From assembly GCA_023511295.1 (NCBI GenBank), contig JAIMBT010000006.1, forward strand, positions 62,001 to 126,000: 64,000 nucleotides of DNA, given 5' to 3'. The notes beneath the pieces are model-generated. The model was given only the letters and a program-made list of their open reading frames with translations, did no database searches and was not told where the DNA came from. The position numbers and the translations under genes were made by a program. Shown piece after piece: positions 1-64,000 of the stretch (the first letter of the stretch is position 1; every line of letters starts with the position of its first letter). Source of the stretch: Alicyclobacillus sp. (GTDB taxonomy: Bacteria > Bacillota > Bacilli > Alicyclobacillales > Alicyclobacillaceae).

Positions 1-1472
1 GGGGAGAAATCCTGCGCCTCATCAATCACGACGTGGTCAAACGTTTCCGTGCCGTCCACGCCGAACAGCCGCGTGTGCAGGTACACCAGCGGCGCCAGGT
101 CCTCTGGTTGTACCACCGGCCGCCCCCCGCGCGACTTCGGCTTCGCCGGGCCGCTGACGAGTTGGCGGTACACCGCGTACGCGTCCAACTCAGGCCAACG
201 CTTCGCGTAGGCTCGGTAGCGCGCGCCCGACGACTTCTTCTTGGCGCCACCTCTGTCCTCCGCCTTGACGTCCCGGTAGGCCGTCTCCATCCACCGTTTG
301 ACCCGAGCGAGCACCCGCTCGCGCCGCTTTGCGAGCGGATAGTGTCGGTACTCCTCGAAGAACCAGCGGCGGATGGTCTCCTCATCCAGCACCGCCCCGT
401 CCCACGGTTCAAACGGCCCTTCGGGCACCAGGCCCCGCTCCAAGTCCGCCAGCTGCCGCTCCATGTCTTCCGCGAACGCCAGCGCACCCTGCCCTCGCAC
501 CTGTGCGAACAGCGCGTCCGCGCGGCTTTGCCGGTGGACCGAGAACCAGGTCTCCATCCGATCTGCCGCATCGTCCAACACCACCCGAAACCCGAGTCGC
601 TCCAGCGCCCACTTCGCGAAGGTCGTCTGGCGGATACCGCCGACCCCCAGCTCCGGCAGCACCTCCGATATGTAGTCCACAAACATCGCGTTCGGCGCGA
701 AGATGACCATCCGATCTGTCCGCATACGGTCCTTGTGCTGGTAGAGCAGGTAGGCAATCCGGTGCAGCGCCACGGTGGTCTTCCCGCTTCCGGCCACACC
801 CTGGATGACGATGGCGAGGTTCCGGTCGGCGCGGATGATGCGGTCCTGCTCCGCCTGAATGGTGGAGACGATGTCGCGCAGGCGGTTGTCCTTGTTTTCC
901 GTGAGTCGATACAACAGGAACTCGTCGGTCACATTCAGGTTTTCCCGGCCTTTGACGTAGCTGTCCACCACCCGTTGCAGCTGCCCGCCGCGGATGGCCA
1001 GGTTCCGTTTGCGGTGAACGTCCACCTCGAGCACGCCATCCGGCGCTTCGTAACGCGCGAGCCCCTGGCCGCTGAAAGAGTAGAAGACACTCGCCAGCGG
1101 GGCGCGCCAGTCCAGCACCAGCCGGTCGCCGGTCGCGCTGTCCTCAATCCCGCGCTTTCCGATGTAGTACGGCACCACGTCCACCGAGTCCATGTCCTGG
1201 ATGTCGATTCGTCCGAAGTACGGCTCGGACGCAGCCCGGCGCAAAGCGTCCATCTGCTCTTCCCGCAACAACTCGACAGCCTGTTGCGCCACCTCGTCTG
1301 CCGTCTGCGGTTCGGACGGGTCATCCGTAAACTGCCGCGGTATTCCCTCGAGCCGCCCCAGCATCGCGCGGACCTGGCGGAGCGTCGTTTGCAACCTGTG
1401 CTGTTCTTCAGCAAACGCCGGGTCGCGCTCCGACTCGTCGCGGTTCGGATTCCGTTCGTCCGTTGCGTCCAT
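1..1472 (-). CDS. helD: HelD-type superfamily 1 helicase/ATPase, partial (C-terminus beyond the left edge)
   Basis: Reading from ATG at 1472, 490 residues are present and the frame is still open at base 1. The N-terminal part is charged and probably coiled-coil (residues 1-80). A DWRAPLASVFY block typical of HelD lies near residue 121, Walker A (GVAGSGKTT) near 225-233, and the Walker B/DEAQD motif (VVIDEAQDFS) lies at the window edge. HelD proteins are UvrD-like ATPases that bind RNA polymerase and clear it from DNA during transcription recycling. That role is family knowledge, not shown here. The start is the first in-frame initiation codon after an upstream stop, with a GGGATGGGGGA stretch before it. 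An alternative is a general UvrD/Rep helicase, but the DWRAP block favours HelD. A matching promoter lies upstream. Confidence 0.88.
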   Translation of the reverse strand, partial: MDATDERNPNRDESERDPAFAEEQHRLQTTLRQVRAMLGRLEGIPRQFTDDPSEPQTADEVAQQAVELLREEQMDALRRAASEPYFGRIDIQDMDSVDVVPYYIGKRGIEDSATGDRLVLDWRAPLASVFYSFSGQGLARYEAPDGVLEVDVHRKRNLAIRGGQLQRVVDSYVKGRENLNVTDEFLLYRLTENKDNRLRDIVSTIQAEQDRIIRADRNLAIVIQGVAGSGKTTVALHRIAYLLYQHKDRMRTDRMVIFAPNAMFVDYISEVLPELGVGGIRQTTFAKWALERLGFRVVLDDAADRMETWFSVHRQSRADALFAQVRGQGALAFAEDMERQLADLERGLVPEGPFEPWDGAVLDEETIRRWFFEEYRHYPLAKRRERVLARVKRWMETAYRDVKAEDRGGAKKKSSGARYRAYAKRWPELDAYAVYRQLVSGPAKPKSRGGRPVVQPEDLAPLVYLHTRLFGVDGTETFDHVVIDEAQDFS

Positions 1473-1558
1473 GGGTCGTCCCCCATCCCGTTCGATTCTT
1501 CACCGCCTGTGACCGGCTGGCAACAAAACGCCATCTGCACACCGTGAGAAAGGCTTAT

Positions 1559-1587
1559 ATTTTACTCGATTACCTTAACCTGTGCAA
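1559..1587 (-). promoter_or_regulatory. Sigma-A-type promoter of helD
   Basis: On the minus strand a TTGCAC box (1582-1587) and a TAAAAT box (1559-1564) are separated by exactly 17 bases, about 87 bases upstream of the helD ATG. Spacing and box similarity to TTGACA/TATAAT support it. Confidence 0.6.
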
Positions 1588-1645
1588 CACCTAATTTGGC
1601 ACGGCGCTCGCAGCATCGGGCGTGCCGCCATCCGTCGCGCCGCCC

Positions 1646-1683
1646 ATACAAAAGAGAGCCGAAGGAGGACCCTTCGACTCTCT
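1646..1683 (-). terminator. Intrinsic terminator of the DHA2 exporter gene
   Basis: Arms AGAGAG-CGAAGG (1653-1665) and CCTTCG-CTCTCT (1671-1683) form a 12-bp stem with one mismatch and a 5-base loop. In the minus direction the stem is followed by TTTGTAT. It sits just past the stop codon of the exporter at 1706. Confidence 0.65.
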
Positions 1684-1705
1684 CACCCGCGCTGCGAACG
1701 CGGCA

Positions 1706-3259
1706 TCACGAGCGCTCCGGCGACGGCTTCCACTCCGTTTGCCGTTCCGTCGATCCCGTCGCTGACTCATTCACCTGCGCCTGTTGCGCGAGCACGGTTC
1801 GGTGCCGCGGCAGTACCAGAATGGCGAGGAAGGTCAGCACGGCCGTGACGAGCACCGCGAGGAAAACGTCGTGGATGCTGCTCGCGAGGAGTTTGTGGAC
1901 CTCGTCGGCAATCGCGGCTGGAATGTGCACCGTCGCACCTGGCGTGAGCATCTGCGCCAGGTTGCCGGGCGGCCGTTTGCCACCGAACGCCGACGCCGCG
2001 TGGCGCGCGATAGCCTGGTTGAACAGTGTCCCGTACACCGCAATGCCGATGGTCTGCCCGAGGGAGCGCATGAACGTGTTCGACGCGGTCGCCGCGCCGC
2101 GCTTTTGCCAGGGAACGGAGGATTGAATCAAGACCGTAAACGGCGTCATGGAGAAGCCCATACCCATCCCGATGACCACCATGATGACAACCAGGAACCA
2201 GTACGGACTGCTCGCCTGAACGGTTGCGAGCCAGGCGCAGCCTGCCATCAGGAAGACGCCGCCGAGGACGGACATGAACTTCGACCCGACTTTGTACATC
2301 AGACGGCCGCACAGCGTCGCCGCCACCGGCCAACCGATGGACATCGGCATCAGGGTGAGGCCGGAACCGGTGGCACTGTGCCCGAGGACTGTCTGAATCC
2401 ACATCGGCAGGTACACGTTCGACGCGATGAGCGCACCGCTCGCCAGGAGGCTGGCGAGGTTCGATACGCTGATGATGCGAATGCGAAAGAGGCCGAGCGG
2501 GAGCATCGGCTCCGCGAATTTCGCCTCCACCAGCAGGAACAGCGCGAGCGCGACCGCTGCCACTGCGAACAGCCCGAGCGTCGTCGCGGACGACCACGCG
2601 TATTTCTGGCCACCGTTCAGCAGGGCGTACAGCAAGCTCGACATGGAGACGGTGAACAGCGCCGCACCCAGGTAGTCAATCCGGTGCGACCTGCGCTCGA
2701 AGCGCTCGTGCAAGCCAATCCAAACCAGGATTAAGGTGATGATGCCGATGGGCACGTTGATGTAGAAGATCCATCGCCAACTCGAGTAGTCCACGAAGAA
2801 ACCGCCGACCAGCGGCCCGAGAATGCCGGCAATCCCCCAGACTGAGCTGAACAGACCCTGCATCTTGGCCCGTTGCTCACCTGGGTAGAGGTCCCCGATG
2901 ATGGTGAACGTGATGGGCATCACGGCGCCCGCGCCGACCCCCTGCAGGGCGCGGAACCAGATTAACTGCATCATGGTGTGTGACGCGCCGGAAAGCATGG
3001 AGCCAAGCAGAAACAGGATGACGCCGATGGAGAAGATGATCTTTCGGCCAAAGAGGTCGGCCAACTTCCCGTAGATGGGTGTGGTCACAGAGGTCGTCAA
3101 CGTGTAGATGGCGAACACCCAACTCATCAACTGGATGCCACTCAAGTCCCCGACGATGCGCGGCATGGCCGTGCTGACGACCGTCACGTCAATGGCCACC
3201 AAGAGGATGGCGACCATCATGGCCACCGTCACCATCGGCCGATTCGTATGTCGATGCAT
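1706..3259 (-). CDS. DHA2 (EmrB/QacA-type) major facilitator drug exporter
   Basis: The 517-residue membrane protein has about 14 predicted transmembrane segments, the number typical of DHA2 proton-drug antiporters. Motif A appears as GKLADLFGRK in the loop after TM2, motif C as GPLVGGFF in TM5, and an SSWRWIFYINVP stretch typical of the EmrB group follows. The start is ATG 3259 with GGGGGAGT five bases upstream; an in-frame upstream extension has no family resemblance. It probably expels amphipathic toxic compounds at the cytoplasmic membrane. No adjacent TetR/MarR regulator is present, so control is not evident. The gene is monocistronic, with its own promoter and terminator. The substrate cannot be inferred from sequence. 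Confidence 0.9.
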   Translation of the reverse strand: MHRHTNRPMVTVAMMVAILLVAIDVTVVSTAMPRIVGDLSGIQLMSWVFAIYTLTTSVTTPIYGKLADLFGRKIIFSIGVILFLLGSMLSGASHTMMQLIWFRALQGVGAGAVMPITFTIIGDLYPGEQRAKMQGLFSSVWGIAGILGPLVGGFFVDYSSWRWIFYINVPIGIITLILVWIGLHERFERRSHRIDYLGAALFTVSMSSLLYALLNGGQKYAWSSATTLGLFAVAAVALALFLLVEAKFAEPMLPLGLFRIRIISVSNLASLLASGALIASNVYLPMWIQTVLGHSATGSGLTLMPMSIGWPVAATLCGRLMYKVGSKFMSVLGGVFLMAGCAWLATVQASSPYWFLVVIMVVIGMGMGFSMTPFTVLIQSSVPWQKRGAATASNTFMRSLGQTIGIAVYGTLFNQAIARHAASAFGGKRPPGNLAQMLTPGATVHIPAAIADEVHKLLASSIHDVFLAVLVTAVLTFLAILVLPRHRTVLAQQAQVNESATGSTERQTEWKPSPERS

Positions 3260-3302
3260 TGGACTCCCCCCAGTCCCAGACGCGGATGAAACGCAAGAAT
3301 CC

Positions 3303-3330
3303 ATTATACCCCAAACGCCAATTTTGTCAC
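3303..3330 (-). promoter_or_regulatory. Promoter of the DHA2 exporter gene
   Basis: On the minus strand GTGACA (3325-3330) and a perfect TATAAT (3303-3308) are 16 bases apart, about 40 bases upstream of the start codon. The -10 is strong and the -35 matches at five of six positions. Confidence 0.65.
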
Positions 3331-3495
3331 CAGGGCAGATGGTCCACCCTCGGCCGAACCGCCCTCGAACAAGGGCGAATCTGACCCCGCGCGAGCTGGA
3401 TGGCGCCGTTCGGGCGAAGCTCGGGAGCATCCCCCCACACGGCGCGCTGCCCGTCCGCCCACTTCCGTGGACGGACACCTGGGAACTGGCTGAGC

Positions 3496-5313
3496 CTACT
3501 TGGAGCATCCCTGCTCTAACGCATCAATCAGACGGCCGACGAAGGCGACGGCTTCGCGGTACGGCTCCGGAGACGCCATGTCCAGGCCGACCATGGCGAA
3601 CAAATCGAGCGCCGATTGGCTGCCCCCCGCCTGGAGCGCCTCCAGCCACGGTTTCAGCACAGCGTCTCCCTCTTCGAGGATGCGGCGCGAAATGACCGTG
3701 GAGCCGACCAGGCCGACGGCGTAGGTGTACGAGTAGATGCCGCTGTAGTAGTGCCCTTGCCGCATCCAGTAGAGGTCGGCGCTCTCGTCGAGGACCACGT
3801 CGTCTCCCCAGAAGTCGGCCAGAACCTGCCTCGACGTCGACCGGATGACGCTGGTGGACAAGGGCTCGCCCGCGTCTGCGGCCGTGTACAGACGGCGCAG
3901 AATCTCCGCCTCCAGGTGGTGCGTCACGAAGTTGTGGTGGTACGTGAACAACTGGAGCATCGTCAACTTGCGTTGAAAGGCCAGATCTTCCGCCGTCGCA
4001 CGCAGGTGCCGGATGATGAAGTGCTCCATCAAGGTCGACGGCGTCTCGGAGAACAGTTGCGACATGCGTGCGTTGACCGGTTCCTGATGGGTGAACATCA
4101 GGCGCTCGTGCACGGCGTGGCCGAGTTCGTGACCGAGGATGAGCACATCGTACAGTTGACCGCCGTACGGCGCAAAGACGAACGGGTGGGCGTACGTGGG
4201 GGCTGCGAAGGCGCCGTTCGCCTGACCACGGTTGCGGGCGCGGTAGATCCACCGCTCGGCGAAGGCCCGGTTGAGGATGTCCGCATACGCGCTGCCGAGC
4301 GGTGCCGCCGCCGCCGTGATGATTTCCCGCGCATCGGAGAACGGCAGTGGATCTCCCTGGAGCGATTCGAGCGGCGCCTTCACGTCCGCGAGCCGGGTCT
4401 CGGCCAATCCCAGCACCCGCTGGCGCAACCGGGCGTAGCGGCGCATGTGCGCGGCGAGGTCGGTGCCGAGGATATCCTGCACCATGAAGTAATGCGCGGG
4501 TGGGACGCCATTTCCCATGAAGTGCGCACCGGTCTCGTTTTGCAGCATGTCAAACACGGAATCGTACCCGCGCATACGGGCCAGCGCGACGTCGCGTTGG
4601 ATATGACCGGCGAGCGCCGTGGCGAGGGTGTGCTGATGCGGGCGAAGACCGTCGTTCAGCGCTTCGTACGCGCGCCGACGCAACGGCGTGTCTGTGGACA
4701 CTTCGATGTTCGTCATCAGGTAGAACGGAGTGACAGGGACCTCCTCGCCCTTGCTGTCCTCCACCGGTGCAAACTGCATCTCCGCGGCGCTGACGACGCC
4801 ATAAATGCTGGATGGCAGGTTGAACACCGAGGACAGTTGGGCGAGGGCAGATTCCACGTCCTCCCCCAGCCGGTGCTGCGCCTCTCCCGCCAGCTCGGCG
4901 AGCAGAAGACCGTACCGAGCGAGCTGCGGTTCCTCCGCGAATGCGTGCAGCCGGTCCGCACCGAGCCGCACGAGGCGCCCCCGAAGGTCTCCGAGAACCT
5001 GCTCCAGTTTCGACGAGAACGCCTGAAACCGGCCCATCCGCGCCTGGTTATCCGGATTCGCGCCGTCTTCCGCGAACGACAACATCGCGTACGCGCCGAG
5101 ATCTGCGCCAAGTCGCATCAGCGCGTTCATCGCCTCAAAGACGGCCACCACAGCTGTCGCTGTCGCGAGGTCTGACGGGACCGCCGCAGCGACCTCTGCA
5201 AGCTGGGCCTCGGCCCGCATCAGCGCATCGCGGTATGCCGCGTCATCTGGGAATAGGTCCGACAGGTTCCACGTCTGGTCGACTGCAATCTCCGCTCTGC
5301 TCGGCAGGGCCAT
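3496..5313 (-). CDS. pepF: Oligoendopeptidase F (M3 metallopeptidase)
   Basis: The 605-residue cytosolic zinc peptidase is close to the usual ~600 residues of PepF. The zinc site HELGH lies at residues 395-399, followed about 25 residues later by an ETPSTLMEH stretch containing the third metal ligand. The N-terminal WNLSDLFPDD sequence is a typical PepF start. M3 enzymes degrade oligopeptides of roughly 5-15 residues inside the cell. ATG 5313 is preceded by GGAGGAG at good distance; a longer in-frame upstream reading is low-complexity and not family-like. The gene stands alone between the exporter and the AarF/UbiB gene, both on the same strand. No signal peptide is present. Confidence 0.93.
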   Translation of the reverse strand: MALPSRAEIAVDQTWNLSDLFPDDAAYRDALMRAEAQLAEVAAAVPSDLATATAVVAVFEAMNALMRLGADLGAYAMLSFAEDGANPDNQARMGRFQAFSSKLEQVLGDLRGRLVRLGADRLHAFAEEPQLARYGLLLAELAGEAQHRLGEDVESALAQLSSVFNLPSSIYGVVSAAEMQFAPVEDSKGEEVPVTPFYLMTNIEVSTDTPLRRRAYEALNDGLRPHQHTLATALAGHIQRDVALARMRGYDSVFDMLQNETGAHFMGNGVPPAHYFMVQDILGTDLAAHMRRYARLRQRVLGLAETRLADVKAPLESLQGDPLPFSDAREIITAAAAPLGSAYADILNRAFAERWIYRARNRGQANGAFAAPTYAHPFVFAPYGGQLYDVLILGHELGHAVHERLMFTHQEPVNARMSQLFSETPSTLMEHFIIRHLRATAEDLAFQRKLTMLQLFTYHHNFVTHHLEAEILRRLYTAADAGEPLSTSVIRSTSRQVLADFWGDDVVLDESADLYWMRQGHYYSGIYSYTYAVGLVGSTVISRRILEEGDAVLKPWLEALQAGGSQSALDLFAMVGLDMASPEPYREAVAFVGRLIDALEQGCSK

Positions 5314-5515
5314 CGTTCCATCTCCTCCATCCGCCGTGGCCGGCGTTGCGCGGGGTGGGCGGAACACCGGACGGCCGTTCGCGATGCTCCCTATCATCCC
5401 ACAATTTTGACAAGGTGTGCAAGTCGGCGAACGGGGCTGTACGATGGCGGCCGAGCTGGCGGGTACGCGGGACCTGCCCCGACCCGCCGCATCTGTGAAA
5501 CGGCTCCATCCGCCC

Positions 5516-7207
5516 CTAGGGCCGGCCGGAGCGCGCAATCGACCAGATGATCACCAGCACAAGGAACGCCCCAGCGCCGAGGGCGACATCGTTCATCGGC
5601 ATCGACCACAGGGCGTTCGGGGACTTTGCGAGGGCGGAGGCGACCATCAGCCCGGATAGGAAGATGCTCAGCGCGAGCAGCAGAATGGTCAATGAGATGC
5701 GGTTCGCGATGCGCGTGAGCTGGCGCAGCGCGCCGTCCGCCGACGACAGGTCGAGCGCCAGTTTGACCCGTCCGCGCTGAACCGTCCGCAGCACAGAGCG
5801 AACCAGCTGCGGCAGGTCCATCAACATATCGAGGGCCTCGAGCGCAGACTTCGCCGTCTGCCGCGTGACGTTCCGCGGATGGAGCTTGTCCCGCAGCAAC
5901 TGGCGCCCGAACGGCTCAGCGATGTCGAGCATGCGAAAGTCCGGGGCCAGCTGCTCGACCACCCCTTCGAGGGTCATGAGCGTCTTACCGACCAGCGTCA
6001 GGTCGGGTGGGATGAGAATGCGGTGGCGGTACGCCACGGAGAACAAGTCTCCGGTTGCCTCGGCGAGGCGGATGTCGTGGAAGGAACTCTCGTAGTACTT
6101 GTCCCGCAGGGCATCGACGTCCCGGCGCAGGCGCTGCGCGTCCACGTCGTCCGGCACGACGCCCATCCGGTACAAGGTGCGCAGGATGGCGTCGCTGTCG
6201 CGGCGCATCAGGCCAATCACGAGACCCGCAAGGTGGCGCTGGAGCTCCGGCGTCAAGTGCCCCACCATGCCGAAGTCCATCATCGCCAGTTCCCCCGAGG
6301 GCAGGGCTGCAAGGTTGCCGGGATGCGGGTCGGCGTGAAAGACGCCGTGGCGTAGCATCTCCGAGAGCACCGCTTCCACCGCCCGCTCGGCGAGGCGCTT
6401 CGGGTCGTGCCCCGCGGCCCGCAGGGCTTCGGTCTGCGTGAGCTTCACCCCGTCCAGAAATTCCATCACCAGCACCTTGGTGCTGGTCCACTCCCAGATG
6501 ACGCGGGGGATGCGAATGCCGGTGTCGTCCTTGTGGCAGGCGCGAATGCGGTCGGCGTTGCGGCCCTCGCTCTGGTAGTCGAGCTCGCGCAGCAGCGTCG
6601 TGCGGAGTTCCTCCACGATATCCGTCACGCGGTACATCTGGGCCCAGTCAAAGCGGCGTTCCGCCATCCCCGCTAAGTCGGCCAAGATCTCCAAGTCCAC
6701 CCGGATACGCCGCTCCATCCCCGGCCGCTGCACCTTCACGGCGACAATCTCGCCCGTGTGCAGGGTGCCGCGATGCACCTGGCCGATGGACGCGCTGCCG
6801 ACGGGGACCGGATGGAGCGACGCGAACACGTCCTCCACCGTACACCCGAGCTCTGCCTCCAGCACCGCCTTCACCTGCTCGAGCGATTGCGGTGCCACGT
6901 CGTCCTGGAGCTTCGCGAGTTCGTCCACCAGTTCCTTTGGCAGCAAGTCTCTCCGCACACTCGCCAACTGGCCAAGCTTCACGAATGTCGGCCCCAGCGC
7001 TTCCAACACAGAGCGAATTCGCTCCGGCGTCGTGAGCGCCGTGCCATCACCTTTGGTGAGGTGCAGCCAGCGAAGCGGAAGGTGCAACAGGTCCGTCAGG
7101 CCGAGCTCCGAAATGAACCAACCGAAGCCGTTTGCGACCAAGATCTGTGCCACCTCGCGGTACCGCTTCAGATGTCGAATCCGCCTCCCAATCACCGGAC
7201 CTGCCAC
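5516..7207 (-). CDS. AarF/UbiB (ABC1) atypical protein-kinase-like ATPase
   Basis: The 563-residue protein shows the UbiB-family signatures in order: an N-terminal KxGQ element (FVKLGQLASVR), an invariant lysine motif (AVKVQRPG), the HADPHPGN catalytic-loop equivalent, DFG in AMMDFGMVG, and two hydrophobic C-terminal helices that anchor the protein in the membrane. Family members have ATPase activity and support biosynthesis or transport of isoprenoid lipids such as quinones. A menaquinone-using Gram-positive would need it for a related but undefined role. GTG 7207 was chosen because GGAGGAG lies 8 bases upstream; another GTG at 7213 is too close to it. A divergent APH-fold gene starts 112 bases away. 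Confidence 0.88.
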   Translation of the reverse strand: MAGPVIGRRIRHLKRYREVAQILVANGFGWFISELGLTDLLHLPLRWLHLTKGDGTALTTPERIRSVLEALGPTFVKLGQLASVRRDLLPKELVDELAKLQDDVAPQSLEQVKAVLEAELGCTVEDVFASLHPVPVGSASIGQVHRGTLHTGEIVAVKVQRPGMERRIRVDLEILADLAGMAERRFDWAQMYRVTDIVEELRTTLLRELDYQSEGRNADRIRACHKDDTGIRIPRVIWEWTSTKVLVMEFLDGVKLTQTEALRAAGHDPKRLAERAVEAVLSEMLRHGVFHADPHPGNLAALPSGELAMMDFGMVGHLTPELQRHLAGLVIGLMRRDSDAILRTLYRMGVVPDDVDAQRLRRDVDALRDKYYESSFHDIRLAEATGDLFSVAYRHRILIPPDLTLVGKTLMTLEGVVEQLAPDFRMLDIAEPFGRQLLRDKLHPRNVTRQTAKSALEALDMLMDLPQLVRSVLRTVQRGRVKLALDLSSADGALRQLTRIANRISLTILLLALSIFLSGLMVASALAKSPNALWSMPMNDVALGAGAFLVLVIIWSIARSGRP

Positions 7208-7319
7208 GTTCACCCCTCCTCCCCACGAATGCCGCACGTGGCACCAGGAACGCGCCGCCGATGGGTCCCGCTGCGGACGGCCGTGTGGTAGACTGTGCGC
7301 GATAAGGAGGGCGCACACT

Positions 7320-8234
7320 GTGGCCGACGCGAAGGATTGGAACCTGCAGCCGCTGTTTCCTGAACCCATCCTTGAACAGCACCTGTTCCCGGACGTCCAT
7401 CCCGGTCAGGCGAGTTACGTGTGGCGCGTGACCACCGCCCGGGAGCGGCGCATCGTCCGCACCAGCCGCCTGACCGCTGCGCCGGAGGACGCCTTTTGGG
7501 TGGGCTGCCGCGAGCTGTTCGGCGTGCAGCCGTGTAACTTTCTCGATATGTACGACATCAACGCGACCCTGCGGTCCCGAACTTCCTTGCCCATCCCGTT
7601 CGTGGTTCGAGCGGCCTCCCTGCACGGCAGGTCCCTGCTGGTGGTCGAAGAACTCCCTGGTCGCGGGCTCGTGGCTTTCAACGACCTCCCGGTGGACGCC
7701 GCCGCCCAGCTCGGGTGCGGCATCGCCGAGATCCACGGCGCGACGCGCGACGCGTACGGCGACTTTCCAGGACGAACCGCTCACCCGCTGCGGCGGTTCG
7801 GGGCGCACATGGCTTCTGTCATGGAACACCTGTTGAACCGATTCTACCATGATTCCCCCGAATTCCAGCGCGACGCGCCGCGGTGGATGGAAGCGGCGGC
7901 TACGTTGCCCGCGCCCGCCTGCGCGGTACCCATCCTGCTCGACATGGACCCGACGCAGTTCTTGACGGACGGCGAACGGTTGACCGGTTTGGTCGACACC
8001 GAACTGTACGCGTACGGGCCCGCAGCGTACGACCTCATCGCCCTCGAGCCTCTACTCGACCGGCCGCACGCAGCGGCCTTCGCACGCGGGTACCAAACCG
8101 TCCGGCCGATGCCCGACCTGCGGCCGGTTCGTCCGGTGTACCGGTTCCTACAGCGATTGATGGAGCTACAGGGCCCCGTCCCCCTCGACGCTTGGATGCG
8201 CGCACCGGCGTGGTTCGACGCGGTGTCCGCCTAA
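7320..8234 (+). CDS. APH-fold (aminoglycoside-phosphotransferase-like) protein, degenerate catalytic loop
   Basis: The 304-residue protein has an APH-like C-terminal pattern: LLDMDPTQFL in place of the HGDxHxxN loop and GLVDTELYAYGPAAYDL in place of the IDWE/DFG segment. The canonical His and Asn are changed while the aspartates remain, so activity may be altered. Family members phosphorylate small molecules or act as spore and cell-wall associated kinases. The substrate here is unknown. GTG 7320 follows AAGGAGG by 10 bases. It is divergent from the AarF/UbiB gene, another kinase-fold protein, and a small hypothetical gene follows on the same strand. Confidence 0.6.
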   Translation: MADAKDWNLQPLFPEPILEQHLFPDVHPGQASYVWRVTTARERRIVRTSRLTAAPEDAFWVGCRELFGVQPCNFLDMYDINATLRSRTSLPIPFVVRAASLHGRSLLVVEELPGRGLVAFNDLPVDAAAQLGCGIAEIHGATRDAYGDFPGRTAHPLRRFGAHMASVMEHLLNRFYHDSPEFQRDAPRWMEAAATLPAPACAVPILLDMDPTQFLTDGERLTGLVDTELYAYGPAAYDLIALEPLLDRPHAAAFARGYQTVRPMPDLRPVRPVYRFLQRLMELQGPVPLDAWMRAPAWFDAVSA

Positions 8235-8312
8235 CACGCTCCTCTGCGCCCCGGTGGACAGGCAAACCCCGCCCCTTCTGGGATATACATGAAGGAGACA
8301 GGAGGGGAGGGG

Positions 8313-8633
8313 TTGCAGGTGCGGGTCAAGGCGTACGACTTTCAGGCCTTCTGCCGCGGTGAGTTGGTTCAGGTGTGGCCGCGACCGTGGCTGAACCGGA
8401 TCAGCCGATGGTTTGAGGCGCCGGTTTGGGACGCGGGCGGGCAGCCGATGCGCGCGATTGTCCTGCCCGGGTTCACGTACCTATGGTACGCCTACGAAGA
8501 AACGGGGGACGAACCAGGAGAACCAGCGCCGCCCGACCGGCGGGTGCCAAATCTCGCCCAGCGGCAGGCGCCGTCCGCTCCTTTGAGCGGGACGTCATGC
8601 CAGCCCGTCGACACGGCGACGAACTACGGGTGA
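8313..8633 (+). CDS. Small hypothetical protein
   Basis: This is an unrecognised soluble protein of about 106 residues. The first 60 residues, rich in tryptophan and aromatics (LVQVWPRPWLNRISRWF, ending near FTYLWYAYEE), look folded. The C-terminal half is proline-rich and probably disordered. A TTG start at 8313 lies 7 bases after AGGAGG; GTG 8319 and ATG 8289 are in-frame alternatives. It follows the APH-fold gene by 78 bases and may be cotranscribed with it. A long stem-loop lies immediately after the stop. Confidence 0.5.
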   Translation: MQVRVKAYDFQAFCRGELVQVWPRPWLNRISRWFEAPVWDAGGQPMRAIVLPGFTYLWYAYEETGDEPGEPAPPDRRVPNLAQRQAPSAPLSGTSCQPVDTATNYG

Positions 8634-8640
8634 CGGCTGT

Positions 8641-8672
8641 CGGCCGGGACCCATACCAATGGATCCCGGCCG
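8641..8672. terminator. Bidirectional stem-loop between convergent genes
   Basis: Arms CGGCCGGGACCC and GGATCCCGGCCG around a short loop form a near-perfect 11-12 bp GC-rich stem between two converging coding regions. There is no clear T-run, so its role in termination is inferred from position and stability. Confidence 0.5.
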
Positions 8673-8695
8673 TGCTCGGCGTCCATCACGGCCCG

Positions 8696-11029
8696 TTAGC
8701 CTGGACGGCTGCCGAGATCCAGTTCCACTGCTCGCAGCAAGACCTCGGCTGCTTCACCGACCGTCAGGTCGGCGTGGGGGTCGAATTGACCGTTCTCAAG
8801 CGGAATCACCCCCGTCGCACTCATCATCACCGCGGCACCGAGGTCCGCCGCCGGGACCGCCTTCACGTCGCGGAAGTTCACCTGAAACAGCTCCGGGTGG
8901 CTGGCTGGGCCGTCCCACCCGAGCCAATCCACCAGAAACACCGCCGCCTCCGCTCGGGTGACCGGCCGATAGGGATGGAACAGGCCGCGGTCCTGCAGCC
9001 AGCCCTGCAGGATGGCCTCGGAAATCTCGCCCGCGTACGGATTGGCGTTCTTGACGTCGGGAAACTGCGGCGTCGGCGTCGCGCTGATGTTCTCGTTGTA
9101 GGCCCGCGCCAGCCACGCGACAAACTCGGCCCGCGTGATGCGGGCGTTCGGCTGGATCAGTCCGTCCCCGGCATTCACCACCCCGTGCGCCTCCAACACG
9201 GCAATGGCTTGTTCCTGCGCCGATGCACTCGAGCCAGACGGCACCGGCGGGCTCGTCGTGAGCCCCGGCAACGGTGCGGGGACCCAGCGGCCGGTGATGG
9301 CGTCGAGCTCGCTCGAGCTATCCGCTCGCGGTTTGCCGGTGTAGACGAGCTGCGCCTGGTCTCCGTACTGTGGCACGGGCGTGCCGCCCGACGCCGGAAG
9401 TTGCGGAAGTTGGTACTGGAGCGTAACGGGCGCGGCCTGTTCAAACGCCTGCTTCGCCTGCGTCGCGGAGATAGCCTGGCTCGGCGACGGGAAGGCCTGA
9501 CTCGGGTCTGTGTTCAGGTTCAGCATCAGCGGCTGTCCCGTACCGGTATCGAGGGCGACCGTCACAAACGGCACAGCGACGCCGTTCACCAACAGGCTGT
9601 AGCTGAAGTATCGCTGATTGGACGGGCCGCCGTAGACCATCGCCGGACGAGGCACGATGGCCCCTGTCAGGTCTGGGTACACCTGCGCCACAAAGCGGTC
9701 CGCCGCGTCCTGCAGCTGACGGTCCGTCGGTGGCGTCGCAGGCGCGGCCGTCAGCGCTTGGCTGTACGCGTTGTAACTGACCATCACCCCGTCCGTGGCG
9801 TCTATCTGCACGGACGCTCCCGTATTTGTCTGGCTGTTCATGTAGTTGAGGTTCCAAACAGCGTGACCCGGCAACAGGTTGCCGTTGTTGGTCTGGAACT
9901 CCGCGTTCTGGAGGGTCCAACCTGCAGTGTCCAACCCGAGCCGCGACGCTGCTTCCGCCGCCGCCTCCGCCTGCGTCTTGGGCCCCGTTCCCGACTTGGG
10001 AAGGTCCTTCGGGCCGGACGGTTGAAGCGGCGTGTCCGTCGACGTCGACGTCGACCCGTTGACTGGTTTCAGGTCACTCCCCAGCAAGTTGCCCGTGACG
10101 GCGTCCAGAATCGGCCAAGTGGTGCCCGCCTCGGTTCCGCCCTGTCCCTCAGTCGACACACCGTAGACGAGCCGCATGGGACCTGGGCCGGTGTTGGTGT
10201 AGGACTGCTGGTACGAAAGCGACACGCGAAGCGCCGCCGCATAGTGCTGCACCGCTTGTGCCTGGCTGAGGAGGCCGCTTGGCAGGGACGGAAAACTGGC
10301 GGTCGGCCACGACAGGTCGTAGAACGCCAGTTTTCCATCGGCACGGAGGACCACCCGCACGCTGTCAAACGGCGCCGCCACCCCGTTCACCTGCCGCACG
10401 AACAAGAACGCGAATCCAGCTGAGGTCTGCTCCTCATCCTCGAGGACCAGACTGGGGTACTGCGTCGGCGCAAGTTTCTTCACCCATGCGGTCGCAGCCT
10501 GGCGCGCGGCCGCGAGCGACACCGCCTTGCCAGAAACCCAGTTGGACCCCGTGTACTGGAAGGTGAGGACCTGCCCCGTGTCGGCGTCCACAGTGGCGTG
10601 CGCGTACGGGTCACTGAGCCGGGGCCCGGCCGCATGGTCAAGGGCCATCGGCCCCCAGTCGATCTCGTACACCATCTGCTCTGGGTTCAGCGGATTCGGT
10701 TGCAGATTCGTCGTCGGCGTGGTCAAATTGTTCACCAGGTCGCCGAATCGCGCGGTGACCGTCTGCACCGCATCGTCGGACGACAACTTCACAGTGGGTG
10801 TGCCCGTGCCGCCTGGCTCTGCCTGGCCGGACAATCCGCCGGCATCGGCGGTCGCGTTCGTCGCGGCGGAAGTGCCGGTGCTGCCCGCCCCACTCCCAGT
10901 GTCCGCGTACACTGGGAGATGCCACGTGGTCAAGGCCAACCCCAATGCGCCGGCCCCCGCGAGGTACCGTCCGCGCCGGCCCGTTCTGCACGGTCGCAGA
11001 CGACCCTCTCCTGCCTGTCCTCGCTCCAT
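8696..11029 (-). CDS. Secreted SLH-domain protein with YcdB/YcdC (PepSY-like) repeats
   Basis: A 777-residue exported protein. A basic N-terminus and hydrophobic segment (LAGAGALGLALTTW) end at a likely signal peptidase site after PVYA. A Gly/Ser/Thr-rich linker follows. The central ~500 residues contain repeated segments of the YcdB/YcdC type with recurring 'DAxTGxxL' and 'W(L/V)xxLAPTxYP' motifs. The last ~170 residues carry three S-layer homology units (for example NARITRAEFVAWLARAY and RPVTRAEAAVFLVDWL). SLH units bind pyruvylated cell-wall polymer, so the protein should be displayed on the cell surface. YcdB repeats are of unknown function, possibly inhibitory like PepSY. ATG 11029 has AGGGGG upstream; 11077 is in frame but lacks a ribosome site. 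Confidence 0.85.
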   Translation of the reverse strand: MERGQAGEGRLRPCRTGRRGRYLAGAGALGLALTTWHLPVYADTGSGAGSTGTSAATNATADAGGLSGQAEPGGTGTPTVKLSSDDAVQTVTARFGDLVNNLTTPTTNLQPNPLNPEQMVYEIDWGPMALDHAAGPRLSDPYAHATVDADTGQVLTFQYTGSNWVSGKAVSLAAARQAATAWVKKLAPTQYPSLVLEDEEQTSAGFAFLFVRQVNGVAAPFDSVRVVLRADGKLAFYDLSWPTASFPSLPSGLLSQAQAVQHYAAALRVSLSYQQSYTNTGPGPMRLVYGVSTEGQGGTEAGTTWPILDAVTGNLLGSDLKPVNGSTSTSTDTPLQPSGPKDLPKSGTGPKTQAEAAAEAASRLGLDTAGWTLQNAEFQTNNGNLLPGHAVWNLNYMNSQTNTGASVQIDATDGVMVSYNAYSQALTAAPATPPTDRQLQDAADRFVAQVYPDLTGAIVPRPAMVYGGPSNQRYFSYSLLVNGVAVPFVTVALDTGTGQPLMLNLNTDPSQAFPSPSQAISATQAKQAFEQAAPVTLQYQLPQLPASGGTPVPQYGDQAQLVYTGKPRADSSSELDAITGRWVPAPLPGLTTSPPVPSGSSASAQEQAIAVLEAHGVVNAGDGLIQPNARITRAEFVAWLARAYNENISATPTPQFPDVKNANPYAGEISEAILQGWLQDRGLFHPYRPVTRAEAAVFLVDWLGWDGPASHPELFQVNFRDVKAVPAADLGAAVMMSATGVIPLENGQFDPHADLTVGEAAEVLLRAVELDLGSRPG

Positions 11030-11161
11030 CCACGCATGCCCCCTATCGGTCGGGGTGTATGACCCAAATCTCTCCATTCTATGGATTCAAGGTAGCACGA
11101 AACGCCAGGCAAATCCAGATTTTTCATCACCGTTGCGGCCGCTGGGGCCAAGCAACGCGCA

Positions 11162-11189
11162 AAGCGCCACCCCCTGTGGGGTGGCGCTT
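11162..11189 (-). terminator. Terminator of the acp-ligase-dehydrogenase operon
   Basis: AAGCGCCACCCC (11162-11173) and GGGGTGGCGCTT (11178-11189) form a perfect 12-bp stem with a 4-base loop, 27 bases after the stop of the last operon gene. In the minus direction it is followed by TTGCGCG. Confidence 0.65.
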
Positions 11190-11215
11190 GGCACATTCCG
11201 CGGTTGCACGCGGCG

Positions 11216-11980
11216 CTAGGGAACCAGCAGCGTGATGCCGCCGTCCACCCGGATGGTTTGGCCGCGGATCATCTCCGCCTCCGGGGAGCACAGGAACAGC
11301 GCCAGGTTCGCCACGTCGTCCGCCGTCACCATCCGGTGGTACGGCATCTTCTCGGCGACCCGCTTCATCGTCTCCTCCATCTCCGGGAAGTGCTCCAAGG
11401 CGCCGGTCTCGACCATCCCCGCGGAGATGGTGTTGGCGTTGATGCCAAGCGGCGCCCACTCCACCGCAAAGTAGCGGACGAGCGACTCAATCGCTGCCTT
11501 CGTCGCTCCGACCGTCGTGTAGTAGGGAAACACGCGCTCGCTGCCGAACGAGGAGATGGCCAAGATGGATCCGCCCCCTGTCATCAGCTGCGCGGCGCGC
11601 TGCGCCCCGAGCAGAAAGGCCCGGACGTTCACGTTCACCGTCCAGTCCCAACCCTTTGCATCCACGTCCATCGCCTTGCGGTTGCGGCCCGATGCGGCGT
11701 TGTGCACGTACACGTCCAGCCGGCCGTAGGCATCGCGGACCTGGTCGAACAGGTAGCCGACCTTCTCCGCATCGGCCATGTTCGCCTTGACCAGGATGGC
11801 GCGCCGGCCGAGCGCCTCCACCTCCGCGGCGGTCGCACGCGCAGCGTCGCCGTTGCGGAAGTAGTGGATGACCACGTCCGCGCCTTCTTCGGCAAACCGC
11901 AACGTCAACTGCCGGCCGATGCCGCGCGAGCTGCCGGTGACGCATACGACCTTGCCCTGGTACCGTAAGTTGTCTGTCAT
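11216..11980 (-). CDS. fabL: FabL-type enoyl-thioester reductase (SDR family)
   Basis: The 254-residue SDR carries the NAD(P)-binding TGSSRGIG motif at residues 15-22. The catalytic pair is spaced Y-x6-K (YTTVGATK), as in enoyl-ACP reductases, not Y-x3-K. The flanking ISSFGS, RYFAVEW and MIRGQTIRVDGG segments resemble Bacillus subtilis FabL. FabL reduces the 2,3 double bond of enoyl-ACP with NADPH. Within this operon it may act on a specialised, ring-containing enoyl thioester. It could also be a general second enoyl reductase. ATG 11980 has GGAGGA 7-8 bases upstream. It is last in a five-gene operon, 38 bases after the zinc dehydrogenase. Confidence 0.8.
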   Translation of the reverse strand: MTDNLRYQGKVVCVTGSSRGIGRQLTLRFAEEGADVVIHYFRNGDAARATAAEVEALGRRAILVKANMADAEKVGYLFDQVRDAYGRLDVYVHNAASGRNRKAMDVDAKGWDWTVNVNVRAFLLGAQRAAQLMTGGGSILAISSFGSERVFPYYTTVGATKAAIESLVRYFAVEWAPLGINANTISAGMVETGALEHFPEMEETMKRVAEKMPYHRMVTADDVANLALFLCSPEAEMIRGQTIRVDGGITLLVP

Positions 11981-12018
11981 CGAACGGTCCTCCTACTGGA
12001 TGGAACTGAGTCTGGGAT

Positions 12019-13146
12019 TCACGGACTGCCTGGTGTGACCACGAGGCGAGCGTAAGCGGCCATCGGCGCCGTCCAGGGCGATCCGGTGCGTTCAGACGCC
12101 GCGCCCCCAGCCGGATTCAGTCTGTCGGGGAGGGCGTCGAGCGGGATTTTATGAATCTGCAGCCGCTCCAACGCCCCCCGTCCGTCTCCGCTCGCCCAGT
12201 CCACCAGCTTGGCCACGTCCCAACGTGAAGACCCAAAGCTGCCGATGAGGCGCACCCCCCTGCGAGCGAAGCCGGCCAGCGCCACGTCGGGGAGGGCGTC
12301 CGGCGAGAGGCCGACGACAGCCACCGCACCCCCGGGTCGGACGGCACCGAGGGCGAAGGCGACCGATTGTGCCGTACCCCGCGTGTCCAACACCAGATCT
12401 ACGCCGCCCTGCGACCAGCGGCGCAACACCCGCGCCAAGTTGCGGTCGCTGTCGGACGTCTGCAGGAAACCTTCGTCGGCCCCGAGCGCGCGCGCCAGTT
12501 CCAGGGCCTGCTCGTGGCTGGACACCACGCCGACGGCTTCCAGTTGCCACAGGTCGCGCATCAGGACAGCCGCCATGCCGAGGCCGCCGGATCCCATCAC
12601 GAGCAGCCGGTCCCCGGGCGCCGCGTGCGCCTGAGCCAACGCGTGGTACGGCGTGGCAAACGCGTCGACGAGCAGCGCCGCGTACGCTGGAGACAGCGTC
12701 GCGGGACTGGCTAACAGGTTTTCCACGGGCACCGTCACATACTCGGCGTAGCCGCCCGGTCGATGGTAGCCGACAATCCGCTGTTGCAGGCAGAGATGTC
12801 CCTGGCCGCGCGCGCACGCACGACAGTTTCCGCACCCGATGAAGGGGTAGACCAGCACCGCGTCGCCAGGCTCAAGGCGACCGCCGTCGGTGTCAGGGCC
12901 AAACGCTGCGACGCGCCCCGCAATCTCGTGCCCGAGCACCACCGGGAGCGCCACGCCAGGCGGCCGCGTGGCGCCGGCCACAAAGCTGCGGTCCGACCCA
13001 CAGACGCCGCACGCGTCCACGCGCACGAGCGCCTCGCCGGGACCCGGTAGGGGCACGGGGACGCGCTCCAGGCGGACCCGCCCGTCTGCCCCGCACACGG
13101 CGGCCAACATCTCGTCGGCGTGCCGTCTATCGCCTTCCCCGTTCAT
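12019..13146 (-). CDS. Zinc-dependent medium-chain alcohol dehydrogenase
   Basis: The 375-residue MDR enzyme has a catalytic zinc site (CGVCGSD and GHEIAGRV), a structural zinc site with four cysteines (CGNCRACARGQGHLC) and a Rossmann motif VMGSGGLGMA. The family oxidises secondary alcohols or reduces ketones with NAD(P). In anaerobic benzoyl-CoA metabolism a related zinc enzyme oxidises 6-hydroxycyclohex-1-ene-1-carboxyl-CoA, a precedent for ring chemistry on an acyl thioester. The start codon overlaps the stop of the acyl-CoA dehydrogenase (ATGA), indicating translational coupling. Its exact substrate cannot be read from sequence. An internal ATG at 13110 lacks a good ribosome site. Confidence 0.82.
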   Translation of the reverse strand: MNGEGDRRHADEMLAAVCGADGRVRLERVPVPLPGPGEALVRVDACGVCGSDRSFVAGATRPPGVALPVVLGHEIAGRVAAFGPDTDGGRLEPGDAVLVYPFIGCGNCRACARGQGHLCLQQRIVGYHRPGGYAEYVTVPVENLLASPATLSPAYAALLVDAFATPYHALAQAHAAPGDRLLVMGSGGLGMAAVLMRDLWQLEAVGVVSSHEQALELARALGADEGFLQTSDSDRNLARVLRRWSQGGVDLVLDTRGTAQSVAFALGAVRPGGAVAVVGLSPDALPDVALAGFARRGVRLIGSFGSSRWDVAKLVDWASGDGRGALERLQIHKIPLDALPDRLNPAGGAASERTGSPWTAPMAAYARLVVTPGSP

Positions 13147-14306
13147 CGCGCCGCGCGCTCCCGCTTGCGGGCATCGGTCAGCAGCCGTTCGGCAATCGTC
13201 ATCTTCTGCATCTCCGCCGTACCTTCCTCAAACCAGATGCTGCGTGCATCGCGGTACAAGCGTTCGACCGGGCTCCCGGCCATGTAGCCGATGCCGCCGA
13301 ACAAAGCCAGCGCGCCGTCCGTGACCGCCCCGACCATGCGGATGGCAAAACCCTTTGCCATCGACGCCTCGAGCGAGATGTCCTGCCCTGCGTCGTACTT
13401 CCTCGCGGCATCCAGGCACAGCAAACGGGCTGCCTGCACCTCCATGGCCATCTCGGCGAGCCGCATCTGGATGGCCTGACGCGCGGAGAGCGGTTTGCCG
13501 AAGGTCGTCCGGTGCCGCACGAAGTCGGTCGCTTGGTCCAGCGCCTCCGCCGCCAACCCGACAGCGCTTTGAGCGATGCAGGCGCGGCTCTGGTCGAGGA
13601 AGCCGCGCAACGCGATGTCGAACCCTTGTCCGACTTCACCGAGCACGTCCGCCTCCGGAACGGCGCAGTCCTGCAGGGTCACCACCGCGTGCGAAGACCC
13701 TTTGTCGCCCATCATGTCGGGCATCGGCGTGAGCCGCATGCCCGGGTTGCCCTTGCGAACCAGGAATGCGGTCAGCCCCGCCCGGCCGGCCTCCGCGTCC
13801 GTCTTCGCAATCACCACCAGCACGTCCGCTTCCTCGGCAAATGTGATGAGGTGCTTCTGCCCGTTCAAAATGTACCGCCCTTGCTGGTACGTGGCGGTGG
13901 TGCGCAGGTCAATCCCGGTGCCGTTCCCCGGCTCCGTCAGGGCGAACGCCACCAACGCCTCGCCGTTCGCCACCTTCGGCAACCACTCGCGCTGCTGCTC
14001 TTCGCGGCCGCAGCCGACAGTCCGCCAGATGCTGTTGTACACGTGGACCACCATGCGGATGGACCCGTGGCAGCGCGCCACCTCCTCGAGGATGGGGAAG
14101 TACAGCTGCAGCGGCAGGCCGCGGCCCCCGGCCCACTGCGGCTGGGTCAGGTTGAGAAAGCCCAACTCGCGCAACCGATGCCACAGCGCATCGGGAATCT
14201 GGCGGGTCTGTTCAATCTCGTTCGCCCACACCGCACCTTCTTCCGTGCGAAAGCGGACGACCCGTTCGCGAATCTCCTGTGCGACTTGCTCCAACGATTG
14301 CGTCAC
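13143..14306 (-). CDS. Acyl-CoA (or acyl-ACP) dehydrogenase
   Basis: The 387-residue flavoenzyme has the usual three-domain layout of acyl-CoA dehydrogenases. Signatures seen are the FAD/substrate segment FALTEPGNGTGIDL, a helical C-terminal domain with ALFGGIGYMAGSPVERLYRDAR, and the catalytic glutamate block FEEGTAEMQKM. It introduces or, run in reverse with a suitable donor, removes an alpha-beta double bond of a thioester, using FAD. GTG 14306 has GGAGG 8 bases upstream. It follows the ligase gene by 43 bases and overlaps the zinc dehydrogenase by 4. Next to an ACP and a ligase it may act on an ACP-bound acid, as in some secondary metabolite clusters. Confidence 0.87.
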   Translation of the reverse strand: MTQSLEQVAQEIRERVVRFRTEEGAVWANEIEQTRQIPDALWHRLRELGFLNLTQPQWAGGRGLPLQLYFPILEEVARCHGSIRMVVHVYNSIWRTVGCGREEQQREWLPKVANGEALVAFALTEPGNGTGIDLRTTATYQQGRYILNGQKHLITFAEEADVLVVIAKTDAEAGRAGLTAFLVRKGNPGMRLTPMPDMMGDKGSSHAVVTLQDCAVPEADVLGEVGQGFDIALRGFLDQSRACIAQSAVGLAAEALDQATDFVRHRTTFGKPLSARQAIQMRLAEMAMEVQAARLLCLDAARKYDAGQDISLEASMAKGFAIRMVGAVTDGALALFGGIGYMAGSPVERLYRDARSIWFEEGTAEMQKMTIAERLLTDARKRERAAR

Positions 14307-14349
14307 GTCCGTTGTCCTCCTACTCGGAATCTCTCTGCAGTCCGTGCAC

Positions 14350-15996
14350 TCAGCGGGCCGCTTCCACTTCCGACTCGAACCGTTTGCGCAGCTCCACCTT
14401 TTTGATCTTGCCGGAATGGGTCATCGGGAGCGCGTCCATGAACTCCAACCGATCCGGCCACTGGAACTTCGCCAGCCCCTGTTGCTCCAGGACGCGGTGT
14501 AGCTCCGACAGAGTGAACGGGGCAGCGCCTTCCTTCAGCACGACACACGCGACCGTCTTCTGGCCGAGGGTCTTGTCCGGCATGCCGACGATAGCGACGG
14601 TCTCCACGGCCGGGTGCGCCGAGCAGGCGTCCTCCACGCTCTTCGGGTCAATCTTCGTGCCGCCGCGGTTGATGATGTCGTCCATCCGGCCCATAAAGAT
14701 GTAGCGCCCGTCCTCGTCTTGGCGAAACAGGTCGCCGGAGTGGAACCAGCCGTCCGCATCCCACTGCTTGGCGGCCGCCGTGGGGTTGCCGTAGTAGCCG
14801 GCGCTGAAGTTGGGGCCGCGGCTCCACATCTCGCCGGGCTCGCCGGGTTGCACGGGGTGGCCGTCCTCGTCGACGAGGATGACCTCCGTACCGGGGATGG
14901 CGTGGCCGACCGTGGTGCTCAGTTTTTCAACGGGATCTTCCGGGCGGGTGCCGGTTGCGAGGAACCCTTCCGTCCAGCCGAACACCCCGCCAATCTTCCA
15001 GCCGGTATCGGCCTGCAACTGCCGCAACACCGTCGCAGCGACGGGGGCGCCGGCGTAGAAGAGGATGCGCACCGAGTCCGTGCGAACCTTCTTGAGGTCT
15101 GCGCTCTGGGCGAGGTGGACGACATGCGGCGGGGCACCGACCAAGTACGACGGGCGCTCGTCCTCAATCCAGCGCAGCACGCGGCCGGCCGAGAAGCGGT
15201 CCATCAGCAGCATGCGGCCACCGCTGACCACCGGCATCGTGACGCCGATGAGCATACCGGTCTGGTGGCAGATGGGCGCCACGTCGAGCGTGGCTTCGCC
15301 TGCCTGAGTTCCATACAACTTCGAGTACGAGCGGGCTGCCCACAGGTAGTTGGCGTGCAGTTGCACCACGCCCTTCGGAGAGCCGGTCGTGCCGGAGGTG
15401 AACACCATCACGAACGGATCAAGCGGCTCTGGCCGGTTGGCCGCGGCGTCCTCCGGGCTCAGCCTGCGGCCTGCGCTGCGCACCTGCTCGAAGGGGATGG
15501 CTTCAGCGTGGACCTGGGAGGCCCCCTGCACGAACACGGTTTGCAACTGCGGCAGCTCTGCCTTCAACTCGAGGGCCGTCTGGACCAGCGGCTGCCCGCG
15601 GTAGCTCTCCGCGACCACCATGGCCTTTGCGCCGGATTGGTTCAAGCTGTAGGCCACCCCCTGGCGGCCGAGATCAATCTGAAGCAACACAGCTGCGGCG
15701 CCGATGCGCGCCGCGCCAAACAACGCCACGAGGTAGTCGAGTGAGGTCGGTAACTGAATGGCCACCTTGTCGCCCTTCCGCACGCCCATCGCGACCAAGG
15801 CCGCGGCGAAGGCCTCCGCTTCGTCCCACAGCGCGCGGTAGCTCAAGGTGCGCGACTCGTCGCGGTGAACCAGGTCACCGAAGGTGCGGACGTTGTGCTC
15901 CATCACGTCGACGAAGGTGTCGCGCTGCCAGATGCCCGCTTCGAAGTACGCGTTGGCGCGCGCCTCCGTCAACACCATGCCGGGGAAACGGTTCAC
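14350..15996 (-). CDS. Acyl-adenylating ligase (AMP-forming; aryl/cyclic acid:ACP or CoA ligase)
   Basis: The 548-residue ANL-superfamily enzyme has the ATP-loop FTSGTTGSPKG, the A5-like GVFGWTEGF, the hinge motif GRMDDIINRGGTKI and the catalytic lysine in THSGKIKK. The N-terminal YFEAGIWQRDTFVDV layout resembles DhbE-type aryl-acid adenylating enzymes and cyclohexanecarboxylate ligases more than long-chain fatty acid ligases. It would adenylate a carboxylic acid and transfer it to a phosphopantetheine thiol. The preceding ACP gene overlaps its GTG start by 4 bases (GTGA), so loading that ACP is the obvious proposal. GGGGGGAG precedes the start. Substrate ring structure is inferred only from context. 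Confidence 0.85.
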   Translation of the reverse strand: MNRFPGMVLTEARANAYFEAGIWQRDTFVDVMEHNVRTFGDLVHRDESRTLSYRALWDEAEAFAAALVAMGVRKGDKVAIQLPTSLDYLVALFGAARIGAAAVLLQIDLGRQGVAYSLNQSGAKAMVVAESYRGQPLVQTALELKAELPQLQTVFVQGASQVHAEAIPFEQVRSAGRRLSPEDAAANRPEPLDPFVMVFTSGTTGSPKGVVQLHANYLWAARSYSKLYGTQAGEATLDVAPICHQTGMLIGVTMPVVSGGRMLLMDRFSAGRVLRWIEDERPSYLVGAPPHVVHLAQSADLKKVRTDSVRILFYAGAPVAATVLRQLQADTGWKIGGVFGWTEGFLATGTRPEDPVEKLSTTVGHAIPGTEVILVDEDGHPVQPGEPGEMWSRGPNFSAGYYGNPTAAAKQWDADGWFHSGDLFRQDEDGRYIFMGRMDDIINRGGTKIDPKSVEDACSAHPAVETVAIVGMPDKTLGQKTVACVVLKEGAAPFTLSELHRVLEQQGLAKFQWPDRLEFMDALPMTHSGKIKKVELRKRFESEVEAAR

Positions 15997-16265
15997 GCTG
16001 CTCCCCCCGCCAAGCGTTGCTCGAGGTAGCTCTCAATCCCGCCGACCGTCGTGAGCTGGCTGAAGTCCGCATCGGAGATCTCGATGTCGAAGTTGTCCTC
16101 AAGGGCGGTCACCAGTTCCGTCAAATCCAGCGAATCGGCGCCGAGATCATTCACCACGTGCTGCGTCGGCTGAATCTCGTCCGGATTCACCTGCAGGTAG
16201 TCCCCCAAGATCTGGCGCACGCGCGCCTCAATCGTCTTTCGATCCAACGTCTGATTCTCTGCCAC
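15993..16265 (-). CDS. Dedicated acyl carrier protein
   Basis: The 90-residue acidic protein has the phosphopantetheine attachment motif LGADSLDLTEL with Ser45, flanked by the helices expected of an ACP. It differs from the housekeeping AcpP by its location: it heads an operon with an adenylating ligase, two dehydrogenases and an enoyl reductase instead of sitting in the fab genes. GTG 16265 lies 8 bases after GGAGG; an upstream in-frame ATG at 16295 lacks one. Its stop overlaps the ligase start. Expression is probably driven by the extended -10 promoter at 16326-16334 and repressed at the FapR-like site. It is expected to carry the acid activated by the ligase. Confidence 0.9.
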   Translation of the reverse strand: MAENQTLDRKTIEARVRQILGDYLQVNPDEIQPTQHVVNDLGADSLDLTELVTALEDNFDIEISDADFSQLTTVGGIESYLEQRLAGGAA

Positions 16266-16303
16266 CGTTTCAACCTCCAACCGATGAATTGGCACGACAA
16301 GAA

Positions 16304-16320
16304 ATAGTACCAGCTACTAA
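16304..16320. promoter_or_regulatory. FapR-like operator at the acp operon start site
   Basis: ATAGTACCAGCTACTAA contains the inverted repeat TAGTA-CCAGC-TACTA. It closely resembles the FapR operator of Bacillus and Staphylococcus as I remember it (TTAGTACC-type palindrome ending in TACTAA). It lies immediately downstream of the -10 box, covering the expected start of transcription, where a repressor would block initiation. FapR represses fatty acid and phospholipid synthesis genes and is released by malonyl-CoA. The match was made by eye. Confidence 0.65.
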
Positions 16321-16325
16321 AAATC

Positions 16326-16334
16326 ATTATACCA
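16326..16334 (-). promoter_or_regulatory. Extended -10 promoter of the acp-ligase operon
   Basis: On the minus strand TGGTATAAT combines a perfect TATAAT (16326-16331) with a TGn extension. No good -35 box is seen 17 bases upstream, which is common for extended -10 promoters. It lies in the 136-base gap between the Fsr-type exporter and acp. Confidence 0.65.
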
Positions 16335-16401
16335 GTTCCGCGCAAATTCTTCGGTTCCTGCCCGCGGAGAACGGTTCTGCATTGGAAATCTGCGGCTCGT
16401 C

Positions 16402-17595
16402 TCAGCGTGCGCGGGCAGGGCGCACGCGGTCCCGCGGCAACCAGATGGAACACACCGCAGCGAGCGGCACCAGCCACAGAAACGCCGCGAGGGTGGCGTG
16501 CAAGCCGAGCGCGCCGTCCGCCAGACTGCCCATCAGCATCGTTCCAAAGCCGCCGATTCCACCGGTGAACCCAATCAACATCCCGGACACCATCGCAATG
16601 TTGTTCGGCATCATCTCCTGCCCGTACACCACTGCGACCGCGAAAGTGGAGAGCAGGAAGAACCCGAGCACTGCGAGGTCCGCCACCAGCCAACCTTTTG
16701 ATAGAAACGGAAGCAAGACCGCAAACGGGGCGGAGATCCACATCGACAGGCGGGTGAGTGTCCGACGCCCAAACCAGTCGACCAGCGTCCCGCCGACCAT
16801 CGTCCCGGCAGCACCGCAGAGCAGGAAGACAAACGTGTACACCCACACGTCCCGAGCCGGCACGCCAAACCTTTGCTCGATATAAAGCGGGACAAAGGTG
16901 ATCACCGCTGCGATGATCCACGCCCGCACGCAGATGACGGCGACGAGGACCGCCAAGCCGAAGCGGTCAGAGTCCTGGGACGACGCCCCAGCCGGTCTCC
17001 GTCGGCCAGCGGGTGCGCTCGCGGCGTGCGCCCGCTGTTCCTGCAACTGCGCCGCAAACCAGCGCACGATGAGCGAGAGCATCACGGTCGAGAGCACCGC
17101 CAGGACCATGAACCAGGCCGTACCCGGCAAACCCGTGACGTTGCCGAGAAACCAGAGCGACAGGGCGGAAACCGCGGTCCCGGTGTTCCCGCCAATCTGG
17201 AAGATGGACTGGGCGAGCCCGCGCTGCCGCCCCGCTGCGAGGAACGCTGCGCGGCTGGCGTCCGGGTGGAAGGTGGCCGAGCCCATGCCGCCCAAGACGA
17301 CGGCTGGCAGCAGCCAAGCGAAGGAAGGGGCAAACGGGAGCCAGACGAGTCCCACCCCGAGGGCCAACGCGCTGAACGGCAGAAGCCATGGGTTCCCCTT
17401 CTTGTCTGCCACGAGGCCAATCAAGGGCTGCACGAGTGATGACGACACGTTCGACACCATCATCAGGACGCCGACCTGCGTGTAGTTCAAGTGAAAGCGA
17501 ACGGTGAGCAGGGGCAGGATGGCCCCCAACACACCGTTCAGCAGATCGTTCGTGAAATGCCCAAAACAGAGGGTCCAGATGACGCGTTTGTTCAT
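16402..17595 (-). CDS. MFS transporter, fosmidomycin-resistance (Fsr) type
   Basis: The 397-residue protein has about 12 membrane segments. The N-terminus LCFGHFTNDLLNGVLGAILP and the stretch QPLIGLVADKKGNPW are characteristic of the Fsr-type exporter group. A basic Ala/Arg-rich loop near residues 200-215 separates the two six-helix halves. The group exports small phosphonate or acid-like compounds; substrates are mostly unknown. Its ATG overlaps the stop codon of the APS kinase (ATGA), so the two are translated together. It precedes acp by 136 bases, and that gap holds a separate promoter, so it may or may not belong to the same functional unit. Confidence 0.85.
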   Translation of the reverse strand: MNKRVIWTLCFGHFTNDLLNGVLGAILPLLTVRFHLNYTQVGVLMMVSNVSSSLVQPLIGLVADKKGNPWLLPFSALALGVGLVWLPFAPSFAWLLPAVVLGGMGSATFHPDASRAAFLAAGRQRGLAQSIFQIGGNTGTAVSALSLWFLGNVTGLPGTAWFMVLAVLSTVMLSLIVRWFAAQLQEQRAHAASAPAGRRRPAGASSQDSDRFGLAVLVAVICVRAWIIAAVITFVPLYIEQRFGVPARDVWVYTFVFLLCGAAGTMVGGTLVDWFGRRTLTRLSMWISAPFAVLLPFLSKGWLVADLAVLGFFLLSTFAVAVVYGQEMMPNNIAMVSGMLIGFTGGIGGFGTMLMGSLADGALGLHATLAAFLWLVPLAAVCSIWLPRDRVRPARAR

Positions 17596-18230
17596 CGCGC
17601 TACCCGCCACCGTTTCGCCCACGCGGCAGTCCGGCTATCCACCGCGTCGAGAACCGCCAATACACCGTCCTCCACGGACTGAGCGGCTGTGTTCACCGTG
17701 ACATCCGGCGTCTTCGGCCGTTCGTAGGGCGAGGAAATACCTGTGAACTGGGGAATGAGCCCCTGCTTCGCCTTCTCGTACAGGCCCTTCGGGTCGCGCT
17801 CCGCGCAGACCTCGACTGGACAGTCGACAAACACCTCGATGAACGCCCCCTCGTCGAACAGCGACCGAGCGTGTTTGCGGTCCGCCTCAAACGGCGAGAT
17901 GAGGGCAGCAATCACCACGACGCCCGCGTCGACAAACAGTTTGGCAACCTCCGCCACGCGGCGAATCTGCTCCCGGCGGTCGTCCTCCGAGAAGCCGAGG
18001 TCGGCACTGAGCCCGTGGCGCACGTTGTCGCCGTCGAGCAGGTAGGTGCGCACGCCCTGGCTGTGGAGGCGCTCTTCCAGCCGCACCGCCAGCGTCGACT
18101 TGCCTGCCCCGGACAGCCCCGTCAGCCAGATGCACAGGCCAGGGTGCCCGTTCAACCGTTCGCGATCCGCTCGCGCAATGCGCGTGTTCTGCCAGACGAT
18201 GTGGTCATTCCCCTTGGACGCTTGGGACAT
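17592..18230 (-). CDS. cysC: Adenylylsulfate (APS) kinase
   Basis: The 212-residue cytosolic kinase has Walker A GLSGAGKST at residues 38-46, the DGDNVRHGLSADLGFS segment that binds APS, a DRREQIRR helix, and ALISPF. These are diagnostic for CysC. It phosphorylates APS to PAPS, the sulfate donor for sulfotransferases and for PAPS reductases. The N-terminal extension HIVWQNTRIARADRE is normal for bacterial CysC. ATG 18230 is preceded by GGAGG 10 bases upstream. No ATP sulfurylase or sulfate reduction gene is nearby, but a PAPS-dependent sulfotransferase lies 0.65 kb away, suggesting sulfation rather than assimilation as its purpose here. Confidence 0.93.
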   Translation of the reverse strand: MSQASKGNDHIVWQNTRIARADRERLNGHPGLCIWLTGLSGAGKSTLAVRLEERLHSQGVRTYLLDGDNVRHGLSADLGFSEDDRREQIRRVAEVAKLFVDAGVVVIAALISPFEADRKHARSLFDEGAFIEVFVDCPVEVCAERDPKGLYEKAKQGLIPQFTGISSPYERPKTPDVTVNTAAQSVEDGVLAVLDAVDSRTAAWAKRWRVAR

Positions 18231-18361
18231 GGTTCGACAACCTCCGAAAACCTCATGCGCTACAATCAAGGGCATCCCCGTCGGCACAGCTCATTCGGAC
18301 AAGTCCCCGAAGCCAGCCAACGGGATGCCCAGTTTCCACAACCGCGAAAGGTGGTAGCTGC

Positions 18362-18814
18362 ATGAAGGTGTTTTTGTTCTGTATCGCCTTGCTGTTCGCC
18401 GTGTACACCGGCTACGACGCCTACACCCTCACCCGCGTCGGGGCCGTCAACGACATCCCGCAACTACTCGGCGATGGCGGCGGCAGTCTGGTCTTCACGG
18501 TGCTCGTCGCGCTCGGCGCCATCAACGCCCTCTGGTTGCCCCGGGTGGGGGCGGGCGTCTTCTTGGTCGCGACCGTCGTCGCCGTCTTGGTCGCCCTGTT
18601 GTATCAGGATACCACAAGTTGGTATTGGGCAGGCGGCAGCGTTGTGCTGTGTGGGGGCCAGGTCGCCTTGCGCCAATCCCGCAGACACCGGCTCCGGGTT
18701 GTCAGCGAGGGCGGGCGTCGCGCATCGGCCGGTGGGCCCGCTCGGGGCCGGCACCGGCGGCAGCGAAGCCGCGGCGGCGAACACCATCCGACACCCCGGC
18801 GGGCGAGCCGGTGA
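18362..18814 (+). CDS. Small integral membrane protein
   Basis: The 150-residue protein has three or four hydrophobic segments in the first ~100 residues (FLFCIALLFAVYTGY, LVFTVLVALGAINALW, GVFLVATVVAVLVALL, WAGGSVVLCGG) and then an Arg/Gly-rich, probably disordered tail. No family is recognised. ATG 18362 follows GAAAGGTGG. A TACAAT hexamer at 18261-18266 could be its -10 box. It is transcribed divergently from cysC and towards the sulfotransferase gene. The arginine-rich tail may be an out-of-family extension, and the true functional part is the membrane region. Confidence 0.6.
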   Translation: MKVFLFCIALLFAVYTGYDAYTLTRVGAVNDIPQLLGDGGGSLVFTVLVALGAINALWLPRVGAGVFLVATVVAVLVALLYQDTTSWYWAGGSVVLCGGQVALRQSRRHRLRVVSEGGRRASAGGPARGRHRRQRSRGGEHHPTPRRASR

Positions 18815-18883
18815 GGCCACGCCCTGCATCCAGCCCATCTCACCTGGCCGCGAGGTGGGGCCGGCCAAGAAGGCGTCCCGCCG

Positions 18884-19783
18884 CTACTTCAGCCAGTGGC
18901 TGAGGTCGCGGTGGAGCAGGTCGGACAGGTCCAGGATGTCCTCCCGGTACTCCGCCTGGAGGGCCCGGCGGGTCGCCTCGCTCAGCTCGACCTTCTCGAG
19001 CGTCAACGCCTTCGCCTTGTGGCCGAGCCGCTGCCTTACGTGCGCCGGAAACAGCGGCTTGACCGCGTTCTTCAGCAAATTGGGCCGCGCGAAGAACTCG
19101 TACATGAAGCGCGACTTCGGGACGCCGGAGACGTTGTAGCGGATGGACGTGTCAATCGCGTCGTCCCACGGCAGTTCCAGAAACGCGAGGACCTCCCGGA
19201 GCATCCTCTCCGTGTTGCGCAGGTCTTCAAACAGGAAGATCTTCAGCTGCGATGCGTCCCAGACCTCGAGATAGCGCTTCACCTGCTTCGCGTAATAGCC
19301 GACCTCCCGATACCACCACAGCGGCTGGTACCCAGCCGCCCGGCGTTCGGGCTCCGCCGCCAGCGCTTCTTCGAAGGTCAGGGTCTCCCGCCCGTCGCGA
19401 ACCGTGTGCAGGTACGCGGAAAACGCACGGTCGACCGGATTGCGCAACACGGCAATCAACTTTGCGCTCGGGTTGAGCGCCTTGATCTTCTCGGCCGTAT
19501 CGGGGTAGTAGAGGTAGTACACGGACGCCTCGCCGAGGACCTCGGCATCTCCGGGACGCTCAAACAGAGCCCGGTAGTCCGATTCCGTGCGTACGACGCC
19601 GTTGCTGAACCCCTCATCGCCCGGCCCGGTAAACCGCGGTGGAAAGTGGTGACTGCATAAGTAGTGCGGTTCCTTGATGGCGCTCATGAAGACGGCGGGA
19701 TGCTGCTGCAGGTACTCGTACAGCGAACTCGTCCCACCTTTCGCTGCGCCGATGATGAATAAGTTCGGTAGGTGCGGGGCCAC
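18884..19783 (-). CDS. PAPS-dependent sulfotransferase
   Basis: The 299-residue protein has the 5'-phosphosulfate binding loop IGAAKGGTSS at residues 11-20 and the 3'-phosphate binding motif AVLRNPVDRAFSAYLH, the two signatures of the sulfotransferase fold. It resembles bacterial carbohydrate or small-molecule sulfotransferases (NodH/heparan type) with LFEDLRN and a KIFLFED strand. The acceptor is unknown. GTG 19783 sits 9 bases after GGAGGAG; another GTG at 19822 would give 13 more residues without a ribosome site. The nearby cysC would supply PAPS. Because it lacks a signal peptide, sulfation would happen in the cytoplasm. Confidence 0.88.
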   Translation of the reverse strand: MAPHLPNLFIIGAAKGGTSSLYEYLQQHPAVFMSAIKEPHYLCSHHFPPRFTGPGDEGFSNGVVRTESDYRALFERPGDAEVLGEASVYYLYYPDTAEKIKALNPSAKLIAVLRNPVDRAFSAYLHTVRDGRETLTFEEALAAEPERRAAGYQPLWWYREVGYYAKQVKRYLEVWDASQLKIFLFEDLRNTERMLREVLAFLELPWDDAIDTSIRYNVSGVPKSRFMYEFFARPNLLKNAVKPLFPAHVRQRLGHKAKALTLEKVELSEATRRALQAEYREDILDLSDLLHRDLSHWLK

Positions 19784-19960
19784 CGGCTCCATCTCCTCCA
19801 AGACATTCTCCGCCCGCGGCACCCGCAGCGCGGGGCCGGACGGATCTGTACGACCGTTGCCATTGTAACGGCTCGCACCTTCCGACAGGTTACAGGGACG
19901 TGGATCGAATGTGAAGATATTGTGGAGGCCGGAGTGGAGAGACCGGGTGAGCGCGGCAGG

Positions 19961-21355
19961 TCAGCTCGGGCTGTCCGAAGCCGGTGCCTTCGTCGGCAGC
20001 CAGACGGTGAAGGTCGTGCCCTCCCCCACCTTGCTCGCCACCGAGATCCGCCCCTGGTGAGCTTCGACAAACTCCTTCGCGATGGCGAGGCCGAGACCGG
20101 TGCCACCTTTCTGACGCGACCGATCTTCGTCCGCGCGGTAGAACCGGTCGAACACGTGCGGCAGGTGCTCCGGGTCAATCCCCGGTCCGGTGTCGGAGAC
20201 GTCGACGCGCACGTCGCCCGCCTCGATGCGCGCCGTGACCGTGACGCTCCCGCCATCCGGCGTGTAGCGCACGGCGTTGCCGAGGAGGTTCACAAATACC
20301 TGCGTGATCCGGTCCGGATCAACAAAGACCTGGGTCCCCTCGGGCAGGTGGGCTTCACTTCGAAACGCAATCTGGTGATCTTCAAATTCCACCTCGAAAT
20401 TGTCGACCACGCGTCCAATCAACTGCGCCGGGTCGACCCACTGCCGCTCCAAGGTCAGCTGACCCACTTCGGCCAGGCTCAGTTGGTGCAGGTCCTGAAC
20501 CAGCCGGGTGAGCCGGAACACTTCGTCCTGAATCGGCAGGAGGGATTCGGGCCCCGCCGACTTCACGCCCTGCTGAATTAACTCGAGTTGTCCCTGCATG
20601 ATGGTCAGCGGCATCCGCAACTCGTGCGCAACGTCGGCCACCAGGTGCTTGCGAGCCTGCTCGGTTCGCGACAGGCGATCTGTCATCTCGTTGAACGCCT
20701 CCGCCACCTCGCCGAACTCGTCGCCGGTTGGCACCGACAGTTTGGTGTCGAGGTCGCCAGCGCCGATGCGCCGCATGCCTTGAATCATGTCGAGCAGGGG
20801 CCGAGTGACCCAGCGCGAGAACCACGCGCCCATCAGCAAGGCGATGATGGCGGTCACGAGCGTACCCCAGACCGTCGCAATCAGCGCGGAGTGCAGCACG
20901 GCGTGCTCGACGCGGTACTGACCTTCAATTCCGCGGTCTCGGATTTCCAGCTCTCCGACTTTGCGGCCGGAGACGACGAGCGGCACGGACACCATGTCCG
21001 CGGTGTCGCTGGCGTTCCCGCCGCGTCCGGTATCTATCGCGGGCGGCGCGCCGACCTCGGCCACCACTCGGCCGGAGGCGTTATACACCACCATCGACAC
21101 AATCTGCCCCGTCGTCATCGGGTGCTGCCCAATCAGGGTGCTGAGGATGTACGGGTTCACGCCCGCCCAGGTGCCTTCGTTGGCGTAGTAGATCTCGAGC
21201 CAGCTCGCCCACACCTCGGCGTCGCTCTGGCGGGCCGCCGTCGCGTACTGGCGGAACAGCCCTGTGAGGTAACCGTGGGAGATGCTGAAAAAGGCCACAC
21301 TGGTGAGGACGACCAGGGAGGCCATGGCGAGAAACAGCTTCTGCCGGACCTTCAT
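19961..21355 (-). CDS. Two-component sensor histidine kinase
   Basis: The 464-residue membrane kinase has TM1 near residues 7-29, an extracytoplasmic sensing region of ~125 residues, TM2 near 155-178, a HAMP domain, a dimerisation domain with H244 in the VADVAHELRMPLT H-box, and an HATPase domain with N-box LLGNAVRYTPDG, DTGPGID and GTGLGLAI. The layout is that of Bacillus cell-envelope sensors. Its ATG overlaps the stop of the response regulator (ATGA), so the pair is coupled. The stimulus is not evident; no obvious target operon adjoins. Confidence 0.93.
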   Translation of the reverse strand: MKVRQKLFLAMASLVVLTSVAFFSISHGYLTGLFRQYATAARQSDAEVWASWLEIYYANEGTWAGVNPYILSTLIGQHPMTTGQIVSMVVYNASGRVVAEVGAPPAIDTGRGGNASDTADMVSVPLVVSGRKVGELEIRDRGIEGQYRVEHAVLHSALIATVWGTLVTAIIALLMGAWFSRWVTRPLLDMIQGMRRIGAGDLDTKLSVPTGDEFGEVAEAFNEMTDRLSRTEQARKHLVADVAHELRMPLTIMQGQLELIQQGVKSAGPESLLPIQDEVFRLTRLVQDLHQLSLAEVGQLTLERQWVDPAQLIGRVVDNFEVEFEDHQIAFRSEAHLPEGTQVFVDPDRITQVFVNLLGNAVRYTPDGGSVTVTARIEAGDVRVDVSDTGPGIDPEHLPHVFDRFYRADEDRSRQKGGTGLGLAIAKEFVEAHQGRISVASKVGEGTTFTVWLPTKAPASDSPS

Positions 21356-22047
21356 GTCACTTCACCGAACCGGTAGCCGACACCGTGCACGGTCTGAATG
21401 TACTTGGGGTCTGCCGTATCGTCCTCGAGCTTCTTGCGCAGGTGACTGATGTGGCTGTCGATGGTCCGCTCGTAGTTCAGGTAGGCGTCGCCGAGCGTTG
21501 CCTTCAGCAGCTGCAGCCGGCTGTACACCACGCCGGGCCGAGCAGCCAGCGTCTGCAGAATCTGGAACTCGGCCGGTGTCAGCTGAATCTCTTGGCCGCG
21601 CTTCCACACGCGGTACTTGCTCTCGTCAATCACCAGGTCGCCGCGGCGAAGGACCCCGGACTCCTCCGGCGCGCTGGCGTTTTGGATGCGCCGCAGGACG
21701 GCGCGCACCCTGGCAAGCAGTTCTCGCAGACTGAACGGCTTCGGGATGTAGTCATCCGCACCAATTTCCAAGCCCAGCACCCGGTCTGTCTCGTCGGTGC
21801 GGGCCGTCAGCATCAAGATGCCGACGTTGCGCGCCGTGTTGCGGATCTCCCGGCACACGTCGAGCCCACTTCGCTCCGGCAGCATCCAGTCGAGGATGAT
21901 GATCTCTGGGTTGACCTCCTCCACCATGCGCAGCGCGTCGGTTCCGGTCAGCGCCGTGTATACGACAAATCCTTCGCTCTCGAAGAACGGTTTGATGACG
22001 TCCAGTACCTTCGGCTCGTCGTCGACGATGAGGATGGTCGCTGCCAC
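21352..22047 (-). CDS. OmpR/PhoB-family response regulator
   Basis: The 231-residue protein has an N-terminal receiver domain (ILIVDDEP acidic pocket, phosphoacceptor aspartate in IIILDWMLPERSG, conserved lysine in YIPKPFS) and a C-terminal winged helix (ELTP-like IQLTPAEFQIL, TIDSHISHLRKKLEDD, VHGVGYRF). It is the partner of the following histidine kinase gene. GTG 22047 was chosen because AGGGGTG lies upstream and the protein then starts just before the receiver strand. A weak promoter may lie within 22100-22160 but could not be fixed. Confidence 0.92.
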   Translation of the reverse strand: MAATILIVDDEPKVLDVIKPFFESEGFVVYTALTGTDALRMVEEVNPEIIILDWMLPERSGLDVCREIRNTARNVGILMLTARTDETDRVLGLEIGADDYIPKPFSLRELLARVRAVLRRIQNASAPEESGVLRRGDLVIDESKYRVWKRGQEIQLTPAEFQILQTLAARPGVVYSRLQLLKATLGDAYLNYERTIDSHISHLRKKLEDDTADPKYIQTVHGVGYRFGEVT

Positions 22048-22352
22048 TCTCTCACACCCCTGATTCAACCGAGGGCGGACCACCTTGTCGGTCGCGTCAC
22101 ACCCTTCGCGAAATGTCGCTTCCTTCCACCGTACATTCTACAGATTGCCCGTGAAAAAGGGATGACGGGCATTTGGAGATCCTGTGGATCTCGCCTTCGT
22201 TCCGACACCTGCCGGCGCTGAACCGGACGTCCGCCCGAACACAAACACCCGCTGCCCGGAGATGAGGGCAACGGGTGTTTGTGTTGAGGCGGACCGACAG
22301 CGCCCTGCGCAGCGCCGCCAGGGCGAATGGACGGCAGCGGCGGCCACCCGCA
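22048..22352. other. 305-base gap upstream of the response regulator
   Basis: It holds the long stem-loop at 22238-22285 and the leader of the response regulator gene. A TAGAAT hexamer occurs on the minus strand near 22136-22141, without a convincing -35 box. No gene is seen. Confidence 0.5.
22238..22285 (-). terminator. Long stem-loop after the SurA-N protein gene
   Basis: Arms AACACAAACACCCG-TGCCC and GGGCA-CGGGTGTTTGTGTT form a stem of about 19 bp with a single-base interruption and an ~8-base loop. It lies 68 bases after the chaperone-like gene in the direction of transcription. A T-run is absent, but the stem is the longest in this part of the window. Confidence 0.6.
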
Positions 22353-23141
22353 TCACTGCCCGGCGCTGTTCACGGTGTTCGACGCGGCACTCGGCGCGCT
22401 CGCCGAGCTCGTGGAGGAAGTGCCGGAAGCGGACGGGTTCTCAATGGTCGTCTTCACGCTCGCGTACTTGGTGTCGTAGATGACGATGGGATCTTGCTTG
22501 GCCAGGTTCGCCAGCAGCTGTGTCGGCGGCGTCGCTTTCGTCGCCTTGATATCCTGGATGATCTGACTGCGCACCTTGCTCAGCGGCTGCGGCGTCTTGG
22601 AACCGGACGGTGTAAACTGCGCCTTGTTCTGGTTGTAGTAGGTCTGAATCTCTTGGTCGGTCACGGTGATACCCTGTTCTGCGAGCTTCTGCTCCAGCAC
22701 CTGGTCCTCCAGGATGTTGTTCAACTGCGCTTGCGTCACGCCGTTCGCCTGCAGGAACTGGTTCAGTTGGTCGCTGCTCGAGATGCCGTACTGCGCCTCC
22801 AGGTTCTGCAGGGCAGAGTTGATCTCCGACTTGGTCGCGGTGATCTTCGCCCGCTTCGCACCGTCGCGAATCAGTTGGTCCTCAATGAGCTGCTCGAGCG
22901 TGGATGTCCCGCCCTGCGACTCCAACTGGCTCACGAAGTCCGCTTTATGGATTTGGGTCTGACCGACGCTCGCAATGACCGGGTCCGCCGGGTGTGTGTG
23001 GTACGAGATGGCCCAAACCGCCCCCACAATCACAGCACCCGCTGCGGCCCCTCCGAGCGCAGCCCACCATGTGGTCGGCGTTGCACTTGTTCCGCTTACC
23101 GTTGTTGACTTCTTCTCTTCCTCTGAACCTGCCAATGTCAT
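22353..23141 (-). CDS. Membrane-anchored SurA-N-domain protein (PrsA-like, no PPIase domain seen)
   Basis: The 262-residue protein begins with a short cytosolic part, then a single membrane helix (ALGGAAAGAVIVGAVWAISY, about residues 29-48). An extracytoplasmic helical domain of the SurA N-terminal type follows (KADFVSQLESQGGTSTLEQLI and later TDQEIQTYYNQNKAQFTP). A Ser/Ala-rich tail ends the protein. A parvulin catalytic domain, expected in PrsA, is not apparent, and there is no lipobox cysteine. It is likely an envelope folding factor that binds unfolded chains. ATG 23141 follows AAAGGGGA closely. Confidence 0.72.
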   Translation of the reverse strand: MTLAGSEEEKKSTTVSGTSATPTTWWAALGGAAAGAVIVGAVWAISYHTHPADPVIASVGQTQIHKADFVSQLESQGGTSTLEQLIEDQLIRDGAKRAKITATKSEINSALQNLEAQYGISSSDQLNQFLQANGVTQAQLNNILEDQVLEQKLAEQGITVTDQEIQTYYNQNKAQFTPSGSKTPQPLSKVRSQIIQDIKATKATPPTQLLANLAKQDPIVIYDTKYASVKTTIENPSASGTSSTSSASAPSAASNTVNSAGQ

Positions 23142-23281
23142 TCCCCTTTCGTGCAGATAGGCCCAGCATACCGAACCCATGTGTAGCCTCCGTCAAACAC
23201 CTGTGGTCATTTTGTGGAGGCTCGTCCCCCATCCAAGCCCTATCTTTCCCTGGTCGCGCAGAATCCCCCATCACACACGAT

Positions 23282-23316
23282 GCGGGCTGCCGAGCCCAAC
23301 CGGCCCAACAGCCCGC
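23282..23316 (-). terminator. Stem-loop after the fatty acid hydroxylase gene
   Basis: GCGGGCTG (23282-23289) pairs with CAGCCCGC (23309-23316) around a 19-base loop that can itself fold. It lies 71 bases past the stop of the minus-strand hydroxylase gene. Confidence 0.4.
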
Positions 23317-23386
23317 ACGTACCGACATGCCCTTGACCGCGTGAGAATCGAGCCGCTCGCCAGCGGATGACCGCCGTCGACGCAGG

Positions 23387-24010
23387 TCAGTGCTCGTGAC
23401 CGGCCGTCACCAGTTCCGCATCCAAATTTCCACCGCGGCTGTGGCGGACGCGGCGCGCCTCCTCGTCGTCGATATCGGTCCCCATCACGTAGTCGAGCGT
23501 CGCGTTGGACACGCCGTACCAATACTTCGCGTCGAGGTAATGGTGCAGCAGATGCCGCTTCTTCATCCGCCGCCCCCACGGTGTGAGCGGGACAATGGGA
23601 CGGTGGGATACGAAGTGCTTCCACTCGTAGAACAACTGCCGGAAGCTGAGACCGGCAACGAAGGCGCCCGTGAGATTCCAGCGCCGCGTGACGACGAAGG
23701 CCAATACGGCAAACACAATGTAGCCCGGTACGTTGAACTGGTTGGGCGTCAACAGGTAGCGCGTGTCGCGGGGATGTTCGTGGTGCGCGACGTGACCCGC
23801 GTACGCTTTCGGCAGCAGCCTTGGAAACTCGTGCAACAGATACCGATGGATGGCGTACTCCACCGGCCAGAATAACAGAATCCCAATGATGGCACAAACC
23901 CATGTCAACCAGTTCGACGGAGTGGCTGCAGCCACCGCTGCGCCCACCACGCAGACGCAGGCGATGAAAAGGACGCGGCCGTCCCGTGCAAACTCGGATA
24001 CATACCGCAC
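23387..24010 (-). CDS. Fatty acid hydroxylase / sterol desaturase superfamily protein
   Basis: The 207-residue membrane protein carries the diiron histidine clusters of the superfamily: HRYLLH, HVAHHEHP, HFVSH and HLLHH, arranged between about four hydrophobic segments. These enzymes insert oxygen into, or desaturate, lipid C-H bonds using O2 at the membrane face. Possible substrates include fatty acids, carotenoids (CrtZ-like) or hopanoid-type lipids; sequence alone does not decide. GTG 24010 follows AGGTGGAG by 4 bases; the reading frame continues upstream without a ribosome site. A lipid role would fit an organism with unusual membrane lipids. Confidence 0.8.
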   Translation of the reverse strand: MRYVSEFARDGRVLFIACVCVVGAAVAAATPSNWLTWVCAIIGILLFWPVEYAIHRYLLHEFPRLLPKAYAGHVAHHEHPRDTRYLLTPNQFNVPGYIVFAVLAFVVTRRWNLTGAFVAGLSFRQLFYEWKHFVSHRPIVPLTPWGRRMKKRHLLHHYLDAKYWYGVSNATLDYVMGTDIDDEEARRVRHSRGGNLDAELVTAGHEH

Positions 24011-24240
24011 AGCTCTCCACCTCTTTTTTCTCTGTCCTATCGCGATATTCCCCAGAGGCTCGACAAGAGACAGGAAACACCGCGAACCCGCGGCTCCTTC
24101 CCAGCGTCCCGGCACGAGACTATTATTTCAAATTAGCCGATGCAAATCCAGAGTAGAGTGTTACCGGCCTGCGGTCAAGGGACGTTCGGTCCGAGCCGTT
24201 CATGCCGAAGCGTCTCCGTGGGTCCACCATCCGTGCAGGC

Positions 24241-24468
24241 TTAGAGCCAACGGAGGAGGGCTTGCATCGCTGGCTTCACACCGGCAATCCAACTCGGAAC
24301 CGGACTCGGCACTCGCATCACCAGAAGCACCGCTCCGAGCAGGGCGACCGCATACAGCAGGCTCACGACCACCCACTCGGACCGACACCATCGCCGCCGA
24401 GCAGAGAGCCACTGGGTGACGGCCGTGATGGAGAGGAGGACGACACAGAGGACACCCTGACTGCGCAT
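24241..24468 (-). CDS. Possible small two-helix membrane protein
   Basis: A 75-residue reading frame contains two hydrophobic stretches ([17 protein letters not shown] and [19 protein letters not shown]) separated by an Arg-rich loop, a pattern unlikely to arise from noise alone. ATG 24468 has only a weak TTGGG upstream, and a longer in-frame start at 24567 exists. No family is recognised. It lies alone in an otherwise gene-poor 0.85-kb stretch. Confidence 0.4.
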
Positions 24469-24868
24469 ACCCAAGCTGGAAGCGGCGATACACCACGTCG
24501 TCGCAGTGCACCAGGAGGTTTCGGACCGCTGCTTCGTTTCGCTCGAGGTGGGGAGAGAGCCGCTCACTCGCCGTCGCGCGCTGGGTGAAAAACATCCATC
24601 AACCGCCTTTGCTGGACCTTACTGCGGGGCACCGGAGGTGGACCGAATACGGGACAAGGCACCCATTGTCCGGGACATTTCGGTAGTGTTTCCAGCAATG
24701 AGCGTACGTATGCGCCGGTTTTCTGGAACGCGTGCGCATCCACCGCTTCCAACCAACCTGTCGAAAAATCCCTCGTACGACCGTCATGCACGCGGGCGAC
24801 AACCGTCTATAATAGAGGGCAACGAATCGTGCCAACGTCCGTCACAATCGAGTGGAGGGAGCAGTTCC
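24469..24868. other. 400-base gap upstream of msrB
   Basis: Apart from the TATAAT hexamer noted separately, no gene-like reading frame, repeat or stem-loop was convincing. Short open frames on both strands here lack ribosome sites and family resemblance. Confidence 0.5.
24808..24813 (+). promoter_or_regulatory. -10 box of the msrB promoter
   Basis: A perfect TATAAT lies 56 bases upstream of the msrB ATG. The region 17 bases further upstream (CATGCA) is a poor -35 box, so an activator or an alternative sigma factor may be involved. Confidence 0.45.
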
Positions 24869-25309
24869 ATGAGTGCATCGAAGGACACATCCGACTTGCG
24901 GAGGCGCCTGACGCCATTGCAGTACGCGGTGACGCAGGAGAACGCGACGGAGCCGCCGTTTCACAACGAGTATTGGAACAATCAGCGGGAAGGCATCTAC
25001 GTCGACGTCGTCTCCGGCGTGCCGCTGTTTTCATCCCAAGACCAGTATGATGCCGGCTGCGGGTGGCCGAGTTTCACGAAGCCCATCAGCGACGCGGAAA
25101 TCGTCGAACGGACGGACACCTCACACGGGATGCTCCGGACGGAAGTCCGAAGTGCCCAAGCGGACAGCCACCTCGGGCACGTGTTCGAAGACGGTCCGGT
25201 CGTCACCGGCGGGCTCCGGTACTGCATCAACTCGGCCGCCCTGCGGTTCATCCCGAAGGAAGACCTCGAGCGGGAAGGATACGGCGCCTACCGAAAGCTC
25301 TTCGACTGA
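24869..25309 (+). CDS. msrB: Peptide-methionine (R)-S-oxide reductase
   Basis: The 146-residue cytosolic repair enzyme reduces the R-epimer of methionine sulfoxide in proteins. The family blocks are complete: [18 protein letters not shown] near the N-terminus, DAGCGWPSF with Cys64, SHLGHVF, and the catalytic Cys119 in RYCINSAAL. The CxxC pairs that bind zinc in some MsrB proteins are absent, as in many Bacillales enzymes. ATG 24869 is preceded by GGAGGGAG at 7 bases. No MsrA gene is adjacent. It fits with the nearby glutaredoxin and glutathione-peroxidase-type genes as oxidative damage defence, though they are not in one operon. Confidence 0.95.
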
Positions 25310-25610
25310 GGTTGTCCTGCGCCTGCGGCGCCGGACACAGGCCGAGACGTTCGAACGCTCCACGACAGGTTTCACCTGTCACACTTTCCAGCCGTACGTC
25401 GTCCATACTGTATAGAACCTGACGTGTGCGAGCCTGTTCTCGCCCCCACCCGCTTCCCGGGCGGCTGCGTTAGACGGCTGCCGCCCGCGAGTGCCCGTTT
25501 CGTCTCTCACCCGCATCTCTCACTTTATCCGGAAGAGGTATCAGACACCATGGAGTACCTACAGACGCCCCGCACAGCTCTCGACTCCCTGCCGCAAGGA
25601 GGTACCCGTC
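25310..25610. other. 301-base gap between msrB and the acyltransferase
   Basis: It contains the short stem-loop at 25364-25380 and the leader of the acyltransferase gene. No convincing gene or promoter was seen. Confidence 0.45.
25364..25380 (+). terminator. Short stem-loop after msrB
   Basis: GACAGGT and ACCTGTC form a perfect 7-bp stem with a 3-base loop, followed by ACACTTT, 54 bases after the msrB stop. It is weak as an intrinsic terminator. Confidence 0.35.
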
Positions 25611-27656
25611 ATGCCGAAACCCGCCAAAGGTAACGGACGGTACATGGCTGGACTGGACGGCCTTCGCGCCATCGCGGTGCTCGCCGTCATGGCGTACCAC
25701 CTCAACCTGAGTTTCGCGCCCGGCGGGTTGCTTGGCGTCGGTGTGTTCTTCGTGCTGTCCGGGTACCTCATCACCGACCTGCTCATCAACCAGTGGCGGG
25801 CGACGCAGCGGATCGACTTCAAAGACTTCTGGCTCCGGCGGGCCAGGCGGCTCTTACCGGCACTGCTCCTGATGCTCGCGGTGACCGTCCTGTGGGTGGC
25901 CTACGAGCGGCCAAGCCAACTGGTGTCGTTGCGCGGTGACGTCTTGGCGGCTGTCCTGTATGTGAGCAACTGGTGGTTCGTCTTTCACCACGTCTCCTAC
26001 TTCGCAAGTTTCGGCCCGCCGACGCCGTTTGGCCACCTGTGGTCGCTGGCGGTGGAGGAGCAGTTCTACCTGTTGTGGCCATTGCTGTTGTTCCTCGGCC
26101 TGCGCTGGACGCCGCGCCGAGGCGCGCTTGTCGGCTGCACCACCGCGCTCGCCGCCGCCTCCGCCGTGGCCATGGCGCTCATCTACCAACCGGGGACGGA
26201 CCCGAGCCGGGTCTACTACGGCACGGACACGCGAGCCTTCTCCCTGCTGATTGGGGCAGCCCTCGCGATGGTGTGGCCGAGCACCCGACTCAGCCGCACC
26301 CTCCCGCGCGGCCAACGCTTCGCCATCGACGCCGTCGGAACGGCCGGCATCGCGACGATTCTCGCAATGGTCGTCTTTTCAAACGAGTACCAGAACTTCC
26401 TGTACCGCGGCGGGATGGTGGTACTGTCCCTCGCAACGGCGGCGGCCGTGGCCGCGTTGGCACACCCGGCGAGCCGCCTGGCCGCCTGTTTCGGCATCGC
26501 GCCGCTGCGCTGGCTTGGCGTTCGGTCGTACGGCATCTACCTCTGGCACTACCCGGTCATCGTGCTGACGACGCCGCTGGTCGACACGGGTGGACCGCAG
26601 CCGGTCCGAATGGTTGCGCAGGTTCTCCTCAGCATCGCCCTTGCCGCCCTGTCCTGGCAGTTGGTCGAAGAGCCGATTCGCCGCGGCTATCTGGCGAAAG
26701 CGTGGGCCGACCTGCGCCGTGCCAGCGGTCGCCGAGCGCGACCGTGGCTGCTCGGGGCTGGAGCCCTGGTCGCCGTGGCCGCCTGCTACGTGGGGGTGAG
26801 CGGCTCCATCCCGCTGGCCACGGCATCGTCGAACCCGGCGGATAACAGGGATGGCGCCGTGCCGGCGACGGCCGCGGTGGAGAACAGCGGCGCTGAGCAC
26901 GGTTCCGCCGGCGGTTCGGCCTCCGGAATGGGGCGCATCGGGACGGGCGGAGGCGCACCGGCCGCGAGTCGCCTGGCCGGCAGCGGAAACAGCGGGACGC
27001 AACCTGGAGGGGAAAGCGGAAGCAGCGAGCACCAGCGGACTGGGATGTTGACCGTCCCACCGGCATCCCACACGGAGCCGCCGACAAGCAGCGCTGGGAC
27101 GGCGGGCGGTGGTCAGCCAGGCGCGGGTAGCGACCACGGCGGAAGCAGTACCGGCGCGAGCGAGGGCAGCCAGGCGGTGATGTCCGGCAAGGGCGTGACG
27201 GCGATTGGCGATTCCGTGATGATTGACATCCAACCGTACCTCAGCAAGCTGTTGCCGGGGAGCGTCATTGACGGGCAGGTGGGTCGCCAGATGTACCAGG
27301 CCCCCACAGTTATCCAGGGCCTCGAAGCGAAGGGCGAACTCGGTCACATCGTCATCTTGGAGTTGGGGACGAACGGCCCCTTCACACAATCGCAGTTGGA
27401 GTCGCTCCTCCGTTCCCTGGGAAATCGGCAGATTGTGCTGGTGAACACGCGCGTCCCGCGTTCGTGGCAAAACGTGGTGAACCAGACGGACGCCGCGGTC
27501 GCCGCCGACCTGCCGAACGTGACCTTGGTCAACTGGTACGCTGCGAGCGCGAACGAGAACGGCTACTTCGCGCCGGACGGCGTCCACCTCAACCCTGCTG
27601 GCGCTGAGGTCTACGCACGCCTCGTGGCGCAGGCGGTGGCCAAACTGTCCAGCTGA
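25611..27656 (+). CDS. OatA-like O-acyltransferase: AT3 membrane domain fused to an SGNH domain
   Basis: The 681-residue protein starts with an acyltransferase-3 domain of ~10 membrane helices (GLDGLRAIAVLAVMAYHLNL with the conserved Arg and His, then LWSLAVEEQFYLLWP). A disordered Gly/Ser/Thr linker of ~130 residues follows. The C-terminal extracellular SGNH domain has block I IGDSVMIDIQ and block V PDGVHLNPAG carrying the Asp-His pair. Proteins of this build (OatA, OafA/YrhL group) pass acetyl groups across the membrane and attach them to peptidoglycan or wall polysaccharide. ATG 25611 lies 8 bases after AAGGAGGT. Loss of O-acetylation usually raises lysozyme sensitivity; the exact acceptor here is unknown. 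Confidence 0.9.
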   Translation: MPKPAKGNGRYMAGLDGLRAIAVLAVMAYHLNLSFAPGGLLGVGVFFVLSGYLITDLLINQWRATQRIDFKDFWLRRARRLLPALLLMLAVTVLWVAYERPSQLVSLRGDVLAAVLYVSNWWFVFHHVSYFASFGPPTPFGHLWSLAVEEQFYLLWPLLLFLGLRWTPRRGALVGCTTALAAASAVAMALIYQPGTDPSRVYYGTDTRAFSLLIGAALAMVWPSTRLSRTLPRGQRFAIDAVGTAGIATILAMVVFSNEYQNFLYRGGMVVLSLATAAAVAALAHPASRLAACFGIAPLRWLGVRSYGIYLWHYPVIVLTTPLVDTGGPQPVRMVAQVLLSIALAALSWQLVEEPIRRGYLAKAWADLRRASGRRARPWLLGAGALVAVAACYVGVSGSIPLATASSNPADNRDGAVPATAAVENSGAEHGSAGGSASGMGRIGTGGGAPAASRLAGSGNSGTQPGGESGSSEHQRTGMLTVPPASHTEPPTSSAGTAGGGQPGAGSDHGGSSTGASEGSQAVMSGKGVTAIGDSVMIDIQPYLSKLLPGSVIDGQVGRQMYQAPTVIQGLEAKGELGHIVILELGTNGPFTQSQLESLLRSLGNRQIVLVNTRVPRSWQNVVNQTDAAVAADLPNVTLVNWYAASANENGYFAPDGVHLNPAGAEVYARLVAQAVAKLSS

Positions 27657-27727
27657 CGTCCCGCCCCGTCCCGTGGGGCGAAGGATGGCCCCGGTTTGGC
27701 TCCTGCGTACGCTGTCCCATGCAAATA

Positions 27728-27774
27728 CCACCCGTCCGCTCTCCTCTGAAGCAGCAGGAGACGCGTGCGGGTGG
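27728..27774 (-). terminator. Long hairpin between the acyltransferase and ppaC
   Basis: CCACCCG-CGC-TCTCCT pairs with AGGAGA-GCG-CGGGTGG, with small internal mismatches and an ~10-base loop, giving ~16 bp. In the minus direction it is followed by TATTTGC. Two smaller GC stems flank it (27661-27681 and 27786-27804). It probably ends transcription from both converging genes. Confidence 0.5.
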
Positions 27775-27806
27775 GCGGTTGTCCAGGCGCGCAAAAGGCG
27801 CGCCAC

Positions 27807-28742
27807 TCAACTCAATTTGGTCAGGGCCTCGGTCAACACGGGAACGACCTGCTTCTTGCGGGACACGACGCCCTTCAGCAGCGCCCGGTGGTTCTCCAGT
27901 TTCACGCCGTACGCCTGCTCGACCGCCGAGGCCATCCGCCCCAGGGCAACCGCGACGGAATCGTTGTTCAAGATGTCCGTGACGATGAACACGAAGAGGT
28001 CGAGCTGCTTGTCCGCGATGACGCGCTCCAACAAGGACTCCACTTCGGCTTGGCGGGAGAGGACGTCGCTTACGTCGACCGCGTTGACTTGTGCAATCTC
28101 CACTTTGTACGCACCCATCTGGAACTCCTTCGCGTCCAGCGAGATGAGCTGCGCAATGGGTTTGTCGCTGAGGTCGGCACCCGCCTTCAGCATGCGCAAG
28201 CCGTAGTCCTCGACGTCGACACGCGCAATCGCCGCCAGCTCGCGCAAGGCCTGCTCGTCTTCCGGCGTGCAGGTCGGGGATTTAAGGAGCAGCGTGTCCG
28301 AAATGATGGACGACAGCATCAGCCCCGCCGTGGTCTCGTCTATCTGCACCCCGTTCTCCTTGAACAACTTGTTCAGGATGGTCGCGGTGCAGCCCACCGG
28401 CTCGGCGCGGTAGTACAGCGGCTGACTGGTCTCGAAGTTGGCAATCCGGTGGTGGTCCACAACCTCCACGACCTGCACTTGGTCGACGTCACTCGCGCTC
28501 TGTTGGCGCTCGTTGTGGTCCACCAGAATCACCCGGCTCGCCTCACCGGCAACGGTGTCCACCCGACGGGGGGCCGCCACCCGAAACGTGTCGAGGACGA
28601 ACCTCGTCTCCTCGTTCACGTCACCGAGGCGCACCGGTTCGACATTCCAGCCGAGTTGCCGCTTCAGCGTCGCGTACGCGATGGCTGAGCAGATGGAATC
28701 TGTATCCGGATTCTTGTGCCCAAACACCAATACCTTGTCCAC
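27807..28742 (-). CDS. ppaC: Manganese-dependent inorganic pyrophosphatase (family II)
   Basis: The 311-residue DHH-superfamily enzyme hydrolyses pyrophosphate to phosphate, pulling forward biosynthetic reactions. Metal-binding motifs are [17 protein letters not shown] near the N-terminus, VDHNE, and [10 protein letters not shown]. The C-terminal DHHA2 domain contains the RKKQVVPVL active-site lysines. The GTG at 28742 gives an N-terminus that aligns without gaps with Bacillus PpaC and lies 6 bases after AAGGAGG; the ATG at 28748 abuts that site. A TATACT hexamer at 28879-28884 (minus strand) may be the promoter -10 box, giving a ~130-base leader. Confidence 0.95.
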
Positions 28743-28969
28743 CGTCATCCTCCTTGTGAATCGTCGCGAACGAGCTACACTGCGAGTAAGGGCTGCGCAG
28801 CTGACCGGGAGGACCGGAATCGCGCTGGCCGCTCTGTATCCGCGCCATCCAGGTGCCCGTTCGGACAAACTGCCTACAGTATAGCAGATTCGAGGCCTGC
28901 CGAGCGCCGGCGCGAACGAACCATCCATCGCTCGCGCTCTGCACAGCCTGGGGAGAGGGGTGAGGGGAA

Positions 28970-29260
28970 ATGGACCGACCGCCGGTCATCGTCTACACCA
29001 CGACGAACTGCGCCCGCTGCTTCGCTGTGAAGCGGTTCTTGCGGCGCCGGGGGGTCCCGTTTCGGGAGATCTCCGTCTTTCGTACGCCAGGAGCCGCGGA
29101 GGAACTGGTACGTCAGACGGGCGCGCTCGCGGCGCCGGTGACGGTGGTGGGTCGCCGCTTCGTCCGCGGCGCCGACTTCGAGCGCCTGGATGCACTCCTC
29201 TGCGAAGCCGGCTGGGTCAGCGACGGCCCCCCGTCGGCCGACGGCGCACCCAGCGAATGA
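28970..29260 (+). CDS. Glutaredoxin-like protein (NrdH/Grx fold)
   Basis: The 96-residue thioredoxin-fold protein has the redox motif CARC at residues 14-17 ([16 protein letters not shown]) and a cis-proline region AAPVTVVG, as in NrdH-type glutaredoxins. It would reduce disulfides using thiols or thioredoxin reductase, since most Firmicutes lack glutathione. ATG 28970 follows GGGGAGAGGGGTGAGGGG. Its last 44 bases overlap, tail to tail, the 3' end of the DedA gene, so the two mRNAs are antisense there. The C-terminal [13 protein letters not shown] tail is dispensable-looking. Confidence 0.85.
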
Positions 29261-29831
29261 CCCCGTACACTGCGGCGAGGACGACCACGACCACCACTGC
29301 GTACAGGAGCGGATCGACATACCGTTTGACGACATCCCAGTTGCGTCCGAGCTTGAATCCCGCGTATGCGAGCACCGCTACCCACGGGATACTGCCAAGC
29401 GCCGTATACAGTGTGAACGGGCCGACCGGCATCCGCGCAATGCCCGCGGGAAGCGAGATGAATGTCCGCGCCGCCGGGAGCAACCGGGCGACGAACACCG
29501 CCCACTCGCCGCGGCGCTCGAACCACCGCTCCGCGCCCGCCATCCGCCGCTCGGTCAAGCCGACGTAGCGCCCGTACCGCATCACCACGGAGCGCCCGCC
29601 CACGCGACCCACCCCGTACGCCACGAGTGATCCGATGATGTTCCCAACCACACCGCAGACCACCACGCCGACGAGGTTGAGGTGCCCAGCCCCAGCGAGG
29701 TACCCGCCAAACGGCATGATCACTTCACTCGGAAGCGGGATACACATGCTCTCCACCGCCATGGCGAGCAGAATCGCGAGGTACCCGCTCGACTGCACCC
29801 AGTGAACCATCGAACCAGACAGATGTCCCAC
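29217..29831 (-). CDS. DedA-family membrane protein
   Basis: The 204-residue protein has four or five membrane segments and the DedA signature: CIPLPSEVIMPFGGYLAGAG near residue 30, GSLVAYGVGRVGGR, and FVARLLPAARTFISLPAG with the conserved arginine. DedA proteins are lipid scramblases/flippases for undecaprenyl phosphate or phospholipids. GTG 29831 lies 6 bases after TGAGGTG; GTG 29837 abuts that site and ATG 29810 lacks one. It converges with and overlaps the glutaredoxin gene by 44 bases. Confidence 0.88.
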   Translation of the reverse strand: MGHLSGSMVHWVQSSGYLAILLAMAVESMCIPLPSEVIMPFGGYLAGAGHLNLVGVVVCGVVGNIIGSLVAYGVGRVGGRSVVMRYGRYVGLTERRMAGAERWFERRGEWAVFVARLLPAARTFISLPAGIARMPVGPFTLYTALGSIPWVAVLAYAGFKLGRNWDVVKRYVDPLLYAVVVVVVLAAVYGVIRWVRRRPTGGRR

Positions 29832-30022
29832 GCGCACACCTCACAAATCCGTGAGTCGGCCGCCCCCGTGGATGCCGCACCGGCTCATCCTTGTCCATCC
29901 AACGATAGCGAAAATACCGGTCGCCGGCAAGCAGACCGCCCTACCTGAGCCGGTGGCATTGGCGTATGTGAATCTACGGAACAATCAGGCAATGTCATTT
30001 CGCCGGATGAGGAGGCGCCCGG

Positions 30023-30478
30023 ATGAGTGGAAGGACGGCCTCGAATCCTTCGACGGACGGCGTTTGGATGCGCGGAACCGACGCGCACGAGTTGCCGCTG
30101 CGGCGGCCGCTGCGTGGGGTGAACAACCGGATGGCCTTTGCCATCCATCCCGTCCGGTTCATGGAACGGATCACGGCAATCGATCCCGCTGCACCTGTGC
30201 ACCACTTCATTCCGCAGCCGGACCAGTTCCAACCGGACCGCTGGACCGACGCCTTCGAGCAATCGTTGCCAGCGTACGCGTACTTCCCGTTCGGCGGCGG
30301 CCCGCGCATCTGCATCGGGAAGCATTTCGCCCTCATGGAAGCGCGGCTGGTACTGGCCACACTCTGTCGCGACTGGCAGTTTCGGCGCGTCTCTGCAACG
30401 CCGATTGACCAATTGGGCGGGATCACGATGCGGCCGAAAGGGGTCCTGCGCATGCGGCTCAGCCGCCGACGCGCCTGA
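30023..30478 (+). pseudogene. Cytochrome P450 remnant (C-terminal heme-binding end only)
   Basis: From about 30206 the frame reads FIPQPDQFQPDRWTDAF and then FPFGGGPRICIGKHFALMEA, the P450 heme-ligand loop with its cysteine, ending with ITMRPKGVLRMRL, as P450s do. The rest of a ~450-residue P450, including the I-helix threonine and ExxR, is missing: upstream sequence in this frame to 30023 is not P450-like, and no other frame restores it. The full family C-terminus survives with a normal stop at 30478, so the loss looks like a 5' deletion or recombination. It cannot make a working enzyme. Confidence 0.78.
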
Positions 30479-30565
30479 CGGATGCATATGCGCCCCACCG
30501 AGTGGAAAACTGTGGATAGCGGACGACGCTAGACGTCCACACGTTCACCGGAAGGAGACGGCGCG

Positions 30566-31591
30566 TTGACAAACTGGGCCGGGACACTGACATCGATTGC
30601 ACTCGCTTTTCAAACTTGGGCCGGACTGCCGGTTGCCGACGCGGCACAGAAGTCGTCGGAGCAGCCTGCCGTTTTCTCATCCGCTGCCGTCACACCGGCT
30701 GGTGCACCGGGTCACGGCGAAGCCCGAGCGGGCCGGCCCAACCTGCAGGTCCCCGAGCACCTCTACCTGCCCCCGAACCCACCGGCTCCCGGGCGGGCCG
30801 TCGCGGCGTCCCACCACGCCATCCACCTGCTCGCGCAGCGTACGACCAACTACCGCCACGCCAGCCCGTCGCAGTGCCGGAACATCGAGCTGGTAGCGAA
30901 GCGCCTCAACGGCACCGTGATTCCGCCGGGAGCGGTCTTCTCGTACAACCGTAAACTCGGGCCATACACCGCGGAAAACGGGTACCACTGGGGGCGCGCG
31001 TTCGCCGGCGACCGGATTATTCCCTCCATGGGTGGCGGTGTCTGCCAAGGCGCGAGCACCCTTTATTCGGCTCTGCTGCGGACGGATTTGCAGGTGGTCG
31101 AGCGCCACCCCCACGGCCTGACGGTCCCGTACCTCCCCGCCGGTGAGGACGCGACCGTTTCGTGGTCCTCGGGGCTCGACTTCCGCTTTCGCAACACCGA
31201 GCGCACCCCTGTGGTCATTGGCGCGCAGGCCTATCCACGCGAGAAAGTCCTGACGATTGCCGTGTGGGGGGCACCGTCGCCGGCGGCGGTGTCGGTCCAC
31301 CACGCCATCCTGGCGGTGTACCCGTACCGGACCGAGTACCGCGCCCCTTCCCCCGACCATCCGCCAGGGACGGTGGTGTTCCCGGGTCAGGCCGGGGCGA
31401 AGGTCCGAACCTGGGTAGAAACCCGCACCAGCGCTGGCATACGGCGACGCGACATCGGAACGGACACCTATCGGTCCAGCCCACGTGTCGTCGTTCGCAC
31501 TACAGCTGCGGGCGCAGGCGACGCGAATCGCGGTTCGACAGGCGGGCACGGCGGACCGTCCACGCCCTCAAAACCAACCAACAAGCGATGA
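30566..31591 (+). CDS. Secreted VanW-family protein
   Basis: The 341-residue protein has a short N-terminal hydrophobic segment (LTSIALAFQTWAGLPVADA) consistent with a signal peptide. The VanW domain follows: NIELVAKRLNGTVIPPGAVFSYN, LGPYTAENGYHWG and SMGGGVCQGASTLYSALLRT. A G5-like or linker C-terminus with Thr/Gly/Pro-rich end completes it. VanW proteins accompany some vancomycin-resistance and spore or wall genes; their biochemical role is unknown, and alone this protein does not imply antibiotic resistance. TTG 30566 follows GAAGGAG by 8 bases. Its last 92 bases overlap the 3' end of the convergent ABC permease gene. Confidence 0.85.
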   Translation: MTNWAGTLTSIALAFQTWAGLPVADAAQKSSEQPAVFSSAAVTPAGAPGHGEARAGRPNLQVPEHLYLPPNPPAPGRAVAASHHAIHLLAQRTTNYRHASPSQCRNIELVAKRLNGTVIPPGAVFSYNRKLGPYTAENGYHWGRAFAGDRIIPSMGGGVCQGASTLYSALLRTDLQVVERHPHGLTVPYLPAGEDATVSWSSGLDFRFRNTERTPVVIGAQAYPREKVLTIAVWGAPSPAAVSVHHAILAVYPYRTEYRAPSPDHPPGTVVFPGQAGAKVRTWVETRTSAGIRRRDIGTDTYRSSPRVVVRTTAAGAGDANRGSTGGHGGPSTPSKPTNKR

Positions 31592-32600
31592 AGCCGATGG
31601 CGAACCAGAGCAGGAATACCCAGCCGTTCACCATGCGGCTGACGGCGTGCCCGACCAGGTCGCCGACGAGCAGCGACACGAGCGCCCGCACCACGTACCA
31701 CAGTTGCGGAAAATAGAAGGTTTCCGTGAGCCGCTCGAGCGGCACCCGGTCGAACAGCCAGGCGGCCAGGCGCCAGAACCCGAACACCCACGCGAGGAAC
31801 CAAACACAAAACGCGACCGCCGTGGCGACCCCTGAGAGGCGTGCGTCACTCACAGCACCGGCAAAGTACAGTCCATCGAGTGGGGATAGCTGGCGCAGCA
31901 CGGACGCTGCGACCAACACCGTCCGGTCCGGCGCGACGTCCAGCGGCCGTCCCGTGAACGCGGAGCTTGTGAGAAACGACACCAGGGAAGCCACCATGTT
32001 CGGTACGCGAAGCACCAGAAAGGCGCCGACGACGGACGCGACAATCCCCCCGCACGCGCTCCCGACCGCCAGGCCCGTCACCCAGGCTGCGACGGCCAGG
32101 AGGGCGCGGGCCACACAGAGGATGAAAAGCGGGAGCAGCCAGCCCGCGTGTCCCGTGGACACAGCGGCGCTGGCGAGCACAAGCCAAGCGGCCAGCTCCG
32201 CACCCACCATCCACAGCCCGCCCATCACCGCGCGGACGCGCAGCAAATCGCGGCGGCGGACCGGGCCGTTCAGGGTGTACAGCAGGGCGCCAGATCGGTG
32301 CTCTCGCCACATCAGGCTGGCGGCGACGAGGACCGCCACTGCTCCCGCGAAGGTGACCGCGCCACTGCCGTTGACAATCGCGTTGGGGCTCACCAGTTGG
32401 TCCGCCAGAATCGGTCGGGCGACGGCCTCCGGAGCCCGCCCCGCCACCCACCAGCCGAGAACACGCCCACCTGCCTGCAGGAACACGAGGACCGCCGCCA
32501 GGGTGTACGACCACCGGTACAGCCGCCACTCCCGGAACACCAGCGCGTCCGGCAACCCGCCTGTGAGGCGGGCGGCGTTACGAGAAGAGGACTGCGTCAC
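31500..32600 (-). CDS. ABC transporter permease of the YtrA-regulated system
   Basis: The 366-residue protein has about nine hydrophobic segments, starting with LYRWSYTLAAVLVFLQAG. It resembles the ABC-2 type membrane subunits found next to YtrA-type regulators in Bacillales; the sequence itself has low similarity to well-known families. GTG 32600 has AAGGAGGG 8 bases upstream and overlaps the end of the ATPase gene by 23 bases. With the ATPase it probably forms an exporter or a lipid/antibiotic-sensing pump, since the family responds to cell-wall antibiotics. Its 3' end is antisense to the VanW gene for 92 bases. Confidence 0.78.
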   Translation of the reverse strand: MTQSSSRNAARLTGGLPDALVFREWRLYRWSYTLAAVLVFLQAGGRVLGWWVAGRAPEAVARPILADQLVSPNAIVNGSGAVTFAGAVAVLVAASLMWREHRSGALLYTLNGPVRRRDLLRVRAVMGGLWMVGAELAAWLVLASAAVSTGHAGWLLPLFILCVARALLAVAAWVTGLAVGSACGGIVASVVGAFLVLRVPNMVASLVSFLTSSAFTGRPLDVAPDRTVLVAASVLRQLSPLDGLYFAGAVSDARLSGVATAVAFCVWFLAWVFGFWRLAAWLFDRVPLERLTETFYFPQLWYVVRALVSLLVGDLVGHAVSRMVNGWVFLLWFAIGFIACWLVLRAWTVRRARLSNRDSRRLRPQL

Positions 32601-33489
32601 GGCGGTATCCCTCCTTCTCCATCCAATAGCGAAACAGATCTGCCAAGGCCAGCTCCATGGGTTCCACAACGGTCGCACCGGCCGCGCGCAGTTGCTCCGC
32701 GACCGCTGCTGCGTCCCCCTCAATGGTCAGAAGGTACACCTGGCCCTGACGATTCACCTCGGCGACGGCTGGGTGGTCCGCGACGGCAGCGGGCAGTCCG
32801 TTCGGCAGCACGGCCTGCAGCCGCGTACACCGGGCTCGCAGTTCATCTATCGATCCGCTCAGCAGCACGCGCCCCTGGTAGAGGGCGGCCAACCCGTCGG
32901 CAATGCGCTCGACATCCTCGAGCACGTGCGTGGCCAGCACCACCGTCGTTCCCTCTCCGGCGGCCTCCTGTACGAGGAACTGCAGGAACTGGCGTTTGAC
33001 GATTGGATCAAGCCCGTTCGTCGGTTCATCCAGCACCAGCAATCGCGGGCGCGCCGAGAGTGCGATGGCGAGCCGGAGCTGCATCTGGGTTCCCGTCGAC
33101 AGCGTCCGCACCGGCGCGTGCAACGGCAGTTCGACCGCGCGCAGCAAACGGGCGCAACGCTCTCGGTCCCAGCCCTTGTACAGCCGGCCGGCGTACGCGC
33201 ACACCTCATGGACCCGAAACGACGGCAGCATCCCGGCATCCGCCGCCACGTAGTGCGCGTCCTGCCGGAAATCGGCGGCGTCGCGCGGGAGCGTCTGGCC
33301 GAACAACCGCACGGTCCCGCTCGTCGGCGTGAGGATGCCGACGAGCAGCCGCAGGAGCGTACTCTTCCCGGCCCCGTTGGCCCCGACGACCGCAAACAGC
33401 GACCCTTCCGGAACGGCCAAATCGACGTGGTCCACCGCCGGCCGATGTTCAAACACCTTCGTCAGTTGTACGGTTTCCACCGCGGTCAT
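32578..33489 (-). CDS. ABC transporter ATP-binding protein (YtrB-like)
   Basis: The 303-residue protein has Walker A VVGANGAGKST, a Q-loop, the signature LSTGTQMQLRLAIA in place of LSGGQ, Walker B LLVLDEPTNGLDP and the switch His in LATHVLED. The altered signature (LSTGT) is typical of the ABC-2 exporter group linked to YtrA. A C-terminal regulatory extension of ~80 residues follows. ATG 33489 lies inside the last 41 bases of the regulator gene, so translation of the three-gene operon is tightly linked. It powers the permease encoded next. Confidence 0.9.
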   Translation of the reverse strand: MTAVETVQLTKVFEHRPAVDHVDLAVPEGSLFAVVGANGAGKSTLLRLLVGILTPTSGTVRLFGQTLPRDAADFRQDAHYVAADAGMLPSFRVHEVCAYAGRLYKGWDRERCARLLRAVELPLHAPVRTLSTGTQMQLRLAIALSARPRLLVLDEPTNGLDPIVKRQFLQFLVQEAAGEGTTVVLATHVLEDVERIADGLAALYQGRVLLSGSIDELRARCTRLQAVLPNGLPAAVADHPAVAEVNRQGQVYLLTIEGDAAAVAEQLRAAGATVVEPMELALADLFRYWMEKEGYRRDAVLFS

Positions 33490-33889
33490 CGGCCATCTTC
33501 CCTCCTGTCTGCGCCCGCCACTCGGCGGCAACGCGTTGAAACATCGCCAGTACATCCACATCCCGCAGGTTCAAGTGGTGGGCCTCGACGAGCAAGCGCT
33601 GCATTGTCTGTTCCAGCGCGGCCATCCGCTCGGCCCGGTTGGGCGCCACTGGCTGCAGCGCCACGAACGTGCCTCGTCCCCGGACGACTTCAATCACGCG
33701 CTCTCGCTCCAGCTCTTGGTACGCCTTCGCAACGGTGTTGTGGTTGATGGTCATCTCGGTGGCCAGTTCGCGAACCGACGGCAGCCGGTCGCCGGGCGAC
33801 AGCAAGCCTTTCGCAACCGCCGCTTTCACCCCGTCCACCACCTGCTGGTACACCGGCACGGACGAGCGCGGATCTACCTGTAGCCACAC
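33449..33889 (-). CDS. GntR-family regulator, YtrA subfamily
   Basis: The 146-residue protein consists of a GntR winged helix (PVYQQVVDGVKAAVAKGLL, SVRELATEMTINHNTVAKAYQ, VVRGRGTFVA) with a short helical C-terminal dimerisation domain of ~50 residues, the YtrA hallmark. It lacks the large effector domain of other GntR proteins. GTG 33889 has GGAGGAGG upstream. YtrA-type proteins repress their own operon with ABC transporter genes, and such an operon is present here. The inverted repeat at 34019-34041, just after the promoter, is the likely binding site. Confidence 0.88.
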   Translation of the reverse strand: MWLQVDPRSSVPVYQQVVDGVKAAVAKGLLSPGDRLPSVRELATEMTINHNTVAKAYQELERERVIEVVRGRGTFVALQPVAPNRAERMAALEQTMQRLLVEAHHLNLRDVDVLAMFQRVAAEWRAQTGGKMADDRGGNRTTDEGV

Positions 33890-34018
33890 GATGGCCCCAC
33901 CTCCTCCCCCCGAGTCGCGGCGGCCGTTTCGGCGAGACCCTCCTGGGCCCTGGCGGCACCGCGCATGCGTTGACTGTCGCGCTGTTGGGGCCTCGCATAT
34001 CGCCCACAACCATCCAGT

Positions 34019-34041
34019 GTGTACTGTTACATGTAGTACAC
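34019..34041. promoter_or_regulatory. Operator palindrome for the YtrA-like regulator
   Basis: GTGTACT and AGTACAC form a perfect inverted repeat with a 9-base centre (GTTACATGT) that is itself partly symmetrical. It lies about 15 bases downstream of the -10 box, in the first transcribed bases of the ytrA-type operon. B. subtilis YtrA is known to bind a GTGTA...TACAC-type palindrome, so autoregulation is a natural reading. Confidence 0.7.
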
Positions 34042-34055
34042 TTGGGGATGAAAAG

Positions 34056-34084
34056 AGTATAGCGGGCGCTCCGCCGGCCGTCAA
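34056..34084 (-). promoter_or_regulatory. Promoter of the YtrA-like/ABC operon
   Basis: On the minus strand TTGACG (34079-34084) and TATACT (34056-34061) are exactly 17 bases apart, the best sigma-A promoter in the window. Its -35 box overlaps the stop codon of the preceding small membrane protein gene. Confidence 0.75.
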
Positions 34085-34455
34085 GCCGGCGGTTGTCGGA
34101 CCATCGACTGCACGGCCGCTCCGAACCACGCCGCTGCCAGGCTGAGCAAGCCCCCAAACACGCCGGTGACGACGAGCACCAGCCAACCCGACGCCGTTCC
34201 GAAACCCATCACGCCGGCGATGACCCCCGCAGCCCGGCCGATGGGCAGGTGGTGCGCCTGCCAGGCGAGCGGCAGCAGCCAGCCGAGGAAGCCGGCCAAC
34301 CCGCCGGCGAGTGCGGCGCGGCCTGCGCGCTGCAGCAGCCAGCCGAGGAGGCCTCCCGCGAGGGCCGTCACCCACCACAACCCGCTGCGGTCGCCGAGCC
34401 AATCCGCTGCGACGGCGCACGTGATGCCGAGCAACCATCCCCACACACTTCGCAC
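34081..34455 (-). CDS. Small glycine-rich membrane protein
   Basis: The 124-residue hydrophobic protein has four or five predicted membrane segments (GWLLGITCAVAADWLG, WWVTALAGGLLGWLL, LAGGLAGFLGWLLPLA, LVLVVTGVFGGLLSLA). It resembles small YtrA-linked or DUF-type membrane proteins in general character, but no family is recognised. GTG 34455 follows GGAG by 5 bases; GTG 34446 is an alternative. It is upstream of, and same strand as, the YtrA operon, and the promoter of that operon begins at its stop codon, so it is probably not part of it. Confidence 0.6.
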   Translation of the reverse strand: MRSVWGWLLGITCAVAADWLGDRSGLWWVTALAGGLLGWLLQRAGRAALAGGLAGFLGWLLPLAWQAHHLPIGRAAGVIAGVMGFGTASGWLVLVVTGVFGGLLSLAAAWFGAAVQSMVRQPPA

Positions 34456-34569
34456 GCCCTCTCCCCCCATTTCAATCCCGATGACAAGCCGTCCATCCGG
34501 CCGCACCCGTTCCCGCATCGTACGACCCGTTCGGGCCCCGGTCCGCTTCCTGCGCTTCCAGCCGCGGTC

Positions 34570-37068
34570 TCAGCGGAGCGTCCACGTTGCACTCGCGGAG
34601 GCCGCCGCGGCCGTTCCGCTCAAGAGCGGCACGTAATCGCCATTCCACCAGGTCGCAATGAAATTCTCATACTGCGGCGACAGCGGATTCTCGCTCTGCC
34701 CGCCCGGGTACACGCCAAACGCGTCGCCCGTCCCCCAGTCGACGATGAATCGCCAACTCGGTCCTGCCTTCGACAGGTAGCCGTCGCTCGAGTCCGCCGC
34801 GTCCACCGTCCAGTTGTCGCCGCTGCTCGGCCGCGGACCGTAGCCGAGGGACGAGATCTGCGATACCGCGTCGAACCTGCGGCTGTGCAGGCGGCCCCAC
34901 TGCCAACCGTCCACCGCGTTGCCGAGCTGCGCCTGCAGCTGCCGAACGGCCTCCGAGAAGGCCTGCACCATCACCTGTGGCGCGGTCCGCGGCGCGTGAC
35001 CAGGCGGGGTGAAGGCTGCGTTCGTCGGGTCGTGGAGGGTCCACGCCTCCAGGTCTTCATCGAGTGGCGCCTGGTTCGGCCCGATGGCGAGGTCCGGGTC
35101 CGTCGTCACCGGCACCTTCGCGGCACTCCACCACGGGCCGAACGTGTCCTGCAGGTACCGGCTCCAAAACGTCCACCAGATGGAGGCGGCTGGCGAGTCG
35201 ACCTCCATGTTGTCGTCCCACTGCGCCAAAGCCGTTTTCGCAGCCTGCTCCGCCTCCGTCAGGTTCGCGGTATCCAGTGCCTGCAGCAGTTTCGGAACGA
35301 TCTCGGTCGCCAAGTAGTCCGTCGTGTCGTTCTGCAGCCGCTCCATGTCCTGCACGGTCAGCTTGTTGCCGGAGGCCAGCGTGCGCTCAATCTCGTCCGC
35401 CCGGTAGCCGTTGTCGAATAAGTCGAGCGTCGTTCCGATGTAGTACGGATACGTCGGCCCCACTTCACGCTGGTTCGCCGAGAACACGATGTGACTCGGT
35501 GGGTCGTACACCTGTGGCACGTCCTCGTACGGGATGGTGCCAACCACATCCGACTGGCCGGTTCCAGGCAACGGCAGCCACGGGTCGCCGTGTTTCACAA
35601 TCGGGTAGTAGCCTGCCGAGATGAGTCCGATGTTCCCTTGGTCGTCTGCGTACACGAAGTTCTGGGACGGCGCGTGCCAGTTGGCCAAGGCTGCTCGGAA
35701 TTGCGAGAAGTTCGATGCCTTCAGAATTTGCAGGATGACATCCAAATCCGGGCTCGGTTCAGCGCCCATCCAATCGACGGCCACCGTCTGCCCCTTGTCC
35801 GTCAGGATGGGTCCGTGGACCGTCAACTTCACAGTGAGCGGGACGGCCGGTGCACCCTTCACCGGAATGCGGTAGGTGACGGTGCGCATCGGGCGCCATG
35901 CCCCATTCCACTGGTATTCGTTCGGGTGAGCGGCGTCGGTCTTCTCCACGTAGAACAACGTCGCCTGGTTCTGCACGTTGGTGAGGCTCCAGCTGATGTG
36001 CTGGTTTCGGCCAATCAAGACCCCCGGCAGTCCGGGGATGCTGACGCCGCTGAAGTGGTACCCCGGGGCATCCCCGCTCAGCTCATACCAAATCGCGGGA
36101 AGGGTCTGGGTCAGGTGCGGGTCCCCGGCCATCAGCGGCTTGCCGCTCGCCGTCTTGGTCCCGTCGACCGCCCAGTTGTTGCTGTTCGACCCCTGGTGCA
36201 CCGCCGTGTCCGGGAGGTTCCGCAGCCGCTGCTCAATCGCGCTCGCCGCCGCGGCCTCCGCGGCCGATACCGACGGATCGACAGGCGAGAGCAGCGGCAC
36301 CACGCCGTCGTCTCGGTACGGACCGAGATCATACGGGTGTTGCGTGTCGACCGGCAGAACTGGGAAGAAGTTCATCGTCTGCTGATACCCCAACGACTGC
36401 ACGAGCAGCGCGTAGTCGAGAGGCGCGGTCGTGAAGTCGAGCGACTGTGTCATGATGCCCTGAATGACCAAACTGTCGACGGGTGTCCAAGGTTTCGGCT
36501 GGTAGCCGAGCATCTTGAACAACATCGGCAGGTCGCCAGTCCGCTCGTCCTCGGCGATGCAGTCGTTGACCCCGCGCGCGTACGCCGTCAGCGCCAACCG
36601 CGCCGGGTCGTCCTTCGCCATGGCGTTCCACTCCTGCTGTGCCGTGCGCAGCAGGCCCAATTGCAACTCGAACTCGTCGCTCGACAGCGCCTCCTTGCCG
36701 ACAAGCTGCGACAGCAACCCCTCACCCTGGCGGCGCATCAGGTCCATCTGGTTGAGTCGATTGCGGGCGTGCAGGTACCCCATCGCCAGGAACAGGTCGG
36801 CATCGTCTTTGGCGACGATGTGGGCAATCCCGTTTGCTTCAAAGACAATCTGGACCGGCTGTTCCAGCCCCTCGACGTGCAGCGTCTCCGTGTGCGGCGG
36901 CGATGCGTCTGCCGCAACCCGCCAAACGCCGGTTCCGGGATTGAACGCAGGCCCAAGCGGCGGCAACGGGCCCACCCCCCGTCCGCCGGCGTACAGCAAT
37001 CCAGCCAAGACCACGGCCGCCGTGGCGACCTGCGCCATCCGCCAACCCGTTCCCTTCCGTCTCGCCAT
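34570..37068 (-). CDS. Penicillin-acylase-family Ntn hydrolase
   Basis: The 832-residue precursor has an N-terminal hydrophobic segment (MAQVATAAVVLAGLLYAGG) that can act as signal or anchor. An alpha-chain-like part, the self-cleavage region with GSNSNNWAV, and a long beta-chain-like part follow. The mature nucleophile is probably Ser296 (SNNW), as in the SNxW motif; Ser294 is the alternative. Family members hydrolyse amide bonds of beta-lactam side chains, acyl-homoserine lactones or N-acyl amino acids. Substrate is unknown, but AHL or acyl-amide cleavage outside the membrane is reasonable. ATG 37068 follows GGAGG by 8 bases. Confidence 0.88.
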   Translation of the reverse strand: MARRKGTGWRMAQVATAAVVLAGLLYAGGRGVGPLPPLGPAFNPGTGVWRVAADASPPHTETLHVEGLEQPVQIVFEANGIAHIVAKDDADLFLAMGYLHARNRLNQMDLMRRQGEGLLSQLVGKEALSSDEFELQLGLLRTAQQEWNAMAKDDPARLALTAYARGVNDCIAEDERTGDLPMLFKMLGYQPKPWTPVDSLVIQGIMTQSLDFTTAPLDYALLVQSLGYQQTMNFFPVLPVDTQHPYDLGPYRDDGVVPLLSPVDPSVSAAEAAAASAIEQRLRNLPDTAVHQGSNSNNWAVDGTKTASGKPLMAGDPHLTQTLPAIWYELSGDAPGYHFSGVSIPGLPGVLIGRNQHISWSLTNVQNQATLFYVEKTDAAHPNEYQWNGAWRPMRTVTYRIPVKGAPAVPLTVKLTVHGPILTDKGQTVAVDWMGAEPSPDLDVILQILKASNFSQFRAALANWHAPSQNFVYADDQGNIGLISAGYYPIVKHGDPWLPLPGTGQSDVVGTIPYEDVPQVYDPPSHIVFSANQREVGPTYPYYIGTTLDLFDNGYRADEIERTLASGNKLTVQDMERLQNDTTDYLATEIVPKLLQALDTANLTEAEQAAKTALAQWDDNMEVDSPAASIWWTFWSRYLQDTFGPWWSAAKVPVTTDPDLAIGPNQAPLDEDLEAWTLHDPTNAAFTPPGHAPRTAPQVMVQAFSEAVRQLQAQLGNAVDGWQWGRLHSRRFDAVSQISSLGYGPRPSSGDNWTVDAADSSDGYLSKAGPSWRFIVDWGTGDAFGVYPGGQSENPLSPQYENFIATWWNGDYVPLLSGTAAAASASATWTLR

Positions 37069-37090
37069 CACCCAGGCCTCCGCCCGCCGG

Positions 37091-37573
37091 TCAGCGCTTC
37101 AACGCGGCGACGATGTCCGGTTCGCAGTCTTCAGGTGTCGTGTTGGGGGCGAACCGCTTGACGACCCGGCCTTCGCGGTCAACGAGGAACTTCGTAAAGT
37201 TCCACTTGATGGCCTCGGTGCCGAGCACCCCTGGCTCCTGTTCCTTCAGGTACTTGTACAGCGGATGGGCGCCGTCGCCATTGACGTCGATCTTTGCAAA
37301 CACAGGAAACGTGACATGGTACTTCGAGTGGCAGAAGGTCTGAATTTCGTCGTTGCTGCCCGGTTCCTGCCCGCCGAACTGGTTGCACGGAAAGCCGAGT
37401 ACCGCGAACCCTTCGTCCCGGTGTTTCTCGTACAGGGCTTGCAGACCGGCGTATTGCGGTGTGAAACCACAGCGGCTGGCGGTGTTGACGATGAGCAACA
37501 CCTTGCCTGTGTACGCTGAAAGCGATTGCGTGCGGCCGTCGGCCGTCTCGACCGAAAAATCGTAAACCGACAT
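37091..37573 (-). CDS. Glutathione-peroxidase-family thiol peroxidase
   Basis: The 160-residue thioredoxin-fold peroxidase has the catalytic triad Cys35 (NTASRCGFTPQY), Gln in FPCNQFGGQEPG, and Trp in KWNFTKFLVD. Cysteine replaces selenocysteine. Bacterial members (BsaA type) generally use thioredoxin to remove lipid and organic hydroperoxides. A second cysteine in FPCNQ and one near the helix (TFCHSKY) could resolve the disulfide. ATG 37573 has no strong ribosome site, with TGACCGGTACC before it. It precedes the penicillin-acylase-type gene by 22 bases on the same strand and may be cotranscribed with it. Confidence 0.92.
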   Translation of the reverse strand: MSVYDFSVETADGRTQSLSAYTGKVLLIVNTASRCGFTPQYAGLQALYEKHRDEGFAVLGFPCNQFGGQEPGSNDEIQTFCHSKYHVTFPVFAKIDVNGDGAHPLYKYLKEQEPGVLGTEAIKWNFTKFLVDREGRVVKRFAPNTTPEDCEPDIVAALKR

Positions 37574-37827
37574 GGTACCGGTCAGCGCTCGGTGCCAGTC
37601 TCCCCGGCGCGGGCTGACCGTCCCCCCCTTTCGACGGTTGTGTCGCGGCTGCAGAGCGCCGCGGATTGTCCCGGCTCCACTGTATCATATCCGGAACATT
37701 CTGCCACCCCTCTCCGGCCGGTGTCGGGGGCAAACGTGGTACAATCCATACAGGAACTGGAACACAGTGGATGCGCACGGACGGGTGGCCCCGTCCGAAG
37801 GCGGTCTGCAACCGGGAGGTATCCACG

Positions 37828-38874
37828 TTGACTGACACCTCGCAGACACAACCGTTCACGAATCAATCCATTCTGCTTGCGAAGCGCCCCACCGGATTGC
37901 CGGATGCGTCGACGTTCCGCTTTGAAACGTCCGCCGTGCCGAGCGTTCAAGACGGGGAATTCTTGGTCCGTACCCTCTGGCTGTCGGTAGATCCGTACAT
38001 GCGCGGTCGAATGAACGACGTAAAGTCGTACGTTCCACCGTTTCCGGTGAACGAAGTCATCCGCGGCGGCGGGATTGGCCAGGTCGTGGCGTCCCGACAC
38101 CCTGACTTCGAAGCAGGGGATCTCGTCACGGGCGAACTGCCGTGGCAACGGTACGTCACGTCGCGCGGCCGCGGCCTCCGCAAGCTCAATCCGTCCCTCC
38201 AACCCATCACCGCCGCGCTCGGCGTGGTTGGAATGACAGGCCTCACGGCGTACTTCGGTCTGTTTGAGGTCGGCCGCCCACGTCCTGGCGAGACCGTCGT
38301 CGTATCAGGCGCTGCCGGCGCGGTCGGGTCGGTCGTCGGCCAACTCGCCAAACTGGCTGGCTGTCGGGTCGTCGGCATCGCAGGGTCGGACGAGAAGATT
38401 GAGTACTTGACGAAAGAACTGGGGTTTGACGCCGCCATCAACTACAAGGGCACAGACCTGCGCGAAGCTGTGCGAGCGGCTTGCCCGAACGGCGTCGACG
38501 TGTACTTCGACAATGTGGGGGGCGACATCACGGACGCGGTGGTGTTCCGCATGAACGACTTCGGGCGGATTGCGCTCTGCGGCCAGATCTCCGCGTACAA
38601 CCTGGCGCGGCCGGACGTGGGCCCGCGGCTGCTGCCCCTGTTCGTGATGCGGCGCCTGTCCGCGCAGGGGTTCATCGTCAGCGACTTTTCCAGCCGCTTC
38701 TCGGAAGGGTTGCAGCGCTTGGCGCGGTGGCACCAAGCGGGGCAATTGAAGAGCCGGGAGACCGTCATCGAAGGCTTCGAACGGTTGCCGGACGCATTCC
38801 TCGGATTGTTCCGCGGAGACAACGTCGGCAAGCTGTTGGTGAAAGTAGCCGACCCGGTTCATCCAGCGGGATAA
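37828..38874 (+). CDS. NADP-dependent zinc-free MDR oxidoreductase (YfmJ/CurA type)
   Basis: The 348-residue medium-chain reductase lacks zinc-binding cysteines and has the Rossmann loop VVSGAAGAVGSVVGQLAK and the family stretches LSVDPYMRGRM and GMTGLTAYFGL. Members reduce the C=C bond of alpha,beta-unsaturated aldehydes and ketones with NADPH, in detoxication of lipid-derived products. TTG 37828 lies 7 bases after GGGAGGT. A TACAAT hexamer at 37740-37745 may be its -10 box. It is divergent from the glutathione-peroxidase-type gene and ends at a strong stem-loop shared with fdhD. Confidence 0.92.
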   Translation: MTDTSQTQPFTNQSILLAKRPTGLPDASTFRFETSAVPSVQDGEFLVRTLWLSVDPYMRGRMNDVKSYVPPFPVNEVIRGGGIGQVVASRHPDFEAGDLVTGELPWQRYVTSRGRGLRKLNPSLQPITAALGVVGMTGLTAYFGLFEVGRPRPGETVVVSGAAGAVGSVVGQLAKLAGCRVVGIAGSDEKIEYLTKELGFDAAINYKGTDLREAVRAACPNGVDVYFDNVGGDITDAVVFRMNDFGRIALCGQISAYNLARPDVGPRLLPLFVMRRLSAQGFIVSDFSSRFSEGLQRLARWHQAGQLKSRETVIEGFERLPDAFLGLFRGDNVGKLLVKVADPVHPAG

Positions 38875-38881
38875 CGTGGGA

Positions 38882-38908
38882 GCGGGGGGAGGCTTCCCAT
38901 CCCCCCGC
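38882..38908. terminator. Bidirectional terminator between the YfmJ-type gene and fdhD
   Basis: GCGGGGGGA (38882-38890) pairs perfectly with TCCCCCCGC (38900-38908) around a 9-base loop. It occupies the 34 bases between two converging stop codons. Confidence 0.65.
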
Positions 38909-39817
38909 CTATGGGGTGGCCCCTACGACACGCCACGGGTGCGTGTAGACGTGAAAGGCGCCGCCGCGAACGAAGCCGACGGCGGTAATCCCGAGTTCCT
39001 CCGCGATGTCGAGGGCGAGTTGCGTCGGTGCGGATTTCGCCAACACCACACCGACGCCAATCTTCGCCACCTTCAGCAACACCTCAGAGGACAAGCGCCC
39101 GCTGAACGCAATCACGCGCCCCGCGACCGTACCGCCGTGGCGAAACACGTGTCCGTACAACTTGTCGAGGGCGTTGTGGCGGCCGATGTCCGTCCTCGAC
39201 AGCTCCACCGCATCCGGTGTGCAGAGGCTCGCCATGTGCACACCGCCCGTTTCCCGCCACAGGTCCGCCTCGCCTTCCATCGCCGCCATGAGGCGCAGAA
39301 CTTGGTCCGGGTGGATGCACACCGGGTCAGTCACCCGTTTCGCGGTGTGTGCGTCGTTGTAGTAGTAGAACATCTGCCGCCCCTTGCCGCAACACGACCC
39401 GATGTAACGCTTGTTGTAGAACGCCTGATTGAAGTTGACCTCGGTGGTCGTGCGTACCCGCGCTGTTCCGCGGTACCGGCTCACCTGCAGGTCCGTGATT
39501 TGGCCGGGGCTGCGGACGACGCCCTCAGAAGCCAAAAATCCCACCACCAAGTCCTCCAGGTACTCCGGCGTGCACACCACCGTGGCCATCTCCTGGTCAT
39601 TCACGTAGAGCGTTAGTGCGTACTCCGTCGCGACCGCGTCCGTGCGCGGTGCGAAGCCCGTGCCATCGTAATGAAGGATGCGACGTTCCACCTGCTGCGG
39701 CAACCGGCCAGCGGTCGGCGCTGGCGGCGGATTCATCTCGGCCCTCGCCAGAGGGGTCGCGCCCGCCGACGGTGCACTCGGCGGCACGCCCCCCGGTGCC
39801 ATGCCGTGGTCCTTCAC
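38909..39817 (-). CDS. fdhD: Formate dehydrogenase accessory sulfurtransferase FdhD
   Basis: The 302-residue protein shows the FdhD signatures: a loop with paired cysteines GSCCGKGRQ, and DIGRHNALDKLYGHV and FSGRLSSEVLLK. FdhD moves sulfur to the molybdenum-bis-MGD cofactor before it enters formate dehydrogenase. The adjacent CC loop resembles Bacillus FdhD more than the CxxC of E. coli. The N-terminal ~40 residues are Pro/Ala-rich and variable. The GTG start overlaps the stop of the DUF1641 gene by 4 bases (GTGA), so it is cotranslated with the formate dehydrogenase operon. Confidence 0.94.
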   Translation of the reverse strand: MKDHGMAPGGVPPSAPSAGATPLARAEMNPPPAPTAGRLPQQVERRILHYDGTGFAPRTDAVATEYALTLYVNDQEMATVVCTPEYLEDLVVGFLASEGVVRSPGQITDLQVSRYRGTARVRTTTEVNFNQAFYNKRYIGSCCGKGRQMFYYYNDAHTAKRVTDPVCIHPDQVLRLMAAMEGEADLWRETGGVHMASLCTPDAVELSRTDIGRHNALDKLYGHVFRHGGTVAGRVIAFSGRLSSEVLLKVAKIGVGVVLAKSAPTQLALDIAEELGITAVGFVRGGAFHVYTHPWRVVGATP

Positions 39818-40314
39818 GTTTGGTCCGCCTCCGCCGATGTTGTGCGCAAGCCCTGGCCGAACGCCTTCAAGAAGGCCAACGCGGCACCCAGGCCCGCGGC
39901 CACATCCGGGTCTTTCAGGTGGCGCAAGAGGTCGAACACGCCCATCGGCGCGGACTTGGCTGCCGCCTCAGCCGCCGCGTGAATCCCGGCCGTCGTGGCG
40001 GTGGCGGTGTGGCGAGTCAGGGCCGGATCGACCTGGCCGATGGCGCCGATGAGCGTCAGGACATTGCGGATCCCGTTCACGGCACCGGGCTGGTTCAACT
40101 CGCCAAGGGCCAACTGCAACACCTGGTCTCCCCGCTCAAACAGCGCCGTCAGCAACTGCAGCGCCTCTCGGTCGTGCATCGCCTGAAGCAACCGCAAGCT
40201 CTCCAACAGGCCCTCTGCGTGTTGGGCCGCCTGCTGCCGCAGTTCGAGAAGCCGCTCCTCTGCGACAGCCTCCCCGCCGCTCTGAGGTCGCAGGGTGGTC
40301 ACTGGCTTTGCCAT
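39814..40314 (-). CDS. DUF1641 protein, formate-dehydrogenase partner (YjgD-like)
   Basis: The 166-residue helical protein has a DUF1641-like region: LLESLRLLQAMHDREALQLLTALFE and GELNQPGAVNGIRNVLTLIG, then SAPMGVFDLLRHLKDPDV. Proteins of this type sit beside formate dehydrogenase in B. subtilis (yjgC-yjgD), and may be a small subunit or tether for electron transfer; the role is unproven. ATG 40314 follows AAGGAGG by 7 bases and is 14 bases after the fdhF stop. It overlaps fdhD. Confidence 0.85.
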   Translation of the reverse strand: MAKPVTTLRPQSGGEAVAEERLLELRQQAAQHAEGLLESLRLLQAMHDREALQLLTALFERGDQVLQLALGELNQPGAVNGIRNVLTLIGAIGQVDPALTRHTATATTAGIHAAAEAAAKSAPMGVFDLLRHLKDPDVAAGLGAALAFLKAFGQGLRTTSAEADQT

Positions 40315-40328
40315 CCGCCTGCCTCCTT

Positions 40329-43310
40329 TCACTCCGTCGACTGAATTGTCGTCGTTCCAACCAGCGGCCGATAGTCGCGCCGCGCCCACTTGCGCTCGAC
40401 TTCCACCCCCGGCCGCGGGTGAGGCTGCTTGAGGCGGAAGTTATTCCGCCCGAGGGGTGGTTTTCCAACCGTCTCCAAAACCTCGATGCGCACCTTCATG
40501 TCCTTGTACGCCGGGGTGTGGGTGTCCTTGTCCGCAGCGCTGCTCGTCAGCAGGTTGACCGCTTCGTCCGCTGCGTTCATCGGGATGTAGATCTCGTGGC
40601 CCTGCACGCGGTCGGTGACCACCGCACGCAACTTCACGGCGCCGTACGGCGAGACCACCCGCAGCAGAGAACCGTCGCGAATCCCCCGGGCAGCGACGAG
40701 ATCTCGGGACACCTCGACGAAGGCGCTCGGCACCTTCTCGGCAATCCCCGGGACGCGGTACGTGAGGTTTCCCTCGTGGAAGTGCTCCAAGAGCCGACCG
40801 TTGTTCAGGTGCACGTCGTACACCTCGGGCAAGGTCATCGTGGGCGTCCAATCCACGGGAACCAAGCGCGCTGTTCCACCTGGGAGCGGAAACTGTTCGG
40901 TGTAGAGCAACGGGCTGTCGGTTCCATCTGGAAAGACCGGCCACTGCAGGCTTTGGTATCCTTCCAAGCGCTCGTAGTTTGCCCCCTTTAGGATCTCGGC
41001 AATCCCGCAGGCCTCCTCGAAAATCTCCCGCGGCGACGCGTAGTGCCATTCCGCCCCCAAGCGGTTCGCGAGGTCCTGGATGATTTGCCAGTCCGGGCGA
41101 GATTGTCCGAGCGGCGCCAACGCCTGATACAGCCGTTGGATGCGGCGCTCGGTGTTCGTGAACGTCCCTTCCTTCTCCAGGCTCGGTGCGGCCGGGAGGA
41201 TGACGTCGGCGAACTGGGCCGTCTTCGTGAAAAACACATCCTGGACGACGAAGAAATCGAGTTTCTCGAACGCCTGTTGGACATGGTTCGCATTCGAGTC
41301 CACCACAGCCATGTCCTCTCCCACCAGATACAGGGCCTTCAGCTCGCCGGCGTGGATGGCGTCCACCATCTGGTGGTTGTTCAGCCCTGGGTTGGCGGGT
41401 ACCTGCACGCCCCAGGCCGCCGACCACTTCTCCCGGACCGCCGCCTGGGCCACCGGCTCGTAGCCCGGGAAGTTGGCCGGCGCGCAGCCGAAGTCGCCCG
41501 CGCCCTGGACGTTGTTGTGTCCGCGCAGCGGATAGGCACCCGTGCCAGGCCGCCCGACGTTGCCCGTCACCAGCAGGAGGTTGCAGATGGCCGTGCTGGT
41601 GTCGCTTCCACCCAGTTGTTGCGTGACACCCATCGCCCAACAGATGCAGACCCGTTCCGCCGCCAAGATCATCTCCGCGACGTCCACCAGTTGCTGTTGC
41701 GGAATGCCGGTCAACTGCTCTGCGTACGCCAGCGTGAACCGGCTGAGGGAAGCGCGGTAATCAGCAAGTCCGGTCACGCGCTCGTCCAGGAACGCCGTCT
41801 TCTCCCGCCCGTGGTCCAGGATGTATTTGGTCACCGCACTCAACCACACCAAGTCCGTCCCGGGCCGCGGATGCAGGTAGATATCGGCCCGCCGCGCCAG
41901 GTCGTTGCGGCGCAGATCCGCCACAATCAACTTCTGCCCGAACTTCTTGTGGGCGCGCCGGATGCGGGTCGACAACACCGGGTGCGACTCCGCTGGGTTG
42001 GCGCCGACGATGATGACGAGATCTGCCTGTTCCAGGTCGCGGATGGATCCCGAATCCCCACCGTACCCCATCGTCCGCCGCAGCGCTTCCGTGGCAGGCG
42101 CCTGGCAGTAGCGGGAGCAGTTGTCGATGTTGTTGGTGTGCAGGACCGCGCGTGCGAGCTTCTGCATCAAGTAGTTCTCTTCGTTGGTTGACTTGGACGA
42201 GGAGATGAGCGCGATGCTGTCGTCGCCGTGCACTGCCCGTATCTCCTGCAGGCGCTTCGCGGTGTAGTCGAGCGCTTCGTCCCAGCTCACGGGCACAAAG
42301 GCGTCGCCGCGGCGGATGAGCGGCTGCTGCAGCCGCTCTTCGCTGTTCACCCAGTCCCAGCCAAACTTGCCCTTCACACATGTCGAGATTTGATTGGCGG
42401 GCGCTTCCATCCGCGGCTCGACCTTCAACACCTTCCGACCCTTGGTCCAGACGTCGAAGCTGCAGCCGACCCCGCAGTAGGTGCAGACCGTCTTCGTCTT
42501 GCGGATGCGAGCCTCGCGCAGCTCCGCCTCCATCTCGGAGAGGGCGAAGATCTGGCTGTAGCTGGTCTCCACCTGCTTGGTCAGAGTGATCATGCCACTG
42601 AGGGTCTCCTTCTCGAGACCCGTCAAAAAGCCGGCTTCCCCCAGCATTGACTTCTCCATCAACGCGTTGCAGGGGCAAACCGTCACACAATGCCCACAGG
42701 AAACGCACGATGACTCGTTGATGGGTACATCGTCGTCCCAGATGACCCGCGGCTGATCTCGTTCCCAGTCGATGGACAAAACTTCACTCACCTGCAGGTT
42801 CTGACACGCTTCCACACAGCGGCCACAGAGGATGCACTGGTCCGGGTCATAGCGGTAGAACGGATTCGAATCGTCCACCGCGTAGCCCTTCGGCGTAAAG
42901 GGGGCCGTTTGGTGCTCCACACCCATCTGCATGACCGTGTTGTGCAGCGTGCAATTTTTGTTGTTGTTGTCGCAGACCGTACAGTACAACTCGTGGTTAA
43001 CGAGAATTCGATCCATCGCTTCCTTACGCGCGTGACGCGCGGCGACAGACTTCGTGCGCACCACCATGCCGTCTTGCACGGACGTCGCGCACGCGCGCAC
43101 CAAGGTGCCATTCACCTCTGCGAGACAAGTATCACACGTCTGAATCGGTCCGAGCGCAGGGTGGTGGCAGACGTGCGGAAACTGCCCGTCCTGCGCGAGA
43201 ATCGCGGCGAGCACCGTGCTACCTGGCGAAACTGCGACGGTTCGGCCATCTACCTCCAGCGTCCAAGCGGATGGCTCCGCTTGCTGACGAACCTGAGTGT
43301 CCAGGGCCAC
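40329..43310 (-). CDS. fdhF: NAD-dependent-type formate dehydrogenase catalytic subunit (YjgC/YrhE-like)
   Basis: The 993-residue molybdo-iron-sulfur enzyme has, in order, an N-terminal [2Fe-2S] domain (HVCHHPALGPIQTCDTC), a His/Cys [4Fe-4S] region, two ferredoxin clusters (CILCGRCVEAC and CVSCGHCVTVCPC), the Fe4S4-Mo domain CTYCGVGCSFDVW, and the molybdopterin core and C-terminal dinucleotide-binding domain. The molybdenum ligand is Cys402 (NCSRYCQAP); no selenocysteine codon is used. It oxidises formate to CO2 in the cytoplasm; the electron acceptor is uncertain, possibly a soluble partner or the DUF1641 protein. GTG 43310 has AGGAGG 8 bases upstream. The length matches Bacillus YjgC/YrhE. 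Confidence 0.95.
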   Translation of the reverse strand: MALDTQVRQQAEPSAWTLEVDGRTVAVSPGSTVLAAILAQDGQFPHVCHHPALGPIQTCDTCLAEVNGTLVRACATSVQDGMVVRTKSVAARHARKEAMDRILVNHELYCTVCDNNNKNCTLHNTVMQMGVEHQTAPFTPKGYAVDDSNPFYRYDPDQCILCGRCVEACQNLQVSEVLSIDWERDQPRVIWDDDVPINESSCVSCGHCVTVCPCNALMEKSMLGEAGFLTGLEKETLSGMITLTKQVETSYSQIFALSEMEAELREARIRKTKTVCTYCGVGCSFDVWTKGRKVLKVEPRMEAPANQISTCVKGKFGWDWVNSEERLQQPLIRRGDAFVPVSWDEALDYTAKRLQEIRAVHGDDSIALISSSKSTNEENYLMQKLARAVLHTNNIDNCSRYCQAPATEALRRTMGYGGDSGSIRDLEQADLVIIVGANPAESHPVLSTRIRRAHKKFGQKLIVADLRRNDLARRADIYLHPRPGTDLVWLSAVTKYILDHGREKTAFLDERVTGLADYRASLSRFTLAYAEQLTGIPQQQLVDVAEMILAAERVCICWAMGVTQQLGGSDTSTAICNLLLVTGNVGRPGTGAYPLRGHNNVQGAGDFGCAPANFPGYEPVAQAAVREKWSAAWGVQVPANPGLNNHQMVDAIHAGELKALYLVGEDMAVVDSNANHVQQAFEKLDFFVVQDVFFTKTAQFADVILPAAPSLEKEGTFTNTERRIQRLYQALAPLGQSRPDWQIIQDLANRLGAEWHYASPREIFEEACGIAEILKGANYERLEGYQSLQWPVFPDGTDSPLLYTEQFPLPGGTARLVPVDWTPTMTLPEVYDVHLNNGRLLEHFHEGNLTYRVPGIAEKVPSAFVEVSRDLVAARGIRDGSLLRVVSPYGAVKLRAVVTDRVQGHEIYIPMNAADEAVNLLTSSAADKDTHTPAYKDMKVRIEVLETVGKPPLGRNNFRLKQPHPRPGVEVERKWARRDYRPLVGTTTIQSTE

Positions 43311-43511
43311 AATCACCGCCTCCTGTCGTATCTCAATCCGCGTTCGACTGAACGGCCGAATCGACCGAGACGCTCGGTTCCTGTCGCGTCCGCATCGCTG
43401 TGGGTACGACAAAGCGTCCGAACCGCACCCACCCGGCCAATCGGCGATGCGCAGAGCATGGCGCGGTACCGCGTTCGGTTCCAGCCGCCCGCTCCGTTCG
43501 GACATAGTTTT

Positions 43512-43540
43512 AGTATAGATGAAACGGACTGTATTGACAA
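43512..43540 (-). promoter_or_regulatory. Promoter of the formate dehydrogenase operon
   Basis: On the minus strand TTGTCA (43535-43540) and TATACT (43512-43517) are exactly 17 bases apart. Transcription would start near 43505, leaving an untranslated leader of about 190 bases before the GTG at 43310. Confidence 0.7.
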
Positions 43541-43589
43541 TTTCAACGTTTTGTGTGGCGAGGTCGGTCTGGCTATCGGAACGCTCACA

Positions 43590-44882
43590 TCAGTCCCTGT
43601 CGAAGTCTCGAAACAGCCGCCCGTAGAGGAGCGTGGAGCACAGCTGTAAACCGGCGGTCAGAAAGAAGGGAAGGGACAGGCTGCCGACGTCGTACAGGGA
43701 CCCCGAGATGGACGGTCCAATGGCCGACGTGGCGCGCATCGCGAGTGAGTTCATACTGACCGAGAACCCGCGCCGCTTGTCCCGCGTCAAGCTGCTGCTG
43801 AGTGCGGACCGGGCCCCTTGCGTGCCGCGGCTGAAGGCTGACCGGACGATGTAGATGACCGATGCCAGCCAAAACGACCGCGCCAGGGGGAGCAACAGCA
43901 TCATCAGGATGCCGAACAACTGCAGCCACACCACAGACCGGACCATCCCGAACCGCTGCGTCAGGGCGCCCGTCAAGACCGAGGAGACACCGGTGAAGAC
44001 GAAAGACAGCGCGAGCGTGACGCCCACCGCCGCGGCAGACACGCCGAACTTCGCTGCGAACCAGTACGACATGAGCGGCCCGACGAAACCGATGGCCAAG
44101 CCGTTCAACATGTTGACAAGGGCCAGTTTCGCCATGTTGCGGTTCTCCTGCCGACGGACCCGCTCCTCGTCGTGGACCGGCCCACCTACTTCCCCTCCCC
44201 GCGGCGTCGGCGTCTGTGGAGCGGCTGACTCGACTGCCGCTGCACGCCCTTCCTCAACACGCGCAGGCGACCGCGAGGCACGGTCAGCCCTGTGCCGTTC
44301 AGAAGGCGCCGTCGCAATCACCACAACGCATGCGGCCGATGCGATGCACATCAGGATGAACAAGGGGCGGAAGCTGGCGGGTGAGAGGAGACCGTTGCTC
44401 CACAACCGCGGTAAGCCAGCCAGTAGGCAACCGGCCGCCATGCCGAAAAAGCCGAGCGCCGTGTTGACGCTGAACACCCGTCCGCGGTCAGATCTCGGCA
44501 CATGCGCCGCCATCCACGCCTGTTCGGCCGGCGTAAACGGCCCAGCCGCGCCGTTTTGCCCGCGCCCGAATCCCGTGAGCACGATGACGATAGATAACAG
44601 TGTTGCATTGGTGCTCACCGTCAACAAAGCGGCAGCGACCACGGTCAGACATTCATACACCAATAGGAACGGCTTGCGCCCGATACGGTCGCTGAGTACA
44701 CCGACCAGCAAGATGAGCACCGCCCCGACCAAACCAGCCGTGGCGAGGACACTTCCGATAGCCGTGCCCGACCAGTGCAGGGACTTCAGGTACAGCGCCA
44801 GGTCCACGACAGCGATGCCCTGGCTGATGCTGCGCAGAACCCTCGCCAATTGGAGGTGCAAGACGGTACGATCTCGATTCAC
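43590..44882 (-). CDS. Major facilitator transporter of unknown substrate
   Basis: The 430-residue protein has about 12 membrane segments, motif A-like GVLSDRIGRKPF, and a long hydrophilic loop between halves (residues ~195-245, Arg/Glu/Pro-rich). The motif FGRGQNGAAGPFTPAEQAW is unusual and may mark a subgroup. Substrate is not apparent. GTG 44882 has only a distant GGTGAAGG upstream. A TATACT hexamer (44943-44948, minus strand) is a possible -10 box, and a pair of palindromes lies further upstream, suggesting a repressor-controlled gene. Confidence 0.8.
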   Translation of the reverse strand: MNRDRTVLHLQLARVLRSISQGIAVVDLALYLKSLHWSGTAIGSVLATAGLVGAVLILLVGVLSDRIGRKPFLLVYECLTVVAAALLTVSTNATLLSIVIVLTGFGRGQNGAAGPFTPAEQAWMAAHVPRSDRGRVFSVNTALGFFGMAAGCLLAGLPRLWSNGLLSPASFRPLFILMCIASAACVVVIATAPSERHRADRASRSPARVEEGRAAAVESAAPQTPTPRGGEVGGPVHDEERVRRQENRNMAKLALVNMLNGLAIGFVGPLMSYWFAAKFGVSAAAVGVTLALSFVFTGVSSVLTGALTQRFGMVRSVVWLQLFGILMMLLLPLARSFWLASVIYIVRSAFSRGTQGARSALSSSLTRDKRRGFSVSMNSLAMRATSAIGPSISGSLYDVGSLSLPFFLTAGLQLCSTLLYGRLFRDFDRD

Positions 44883-45003
44883 CGTAAACAGATGCCTTCA
44901 CCCCCCCGTCCTGTTGACCACTCCCGGCTGCTCTTCTTCTGCAGTATACGCCGCCAGCAGCGCCGTCCCTCCCGGACGGTCCAGCGATGCCCGCCGAGAC
45001 TCG

Positions 45004-45073
45004 TAGCGGAACGCCGTTCCGCTATGTGGGACAGGATGGGCCCTTGCCAGCTCCATAGCGGAACCGCGTTCCC
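45004..45073. repeat. Pair of related palindromes upstream of the MFS gene
   Basis: The first, at 45004-45024, is fully symmetrical about GCGGAACGCCGTTCCGC. The second, at 45056-45073, reads TAGCGGAACCGCGTTCC. Both share TAGCGGAAC and a GGAAC-N3-GTTCC core; the cores start 52 bases apart, about five helical turns. They lie between the FTR1 stop and the MFS start, in the likely control region of the MFS gene. Confidence 0.6.
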
Positions 45074-45094
45074 TTGTGCCACGGCAGCTCGCCT

Positions 45095-45922
45095 TCAGGC
45101 GCGAGCCGCTGTTTGCGCTGGCCGCCCGCTGCCCCGGTTGAACAGGACCAGCGCAACCGCCAGGTAGACGACCCACACGGCCGCCTGCAGGACGCTCGGG
45201 TGGTCCGAGTAGCCGATCAGCGCATGCAGGACACTGCCGACAACACTGTGGGCACTGAGAACACTCGAGAGGTCGTAGGCATACGCGGTCGGGTGCCAGA
45301 TCCCTGCCTCTGCGGCCGAGTGCACCGCGTTGCCGAGCAACCCTGCTGCGACGACAATCAGCGCATTGCCCATGATGCGAAAGAAGCGGTTCAGGTTTAA
45401 CCTGGCCGTTCCGCGGTAGATGGACCAACCCACTGCCGCCGCAATCGCGAGACCTGCCAACGCCCCCCACGCGACCGGGCTGGCCTGATGGCCTTGGTCG
45501 GCGATGGCGAGCAGGAACATCACCAATTCCAGTACCTCGCGGATGACGGTGATGAACGCCAGAAAGACAATCTGCCACACGCCGCCCCGATGAACCGCGG
45601 CGTCAACCCGTCCTTGAATCACCCGCCCTAACGAGCGACTGTTCTGCTTCATCCAGAAGGTCATGTAGGACAGGATTCCGACTGCGACCAGAAACACGCC
45701 GGTCTCCAGGTCTGCCTGACCGCTCCACTCCTGTTCCCCGGTGACGACGTACAGGACACTGCCGAGCGCACCGGCCAGGACCAGAGCGGCTCCAGAGCCG
45801 AGCCAGACATATTTGAAATGCTGCCGCTGCGACAGTTTCTTGAGGTACGCGAAGATGATGCCGAGAATCAGCGAGATCTCGAGCCCTTCTCGAAGGGCCA
45901 CCAACAACGCCGTCACAAGCAC
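45095..45922 (-). CDS. FTR1-family iron permease
   Basis: The 275-residue membrane protein has seven predicted helices and two REGLE-type iron-binding motifs, REGLE near residue 11 and REVLE near residue 128, as in FTR1/EfeU. It carries iron across the membrane, usually oxidised by a partner protein (EfeO/EfeB or a multicopper oxidase), but no partner is present nearby. GTG 45922 was chosen because GGGGGA lies 7 bases upstream. An in-frame ATG at 45973 would add 17 residues without a ribosome site. A promoter within an AT-rich region lies ~100 bases upstream. Confidence 0.9.
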   Translation of the reverse strand: MLVTALLVALREGLEISLILGIIFAYLKKLSQRQHFKYVWLGSGAALVLAGALGSVLYVVTGEQEWSGQADLETGVFLVAVGILSYMTFWMKQNSRSLGRVIQGRVDAAVHRGGVWQIVFLAFITVIREVLELVMFLLAIADQGHQASPVAWGALAGLAIAAAVGWSIYRGTARLNLNRFFRIMGNALIVVAAGLLGNAVHSAAEAGIWHPTAYAYDLSSVLSAHSVVGSVLHALIGYSDHPSVLQAAVWVVYLAVALVLFNRGSGRPAQTAARA

Positions 45923-46024
45923 AAGACATTCCCCCAGTCGATGCGCTATGATGTTGAGTAAACGAGTCAACATTACGGGACGCTCGTTCGCAGACCGGAG
46001 ACACCCCGGCGTTTGACGCGCCTT

Positions 46025-46053
46025 ACTCTACACTAACCATATGTATTAGTCAA
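46025..46053 (-). promoter_or_regulatory. Promoter and symmetrical element upstream of the FTR1 gene
   Basis: On the minus strand TTGACT (46048-46053) and TAGAGT (46025-46030) are 17 bases apart. TTAGT-ATTG-ACTAA overlaps the -35 box as an inverted repeat, and a further GGTTAG lies in the spacer. The AT-rich symmetry resembles sites of DtxR/IdeR-type metal regulators, but the match is loose. Confidence 0.5.
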
Positions 46054-46179
46054 TACTAACCGACAGACCGGTGCTCCGGCAGAAAGGGTGGGGGGCCGTG
46101 ATCGGATTCACAGTCGGTTGTGCGCCCATGAGATATGCTCGTCACTGCCGAAGGATGAATCACAAAGGGGCTGGGTACA

Positions 46180-46539
46180 GTGCGCGTTCGGGAACACTTC
46201 TTGTTAGGTACAGACACCGCGACCATCACGGTGACAGCGAAGGGCGATTGCGCGCGAGATGCGCTGTTTCGGCACGCCGTGGCCAGTATCTTGACACGCT
46301 ACCAAGAGGAGTTTGGCGAGGAAGCGTGTCGCGCCTTTATGCAGCAGCTTGCACGCGCCCCGCTGCAGCCATCCACGTGGCGGTTGCAGCCAGAGGATTC
46401 CTGCTGGAGTGTGGCCGCGGCATCGAATCCCTCGCTCACGGCATCGAACCCATCGTCCGCAGCAGCAGGGCCAGCATCCAACGGGCGGATGGCGTCCGAT
46501 TCACAGGACGGACACCGCGCATCGAGCGGTTCCGTCTGA
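46180..46539 (+). CDS. Hypothetical protein
   Basis: A 119-residue frame begins with GTG 46180, 8 bases or so after AAAGGGGCTGGG. The first ~60 residues look folded and mixed alpha/beta (FLLGTDTATITVTAKGD, then an acidic helix RYQEEFGEEACRAFMQQ). The rest is Ser/Ala-rich and low-complexity. No family is recognised. The stop overlaps the first copy of a 24-base direct repeat upstream of the Rieske gene. It may be a minor or spurious gene. Confidence 0.4.
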   Translation: MRVREHFLLGTDTATITVTAKGDCARDALFRHAVASILTRYQEEFGEEACRAFMQQLARAPLQPSTWRLQPEDSCWSVAAASNPSLTASNPSSAAAGPASNGRMASDSQDGHRASSGSV

Positions 46540-46604
46540 TACACTGTCGGCTGTGACCCGCTGACGTGCAGTGCGGTGAGGTCTGATAGACTGTCGGCTG
46601 TGAC
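46534..46604. repeat. Tandem direct repeat upstream of the Rieske gene
   Basis: Two 24-base copies (46534-46557 and 46581-46604) differ at one position and share CTGTCGGCTGTGAC. The repeat period is 47 bases. The bases that follow each copy also look alike (CCGCTGACGT and GGGTCGACGT). The second copy ends 33 bases before the Rieske ATG. Confidence 0.7.
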
Positions 46605-46637
46605 GGGTCGACGTACGGATGGGAGGAGACAGGACCT

Positions 46638-46946
46638 ATGGCGTGGATCGACATCGGCGAAGAATCGGATATCCCGGTCGGCAACATGCGGTATTATTCC
46701 ATACAAGACATCGAGTTGGACGTCTACCACCTGGAGGACGGGTGGTTCGCCACGGCCGACCTGTGTACGCACGAGGACTGCTCGCTGTCTGAAGGCGACA
46801 TCGAGGGCAACGAGATTGTCTGCTGGTGCCACGGCGGAGCGTTTGACATCCGCACGGGCGCTGCGACGCGGATGCCCTGCGTGCGGCCGGTCGAGACGTT
46901 TCCCGTCCGCGTACGAGACGGCCGGATTGAGGTCGATGTGGACTAG
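46638..46946 (+). CDS. Rieske-type [2Fe-2S] ferredoxin
   Basis: The 102-residue soluble protein has both halves of the Rieske motif: Cys43 and His45 in CTHEDCSL, and Cys62 and His65 in CWCHGGAFD. The pair binds one [2Fe-2S] cluster with two Cys and two His. Small, free-standing Rieske proteins of this type donate electrons to oxygenases or act in redox sensing; no oxygenase gene is adjacent except the dead P450 remnant 16 kb away. ATG 46638 follows GGGAGGAGACAGGACCT. It precedes a CorA-type gene by 21 bases, and the two are likely cotranscribed. Confidence 0.92.
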   Translation: MAWIDIGEESDIPVGNMRYYSIQDIELDVYHLEDGWFATADLCTHEDCSLSEGDIEGNEIVCWCHGGAFDIRTGAATRMPCVRPVETFPVRVRDGRIEVDVD

Positions 46947-46967
46947 CCGCGGTCGAAAGGACCGGGC

Positions 46968-47915
46968 GTGCCGATTGGGGTGCTTGGATGGATGCTGGTC
47001 TATCATAACGGAGCCGTCACGGAGGCCGACGCGCATCGGGTCGCGGAGGGCTCCGTCGGCTTCATCTGGATGGAGAATCCAGATGTCGCGACCGTGGAGA
47101 CGGTCTTGCGGGAGACGTACCAATGCCACCCGCTGGTGGTGGACGACTGCTTGCACATGGACCAGCGTCCCAAGGTCGATGTCTATCCAGATCACGCCTA
47201 TCTGCCGTTTTACGTATTGGCGGATCGAGGGCGGTTGCTGGAGATTGCCATCGTCATCGGATCGAACTTCGTCATCTGCATTTCCAAAGAACACGTACCG
47301 TTTCTGGCAGATCTACGGAAGGAATTCTTGCGTTCGCCGAACCGCATGAACAGCAGTGGTATCATCCTCTACCACATTCTCGACGCGTGCGTCCATGGGT
47401 ACCTGGACTACGTCGACAGAATCGAGGCGCGCATCAACGACCTCGAAAACCGGTTGATAGAAGACCCGTACGTGTCCATCGCCGAGACCGTGTTTCGGAT
47501 GAAGCGGCGCTTGCATAAGCTGCGCAAGATCTTCTCCGGCGAACGGGACCTGATGACGGTGTTGCGACACTCCGACTTCCCGTACACCGCGGAAGAGTCG
47601 AGCGTCTACCTGGGCGATGTCTACGACCACCTGAACCGTGTGGTGGAGGAGATCGACACGTTCCGCGACACCATCACCGGTCTGATTGATATGCAGACGA
47701 ACATCAAAGGAGACCGAATGAACGCCACCATCAAGACGCTCACAGTCGTCAGCATGTTCTTTCTGCCGGCTTCGTTCATCGTCGGGTTGTACGGGATCAA
47801 CGTCAAAGGCGTCCCGGAGTACCGGTGGTCGTGGGGCTACGGGTGGGTCTGGGGCTGGATCATCGTCAGCACGGTCAGCATGTGGTGGTACTTCAAGAAG
47901 AAAAAGTGGTTTTAA
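46968..47915 (+). CDS. corA: CorA-family divalent metal channel with GIN in place of GMN
   Basis: The 315-residue protein has a long cytosolic N-terminal domain, an acidic helix region, and two C-terminal membrane helices (VVSMFFLPASFIVGLYGI and WGWIIVSTVSMWWYF). The selectivity loop reads YGINVKGVPEY where magnesium channels have YGMNF. A GIN loop occurs in ZntB-type relatives that move zinc, so the transported metal is open. The C-terminus FKKKKWF is normal for CorA. GTG 46968 lies after AAAGGA by 6 bases. It follows the Rieske gene by 21 bases. Confidence 0.9.
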   Translation: MPIGVLGWMLVYHNGAVTEADAHRVAEGSVGFIWMENPDVATVETVLRETYQCHPLVVDDCLHMDQRPKVDVYPDHAYLPFYVLADRGRLLEIAIVIGSNFVICISKEHVPFLADLRKEFLRSPNRMNSSGIILYHILDACVHGYLDYVDRIEARINDLENRLIEDPYVSIAETVFRMKRRLHKLRKIFSGERDLMTVLRHSDFPYTAEESSVYLGDVYDHLNRVVEEIDTFRDTITGLIDMQTNIKGDRMNATIKTLTVVSMFFLPASFIVGLYGINVKGVPEYRWSWGYGWVWGWIIVSTVSMWWYFKKKKWF

Positions 47916-47987
47916 GCGGACGGACCGGCGCCAGCCGCATGGAGACGGGACCCCGTTTGCAGCCAAAAGGAGATGAGGCTTCCTCCA

Positions 47988-48018
47988 CCTCCCCGCGACC
48001 GCTTCCGAGCGGGGGAGG
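47988..48018. terminator. Bidirectional terminator between corA and the response regulator
   Basis: CCTCCCCGC (47988-47996) pairs with GCGGGGGAGG (48009-48018) around a 12-base loop, immediately before the stop of the converging regulator gene. Confidence 0.55.
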
Positions 48019-48732
48019 CTAGGTCTCGAGGTAGGGTGCGACCACCGTGCGCCGCGCCGGGTTGAACCGGTAGCGAAAGCTCGGGCGCCCGACGGAACGG
48101 TACTCGAGCTCGACCGTGAGGACGCCGAGACTCTGCAGGAAATAGAGGTATTTCCGCATCGAGACGCGGGAAATCCCAACGGACGCGGCGAGGGTATCCG
48201 TGGTGAAGGACGCATCCTCCAGCCGGTCAATGGCCTCCACCACGTGCTGCAGGGTAGCCTTCGTAATGCCTTTTGGCAACTGCGCGGGCGGCGGCGCCGT
48301 GCGTCTGCGCAAGATCCACTCGTCGAGGTCCCGCTGGCTGAGGTGCGGTCCCCCACGGAGGACGCTGCGCTCTCGTTGATAGGCACCAAGGGCAACCCGG
48401 AACCGCTCGAACTCGAAGGGCTTGATGAGGCAGTCGACGGCGCCCAACCGCAGCGCCTCCTGGATACTCGCGATGTCGCTGGCCGCGGTGATGACCATCA
48501 CGTCGACCGCTCGCCGCATGCTGCGAATCTGCTGGAGGACGTCGAGACCGCTGTCACCCGGCATGAAGATGTCGAGCAGCACGAGGTCTATCGGCAGCGC
48601 CTCCAACTGCCGCAGGGCCTCGTCACCTCGGGCTGCGACCCCCACGCACTGGAAACCCGGCACCATCTCCACATACCGCCTGTTGATCTCTGCGACCATC
48701 GGGTCGTCGTCCACCACCAACACCCGAATCAT
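48019..48732 (-). CDS. CitB/DcuR-type response regulator
   Basis: The 237-residue regulator has an N-terminal receiver domain (VLVVDDDPMVAEINRRYVE, phosphoacceptor aspartate in LVLLDIFMPGDSGLDVL, switch lysine in CLIKPFEFERF). The C-terminal region is a winged/helix-turn-helix type (TDTLAASVGISRVSMRKYLYFLQ) as in the CitB/DctR group. Its ATG overlaps the stop of the kinase gene (ATGA). It likely activates the divergent MFS importer in response to an organic acid. Confidence 0.92.
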   Translation of the reverse strand: MIRVLVVDDDPMVAEINRRYVEMVPGFQCVGVAARGDEALRQLEALPIDLVLLDIFMPGDSGLDVLQQIRSMRRAVDVMVITAASDIASIQEALRLGAVDCLIKPFEFERFRVALGAYQRERSVLRGGPHLSQRDLDEWILRRRTAPPPAQLPKGITKATLQHVVEAIDRLEDASFTTDTLAASVGISRVSMRKYLYFLQSLGVLTVELEYRSVGRPSFRYRFNPARRTVVAPYLET

Positions 48733-50333
48733 CGCGCGTCACCGCCTCTCGGATAGGGCAGGACGACGGTGAACACAGTCCCGCCTGACCCGGTTGTATA
48801 GTCCATCGTACCCTGCAGCGCGCGCACGCGCTGCAGGACCAAGTACAGCCCAAATCCCCGGTTGTCTCCCTTCGTCGAGACGCCCTGTTCGAACAGTTGC
48901 TCCCGAACATCCGCCCGAATGCCACCGCCGCTGTCGGCGACGCGGATGGTCAAACGGCCGGGACGGTACAGCAACTCGAGGTCCACCTGTTTCACAGGGC
49001 AAGACGCCACGGCTTCAAGGGCGTTGTCCACCAGGTTGCCGACGATGGTGATGAGGTCATCGAGCAGGGTGGAATCTTCCGGAACCGCGAGGGCCGCCTC
49101 CGCCGGGCCCAGGTTCAGGTCGACGCCCCGCTCCCGCGCATAGCTCATTTTACTTAACAGGAAACCTGCCAGGGCGGGGTCCTTCACCCGTTTGGTCACA
49201 GACCCGACCTCCAACTGGTACCGATGGGTCACCTCTTCCACGTAGGCCGACAGCTGGTCGTACCGCTGCAATCGGACGATACCCAGAATGACGTGCAGTT
49301 TGTTCATGAACTCGTGGGCCTGTGCGCGCAGCGCGTCCGCGTACCGTTTGACCCCTGTCAGCTGTTCCATGAGGGATTTCAGTTCCGATTTGTCCCGGAA
49401 CGTCGCAATCGCACCGACCACTTGCCGGTTCACGGTCACAGGCACCCGATTCACAATCAGCGTGCGGCCGTTGACCTCCAGTTCCTGGTCGACTTCCTCG
49501 GTCCCAGATTCCAGTACACGGCGCAGTCTCGACGGCGGCAGGTAATCCTCCACGTGCTGCCCCACCGGGTTGTCCATCAGCCCGACCCGACGGAACAATT
49601 CCTTCGCCGTCGCGTTCGCGACGACGATGGTCCCGGTCCGATCCACCGCGAGAATCCCCTCCCGCACAGCCTCGAGCATGGCGTTGCGCTCCTCCCAGAG
49701 GCGGGCGATTTCGTACGGTTCCAGCCCAAACAGCGTGCGTTTGATGCGGCGCGACAGCCAGACGGCCCCCACAATCCCGACGAGCGCGCCCACTCCAGCC
49801 CCTAAGTAGATGATGCCCTCGCTCTGTGCGACCGTGGTGTCGACCTTGTCCATCATGATACCGACGGAGACCACACCCACCTGTCGTCCGTTCGCATCGC
49901 GGACCGGGACGAACGCGCGCATCGATGGGCCCAGGGTGCCGGTCGCCACCGACACGTACGTTTGGCCGTGCAGGGCCCGGAATTCGTCGCCCCCGACGAA
50001 CGGCTTGCCAATCAAGGCCTCGTTCGGGTGGGACAGTCGAATATGGTGCATGTTCATCACCACGATGAAACGCACGTGCGTCGCACGCTCCAACGTCGTT
50101 GTGAACGGCTCGACCGCGGACGTGTCCCCCCGCCCGTCGAGGGCGGCAATCACGAGCGGGGTGTGTGCGGTCATTTCCGCGACGTCCATGGCCTTGTCGG
50201 CCAAGTCATTTCTCGCATTGGCAGCTTCTTTGATGCCTATCAGAACCCCCGTCATGGCGATGGAGATGCCCACCACCAAACAGACCAACAGGGTGATCAC
50301 GGTTTGCAGAGACAGGTGACGGATGTGCTTCAT
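48729..50333 (-). CDS. CitA/DcuS-type sensor histidine kinase
   Basis: The 534-residue membrane kinase has TM1 at residues 10-33, an extracytoplasmic PAS (PDC) domain with FIVVMNMHHIRLSHPN and VPVRDANGRQVGVVSVG typical of carboxylate sensors, TM2 near 170-190, a cytoplasmic PAS domain, and the unusual H-box HEFMNKLHVILGI characteristic of CitA/DcuS. A HATPase domain with NLVDNALEAV and GFGLYLV ends it. Family members sense citrate, malate or C4-dicarboxylates. The regulator gene overlaps its stop. It is divergent from an ACS-family importer. Confidence 0.94.
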   Translation of the reverse strand: MKHIRHLSLQTVITLLVCLVVGISIAMTGVLIGIKEAANARNDLADKAMDVAEMTAHTPLVIAALDGRGDTSAVEPFTTTLERATHVRFIVVMNMHHIRLSHPNEALIGKPFVGGDEFRALHGQTYVSVATGTLGPSMRAFVPVRDANGRQVGVVSVGIMMDKVDTTVAQSEGIIYLGAGVGALVGIVGAVWLSRRIKRTLFGLEPYEIARLWEERNAMLEAVREGILAVDRTGTIVVANATAKELFRRVGLMDNPVGQHVEDYLPPSRLRRVLESGTEEVDQELEVNGRTLIVNRVPVTVNRQVVGAIATFRDKSELKSLMEQLTGVKRYADALRAQAHEFMNKLHVILGIVRLQRYDQLSAYVEEVTHRYQLEVGSVTKRVKDPALAGFLLSKMSYARERGVDLNLGPAEAALAVPEDSTLLDDLITIVGNLVDNALEAVASCPVKQVDLELLYRPGRLTIRVADSGGGIRADVREQLFEQGVSTKGDNRGFGLYLVLQRVRALQGTMDYTTGSGGTVFTVVLPYPRGGDAR

Positions 50334-50650
50334 AGTCCACTCCCAAGTCCGCGGATGGCATGGTCGCCGGACAGGCCAAGGGCGTAGCGCCCTGCGTTAC
50401 CCCCACTGTAGCGCAGATAGCTGCCTGGGCGCCCGAGAGATTCGGTTTTCTTAGTTACAAAATCGTTTCATTGATTACCCATTCTCGCGTTTGGCGTTTG
50501 CCCACGTCATATTGAGTAAGGAAGTTGGCGGTCTGGTTCCATGCCGCGGTGAAAGCGATTCCCACCCATCGTTCCGCTCCGCAAGCGGCGGTTCGATGTG
50601 GCGCCGCGGTCCCAACCGGCCTTCCATTACACGAGCAGAGGAGGATACTG
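50334..50650. other. Divergent control region, 317 bases
   Basis: It separates the sensor kinase gene from the ACS-family importer. The central 50450-50520 is AT-rich relative to its surroundings, with TTACAAAATCGTTTCATTGA-type runs, as expected of a binding region for a CitB-type activator. No strong sigma-A promoter was found. A small GGGCG/CGCCC stem lies near 50384-50396. No gene is seen. Confidence 0.45.
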
Positions 50651-51928
50651 TTGAAACCCACAAATGTTCGCTGGGGTGTCATCACGTTGCTGTTTTTCGC
50701 AACGACCATCAATTACCTTGACCGCACGAATTTATCCGTGGCGCTCCCGAAAATCGCCCAGAACTTTCATTGGGGGCCCGCAGCCGTCGGCGCCATTTCA
50801 TCGGCATTCCTTTTGTCCTACGCGCTGCTGCAGGTACCGGTTGGCGCGCTGATTGACCGGCTGGGCACAAAGGTCACCTACATCTGGTCTGTCATCATCT
50901 GGAGTTTGGCATCGATGGCGACGGCCATCGCGAACTCATTCGGTATGCTGTACGTCTTCCGGTTGATCCTCGGCGTCGGCGAGGCACCTGCCTTCCCGGC
51001 TGCGACCAAGACCGCGGCCGACTGGATTCCCCGCAAACAGCGCGGGATTGCAACCGGCTTCTTCACAGCCGGTGTGAACATGGGATCGGCCGTCGCTCTA
51101 CCGCTCGTCGCGTGGATTGTCACCGACTTCGGGTGGAAGACCTCGTTTGTCGTGACCGGGTTGATTGGCTTCGTGTGGCTCATCTTCTGGCTTGTCTTCT
51201 ACAAGGACCGCAACGTCAACCCCCGCGTCAACGAAGCGGAACGGGCTTTGATTGAAGCCGGTACCGAAAACGCTGCCGTCGAAGAGCAGAAGGTTCCGTT
51301 CGGACAGTTGCTGGCACGTAAGTCCACCTGGGGCTTGGTCCTCGGCTACTTCTGCCAGATCTACATCATGTACGTGTTCATCACCTGGCTGCCCAGCTAC
51401 CTCGTATCTGCCCGGCATATGAGCCTGCTCAAGACAGGCATCTACGGGATGCTGCCGTTCATGTTCGGTGCGGTCTTCGCGTTCCTCGGCGGGGTCGTAT
51501 CTGACAAGTGGGTTCGCGCGAACCGCAACGGGCGCAAGTACGCGATGGTCATCGGTTTGCTGTTCGGCGCCGCCGTAATTCCGGCCGTGTTCGTCAGCGC
51601 CTGGGCTTGGGCGTTGGTCTTCCTGACCATTGCAGAATCCGGCATCATGTTCAGCAACGGCGCGGCTTGGGGCGCGTGTTCGGAAATCGCGCCGAGAGGC
51701 CAAACGGCTTCCGTCGCCTCCATGCAGAACTTCGGCGGGAACGTCGGCGGCTACCTCGCGCCGCTCATCACGGGCATCTTGGTGCAGGCGTCGGGCAACT
51801 TCGTCTTCGCCCTCGTGTTGTCCGGCGTCATTGCCGTCCTCGGCGCCATCTTCTACTTCACGCTGCTGCCGGCCTCCAAGACGACGGAAGTGTACGGCGA
51901 CCGCGCACAGTCAACCCTCGGCGCTTAG
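50651..51928 (+). CDS. ACS-family (anion:cation symporter) MFS importer
   Basis: The 425-residue protein has 12 membrane segments. The N-terminus ATTINYLDRTNLSVALPKIA, motif GALIDRLGTK, and EAPAFPAATKTAADWIPRKQRGIATG are hallmarks of the ACS family, which imports hexuronates, glucarate, D-galactonate and other organic anions with protons. The substrate is probably an acidic sugar or organic acid. TTG 50651 lies 5 bases after AGAGGAGG. It is divergent from the CitA/CitB-type two-component pair that probably controls it, and ends at a strong bidirectional terminator. Confidence 0.92.
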   Translation: MKPTNVRWGVITLLFFATTINYLDRTNLSVALPKIAQNFHWGPAAVGAISSAFLLSYALLQVPVGALIDRLGTKVTYIWSVIIWSLASMATAIANSFGMLYVFRLILGVGEAPAFPAATKTAADWIPRKQRGIATGFFTAGVNMGSAVALPLVAWIVTDFGWKTSFVVTGLIGFVWLIFWLVFYKDRNVNPRVNEAERALIEAGTENAAVEEQKVPFGQLLARKSTWGLVLGYFCQIYIMYVFITWLPSYLVSARHMSLLKTGIYGMLPFMFGAVFAFLGGVVSDKWVRANRNGRKYAMVIGLLFGAAVIPAVFVSAWAWALVFLTIAESGIMFSNGAAWGACSEIAPRGQTASVASMQNFGGNVGGYLAPLITGILVQASGNFVFALVLSGVIAVLGAIFYFTLLPASKTTEVYGDRAQSTLGA

Positions 51929-51952
51929 CATCTCGCGGCGTCCGCCCGCGAA

Positions 51953-51991
51953 AATGCCGCACTCGGTCCGGATACGGCCGGGTGCGGCATT
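51953..51991. terminator. Strong bidirectional terminator
   Basis: AATGCCGCAC (51953-51962) pairs with GTGCGGCATT (51982-51991), with an inner CGG-CCG/CGG-CCG stem and a GATA loop. T-rich bases follow on the plus strand (CGTTTTC) and A-rich bases precede (CGAAAA), so it works in both directions between the importer and lplJ. Confidence 0.75.
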
Positions 51992-52027
51992 CGTTTTCGG
52001 GAATAGGTGCTGCGCTTCGCTGACGGG

Positions 52028-53014
52028 TCATTCAAACAGGGTGAGGAACTCGTCCAGAACAATGTCACCGAAGTACGTCTTCAGGTCGACACCCTGCAGC
52101 GCCCGCTCCAGATCTTCCCGCCGGTACCGGCAACCGACCAACTTTCCTTCCACGTCGGCCAAGTCGCCCATTCCGAAAAAGTCCCCGTAGATCTTGCAGG
52201 ACTCAATCACGCCGCCCGATACGTACAGGCGGACGTCAATCGATCCGATGGAGAACCGCTTCGACCGCTGCACGTTGAAATCCGGGGATTTGCCGTAGTT
52301 CCAATCCCAGTTGCGGTACCGCTCCTCCGACAGCGCCCGGATGGCCTGCCAGTCCGCGTCCGTGAAGCGGTACTCCGGCACGTCTCCGCCGCCGAAGATG
52401 GCCTCGAGGAGCTTCGCGCGGAACTCCAGGATGGTCATCTCCTGCTGGAGAAAGTCTTTGATATTGGCCACACGGCTGCGAACCGACTTGATACCCTTCG
52501 ATTCCATCTTGTCCGCTCGCACGTGCAGCGCATTCGCGACGGCGTCCAGGTTCACGTCGAACATGAGCGTCCCGTGGCTGAACATGCGACCCCGGGTCGC
52601 GAACTGCGCGTTCCCGGAGATCTTCTTGTCGCCCACCTGGATGTCGTTTCGTCCCGTCAACTCCGCGTTCACACCGAGCTCGTGCAGCGCCGCGGTAACC
52701 GGTTCGGTGAACCGGCGGAAGTTGCGGAAGCTGTCTCCGTCGTTCTTCGTGATGAAACTGAAACTGAGATTGCCCAGGTCGTGGTAGACCGCTCCGCCGC
52801 CGGACAGGCGGCGCACCACGTGGATACCGTGCTCCCGCACATAGGTCTGGTTGATCTCTTCGAAGGTATTCTGGTTCTTGCCGATGATGATGGACGGTTC
52901 GTTGATGTAAAACAGCAGGTACGTCTCCTCGACGTCGAGGTGGTTCAGGGCGTACTCCTCCATCGCGAGGTTGACGGTCGGGTCCGTGATTCCCTGGTTG
53001 TCGATAAACAGCAT
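52028..53014 (-). CDS. lplJ: Lipoate-protein ligase (LplJ/LplA type)
   Basis: The 328-residue enzyme activates lipoate with ATP and attaches it to E2 and GcvH lysines. Signatures are EEYALNHLD, the lipoate-binding RRLSGGGAVYHDLGNL, and DKKISGNAQF with the conserved lysine, plus a C-terminal accessory domain SPDFNVQRSKRF. It resembles B. subtilis LplJ. ATG 53014 follows GGAGG by 7 bases. It lies 47 bases after the OsmC gene on the same strand, at the downstream end of the large right-hand cluster, and its link to that cluster may be only positional. Confidence 0.94.
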   Translation of the reverse strand: MLFIDNQGITDPTVNLAMEEYALNHLDVEETYLLFYINEPSIIIGKNQNTFEEINQTYVREHGIHVVRRLSGGGAVYHDLGNLSFSFITKNDGDSFRNFRRFTEPVTAALHELGVNAELTGRNDIQVGDKKISGNAQFATRGRMFSHGTLMFDVNLDAVANALHVRADKMESKGIKSVRSRVANIKDFLQQEMTILEFRAKLLEAIFGGGDVPEYRFTDADWQAIRALSEERYRNWDWNYGKSPDFNVQRSKRFSIGSIDVRLYVSGGVIESCKIYGDFFGMGDLADVEGKLVGCRYRREDLERALQGVDLKTYFGDIVLDEFLTLFE

Positions 53015-53061
53015 GACGACGCCTCCGACGAAGCGCCCGCCAGTTGGCGGGCGCCGTTTGT

Positions 53062-53505
53062 TCAAGCCGATGTGATGCGGACATCCCCGACGTCGTAGGT
53101 GACGTTGCCAGCGATGGTCTTACCGATGAAGCACTTGTCGCGCGCCTCGACCGCCGCTTCCTGGTACGCTCCCGTCTGGCTGGCATCCCCGCCGTACACG
53201 GTCGGACTCACGCGCAGCCGCGCGAACTTCGACTGCACCGGGTACCCCGTGACGGTTCCTTCGGCCTCAATCTCGACCCGTTCTGCCGCCAACCCGCGCT
53301 TGCGCAGCACACCGAGCAGCGTGCCGCTGTAGCACGCGCTGACAGCCGCAATCAGCAGTTCTTCCGGGCTCGATCCGACCCCCTTCCCCCCCATTGACTC
53401 GGGCCCCGAATAGGTCACGGTCTGCCCACCCAGAGTCACCTGTCCTTCGCCTTCGCGTCCCGTTCCCTGCCACGTCAGTGTGGTTGAAAAATGAAGGTCT
53501 GCCAT
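53062..53505 (-). CDS. OsmC/Ohr-family peroxide-related protein
   Basis: The 147-residue protein has the OsmC fold with GKGVGSSPEELLIAAVSACYSGTLLGVL, containing one conserved cysteine, and a second cysteine in ARDKCFIGKTI. The two redox cysteines of this family reduce organic hydroperoxides, with lipoylated proteins as donors in Ohr. That makes the neighbouring lipoate ligase worth noting, though the two families are often apart. ATG 53505 lies 7 bases after GGAGGG. Gap to the PxpA gene is 76 bases. Confidence 0.87.
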   Translation of the reverse strand: MADLHFSTTLTWQGTGREGEGQVTLGGQTVTYSGPESMGGKGVGSSPEELLIAAVSACYSGTLLGVLRKRGLAAERVEIEAEGTVTGYPVQSKFARLRVSPTVYGGDASQTGAYQEAAVEARDKCFIGKTIAGNVTYDVGDVRITSA

Positions 53506-53581
53506 CAACCGTCCCTCCCCAATGCAGTATAGACCGCCTGCGTCCGGCCCCGCTGTGAACCAGCGCACACCAGGAAGGAGC

Positions 53582-54358
53582 TTACGCGAAGCGGCGGCTC
53601 ATCGGCTCGACCGTGATGCCGGCATCCGCCAGCGACTTGCGCAGCGCGACCGCGAACTCAACCGCGTGCGGACCGTCACCGTGAATGCAGACGGTGTGGG
53701 CCTCAATCGAAACCGGCGTCCCTTGCTGCGACTGCACGGTGCCTTCCTTGACCATGCGGATGACCTGGTCCACCGCTCGTTGCTCCTCTTGAATCATGGC
53801 GTCCGGCTGGCGACGCGGCGTCAGGGTGCCATCCTGTTGGTAGGTGCGGTCGGCAAACACCTCACTGGCCGTCCGCAGCCCAATCTTCTGCCCGGCTTTG
53901 ACCAGCTCGCTTCCCGAGAGGCCCAGCAGAATCAGCTCCGGATTGACGTCGTAGACGGCTTCCGCAATCGCCTCTGCGAGCGGCGCGCGGACCGCCGCCA
54001 TGTTGTAGAGCGCTCCGTGCGCCTTGACGTGCTGCATGGTGCCGCCCTCAGCTCGGACAAATCCGTACAGCGCCCCGACTTGGTACACCACCATGTCGTA
54101 CGCTTCCTTGGGGGAGATGTCCATGTTGCGCCGACCGAAGCCGAGCAGATCTGGCAGACCTGGGTGCGCACCAATCCCCACGCCCTTGGCCAACGCCAGC
54201 TTCACCGTCTCGCGCATCGTGGCCGGGTCTCCCGCGTGGTACCCGCAGGCGATGTTCGCGGAGGTCACCACATCCAGCAGTTCGCTGTCGCGTCCCAGCC
54301 GATAGGCGCCAAAACTCTCTCCCATGTCACTGTTGAGGTCCAGTCGGTACATGTCCAT
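53582..54358 (-). CDS. pxpA: 5-oxoprolinase subunit A (LamB/YcsF family)
   Basis: The 258-residue cytosolic protein contains the LamB/YcsF signatures: [26 protein letters not shown], and [17 protein letters not shown], and later AHGALYN and [13 protein letters not shown]. With PxpB and PxpC it forms the prokaryotic ATP-dependent 5-oxoprolinase that opens a lactam. ATG 54358 has AAGGGG 4 bases upstream; ATG 54352 gives a better N-terminal alignment and is an alternative. It follows pxpC by 62 bases. Confidence 0.92.
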
Positions 54359-54420
54359 CGTTCCCCTTCCCATTGTGAGATACCGCACCATCCGATATGG
54401 TTTCGCGAGAACCGGCTCCG

Positions 54421-55428
54421 TCAGTGGGCGCGGACAGCCTGCGCGGCGACGTGCAACCCGCGCGCAAACGCGGCGAGTTCCTGCTGCTGCGCGCGCAACA
54501 GCCGCGTCGCATCCGCGAGTGCCAGCCACTCAAACCGGATTCGGCTACCTGGCCGCAGTTGCGCCAACACCGGCAGGTCGACGCTTGCCACCTGGGCCAT
54601 CTTCGGGTAGCCTCCCGTGGTCTGGCGATCCGCCATCAGCAAGATGGGGTTGCCGTCCGTCGGCACCTGAACCGTGCCAGCCGTCACCGCTTCGGACAGC
54701 AGGTCTACCGGGTTCGCCAGGTGCAGCGTCGGTCCTTGCAGGCGATACCCCATGCGGTCCGACTGCGACGTCAGTTGAAACCACTGCGAGGTGAACGCTT
54801 TCCGGCTCTCTTCCGTGAACAGTTCCGTGTGGCGTCCGGGAAGCACCCGAATCACCGGTTCCGCTCGGTAAGCCGGGAGCACCGACGGGGCCGGGAACCA
54901 CGCTGCCGCGCTCCCGGAACCAGACCGGCGCAGGTGCGCCAAGGCAGCTTCGGCGACCGACGAGCGCTCGCCCCACTGTATCTCGTCGCCCGCCTGCAGC
55001 GCTCGGCCCTGGAATCCGCCCATGCCGGCGCGCAAATAGGTGCTGCGGCTCCCCATCACAACCGGCACGTCCACGCCGCCCGCCACCGCCAGGTAACTGC
55101 GGCATCCCTCGGCCATCGGCCGGAACGACAGCGTACTGCCCGCCGCTACGAATACCGGTCGCCACCGCGGGACCTCCCGCCCGTCCACCATCGGCATCAA
55201 CCCCAGACCCGTCACAGCGACCAGTGCGTCATCGGCAAACGACAGCCGCGGTCCCGTCAGCGTCATCTCGAGCGCCGCGGCGCCTGGCCGGTTTCCGACC
55301 AGCAGGTTCCCCACTTGCAGGGCGACCGCGTCCATCGCCCCGGCGACGACGACCCCGTATCGCTGGTATCCCGGGCGCCCGAGGTCCTGCACCGTGGTGA
55401 GCAGGCCCGGTTGCTCGACGTGAATCAT
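54421..55428 (-). CDS. pxpC: 5-oxoprolinase subunit C (KipA-like)
   Basis: The 335-residue protein has the biotin-dependent-carboxylase-like domain of the KipA/PxpC family: [23 protein letters not shown] at the N-terminus, [28 protein letters not shown] near the C-terminus. With PxpB it makes the catalytic complex that hydrolyses 5-oxoproline. Its ATG overlaps the stop of pxpB (ATGA). Related proteins regulate kinase KipI in B. subtilis, but the oxoprolinase role is better supported for a complete pxpABC set. Confidence 0.93.
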
Positions 55429-56111
55429 CGCACCCTCTCCTCCTCGAGCAGACGCGCGTACGCCTCTCTGGACACCGGGTAGAACCGCACCACGTCACCA
55501 GCCTGCAACAAGCTCGGCGGGTTCTCCTCCGGCCGAAACAGCCGGACCGGCGTACGCCCAATCAGCTGCCATCCGCCGGGGGTCTCAATCGGGTACACGC
55601 CGGTCTGCATGCCGGCGATGCCGACCGTCCCCGCTGGAATGGCGAGGCGCGGATTGGCCCGCCGCGGCGCGGCAATCCGTTCCGACATACCGCCGAGGTA
55701 CGGAAAGCCGGGAGCGAACCCAATCATATACACCACGTACTCGCCGGCCGTGTGAATCTGAATCACCTCGTCGACGGAGATCCCGTTGTGCGACGCCACC
55801 TCGCCGATATCCGGCCCGAACTCGCCGCCGTAGCACACCGGAATCTCCACCGTCCGGCCGGGTTCGCTCGACGCCTCCGGCATCTGCGCCCATCGCGCCG
55901 CCAGGATGCGTTCGAGATCTGCGAAGGTCGTCCGGATTGGATCAAAAAACACAGTGAGCGTCGTAAAGGCCGGGACGAACTCGATCATCCCCGGCAGCGG
56001 GTCCTCGGCGAGCGACGCGGCGAAGGCCCGGATGGTGCGGTGTACCGCGAGGTCAATCTCGGTCCCGAACTGCACGACGGCCGCCGCATCGCCCATCGGT
56101 TGAATGTCCAC
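55425..56111 (-). CDS. pxpB: 5-oxoprolinase subunit B (KipI-like)
   Basis: The 228-residue protein belongs to the KipI/PxpB family, with PGMIEFVPAFTTLTVFFDP, PVCYGGEFGPDI, FAPGFPYLGGM and the ending GGWQLIGRTPVRLF and PPSLLQAGDVVRF. It pairs with PxpC. GTG 56111 lies after GAGGAGGA by 4-5 bases and starts 11 bases after the stop of the [2Fe-2S] protein gene. That tight spacing links the oxoprolinase genes to the upstream redox genes. Confidence 0.93.
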   Translation of the reverse strand: MDIQPMGDAAAVVQFGTEIDLAVHRTIRAFAASLAEDPLPGMIEFVPAFTTLTVFFDPIRTTFADLERILAARWAQMPEASSEPGRTVEIPVCYGGEFGPDIGEVASHNGISVDEVIQIHTAGEYVVYMIGFAPGFPYLGGMSERIAAPRRANPRLAIPAGTVGIAGMQTGVYPIETPGGWQLIGRTPVRLFRPEENPPSLLQAGDVVRFYPVSREAYARLLEEERVR

Positions 56112-56122
56112 CAGTGTCCTCC

Positions 56123-56434
56123 TCAGTCCAGATCAGTCACCAAGTCGCGAATCCAGCGGCGCGTGGACAGCGGTTGCAGTTTGACGCGGGACCCAGCCAC
56201 CGCCTTCGTGTTGCACAGGTACCCCACCTTCCCGTCGATGACCGCGGAGCACTCCTTGCAAGCGTTCGCGGACCGGCAGGAAAAGCGCACCACCAGGTTC
56301 GGCGATTGGTGCTCACGCACCCATTGTACCGCATCCAGCAAACTCATCCCGTCCGCGTAGGGCACGGTATACGTCTCCACCCACTCGCCCTGCTCCGGCG
56401 TGCCGCGGGTGATCTCCAGGGTGACCTCTGCCAT
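56123..56434 (-). CDS. Single-domain FrdB/SdhB-like [2Fe-2S] protein
   Basis: The 103-residue protein matches only the N-terminal plant-type ferredoxin domain of succinate dehydrogenase/fumarate reductase iron-sulfur subunits. The cysteines are in FSCRSANACKECSAVIDGKVG and YLC, four in all. The second domain with [4Fe-4S] and [3Fe-4S] clusters is absent. ATG 56434 follows AGAAGGGGGAACTGGGCAAC. It lies 84 bases after the flavoprotein gene, so the two form a short electron-transfer pair: an outside donor passes electrons via this cluster to FAD, or the reverse. Confidence 0.85.
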   Translation of the reverse strand: MAEVTLEITRGTPEQGEWVETYTVPYADGMSLLDAVQWVREHQSPNLVVRFSCRSANACKECSAVIDGKVGYLCNTKAVAGSRVKLQPLSTRRWIRDLVTDLD

Positions 56435-56518
56435 GTTGCCCAGTTCCCCCTTCTCCTCTTGACATGAGCCAATCCGTTGCCTGCTCTGCCGACAGCCAGC
56501 GGCCCGCGCTCGTCCCCC

Positions 56519-58216
56519 TCATCTGGTTTCCAGCGTGACCTCCCACCGGCCATCCGGACGGAACCACGCCCGACTGTTCTTCGCCGTCGCGTCCGACTCC
56601 GGGAAGTCGAGGCGCTGGTGACAACCTCTCGACTCGCGTCGCAGGAGCGCACTCTGGATGATAACCTGCCCGAGTTTCAACATGTTGTCGAGTTCGGCCC
56701 GCTCCACGTACTGCAGGGGGTAGGCCGACTGCGGAGCAAGGCTGGTCTGCGCCACCTGGTCCGCGAGCTGTGCCAATTGACCCAGCCCGGCCTGCAGTTG
56801 GGCCTCCGTCCGCAGCGGACCAGCCAGCGTCCACAGGATGTGTTGCAACGCCCGCTTGTGCGCGCTCATCGACGCCTCATCCGAGGCGGTCGGATGCGGG
56901 TGCCACAGGTTTTGCAGGCGCGCCCACTCGGCTTCGCGCTCGCGCTCGACCGCGGTTTCTTCGCTCGGCCATCCGCCGCGGCACTTCGAGGCCTCTTCGC
57001 CGGCAATCCGGCCCGTTACGAGCGCTTCCGTGATGGCGTTGCCGGAGAGACGGTTCGCCCCGTGCATCCCCTGAATCAGCTCGCCGCACGCGAACAGGCC
57101 GTCGACCGTCGTCTCCATCGTCGGCGCGACGCGCACACCGCCTATCATAAAGTGGGCCATCGGGGCGACCTCCACCATGTCGCGGGTGAGGTCAATCCCC
57201 TGCCGCTCCAGGATGCCGATGACCGGGCCGAACGCTTCCCGGAGCTTCGGCTCCGGCACCATTCGGAAATCCAGGTACGCGCCCCCGTGCGGAGACCCGC
57301 GCCCGGCAGCGACCTCTTCGAAGATGGCGTAGGTCGTCGTGTCGCGGGTCGCCGTGTACTTCCCGGCCACCTCCCCCGCGTACCGCTGCATGAATTCGTC
57401 TCCTTCACCGTTCAGCAAACGGCCGCCCAGCTTGTAGCGGAACGGGTCCCACATGATGGGATCTACGCCGATGAGCGGCGGCCACAGGTGCGCAATCGGG
57501 AAAAACTGCACCATCTCCATGTCGCGCAGCTCCGCGCCCGCTTCTGCGGCCAACATGAACCCGTCGCCCGTCATGTTGGCGGTTGCGCTGTTGCGCTCGT
57601 ACATCTCGGTCAGTCCACCCGTCGCGAGGATGACCGCGCGGGCGGAAATGGCGACGGGCTGCAGCGGATCAAGCTGAAACCCGACGGCTCCGACGACGCG
57701 GTCATCCACCTTCGCCAGCCGGGTCAGCATGACGTTCTTCAGGCGCCGGATGTTCGGGTCGTGAAACGTGGCGCGCCGCAGCCCGGCGGACGTCGCGCCG
57801 CCGGTATTGAGGATGTCCACATAGACGCAACGCCGTCGCGAATGACCTGGCGCGACCACCTGCGAGTGTTTGCCGTCCGGCGTCTTGGCCCAGTGAACGC
57901 CGTAACCCTCGACCTCGAGAATGACTTCCGGGCCGCGGTCCACGATGGCCCGAACGATGTCCGGGTCCGACAACCCGCGCCCACCCTCCATCGTATCCTC
58001 GAAGTGAATATCTGGGTGGTCCGGCTCCGCGTCCCCGAGTGCAACCGCCACCGTCATCTGTGCGAGGATGGTGGCGCCGCCCCGACCGACGATGCTCTTG
58101 TCGACCAGGAGCACGGTCGCGCCCGCGTCGCTCGCAGCGCGCGCTGCCATCATCCCCGCGGCGCCGGAGCCAATCACGAGCACGTCTGCCGTGTAGGTCT
58201 GTCCAATTTCGCTCAT
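56519..58216 (-). CDS. Fumarate-reductase/succinate-dehydrogenase-type flavoprotein
   Basis: The 565-residue FAD protein starts with the dinucleotide-binding VLVIGSGAAGMMAARAA. It has GRGGATILAQM in place of the RSHTxxAxGG block, so the histidine that binds FAD covalently in SdhA is missing and FAD is probably non-covalent. Active-site motifs remain: PGHSRRRCVYVD and HGANRLSGNAITEALVTGR. It could reduce a C=C bond next to a carboxylate or carbonyl, or run as a dehydrogenase. ATG 58216 overlaps the stop of the molybdenum subunit (ATGA) with GAGGAGG upstream. No cytochrome or membrane anchor gene is present, so it acts in the cytosol. Confidence 0.88.
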   Translation of the reverse strand: MSEIGQTYTADVLVIGSGAAGMMAARAASDAGATVLLVDKSIVGRGGATILAQMTVAVALGDAEPDHPDIHFEDTMEGGRGLSDPDIVRAIVDRGPEVILEVEGYGVHWAKTPDGKHSQVVAPGHSRRRCVYVDILNTGGATSAGLRRATFHDPNIRRLKNVMLTRLAKVDDRVVGAVGFQLDPLQPVAISARAVILATGGLTEMYERNSATANMTGDGFMLAAEAGAELRDMEMVQFFPIAHLWPPLIGVDPIMWDPFRYKLGGRLLNGEGDEFMQRYAGEVAGKYTATRDTTTYAIFEEVAAGRGSPHGGAYLDFRMVPEPKLREAFGPVIGILERQGIDLTRDMVEVAPMAHFMIGGVRVAPTMETTVDGLFACGELIQGMHGANRLSGNAITEALVTGRIAGEEASKCRGGWPSEETAVEREREAEWARLQNLWHPHPTASDEASMSAHKRALQHILWTLAGPLRTEAQLQAGLGQLAQLADQVAQTSLAPQSAYPLQYVERAELDNMLKLGQVIIQSALLRRESRGCHQRLDFPESDATAKNSRAWFRPDGRWEVTLETR

Positions 58217-60453
58217 CTCTGTTCCTCCTCTGCGTGCAAGAGGCGCCAAACCCGCTCCGGCGACAGCGGCAGGTGCCGCCCGCGCGCGCCGATGGCGTTG
58301 GCAATGGCGTTCGCCACTGCAGCGGGCGCCGGATCAATGGCGACCTCCCCAACCGACTTCGCGCCAAACGGCCCGTGCGGGTCCGGCACCTCCACAAACG
58401 AGACCGAGACCGGCGGAATATCACTCGCCCCGGGCATGCGGTAATCGAGCAGACTCAGGTTTTTCACCTGGCCTTCCGCAACGACCAAGTCTTCCATGGT
58501 CGCCCACCCGATTCCTTGTGCCACCCCGCCGACCACCTGTCCGATGGCTGCCGTGCGGTTGAGGACCACCCCCGCGTCGTGGACCGCCCAGTAGCCGACC
58601 ACACGCACGCGGCCCGTCTCTGGGTCGACCTCCACCTCGGCCACGTGCGCCGCAAACGGATAGGCCGGTGACGGGTTGCCGTAGAAGTCTTTTCCGGGGA
58701 AGTCTGTCTCGGGCCGATAGGATGCACGGACTTCCAGGGTGTCCCCCGCGTAGCGAGACCGGTACCGGGCCGCAACCTCCGCGAGGCTGTGGGCAGCGCC
58801 CCCGCTTTGTACGACGCCGCCTATGAGTTCTACGTCCGCGCCGTACTCGCCCTGTGCGAACACCGTCAGCTGCTGCCGCAGTTGCTCCGCCGCCAGCTTC
58901 ACCGCGTTCCCGCCCATCACCGTGCTGCGCGAAGCGAGGGTGCCGATACCGAACGGGTAGCGCGCGGTATCGCCGGATTTGACGATCACGCTGTCGACCG
59001 AGATCTCGAGCACACGCGCCGCGATGGCGGCGTACGTAGCCGACATCCCCTGGCCGAGGTCAATCTCGCCGGTCTCAATCTCCACCCGCCCGTCGTCCCG
59101 CAACCGGGCCACGGCGGTGGACCCTTCGAAGCGGCTGTCAATCCCCCGGTAGCCGGAGACGTGGTTCCCGAGTGCGACGCCGAGGCCTCGGTTCGGCGGG
59201 AGCGCCTGTCGGCGCGCCCAGCCAGAGAGTTCCGCCGCTTGCCGGAGGCACGCCTCGAGCTCGCAGCTGTCGAGCTGGTAGCCGTGGATGGTCACCTCGC
59301 CGCGGCGGACGATGTTGCGCAGGCGAATCTCGACCGGATCAATCCCCAATCCGTCCGCAATCTCGTCAATCACGCTCTCCACCGCAAACAACATCTCAGC
59401 GTTGCCGAATCCGCGCATGCACGTGGTGGGGCTGTGGTTGGTGTAGCACAGGTGACCTTCCGCCCGAACAGCGCCGAAGTGGTAGAGCGAGTCCGGCCGG
59501 GTGCAGGCGGTCGCCATCACGTTTGGACTCCAGTACACCCGCGCGCCCGCATCGCCCCACACCACGACGTCCTTGCCGAGAAAACGGCCTTCCGCGTCCG
59601 CCGCGATGCGGATGTCGATGGTCAGCGGTACCCGCGGGTGGGCGGTCAGCATGTCCTCGTAGCGGTCGAACACCATCCGCACCGGTTGCTTCGCTGCCAT
59701 CGCCAATGCGGCGGCAATCACGTGCGCCTTCAGGACGTACTTGGCGCCGAAACTGCCGCCGATGGGTGGCACGACAATCCGGACCTTGTCCTCCGGCAAC
59801 CCGAACGCCGCCGCGTACGTCTCGCGGGCGCGGTACGGGATGTGCGACGGTGCCCAGATGGTCAGGCCTTCCTCTTCGCTCCAGTTGGCGAGCACGCCAA
59901 TCGGCTCCAGGTGGCCCTGGTAGATGCGGTTGGTCGTATAGCGCCCTCCGCGGATGATGTGCGCCTTCGCAAAGGCGGCGTCGACGTCGCCGCGTTCGAG
60001 CTGCACGTGCATCGGCCGGTTGTCCGGCTGCTCGTCGTGCACCACCGGTGCACCGGGCGCCAGCGCTTCCTCGGGCTGGAGCACGGCCGGCAGCAGCTCG
60101 TACGTCACTTCCACCGCCGCGAGGGCAGCCCGCAACGCCGCTTCGCTCGTGGCTGCCACCGCAACCACCTCGTCGCCGACGAACAGCACGCGGTCCTTGG
60201 CGAGGATGTTCCAGTCTTTGAACTGCGTCGGGCCGTACGCGCCGCCCGGCACGTCGTCTGCCGTCAGCACGGCCTGTACGCCGGGGATGGCGCGAGCCTT
60301 CTCGACGTCCACCTTCACAATCCGGGCATGCGCGTGCGGACTGCGCACAACCCCGCCGTACAGTTCGCCCGGCAGGTGGATGTCCGCGACGTAGCGGGTC
60401 TCCCCCCGCAGCTTCGAGGCGACATCCGACCGCACCGTCACTTCGTTGCCCAT
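58213..60453 (-). CDS. Xanthine-oxidase-family molybdenum hydroxylase, large subunit
   Basis: The 746-residue protein has the aldehyde-oxidase/xanthine-dehydrogenase domains: GETRYVADIHLPGELYGGVVRSPHAHA at the start, PPIGGSFGAKYVLKAHV, TCMRGFGNAEMLFAVE near the active site, and the catalytic glutamate in GAKSVGEVAIDPAP. The AYRCSFR loop with cysteine of CO dehydrogenase is absent, so CO is unlikely. The enzyme should hydroxylate an aromatic heterocycle or aldehyde using water, with molybdopterin cytosine dinucleotide. Start overlaps the small subunit by 16 bases; GGAGGTG precedes it. Substrate is unknown. Confidence 0.93.
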   Translation of the reverse strand: MGNEVTVRSDVASKLRGETRYVADIHLPGELYGGVVRSPHAHARIVKVDVEKARAIPGVQAVLTADDVPGGAYGPTQFKDWNILAKDRVLFVGDEVVAVAATSEAALRAALAAVEVTYELLPAVLQPEEALAPGAPVVHDEQPDNRPMHVQLERGDVDAAFAKAHIIRGGRYTTNRIYQGHLEPIGVLANWSEEEGLTIWAPSHIPYRARETYAAAFGLPEDKVRIVVPPIGGSFGAKYVLKAHVIAAALAMAAKQPVRMVFDRYEDMLTAHPRVPLTIDIRIAADAEGRFLGKDVVVWGDAGARVYWSPNVMATACTRPDSLYHFGAVRAEGHLCYTNHSPTTCMRGFGNAEMLFAVESVIDEIADGLGIDPVEIRLRNIVRRGEVTIHGYQLDSCELEACLRQAAELSGWARRQALPPNRGLGVALGNHVSGYRGIDSRFEGSTAVARLRDDGRVEIETGEIDLGQGMSATYAAIAARVLEISVDSVIVKSGDTARYPFGIGTLASRSTVMGGNAVKLAAEQLRQQLTVFAQGEYGADVELIGGVVQSGGAAHSLAEVAARYRSRYAGDTLEVRASYRPETDFPGKDFYGNPSPAYPFAAHVAEVEVDPETGRVRVVGYWAVHDAGVVLNRTAAIGQVVGGVAQGIGWATMEDLVVAEGQVKNLSLLDYRMPGASDIPPVSVSFVEVPDPHGPFGAKSVGEVAIDPAPAAVANAIANAIGARGRHLPLSPERVWRLLHAEEEQR

Positions 60454-60974
60454 TCCGTTTCACCTCCCGCTTGCGGCGCAGTGGCGTCCGTCGACTGCCG
60501 GACGACTTCCAGCGCGGCCGCGAGGATGCTCTGGTAGCCTGTGCACCGGCACAGGTTGTTCTTCAACACGCCGGCCACATCTGCTGCCGTTTGCGGCGGG
60601 GCGTCTGCCGAAAGTGCGGCGGACAGGGTCACCATGATGCCCGGGGTGCAGTACCCGCACTGAGATCCGCCGGCGGCCTCCATCGCGGCTGCCAACTGCG
60701 CGAAGTGCGACTTCGCGCGCAACCCTTCCACCGTTTCGACATCGCGGTCGGCCGCCGCCGCCACCGGCAACAGGCAGGACACGACCGGTTGCCCGTCGAG
60801 CAAGACGGTGCACGCGCCGCACTCGCCGGTCCGGCAACCCACCTTCGTACCGGTCAAGCCGAGGACGTCGCGCAATACGTCGACCAACGGCCTCGTCGGC
60901 GCGCCTTCATAAGCGGACGAAACGCCGTTCACGCGGAGCGAGATGGACCTGTTCTGTTCGGACATGCTGCTCAT
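60438..60974 (-). CDS. Xanthine-oxidase-family [2Fe-2S] small subunit
   Basis: The 178-residue protein has both cluster-binding domains: an N-terminal plant-type motif with TGECGACTVLLDGQPVVSC, and the C-terminal helical motif QCGYCTPGIMVTLSA and NNLCRCTGYQ. It passes electrons from the molybdenum centre to FAD. ATG 60974 lies 11 bases after GGAGG; ATG 60965 is an alternative. The large subunit start overlaps its stop by 16 bases. It is separated from the FAD subunit by two genes, an odd arrangement. Confidence 0.94.
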   Translation of the reverse strand: MSSMSEQNRSISLRVNGVSSAYEGAPTRPLVDVLRDVLGLTGTKVGCRTGECGACTVLLDGQPVVSCLLPVAAAADRDVETVEGLRAKSHFAQLAAAMEAAGGSQCGYCTPGIMVTLSAALSADAPPQTAADVAGVLKNNLCRCTGYQSILAAALEVVRQSTDATAPQAGGETEWATK

Positions 60975-60999
60975 CTCCCTCTCTCCCTCCCATCCATCG

Positions 61000-61962
61000 T
61001 CAGGTGTCGAGGACCGATTCGTCAAACGCCGCGTCCACTGAGATGGGCCGCGACAACAGACCGTCTTCCACCAGGTAGGCGACAAACCGCTCCAACTGCG
61101 CGCGGTTCTTCCCAACTCCGTACGGCCAGATGTCGCCGTCCATCTCGCGCAACGCGTGTTCCGCCGACGCCACCGCAAACGGCAGCGTCGCCCCGAGCTT
61201 GATGGTCTCGACGAGGTTCGCCACCGCCGCGTCCTTGATCTGCGCGAGGGTGTCGTACAGGGTCCGCGGCAGCGCGGGGTCCGCCGCCACCACCTCCTTG
61301 CGGACGGTGACGAGGTGCATGATGGGGAACACGCCGGTCCGCCGGTAGAACGCGCGCTCCTCTGCCCAAGCGTCCGGGAACAGCCGGCGGATGCGGCCCG
61401 CGCGCCCATCGAGCGGGAAGTACGCGGCCGGCGGCCGGCGCGCGGACATGACCGCGTCCACTTCGCCCTCAATCAACCCTTCAAACAGATTCTCCGCCTT
61501 ACCACGGACGGCGGGCACCGGCACGTCGATGCGCTCCGGCCGATACGTCACCCATTCGACGTCATCCGGGCCAAGACCCCATTCGTCGCGGAACCAGCCG
61601 CGGACCCACACCGCCGCGGTCATTTGGAACTCCGGGAAGCCGAAGCGGCACCCCTTCAGTTGCGACGGATGTTCGATGGGGCTGTCGCTCCGCACGTACA
61701 GAGCGTTGTGGCGAAACGACCGCGACAGGAAGACCGGAATCCCGGTCAACCGCTGCTCCCCCCGGTCGAGGGCAATCAGGTACGACGCCAGGGAAGTCTC
61801 CGCTACGTCGTACGGTGCATCCGTCAATTGCCGTTGAAAGATTTCCTCGATGGTTGCCTGCTCCGGGCGAACCTCGTAGCCCGGAAGGACGGTTTGACCG
61901 GACAGCAACGGGGCTGTCCGGTCGCTCGTCGACATGGCAACCGACAACGTGCGGTCCGCCAT
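61000..61962 (-). CDS. 4,5-dihydroxyphthalate-decarboxylase-like protein (type-2 binding-protein fold)
   Basis: The 320-residue protein resembles proteins annotated as 4,5-dihydroxyphthalate decarboxylase: RTLSVAMSTSDRTAPLLSG start, GYEVRPEQATIEEIFQRQL, YDVAETSLASYLIAL, and SQLKGCRFGFPEFQMTA. The fold is that of ABC-type substrate-binding proteins (NMT1-like), but it has no signal peptide or lipobox, so it is cytosolic and more likely an enzyme. It could decarboxylate an aromatic acid. ATG 61962 follows AAGGAGG by 8 bases. It starts 122 bases after the MFS importer and ends 25 bases before the [2Fe-2S] subunit. Confidence 0.8.
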   Translation of the reverse strand: MADRTLSVAMSTSDRTAPLLSGQTVLPGYEVRPEQATIEEIFQRQLTDAPYDVAETSLASYLIALDRGEQRLTGIPVFLSRSFRHNALYVRSDSPIEHPSQLKGCRFGFPEFQMTAAVWVRGWFRDEWGLGPDDVEWVTYRPERIDVPVPAVRGKAENLFEGLIEGEVDAVMSARRPPAAYFPLDGRAGRIRRLFPDAWAEERAFYRRTGVFPIMHLVTVRKEVVAADPALPRTLYDTLAQIKDAAVANLVETIKLGATLPFAVASAEHALREMDGDIWPYGVGKNRAQLERFVAYLVEDGLLSRPISVDAAFDESVLDT

Positions 61963-62084
61963 GGGAGAACGCCTCCTTTGGTGTTGCTTTGTCGCGTACG
62001 TATCTGTCGCCTGGCCTCCGCCGGTCGCAGGAGCGGCGGATTCGAGGAACGCCTGTTCCAAAGCCGCTCCCTCCTGGGAGTCGC

Positions 62085-63344
62085 CTATTCCGGAAGCGGC
62101 TGACCCTTGGTCTCCGGCAACAGCAGGGCCGCGACAATCCCGAGGATGTAAATCAACCCGAACACGGTCGCAGCCGTGCCGTATCCGCCGAAGGTCTGAA
62201 TCAAGACCGAAGCGACAATCGGGCCGAACATCGCCAGGTAGCGCGCGCCGTTGAAGATGACGCTGACCGCCGTCGCGCGCGCTGCCGTCGGGAACAGCTC
62301 GGGCGGTTGAATCGTGTACCAACTGTAGAGACCAGAGGTGAGGAACCCGTTGAGCAGTTGCAGCCACAGCACCAGAGCCAGGTTGTGTACCACCATAAAC
62401 ACGACCGGGGTGATGATGAGCGATCCGATAAAATACAACGCGGTGGTCCACTTCCGCCCCCACGCGTCGGCGAGAAAGCCGAACAGGATACACCCGGCAA
62501 TTTCACCGATGTTGTAGAGGATGCCAGCGAGCCCGGCGTAGTACGCGGACTTCAGTCCCGCCTGCGTCGCGATTTGGCCGACGTACGACGGCACCCAGGA
62601 AGAGATGGCCCACCAGCCGACCGTGATCGAGATGGAGACCAAGAGGCCGACCAACAGGTCGCGCCCGTAACGTCCCTTCCAGATGACGCTGAGCTTCACG
62701 GACGACTTCTGCGCCTGAATCCACTGGTGCGACTCCGGGATCTTGCGCGCGGAGACGAACACCACCAGCGCGGGCAAGATGCCGATGACGTAGATCCAAC
62801 GCCAAGACAGGCCCAGTTGCCCGCCCAGCAGCCACCAGATACCGGACGCGATGAGCGCCCCGAGGGAGAATCCAGACTGCAAGAGGCCGGCGCCTTTGGT
62901 CCGCGCCTCCGGCGGCCACGTCTCCGCGAGGAGCGATGTCCCGACACCCCACTCGGCGCCGATGCCGATACCTGTCAAGAACCGCGTCAATGCAAGGGCC
63001 CACCAGGAACCCACCAACGCGCTCGATCCTGTGAACACGGCGTAGATGAGAATCGCCCAGATCATCGTCTTGCGCCGACCGATGTGATCTCCGACAATCC
63101 CGCCCAAAATGCCGCCAGTCGCCCAACCCAGCAGGGTAAAGGACACGAGGAACCCCGCGTACCGCGGCGTCGCGGCTAACTGGCTCGGTCCGAGCAAGCT
63201 GTGCAATGCCGGAACCATGGTGAGGATGAGTGCGTAGACTTCGTAACCGTCAAACAACCAAAACAAGAGGGTGAGGCCGAGCACGCCCCACTCGCGCCGC
63301 CCGAGCGACCGCTGCGGAATTTCCCGCGCTGCAACGCTGTTCAT
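62085..63344 (-). CDS. AAHS-type MFS importer (aromatic acid:H+ symporter family)
   Basis: The 419-residue protein has 12 membrane segments. LFDGYEVYAL near residue 30 corresponds to the DGFD motif of aromatic acid transporters such as PcaK. Motif A GDHIGRRKT and the LTGIGIGAEWGVG region are also of this family. It would import an aromatic or heteroaromatic carboxylate with protons. Its ATG overlaps the stop of the FAD subunit gene (ATGA), so the importer is translated with the hydroxylase genes. No ribosome site of its own is clear. Confidence 0.9.
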   Translation of the reverse strand: MNSVAAREIPQRSLGRREWGVLGLTLLFWLFDGYEVYALILTMVPALHSLLGPSQLAATPRYAGFLVSFTLLGWATGGILGGIVGDHIGRRKTMIWAILIYAVFTGSSALVGSWWALALTRFLTGIGIGAEWGVGTSLLAETWPPEARTKGAGLLQSGFSLGALIASGIWWLLGGQLGLSWRWIYVIGILPALVVFVSARKIPESHQWIQAQKSSVKLSVIWKGRYGRDLLVGLLVSISITVGWWAISSWVPSYVGQIATQAGLKSAYYAGLAGILYNIGEIAGCILFGFLADAWGRKWTTALYFIGSLIITPVVFMVVHNLALVLWLQLLNGFLTSGLYSWYTIQPPELFPTAARATAVSVIFNGARYLAMFGPIVASVLIQTFGGYGTAATVFGLIYILGIVAALLLPETKGQPLPE

Positions 63345-64000
63345 TCTTCCACCTCCTGGGCAATCGCCCGGAATGTCAGCGTGCCTGCAATGGCGCGCCG
63401 CACCAACACGTCGACCATGGCGGTGCGGTACGCCGCGCTCGCCCGGACGTCCGAGATGGGCTGCGCCGCCTCCGCGTACCGCCGCGCCACGGACGCAACG
63501 ACCCCGTCCACGTCGCGGAGAGCAGCGCCGTCGGCGACCGCCAGTCCCTGAAGCGACGCATCCACTTCGGGCAATGAAAACGGCACCGGGTTTGCCGCGC
63601 CAACGGCAACCTGTGCAAAGGACACGCGTCCTTCGTCGACCTGCGCCACGGCAGCGGCTGACACCAGCGAGATGTCCGTCCCGCCGCGCTGGTCGAGCCG
63701 CAAAAACTGCTGCGGTCGCCCCAGCACACGCGCCGGGATGCGGACCTCCGTCAACAGCTCACCCGGTTCGAGCGCTGTCTGTCGGGGACCGCGCAGGAAG
63801 GTGCGAACTGGCATCCGCCGTCGCCCACCGAGCGATTGCAACGCGACCACGGCGTCGTAGGCCACCAGCGGTACGGCCATGTCCGCCGCCGGCGACGCAT
63901 TGACAAGATTGCCGCCGATGGAGGCGCGGTTCTGAATCTGCCACCCGCCGACCACCCGCGCGGCCTGCTGCAAGGCGGGTACTGCCGCGCACAACCCGTG
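63341..64000 (-). CDS. Xanthine-oxidase-family FAD-binding subunit, partial (N-terminus beyond the right edge)
   Basis: The last 219 residues of a CoxM-type subunit are present and the frame is open at base 64000. The family block IGGNLVNASPAADMAVPLVAY binds FAD, and GGTDISLVSAAAVAQVD follows. Such proteins are about 280-290 residues long, so roughly 60-70 residues are missing. It completes the three-part molybdenum hydroxylase. The MFS gene start overlaps its stop by 4 bases. Confidence 0.92.
   Translation of the reverse strand, partial: HGLCAAVPALQQAARVVGGWQIQNRASIGGNLVNASPAADMAVPLVAYDAVVALQSLGGRRRMPVRTFLRGPRQTALEPGELLTEVRIPARVLGRPQQFLRLDQRGGTDISLVSAAAVAQVDEGRVSFAQVAVGAANPVPFSLPEVDASLQGLAVADGAALRDVDGVVASVARRYAEAAQPISDVRASAAYRTAMVDVLVRRAIAGTLTFRAIAQEVEE

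Follow-up and report, generated by a model that had tools for sequence, protein, structure and literature searches.

A FapR-type operator heads an ACP–ligase operon that may belong to an omega-alicyclic fatty acid starter system in Alicyclobacillus

What purpose would be served by an operon that carries its own acyl carrier protein (ACP) and that begins at a FapR-type palindrome? This question is raised by a locus in the window, that is, the whole 64-kb stretch of Alicyclobacillus DNA that was analyzed. The shikimate origin of the Alicyclobacillus ω-cyclohexyl fatty acids has been known since 1972, and the corresponding genes are named in no open paper that we found. The initial annotation had described five minus-strand genes, separated by 4-base overlaps or gaps of about 40 bases, behind a promoter with a FapR-like palindrome at its start site. 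All of this was confirmed (Table 1). The five ORFs, hereafter module 1, follow the order ACP, AMP ligase (LIG), acyl-CoA dehydrogenase (ACAD), zinc dehydrogenase (ZnDH) and FabL; ACP and LIG overlap by 4 bases, as do ACAD and ZnDH, and the remaining gaps are of 43 and 38 bases. Both Pfam and NCBIfam back the gene types.

Table 1. Promoter elements and genes of module 1 (positions in the window).
Feature	Position	Strand	Basis
Extended −10 element TGGTATAAT	16326-16334	-	direct sequence reading
FapR-type operator, 17-bp palindrome ATAGTACCAGCTACTAA, over the predicted transcription start	16304-16320	-	PWM from fapR promoters
Acyl carrier protein (ACP), dedicated	15993-16295	-	PF00550; NF002148 over cut-off
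AMP-dependent acid ligase (LIG), proposed ring-acid loader on ACP	14350-15996	-	PF00501/PF13193
Acyl-CoA dehydrogenase family flavoenzyme (ACAD)	13143-14306	-	PF00441/PF02770/PF02771
Zinc-dependent medium-chain alcohol dehydrogenase (ZnDH)	12019-13146	-	PF08240/PF00107
FabL-type enoyl-ACP reductase (SDR)	11216-11980	-	NF005975

The ACP likely starts at the GTG at 16265, which has a GGAGG ribosome-binding site at 16274-16278 and is a better candidate than the ORF start. It contains the DSL motif for phosphopantetheine; a second ACP, separate from module 1, adjoins fabG in the FAS operon. The solved structures nearest to LIG are DhbE/EntE-type 2,3-dihydroxybenzoate- and salicylate-AMP ligases, and its score for the aryl-AMP ligase family TIGR02275 is 275 bits against a cut-off of 724, which places it outside that family. 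LIG orthologues are 55-73% identical and the majority of them adjoin an ACP. The top NCBIfam models of ACAD are the AcrC acryloyl-CoA reductase (280 bits) and cyclohexane-1-carbonyl-CoA dehydrogenase (219 bits), and that of ZnDH is scyllo-inosose 3-dehydrogenase (144 bits), all of them under the respective cut-offs. FabL scores 352 bits, over the curated cut-off of 328, its nearest structure being enoyl-ACP reductase 3oic. A near-match of the whole operon was not found on plasmids.

A second locus, module 2, lies on the same contig, 61 kb away. It comprises an AMP ligase (LIG2), an acyl-CoA dehydrogenase (ACAD2), a ChcA-like SDR (SDRa) and an NADH:FMN oxidoreductase, which family searches identify as a 2,4-dienoyl-CoA-reductase-like FMN enzyme. 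With this set are found a DAHP synthase and an EPSP-synthase (EPSPS) paralogue, and the Streptomyces cyclohexanecarboxyl-CoA (CHC) set includes an EPSPS-like gene. The paralogue cannot be taken for a plain aroA, since the genome holds a separate canonical aroA; four EPSPS paralogues share altered residues in the active-site region. The top NCBIfam model of LIG2 is cyclohexanecarboxylate-CoA ligase (467 bits, under the cut-off of 792), and LIG and LIG2 have an HQTG motif in common. The CHC-CoA cassettes of phoslactomycin and ansatrienin producers (plmJK, plmL, plmM and chcA; ansJ-M/chcA) consist of an AMP ligase, an acyl-CoA dehydrogenase, the ChcA SDR and an NADH:FMN oxidoreductase (PMC5852498); by family searches against that gene list, the gene types of module 2 match the published set. 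Neither ORF nor family searches reveal an FMN oxidoreductase in module 1, and the SDR of module 1 is of the FabL type. As judged from gene content, then, it is module 2, and not module 1, that represents the known CHC cassette. Compared with the Streptomyces cassette, module 1 adds ACP, ZnDH and FabL, and the setting here is membrane lipid rather than polyketide synthesis, with FapR boxes and a DAHP synthase in the cluster. When plasmids were searched for the Streptomyces cassette with tblastn, only isolated aliA-like and aroA homologues were obtained.

Allowing up to two mismatches to TTAGTACCNNNTACTAA, the operator of module 1 is the sole place in the 3.43-Mb genome, and a reversed control pattern yields 6 places. 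Because the control matched more often, agreement with the consensus is not decisive on its own; it was dropped as sole proof of FapR control and an independently trained matrix was used instead, built only from fapR promoters of other genomes. This matrix accepts the operator with 16.5 bits, the one match of at least 11 bits in the 64-kb window and close to the 16.7 bits of the strain's own fapR promoter. In 40 simulated windows no match reached 14.5 bits, and 21 of 30 fapR promoters score 13.7-21.6 bits. Along 565 kb of related loci, all of the 43 strong matches are located in promoters of the module 1/module 2 cluster. The same type of box recurs at orthologous cluster promoters, and boxes are also present at the fapR and FabF2/FabL promoters; the module 2 promoter of this genome has weak overlapping boxes only (11.2-11.9 bits). 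FapR itself is encoded in the genome (NF003359, 220 bits, cut-off 183). Position and recurrence thus make the palindrome probably a FapR operator, and the FapR control proposed at the outset gains support from them. As in the Bacillus/Staphylococcus FapR regulon, fapR is present, a 17-bp box lies at the start site and another at the fapR promoter; the difference is in the target, which here would be a starter-supply or ring-starter cluster. To our knowledge, starter genes are not among the known fap targets.

In 15/15 genomes of the genus Alicyclobacillus, and in Scopulibacillus, modules 1 and 2 are joined in a single cluster. In relatives, module 1 is fused with the CHC-type cassette and DAHP synthase, to which the EPSPS paralogue is added in some. 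Across the family, 23 genomes have both modules, 6 the ligase only, 1 module 2 only and 11 neither; presence of the two is correlated (Fisher p 4e-5, genomes being counted as independent of kinship). Fusion and co-occurrence strengthen the link between the operon and omega-alicyclic starters that had initially been drawn. The idea that the five genes build the ring by themselves finds no support, the known ring-making set being a separate locus. Five named cyclohexane fatty acid producers hold both modules. Module 2 is present in 5/6 known cyclohexane producers and absent from 3/3 species recorded as "none"; contaminans, macrosporangiidus and ferrooxydans, for which no ring fatty acid is listed, all lack it. 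A. tolerans counts among the listed cyclohexane producers, and its BL-1 genome has module 1 only; A. tengchongensis, listed as a cycloheptane producer, has both. In this named set the association of module 2 with phenotype is not significant alone (p 0.19, n=10). The complete five-gene module 1 occurs without module 2 in A. ferrooxydans, and Pullulanibacillus has the complete set with no module 2 genes beside it; therefore module 1 can serve another purpose. The operon is thus not confined to ring producers, and module 2 tracks them better.

One such purpose would be that of a general FASII accessory operon, with FabL as housekeeping enoyl reductase and with ACP and LIG as an acyl-ACP synthetase pair that returns short-chain, branched or ring acids to FASII by salvage or recycling, without ring chemistry. 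FabI was not found in the genome and no FabK exceeds the cut-off; FabL is the only FabL-type enoyl reductase apart from the ChcA-like SDR, and probably the strain's only enoyl-ACP reductase. Upon finding no FabI, we set aside action on the ring as the default reading of FabL: the reduction within the starter route that had been assigned to it gives way to a more likely role as general enoyl-ACP reductase, which need not act on the ring, and this role may be the whole reason for its place in the operon. ACP-LIG-FabL sets, or ACP-LIG alone, are also present in non-ring species, and a fab gene under FapR is to be expected. Nevertheless, this explanation accounts neither for ACAD and ZnDH, nor for the joining of modules 1 and 2 in producers, nor for the shikimate-pathway genes that neighbor module 1 in several lineages, and we consider it somewhat unlikely. 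A different shikimate- or chorismate-derived starter, such as an aryl or dihydroaryl acid, with loose ties to the CHC pathway, would agree with the structural neighbors of LIG, with the occurrence of module 1 without module 2, and with the TrpEG-type anthranilate synthase that Sporolactobacillus THM7-7 and two Pullulanibacillus carry next to module 1. Beside the operon in the window, however, we saw no gene whose product would use chorismate, and in the genus module 1 is commonly fused with the CHC-type cassette; we regard such a starter as distinctly improbable here. Catabolism of cyclohexanecarboxylate or a related acid, as in the bad-ali system (AliA/AliB), whose CHC-CoA ligase and cyclohexanecarboxyl-CoA dehydrogenase families LIG and ACAD secondarily resemble, is very improbable: the hydratase, 2-hydroxyacyl dehydrogenase and ring hydrolase (BadK/BadH/BadI kind) are absent from the operon and from the second locus, the dedicated ACP, the FapR box and the DAHP synthase of the linked module speak against it, and the bad-ali regulator, BadR, is of another type than FapR (PMC9795900).

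We give about an even chance to module 1 being the part of a FapR-controlled omega-alicyclic fatty acid starter system that loads and processes the starter on the ACP side. From the gene content, co-clustering, co-occurrence and operator conservation observed, we infer which acid is loaded, that ACP rather than CoA accepts it, in what order the reactions run and that FapR binds, as follows. Module 2 would make the cyclohexane ring acid from shikimate, as the Streptomyces cassette does, and LIG would charge the dedicated ACP with that acid or with one of its precursors, already reduced in part. ACAD and ZnDH would then complete redox steps on the ACP thioester. The FabF-type synthase FabF2, which is unlinked to module 1 in this genome and adjoins ACP-LIG or FabL in many relatives, would together with FabL take the ring acyl-ACP into chain elongation. 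At low malonyl-CoA, FapR would repress the starter system, so that ring-starter supply would follow extender supply. The combination of AMP ligase, free carrier protein and ACAD recalls carrier-protein-tethered acid oxidation (prolyl-PCP dehydrogenase, DhbE/EntE aryl loading), whereas scores fall under the NF045652 and TIGR02275 cut-offs and the operon in the window adds ZnDH, FabL and the FapR box. Rather unlikely, and proposed tentatively, is a FabH-independent start of fatty acid synthesis, in which the ligase attaches a ring acid derived from shikimate to a private ACP, FabF2, likewise private to the system, carries out the condensation, and a single regulon under FapR and malonyl-CoA takes in the making of the ring, its loading and the elongation.

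The analysis offers a concrete gene set, two modules of about 11-13 genes plus a regulator with candidate operators, and named species that separate module 1 from module 2. Direct tests thereby become possible of how ring starters arise, how they enter FASII and how their supply is matched to malonyl-CoA in a membrane adapted to acid and heat.

The initial annotation had recognised five minus-strand genes here, and both these and their arrangement as an operon (module 1) agree with the open reading frames and with Pfam/NCBIfam families. For the ACP gene the probable start codon is the GTG at 16265, 8 bases past a GGAGG. Since TGGTATAAT is read from the sequence at 16334-16326 on the minus strand, the palindrome at 16304-16320 is placed on the transcription start site. 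A second ACP adjoins fabG in the fapR-fabH-fabG operon of the same genome (contig C36), and the module 1 ACP is therefore an additional copy. The downstream neighbour (8696-11077, minus strand) bears no relation to the operon; its 793-aa product combines YcdB/YcdC repeats with an S-layer homology domain.

Coordinates of module 1 in the window and of related loci
Feature	Position	Strand	Basis
ACP	15993-16295	minus	Pfam/NCBIfam match
Ligase (LIG)	14350-15996	minus	Pfam/NCBIfam match
Acyl-CoA dehydrogenase (ACAD)	13143-14306	minus	Pfam/NCBIfam match
Zn dehydrogenase (ZnDH)	12019-13146	minus	Pfam/NCBIfam match
FabL	11216-11980	minus	Pfam/NCBIfam match
Module 2 region (L070)	G000:C35:125000-144900		found around second SDR
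TrpEG, P. camelliae	L123:14355-16541		beside module 1
TrpEG, P. pueri	L125:14323-16524		beside module 1
TrpEG, Sporolactobacillus sp. THM7-7	L136:3257-5362		beside module 1

When FabL was used as query against its own genome, a second SDR was found 61-67 kb off on the same contig. The surrounding locus (module 2) holds genes for a thioesterase, an SDR, a DAHP synthase, a second ACAD (ACAD2), a second ligase (LIG2) and an EPSP-synthase (EPSPS) paralogue and, on the divergent side, a 2,4-dienoyl-CoA-reductase-like FMN enzyme (DCR; nearest solved structure, 2,4-dienoyl-CoA reductase 1ps9) and the SDR. An AMP ligase and an acyl-CoA dehydrogenase, together with ChcA and an NADH:FMN oxidoreductase, belong to the cyclohexanecarboxyl (CHC)-CoA cassette published for phoslactomycin producers (PMC5852498); module 2 holds an equivalent gene set. 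A canonical aroA exists besides the EPSPS paralogue. In their conserved motifs, four such paralogues from two Bacilli families carry Lys-Tyr for Lys-Ser and Gln for Arg, from which we infer a changed substrate use.

The palindrome is the sole occurrence in the genome of the exact FapR consensus with at most two mismatches. This uniqueness was set aside as proof of a FapR site because a control pattern fared no worse, and a matrix was constructed instead, trained on B. subtilis fapO (PMC12281612) and on the fapR promoters found in other genomes of the family. The FapR-like operator claimed at the start site is upheld at sequence level: it scores 16.5 bits, and the box in the genome's own fapR promoter 16.7 bits. 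FapR itself is encoded in the genome, at 220 bits against a cut-off of 183. No further match of at least 11 bits was found in the rest of the 64-kb window, nor any at 14.5 bits in simulated windows. Boxes of 13.7-21.6 bits occur at 21 of 30 fapR loci, the seven that fed the matrix being scored leave-one-out. Across 565 kb of cluster loci, 43/43 matches of at least 14.5 bits fall in cluster promoters, namely the divergent promoter of LIG2 and DCR (A. montanus, A. mengziensis and the 14 genomes of genus g2, Alicyclobacillus, that could be tested) and the promoter of ACP (A. contaminans and one Alicyclobacillaceae MAG). The promoter between FabL and FabF2, a second FabF separate from that of the FAS operon, has boxes of about 15 bits in the acidocaldarius and hesperidum groups, and 914 kb of unrelated loci contained none. 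Matrix score, encoded FapR, its own box, recurrence in cluster promoters and clean unrelated loci make FapR control through the predicted operator well supported by sequence. Three overlapping FapR-like boxes spaced 13 bp lie in the EPSPS/DCR promoter (L070:13554-13596); this spacing, seen again in other clusters, may be compatible with two FapR dimers per DNA.

The enoyl-ACP reductase search of the genome covered FabI and FabK. As it found no FabI, and a FabK-like match (152 bits) far under the cut-off of 453, FabL is probably the general enoyl-ACP reductase, which alone would account for FapR control of the operon. It is seemingly the sole FabI/FabL-class enzyme there, the ChcA-like SDR apart; FabI loss is common to several family genomes. 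The putative ring link of the operon rests on fused clusters in relatives.

Modules 1 and 2 form a single cluster in all 15 genomes of genus g2 (one contig breaks off within DCR) and two Scopulibacillus; the composite clusters of A. montanus and Alicyclobacillus sp. SP_1 hold even both SDRs. Of the 41 genomes compared within the family, both modules are present in 23, the ligase without DCR in six, DCR without the ligase in one and neither in 11 (Fisher p 4e-5, uncorrected for relatedness); neither module occurs in the 18 sister-family genomes. The only case found of module 2 without module 1 is a MAG (G029, 94% complete) with a DCR homologue (70%) and no module 1 ligase. In the A. sendaiensis draft, DCR (G013:C7:60097-62124) is interrupted by one in-frame TGA, either a sequencing error or a pseudogene. 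The A. macrosporangiidus group (L067, L068, L069) has a variant cluster, ACP-LIG-FabL-second ligase together with FabF2, in which ACAD and ZnDH are missing.

The proposal that the operon makes or activates an omega-alicyclic fatty acid starter agrees in part with the known ring producers. A review table (PMC5023266) lists cyclohexane acids for A. acidiphilus, A. fastidiosus, A. hesperidum, A. sacchari and A. sendaiensis, all five two-module genomes, and no ring acids for A. contaminans (ACP-LIG only), A. macrosporangiidus (ACP-LIG-FabL-ligase) and A. ferrooxydans (module 1 only), none of which has both modules. Two species in that table do not conform: A. tolerans is listed for cyclohexane, yet genome BL-1 (L110) has module 1 only, complete and accompanied by FabF2, and lacks DCR and the ChcA-like SDR; A. 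tengchongensis, listed for cycloheptane, has both modules. Phenylacetate catabolism is the presumed origin of cycloheptyl acids (PMC7497051), so that cycloheptane-only species need not have the modules.

The nearest solved structures to LIG are enzymes that put aryl acids on carrier proteins, and an HQTG motif is common to the acid-pocket regions of LIG and LIG2. Conservation of ACAD across module 1 copies is about 70%, and its identity to ACAD2 about 42%. FabF2 adjoins ACP-LIG or FabL in A. tolerans, A. macrosporangiidus, Pullulanibacillus, Scopulibacillus, Sporolactobacillus and Cohnella, and is divergent from FabL in Alicyclobacillus; in the genome studied here it lies on contig C18, unlinked to the operon. 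Next to module 1, Pullulanibacillus camelliae, P. pueri and Sporolactobacillus sp. THM7-7 carry a TrpEG-fusion anthranilate synthase, which suggests a different ring acid for the module there. The formation of CHC from shikimate and the Streptomyces CHC genes are already known; no paper found in the open literature, to which the search was confined, names the Alicyclobacillus ring-starter genes, and the ACP-side companion module and its predicted FapR control appear to be undescribed. Taken together, the aryl-loading structures, HQTG, ACAD conservation and the FabF2 and TrpEG neighbours suggest a private ACP on which a shikimate-derived ring acid would be loaded, the ring acyl group then passing to a private condensing enzyme, with acid, acceptor and order of steps as candidates.
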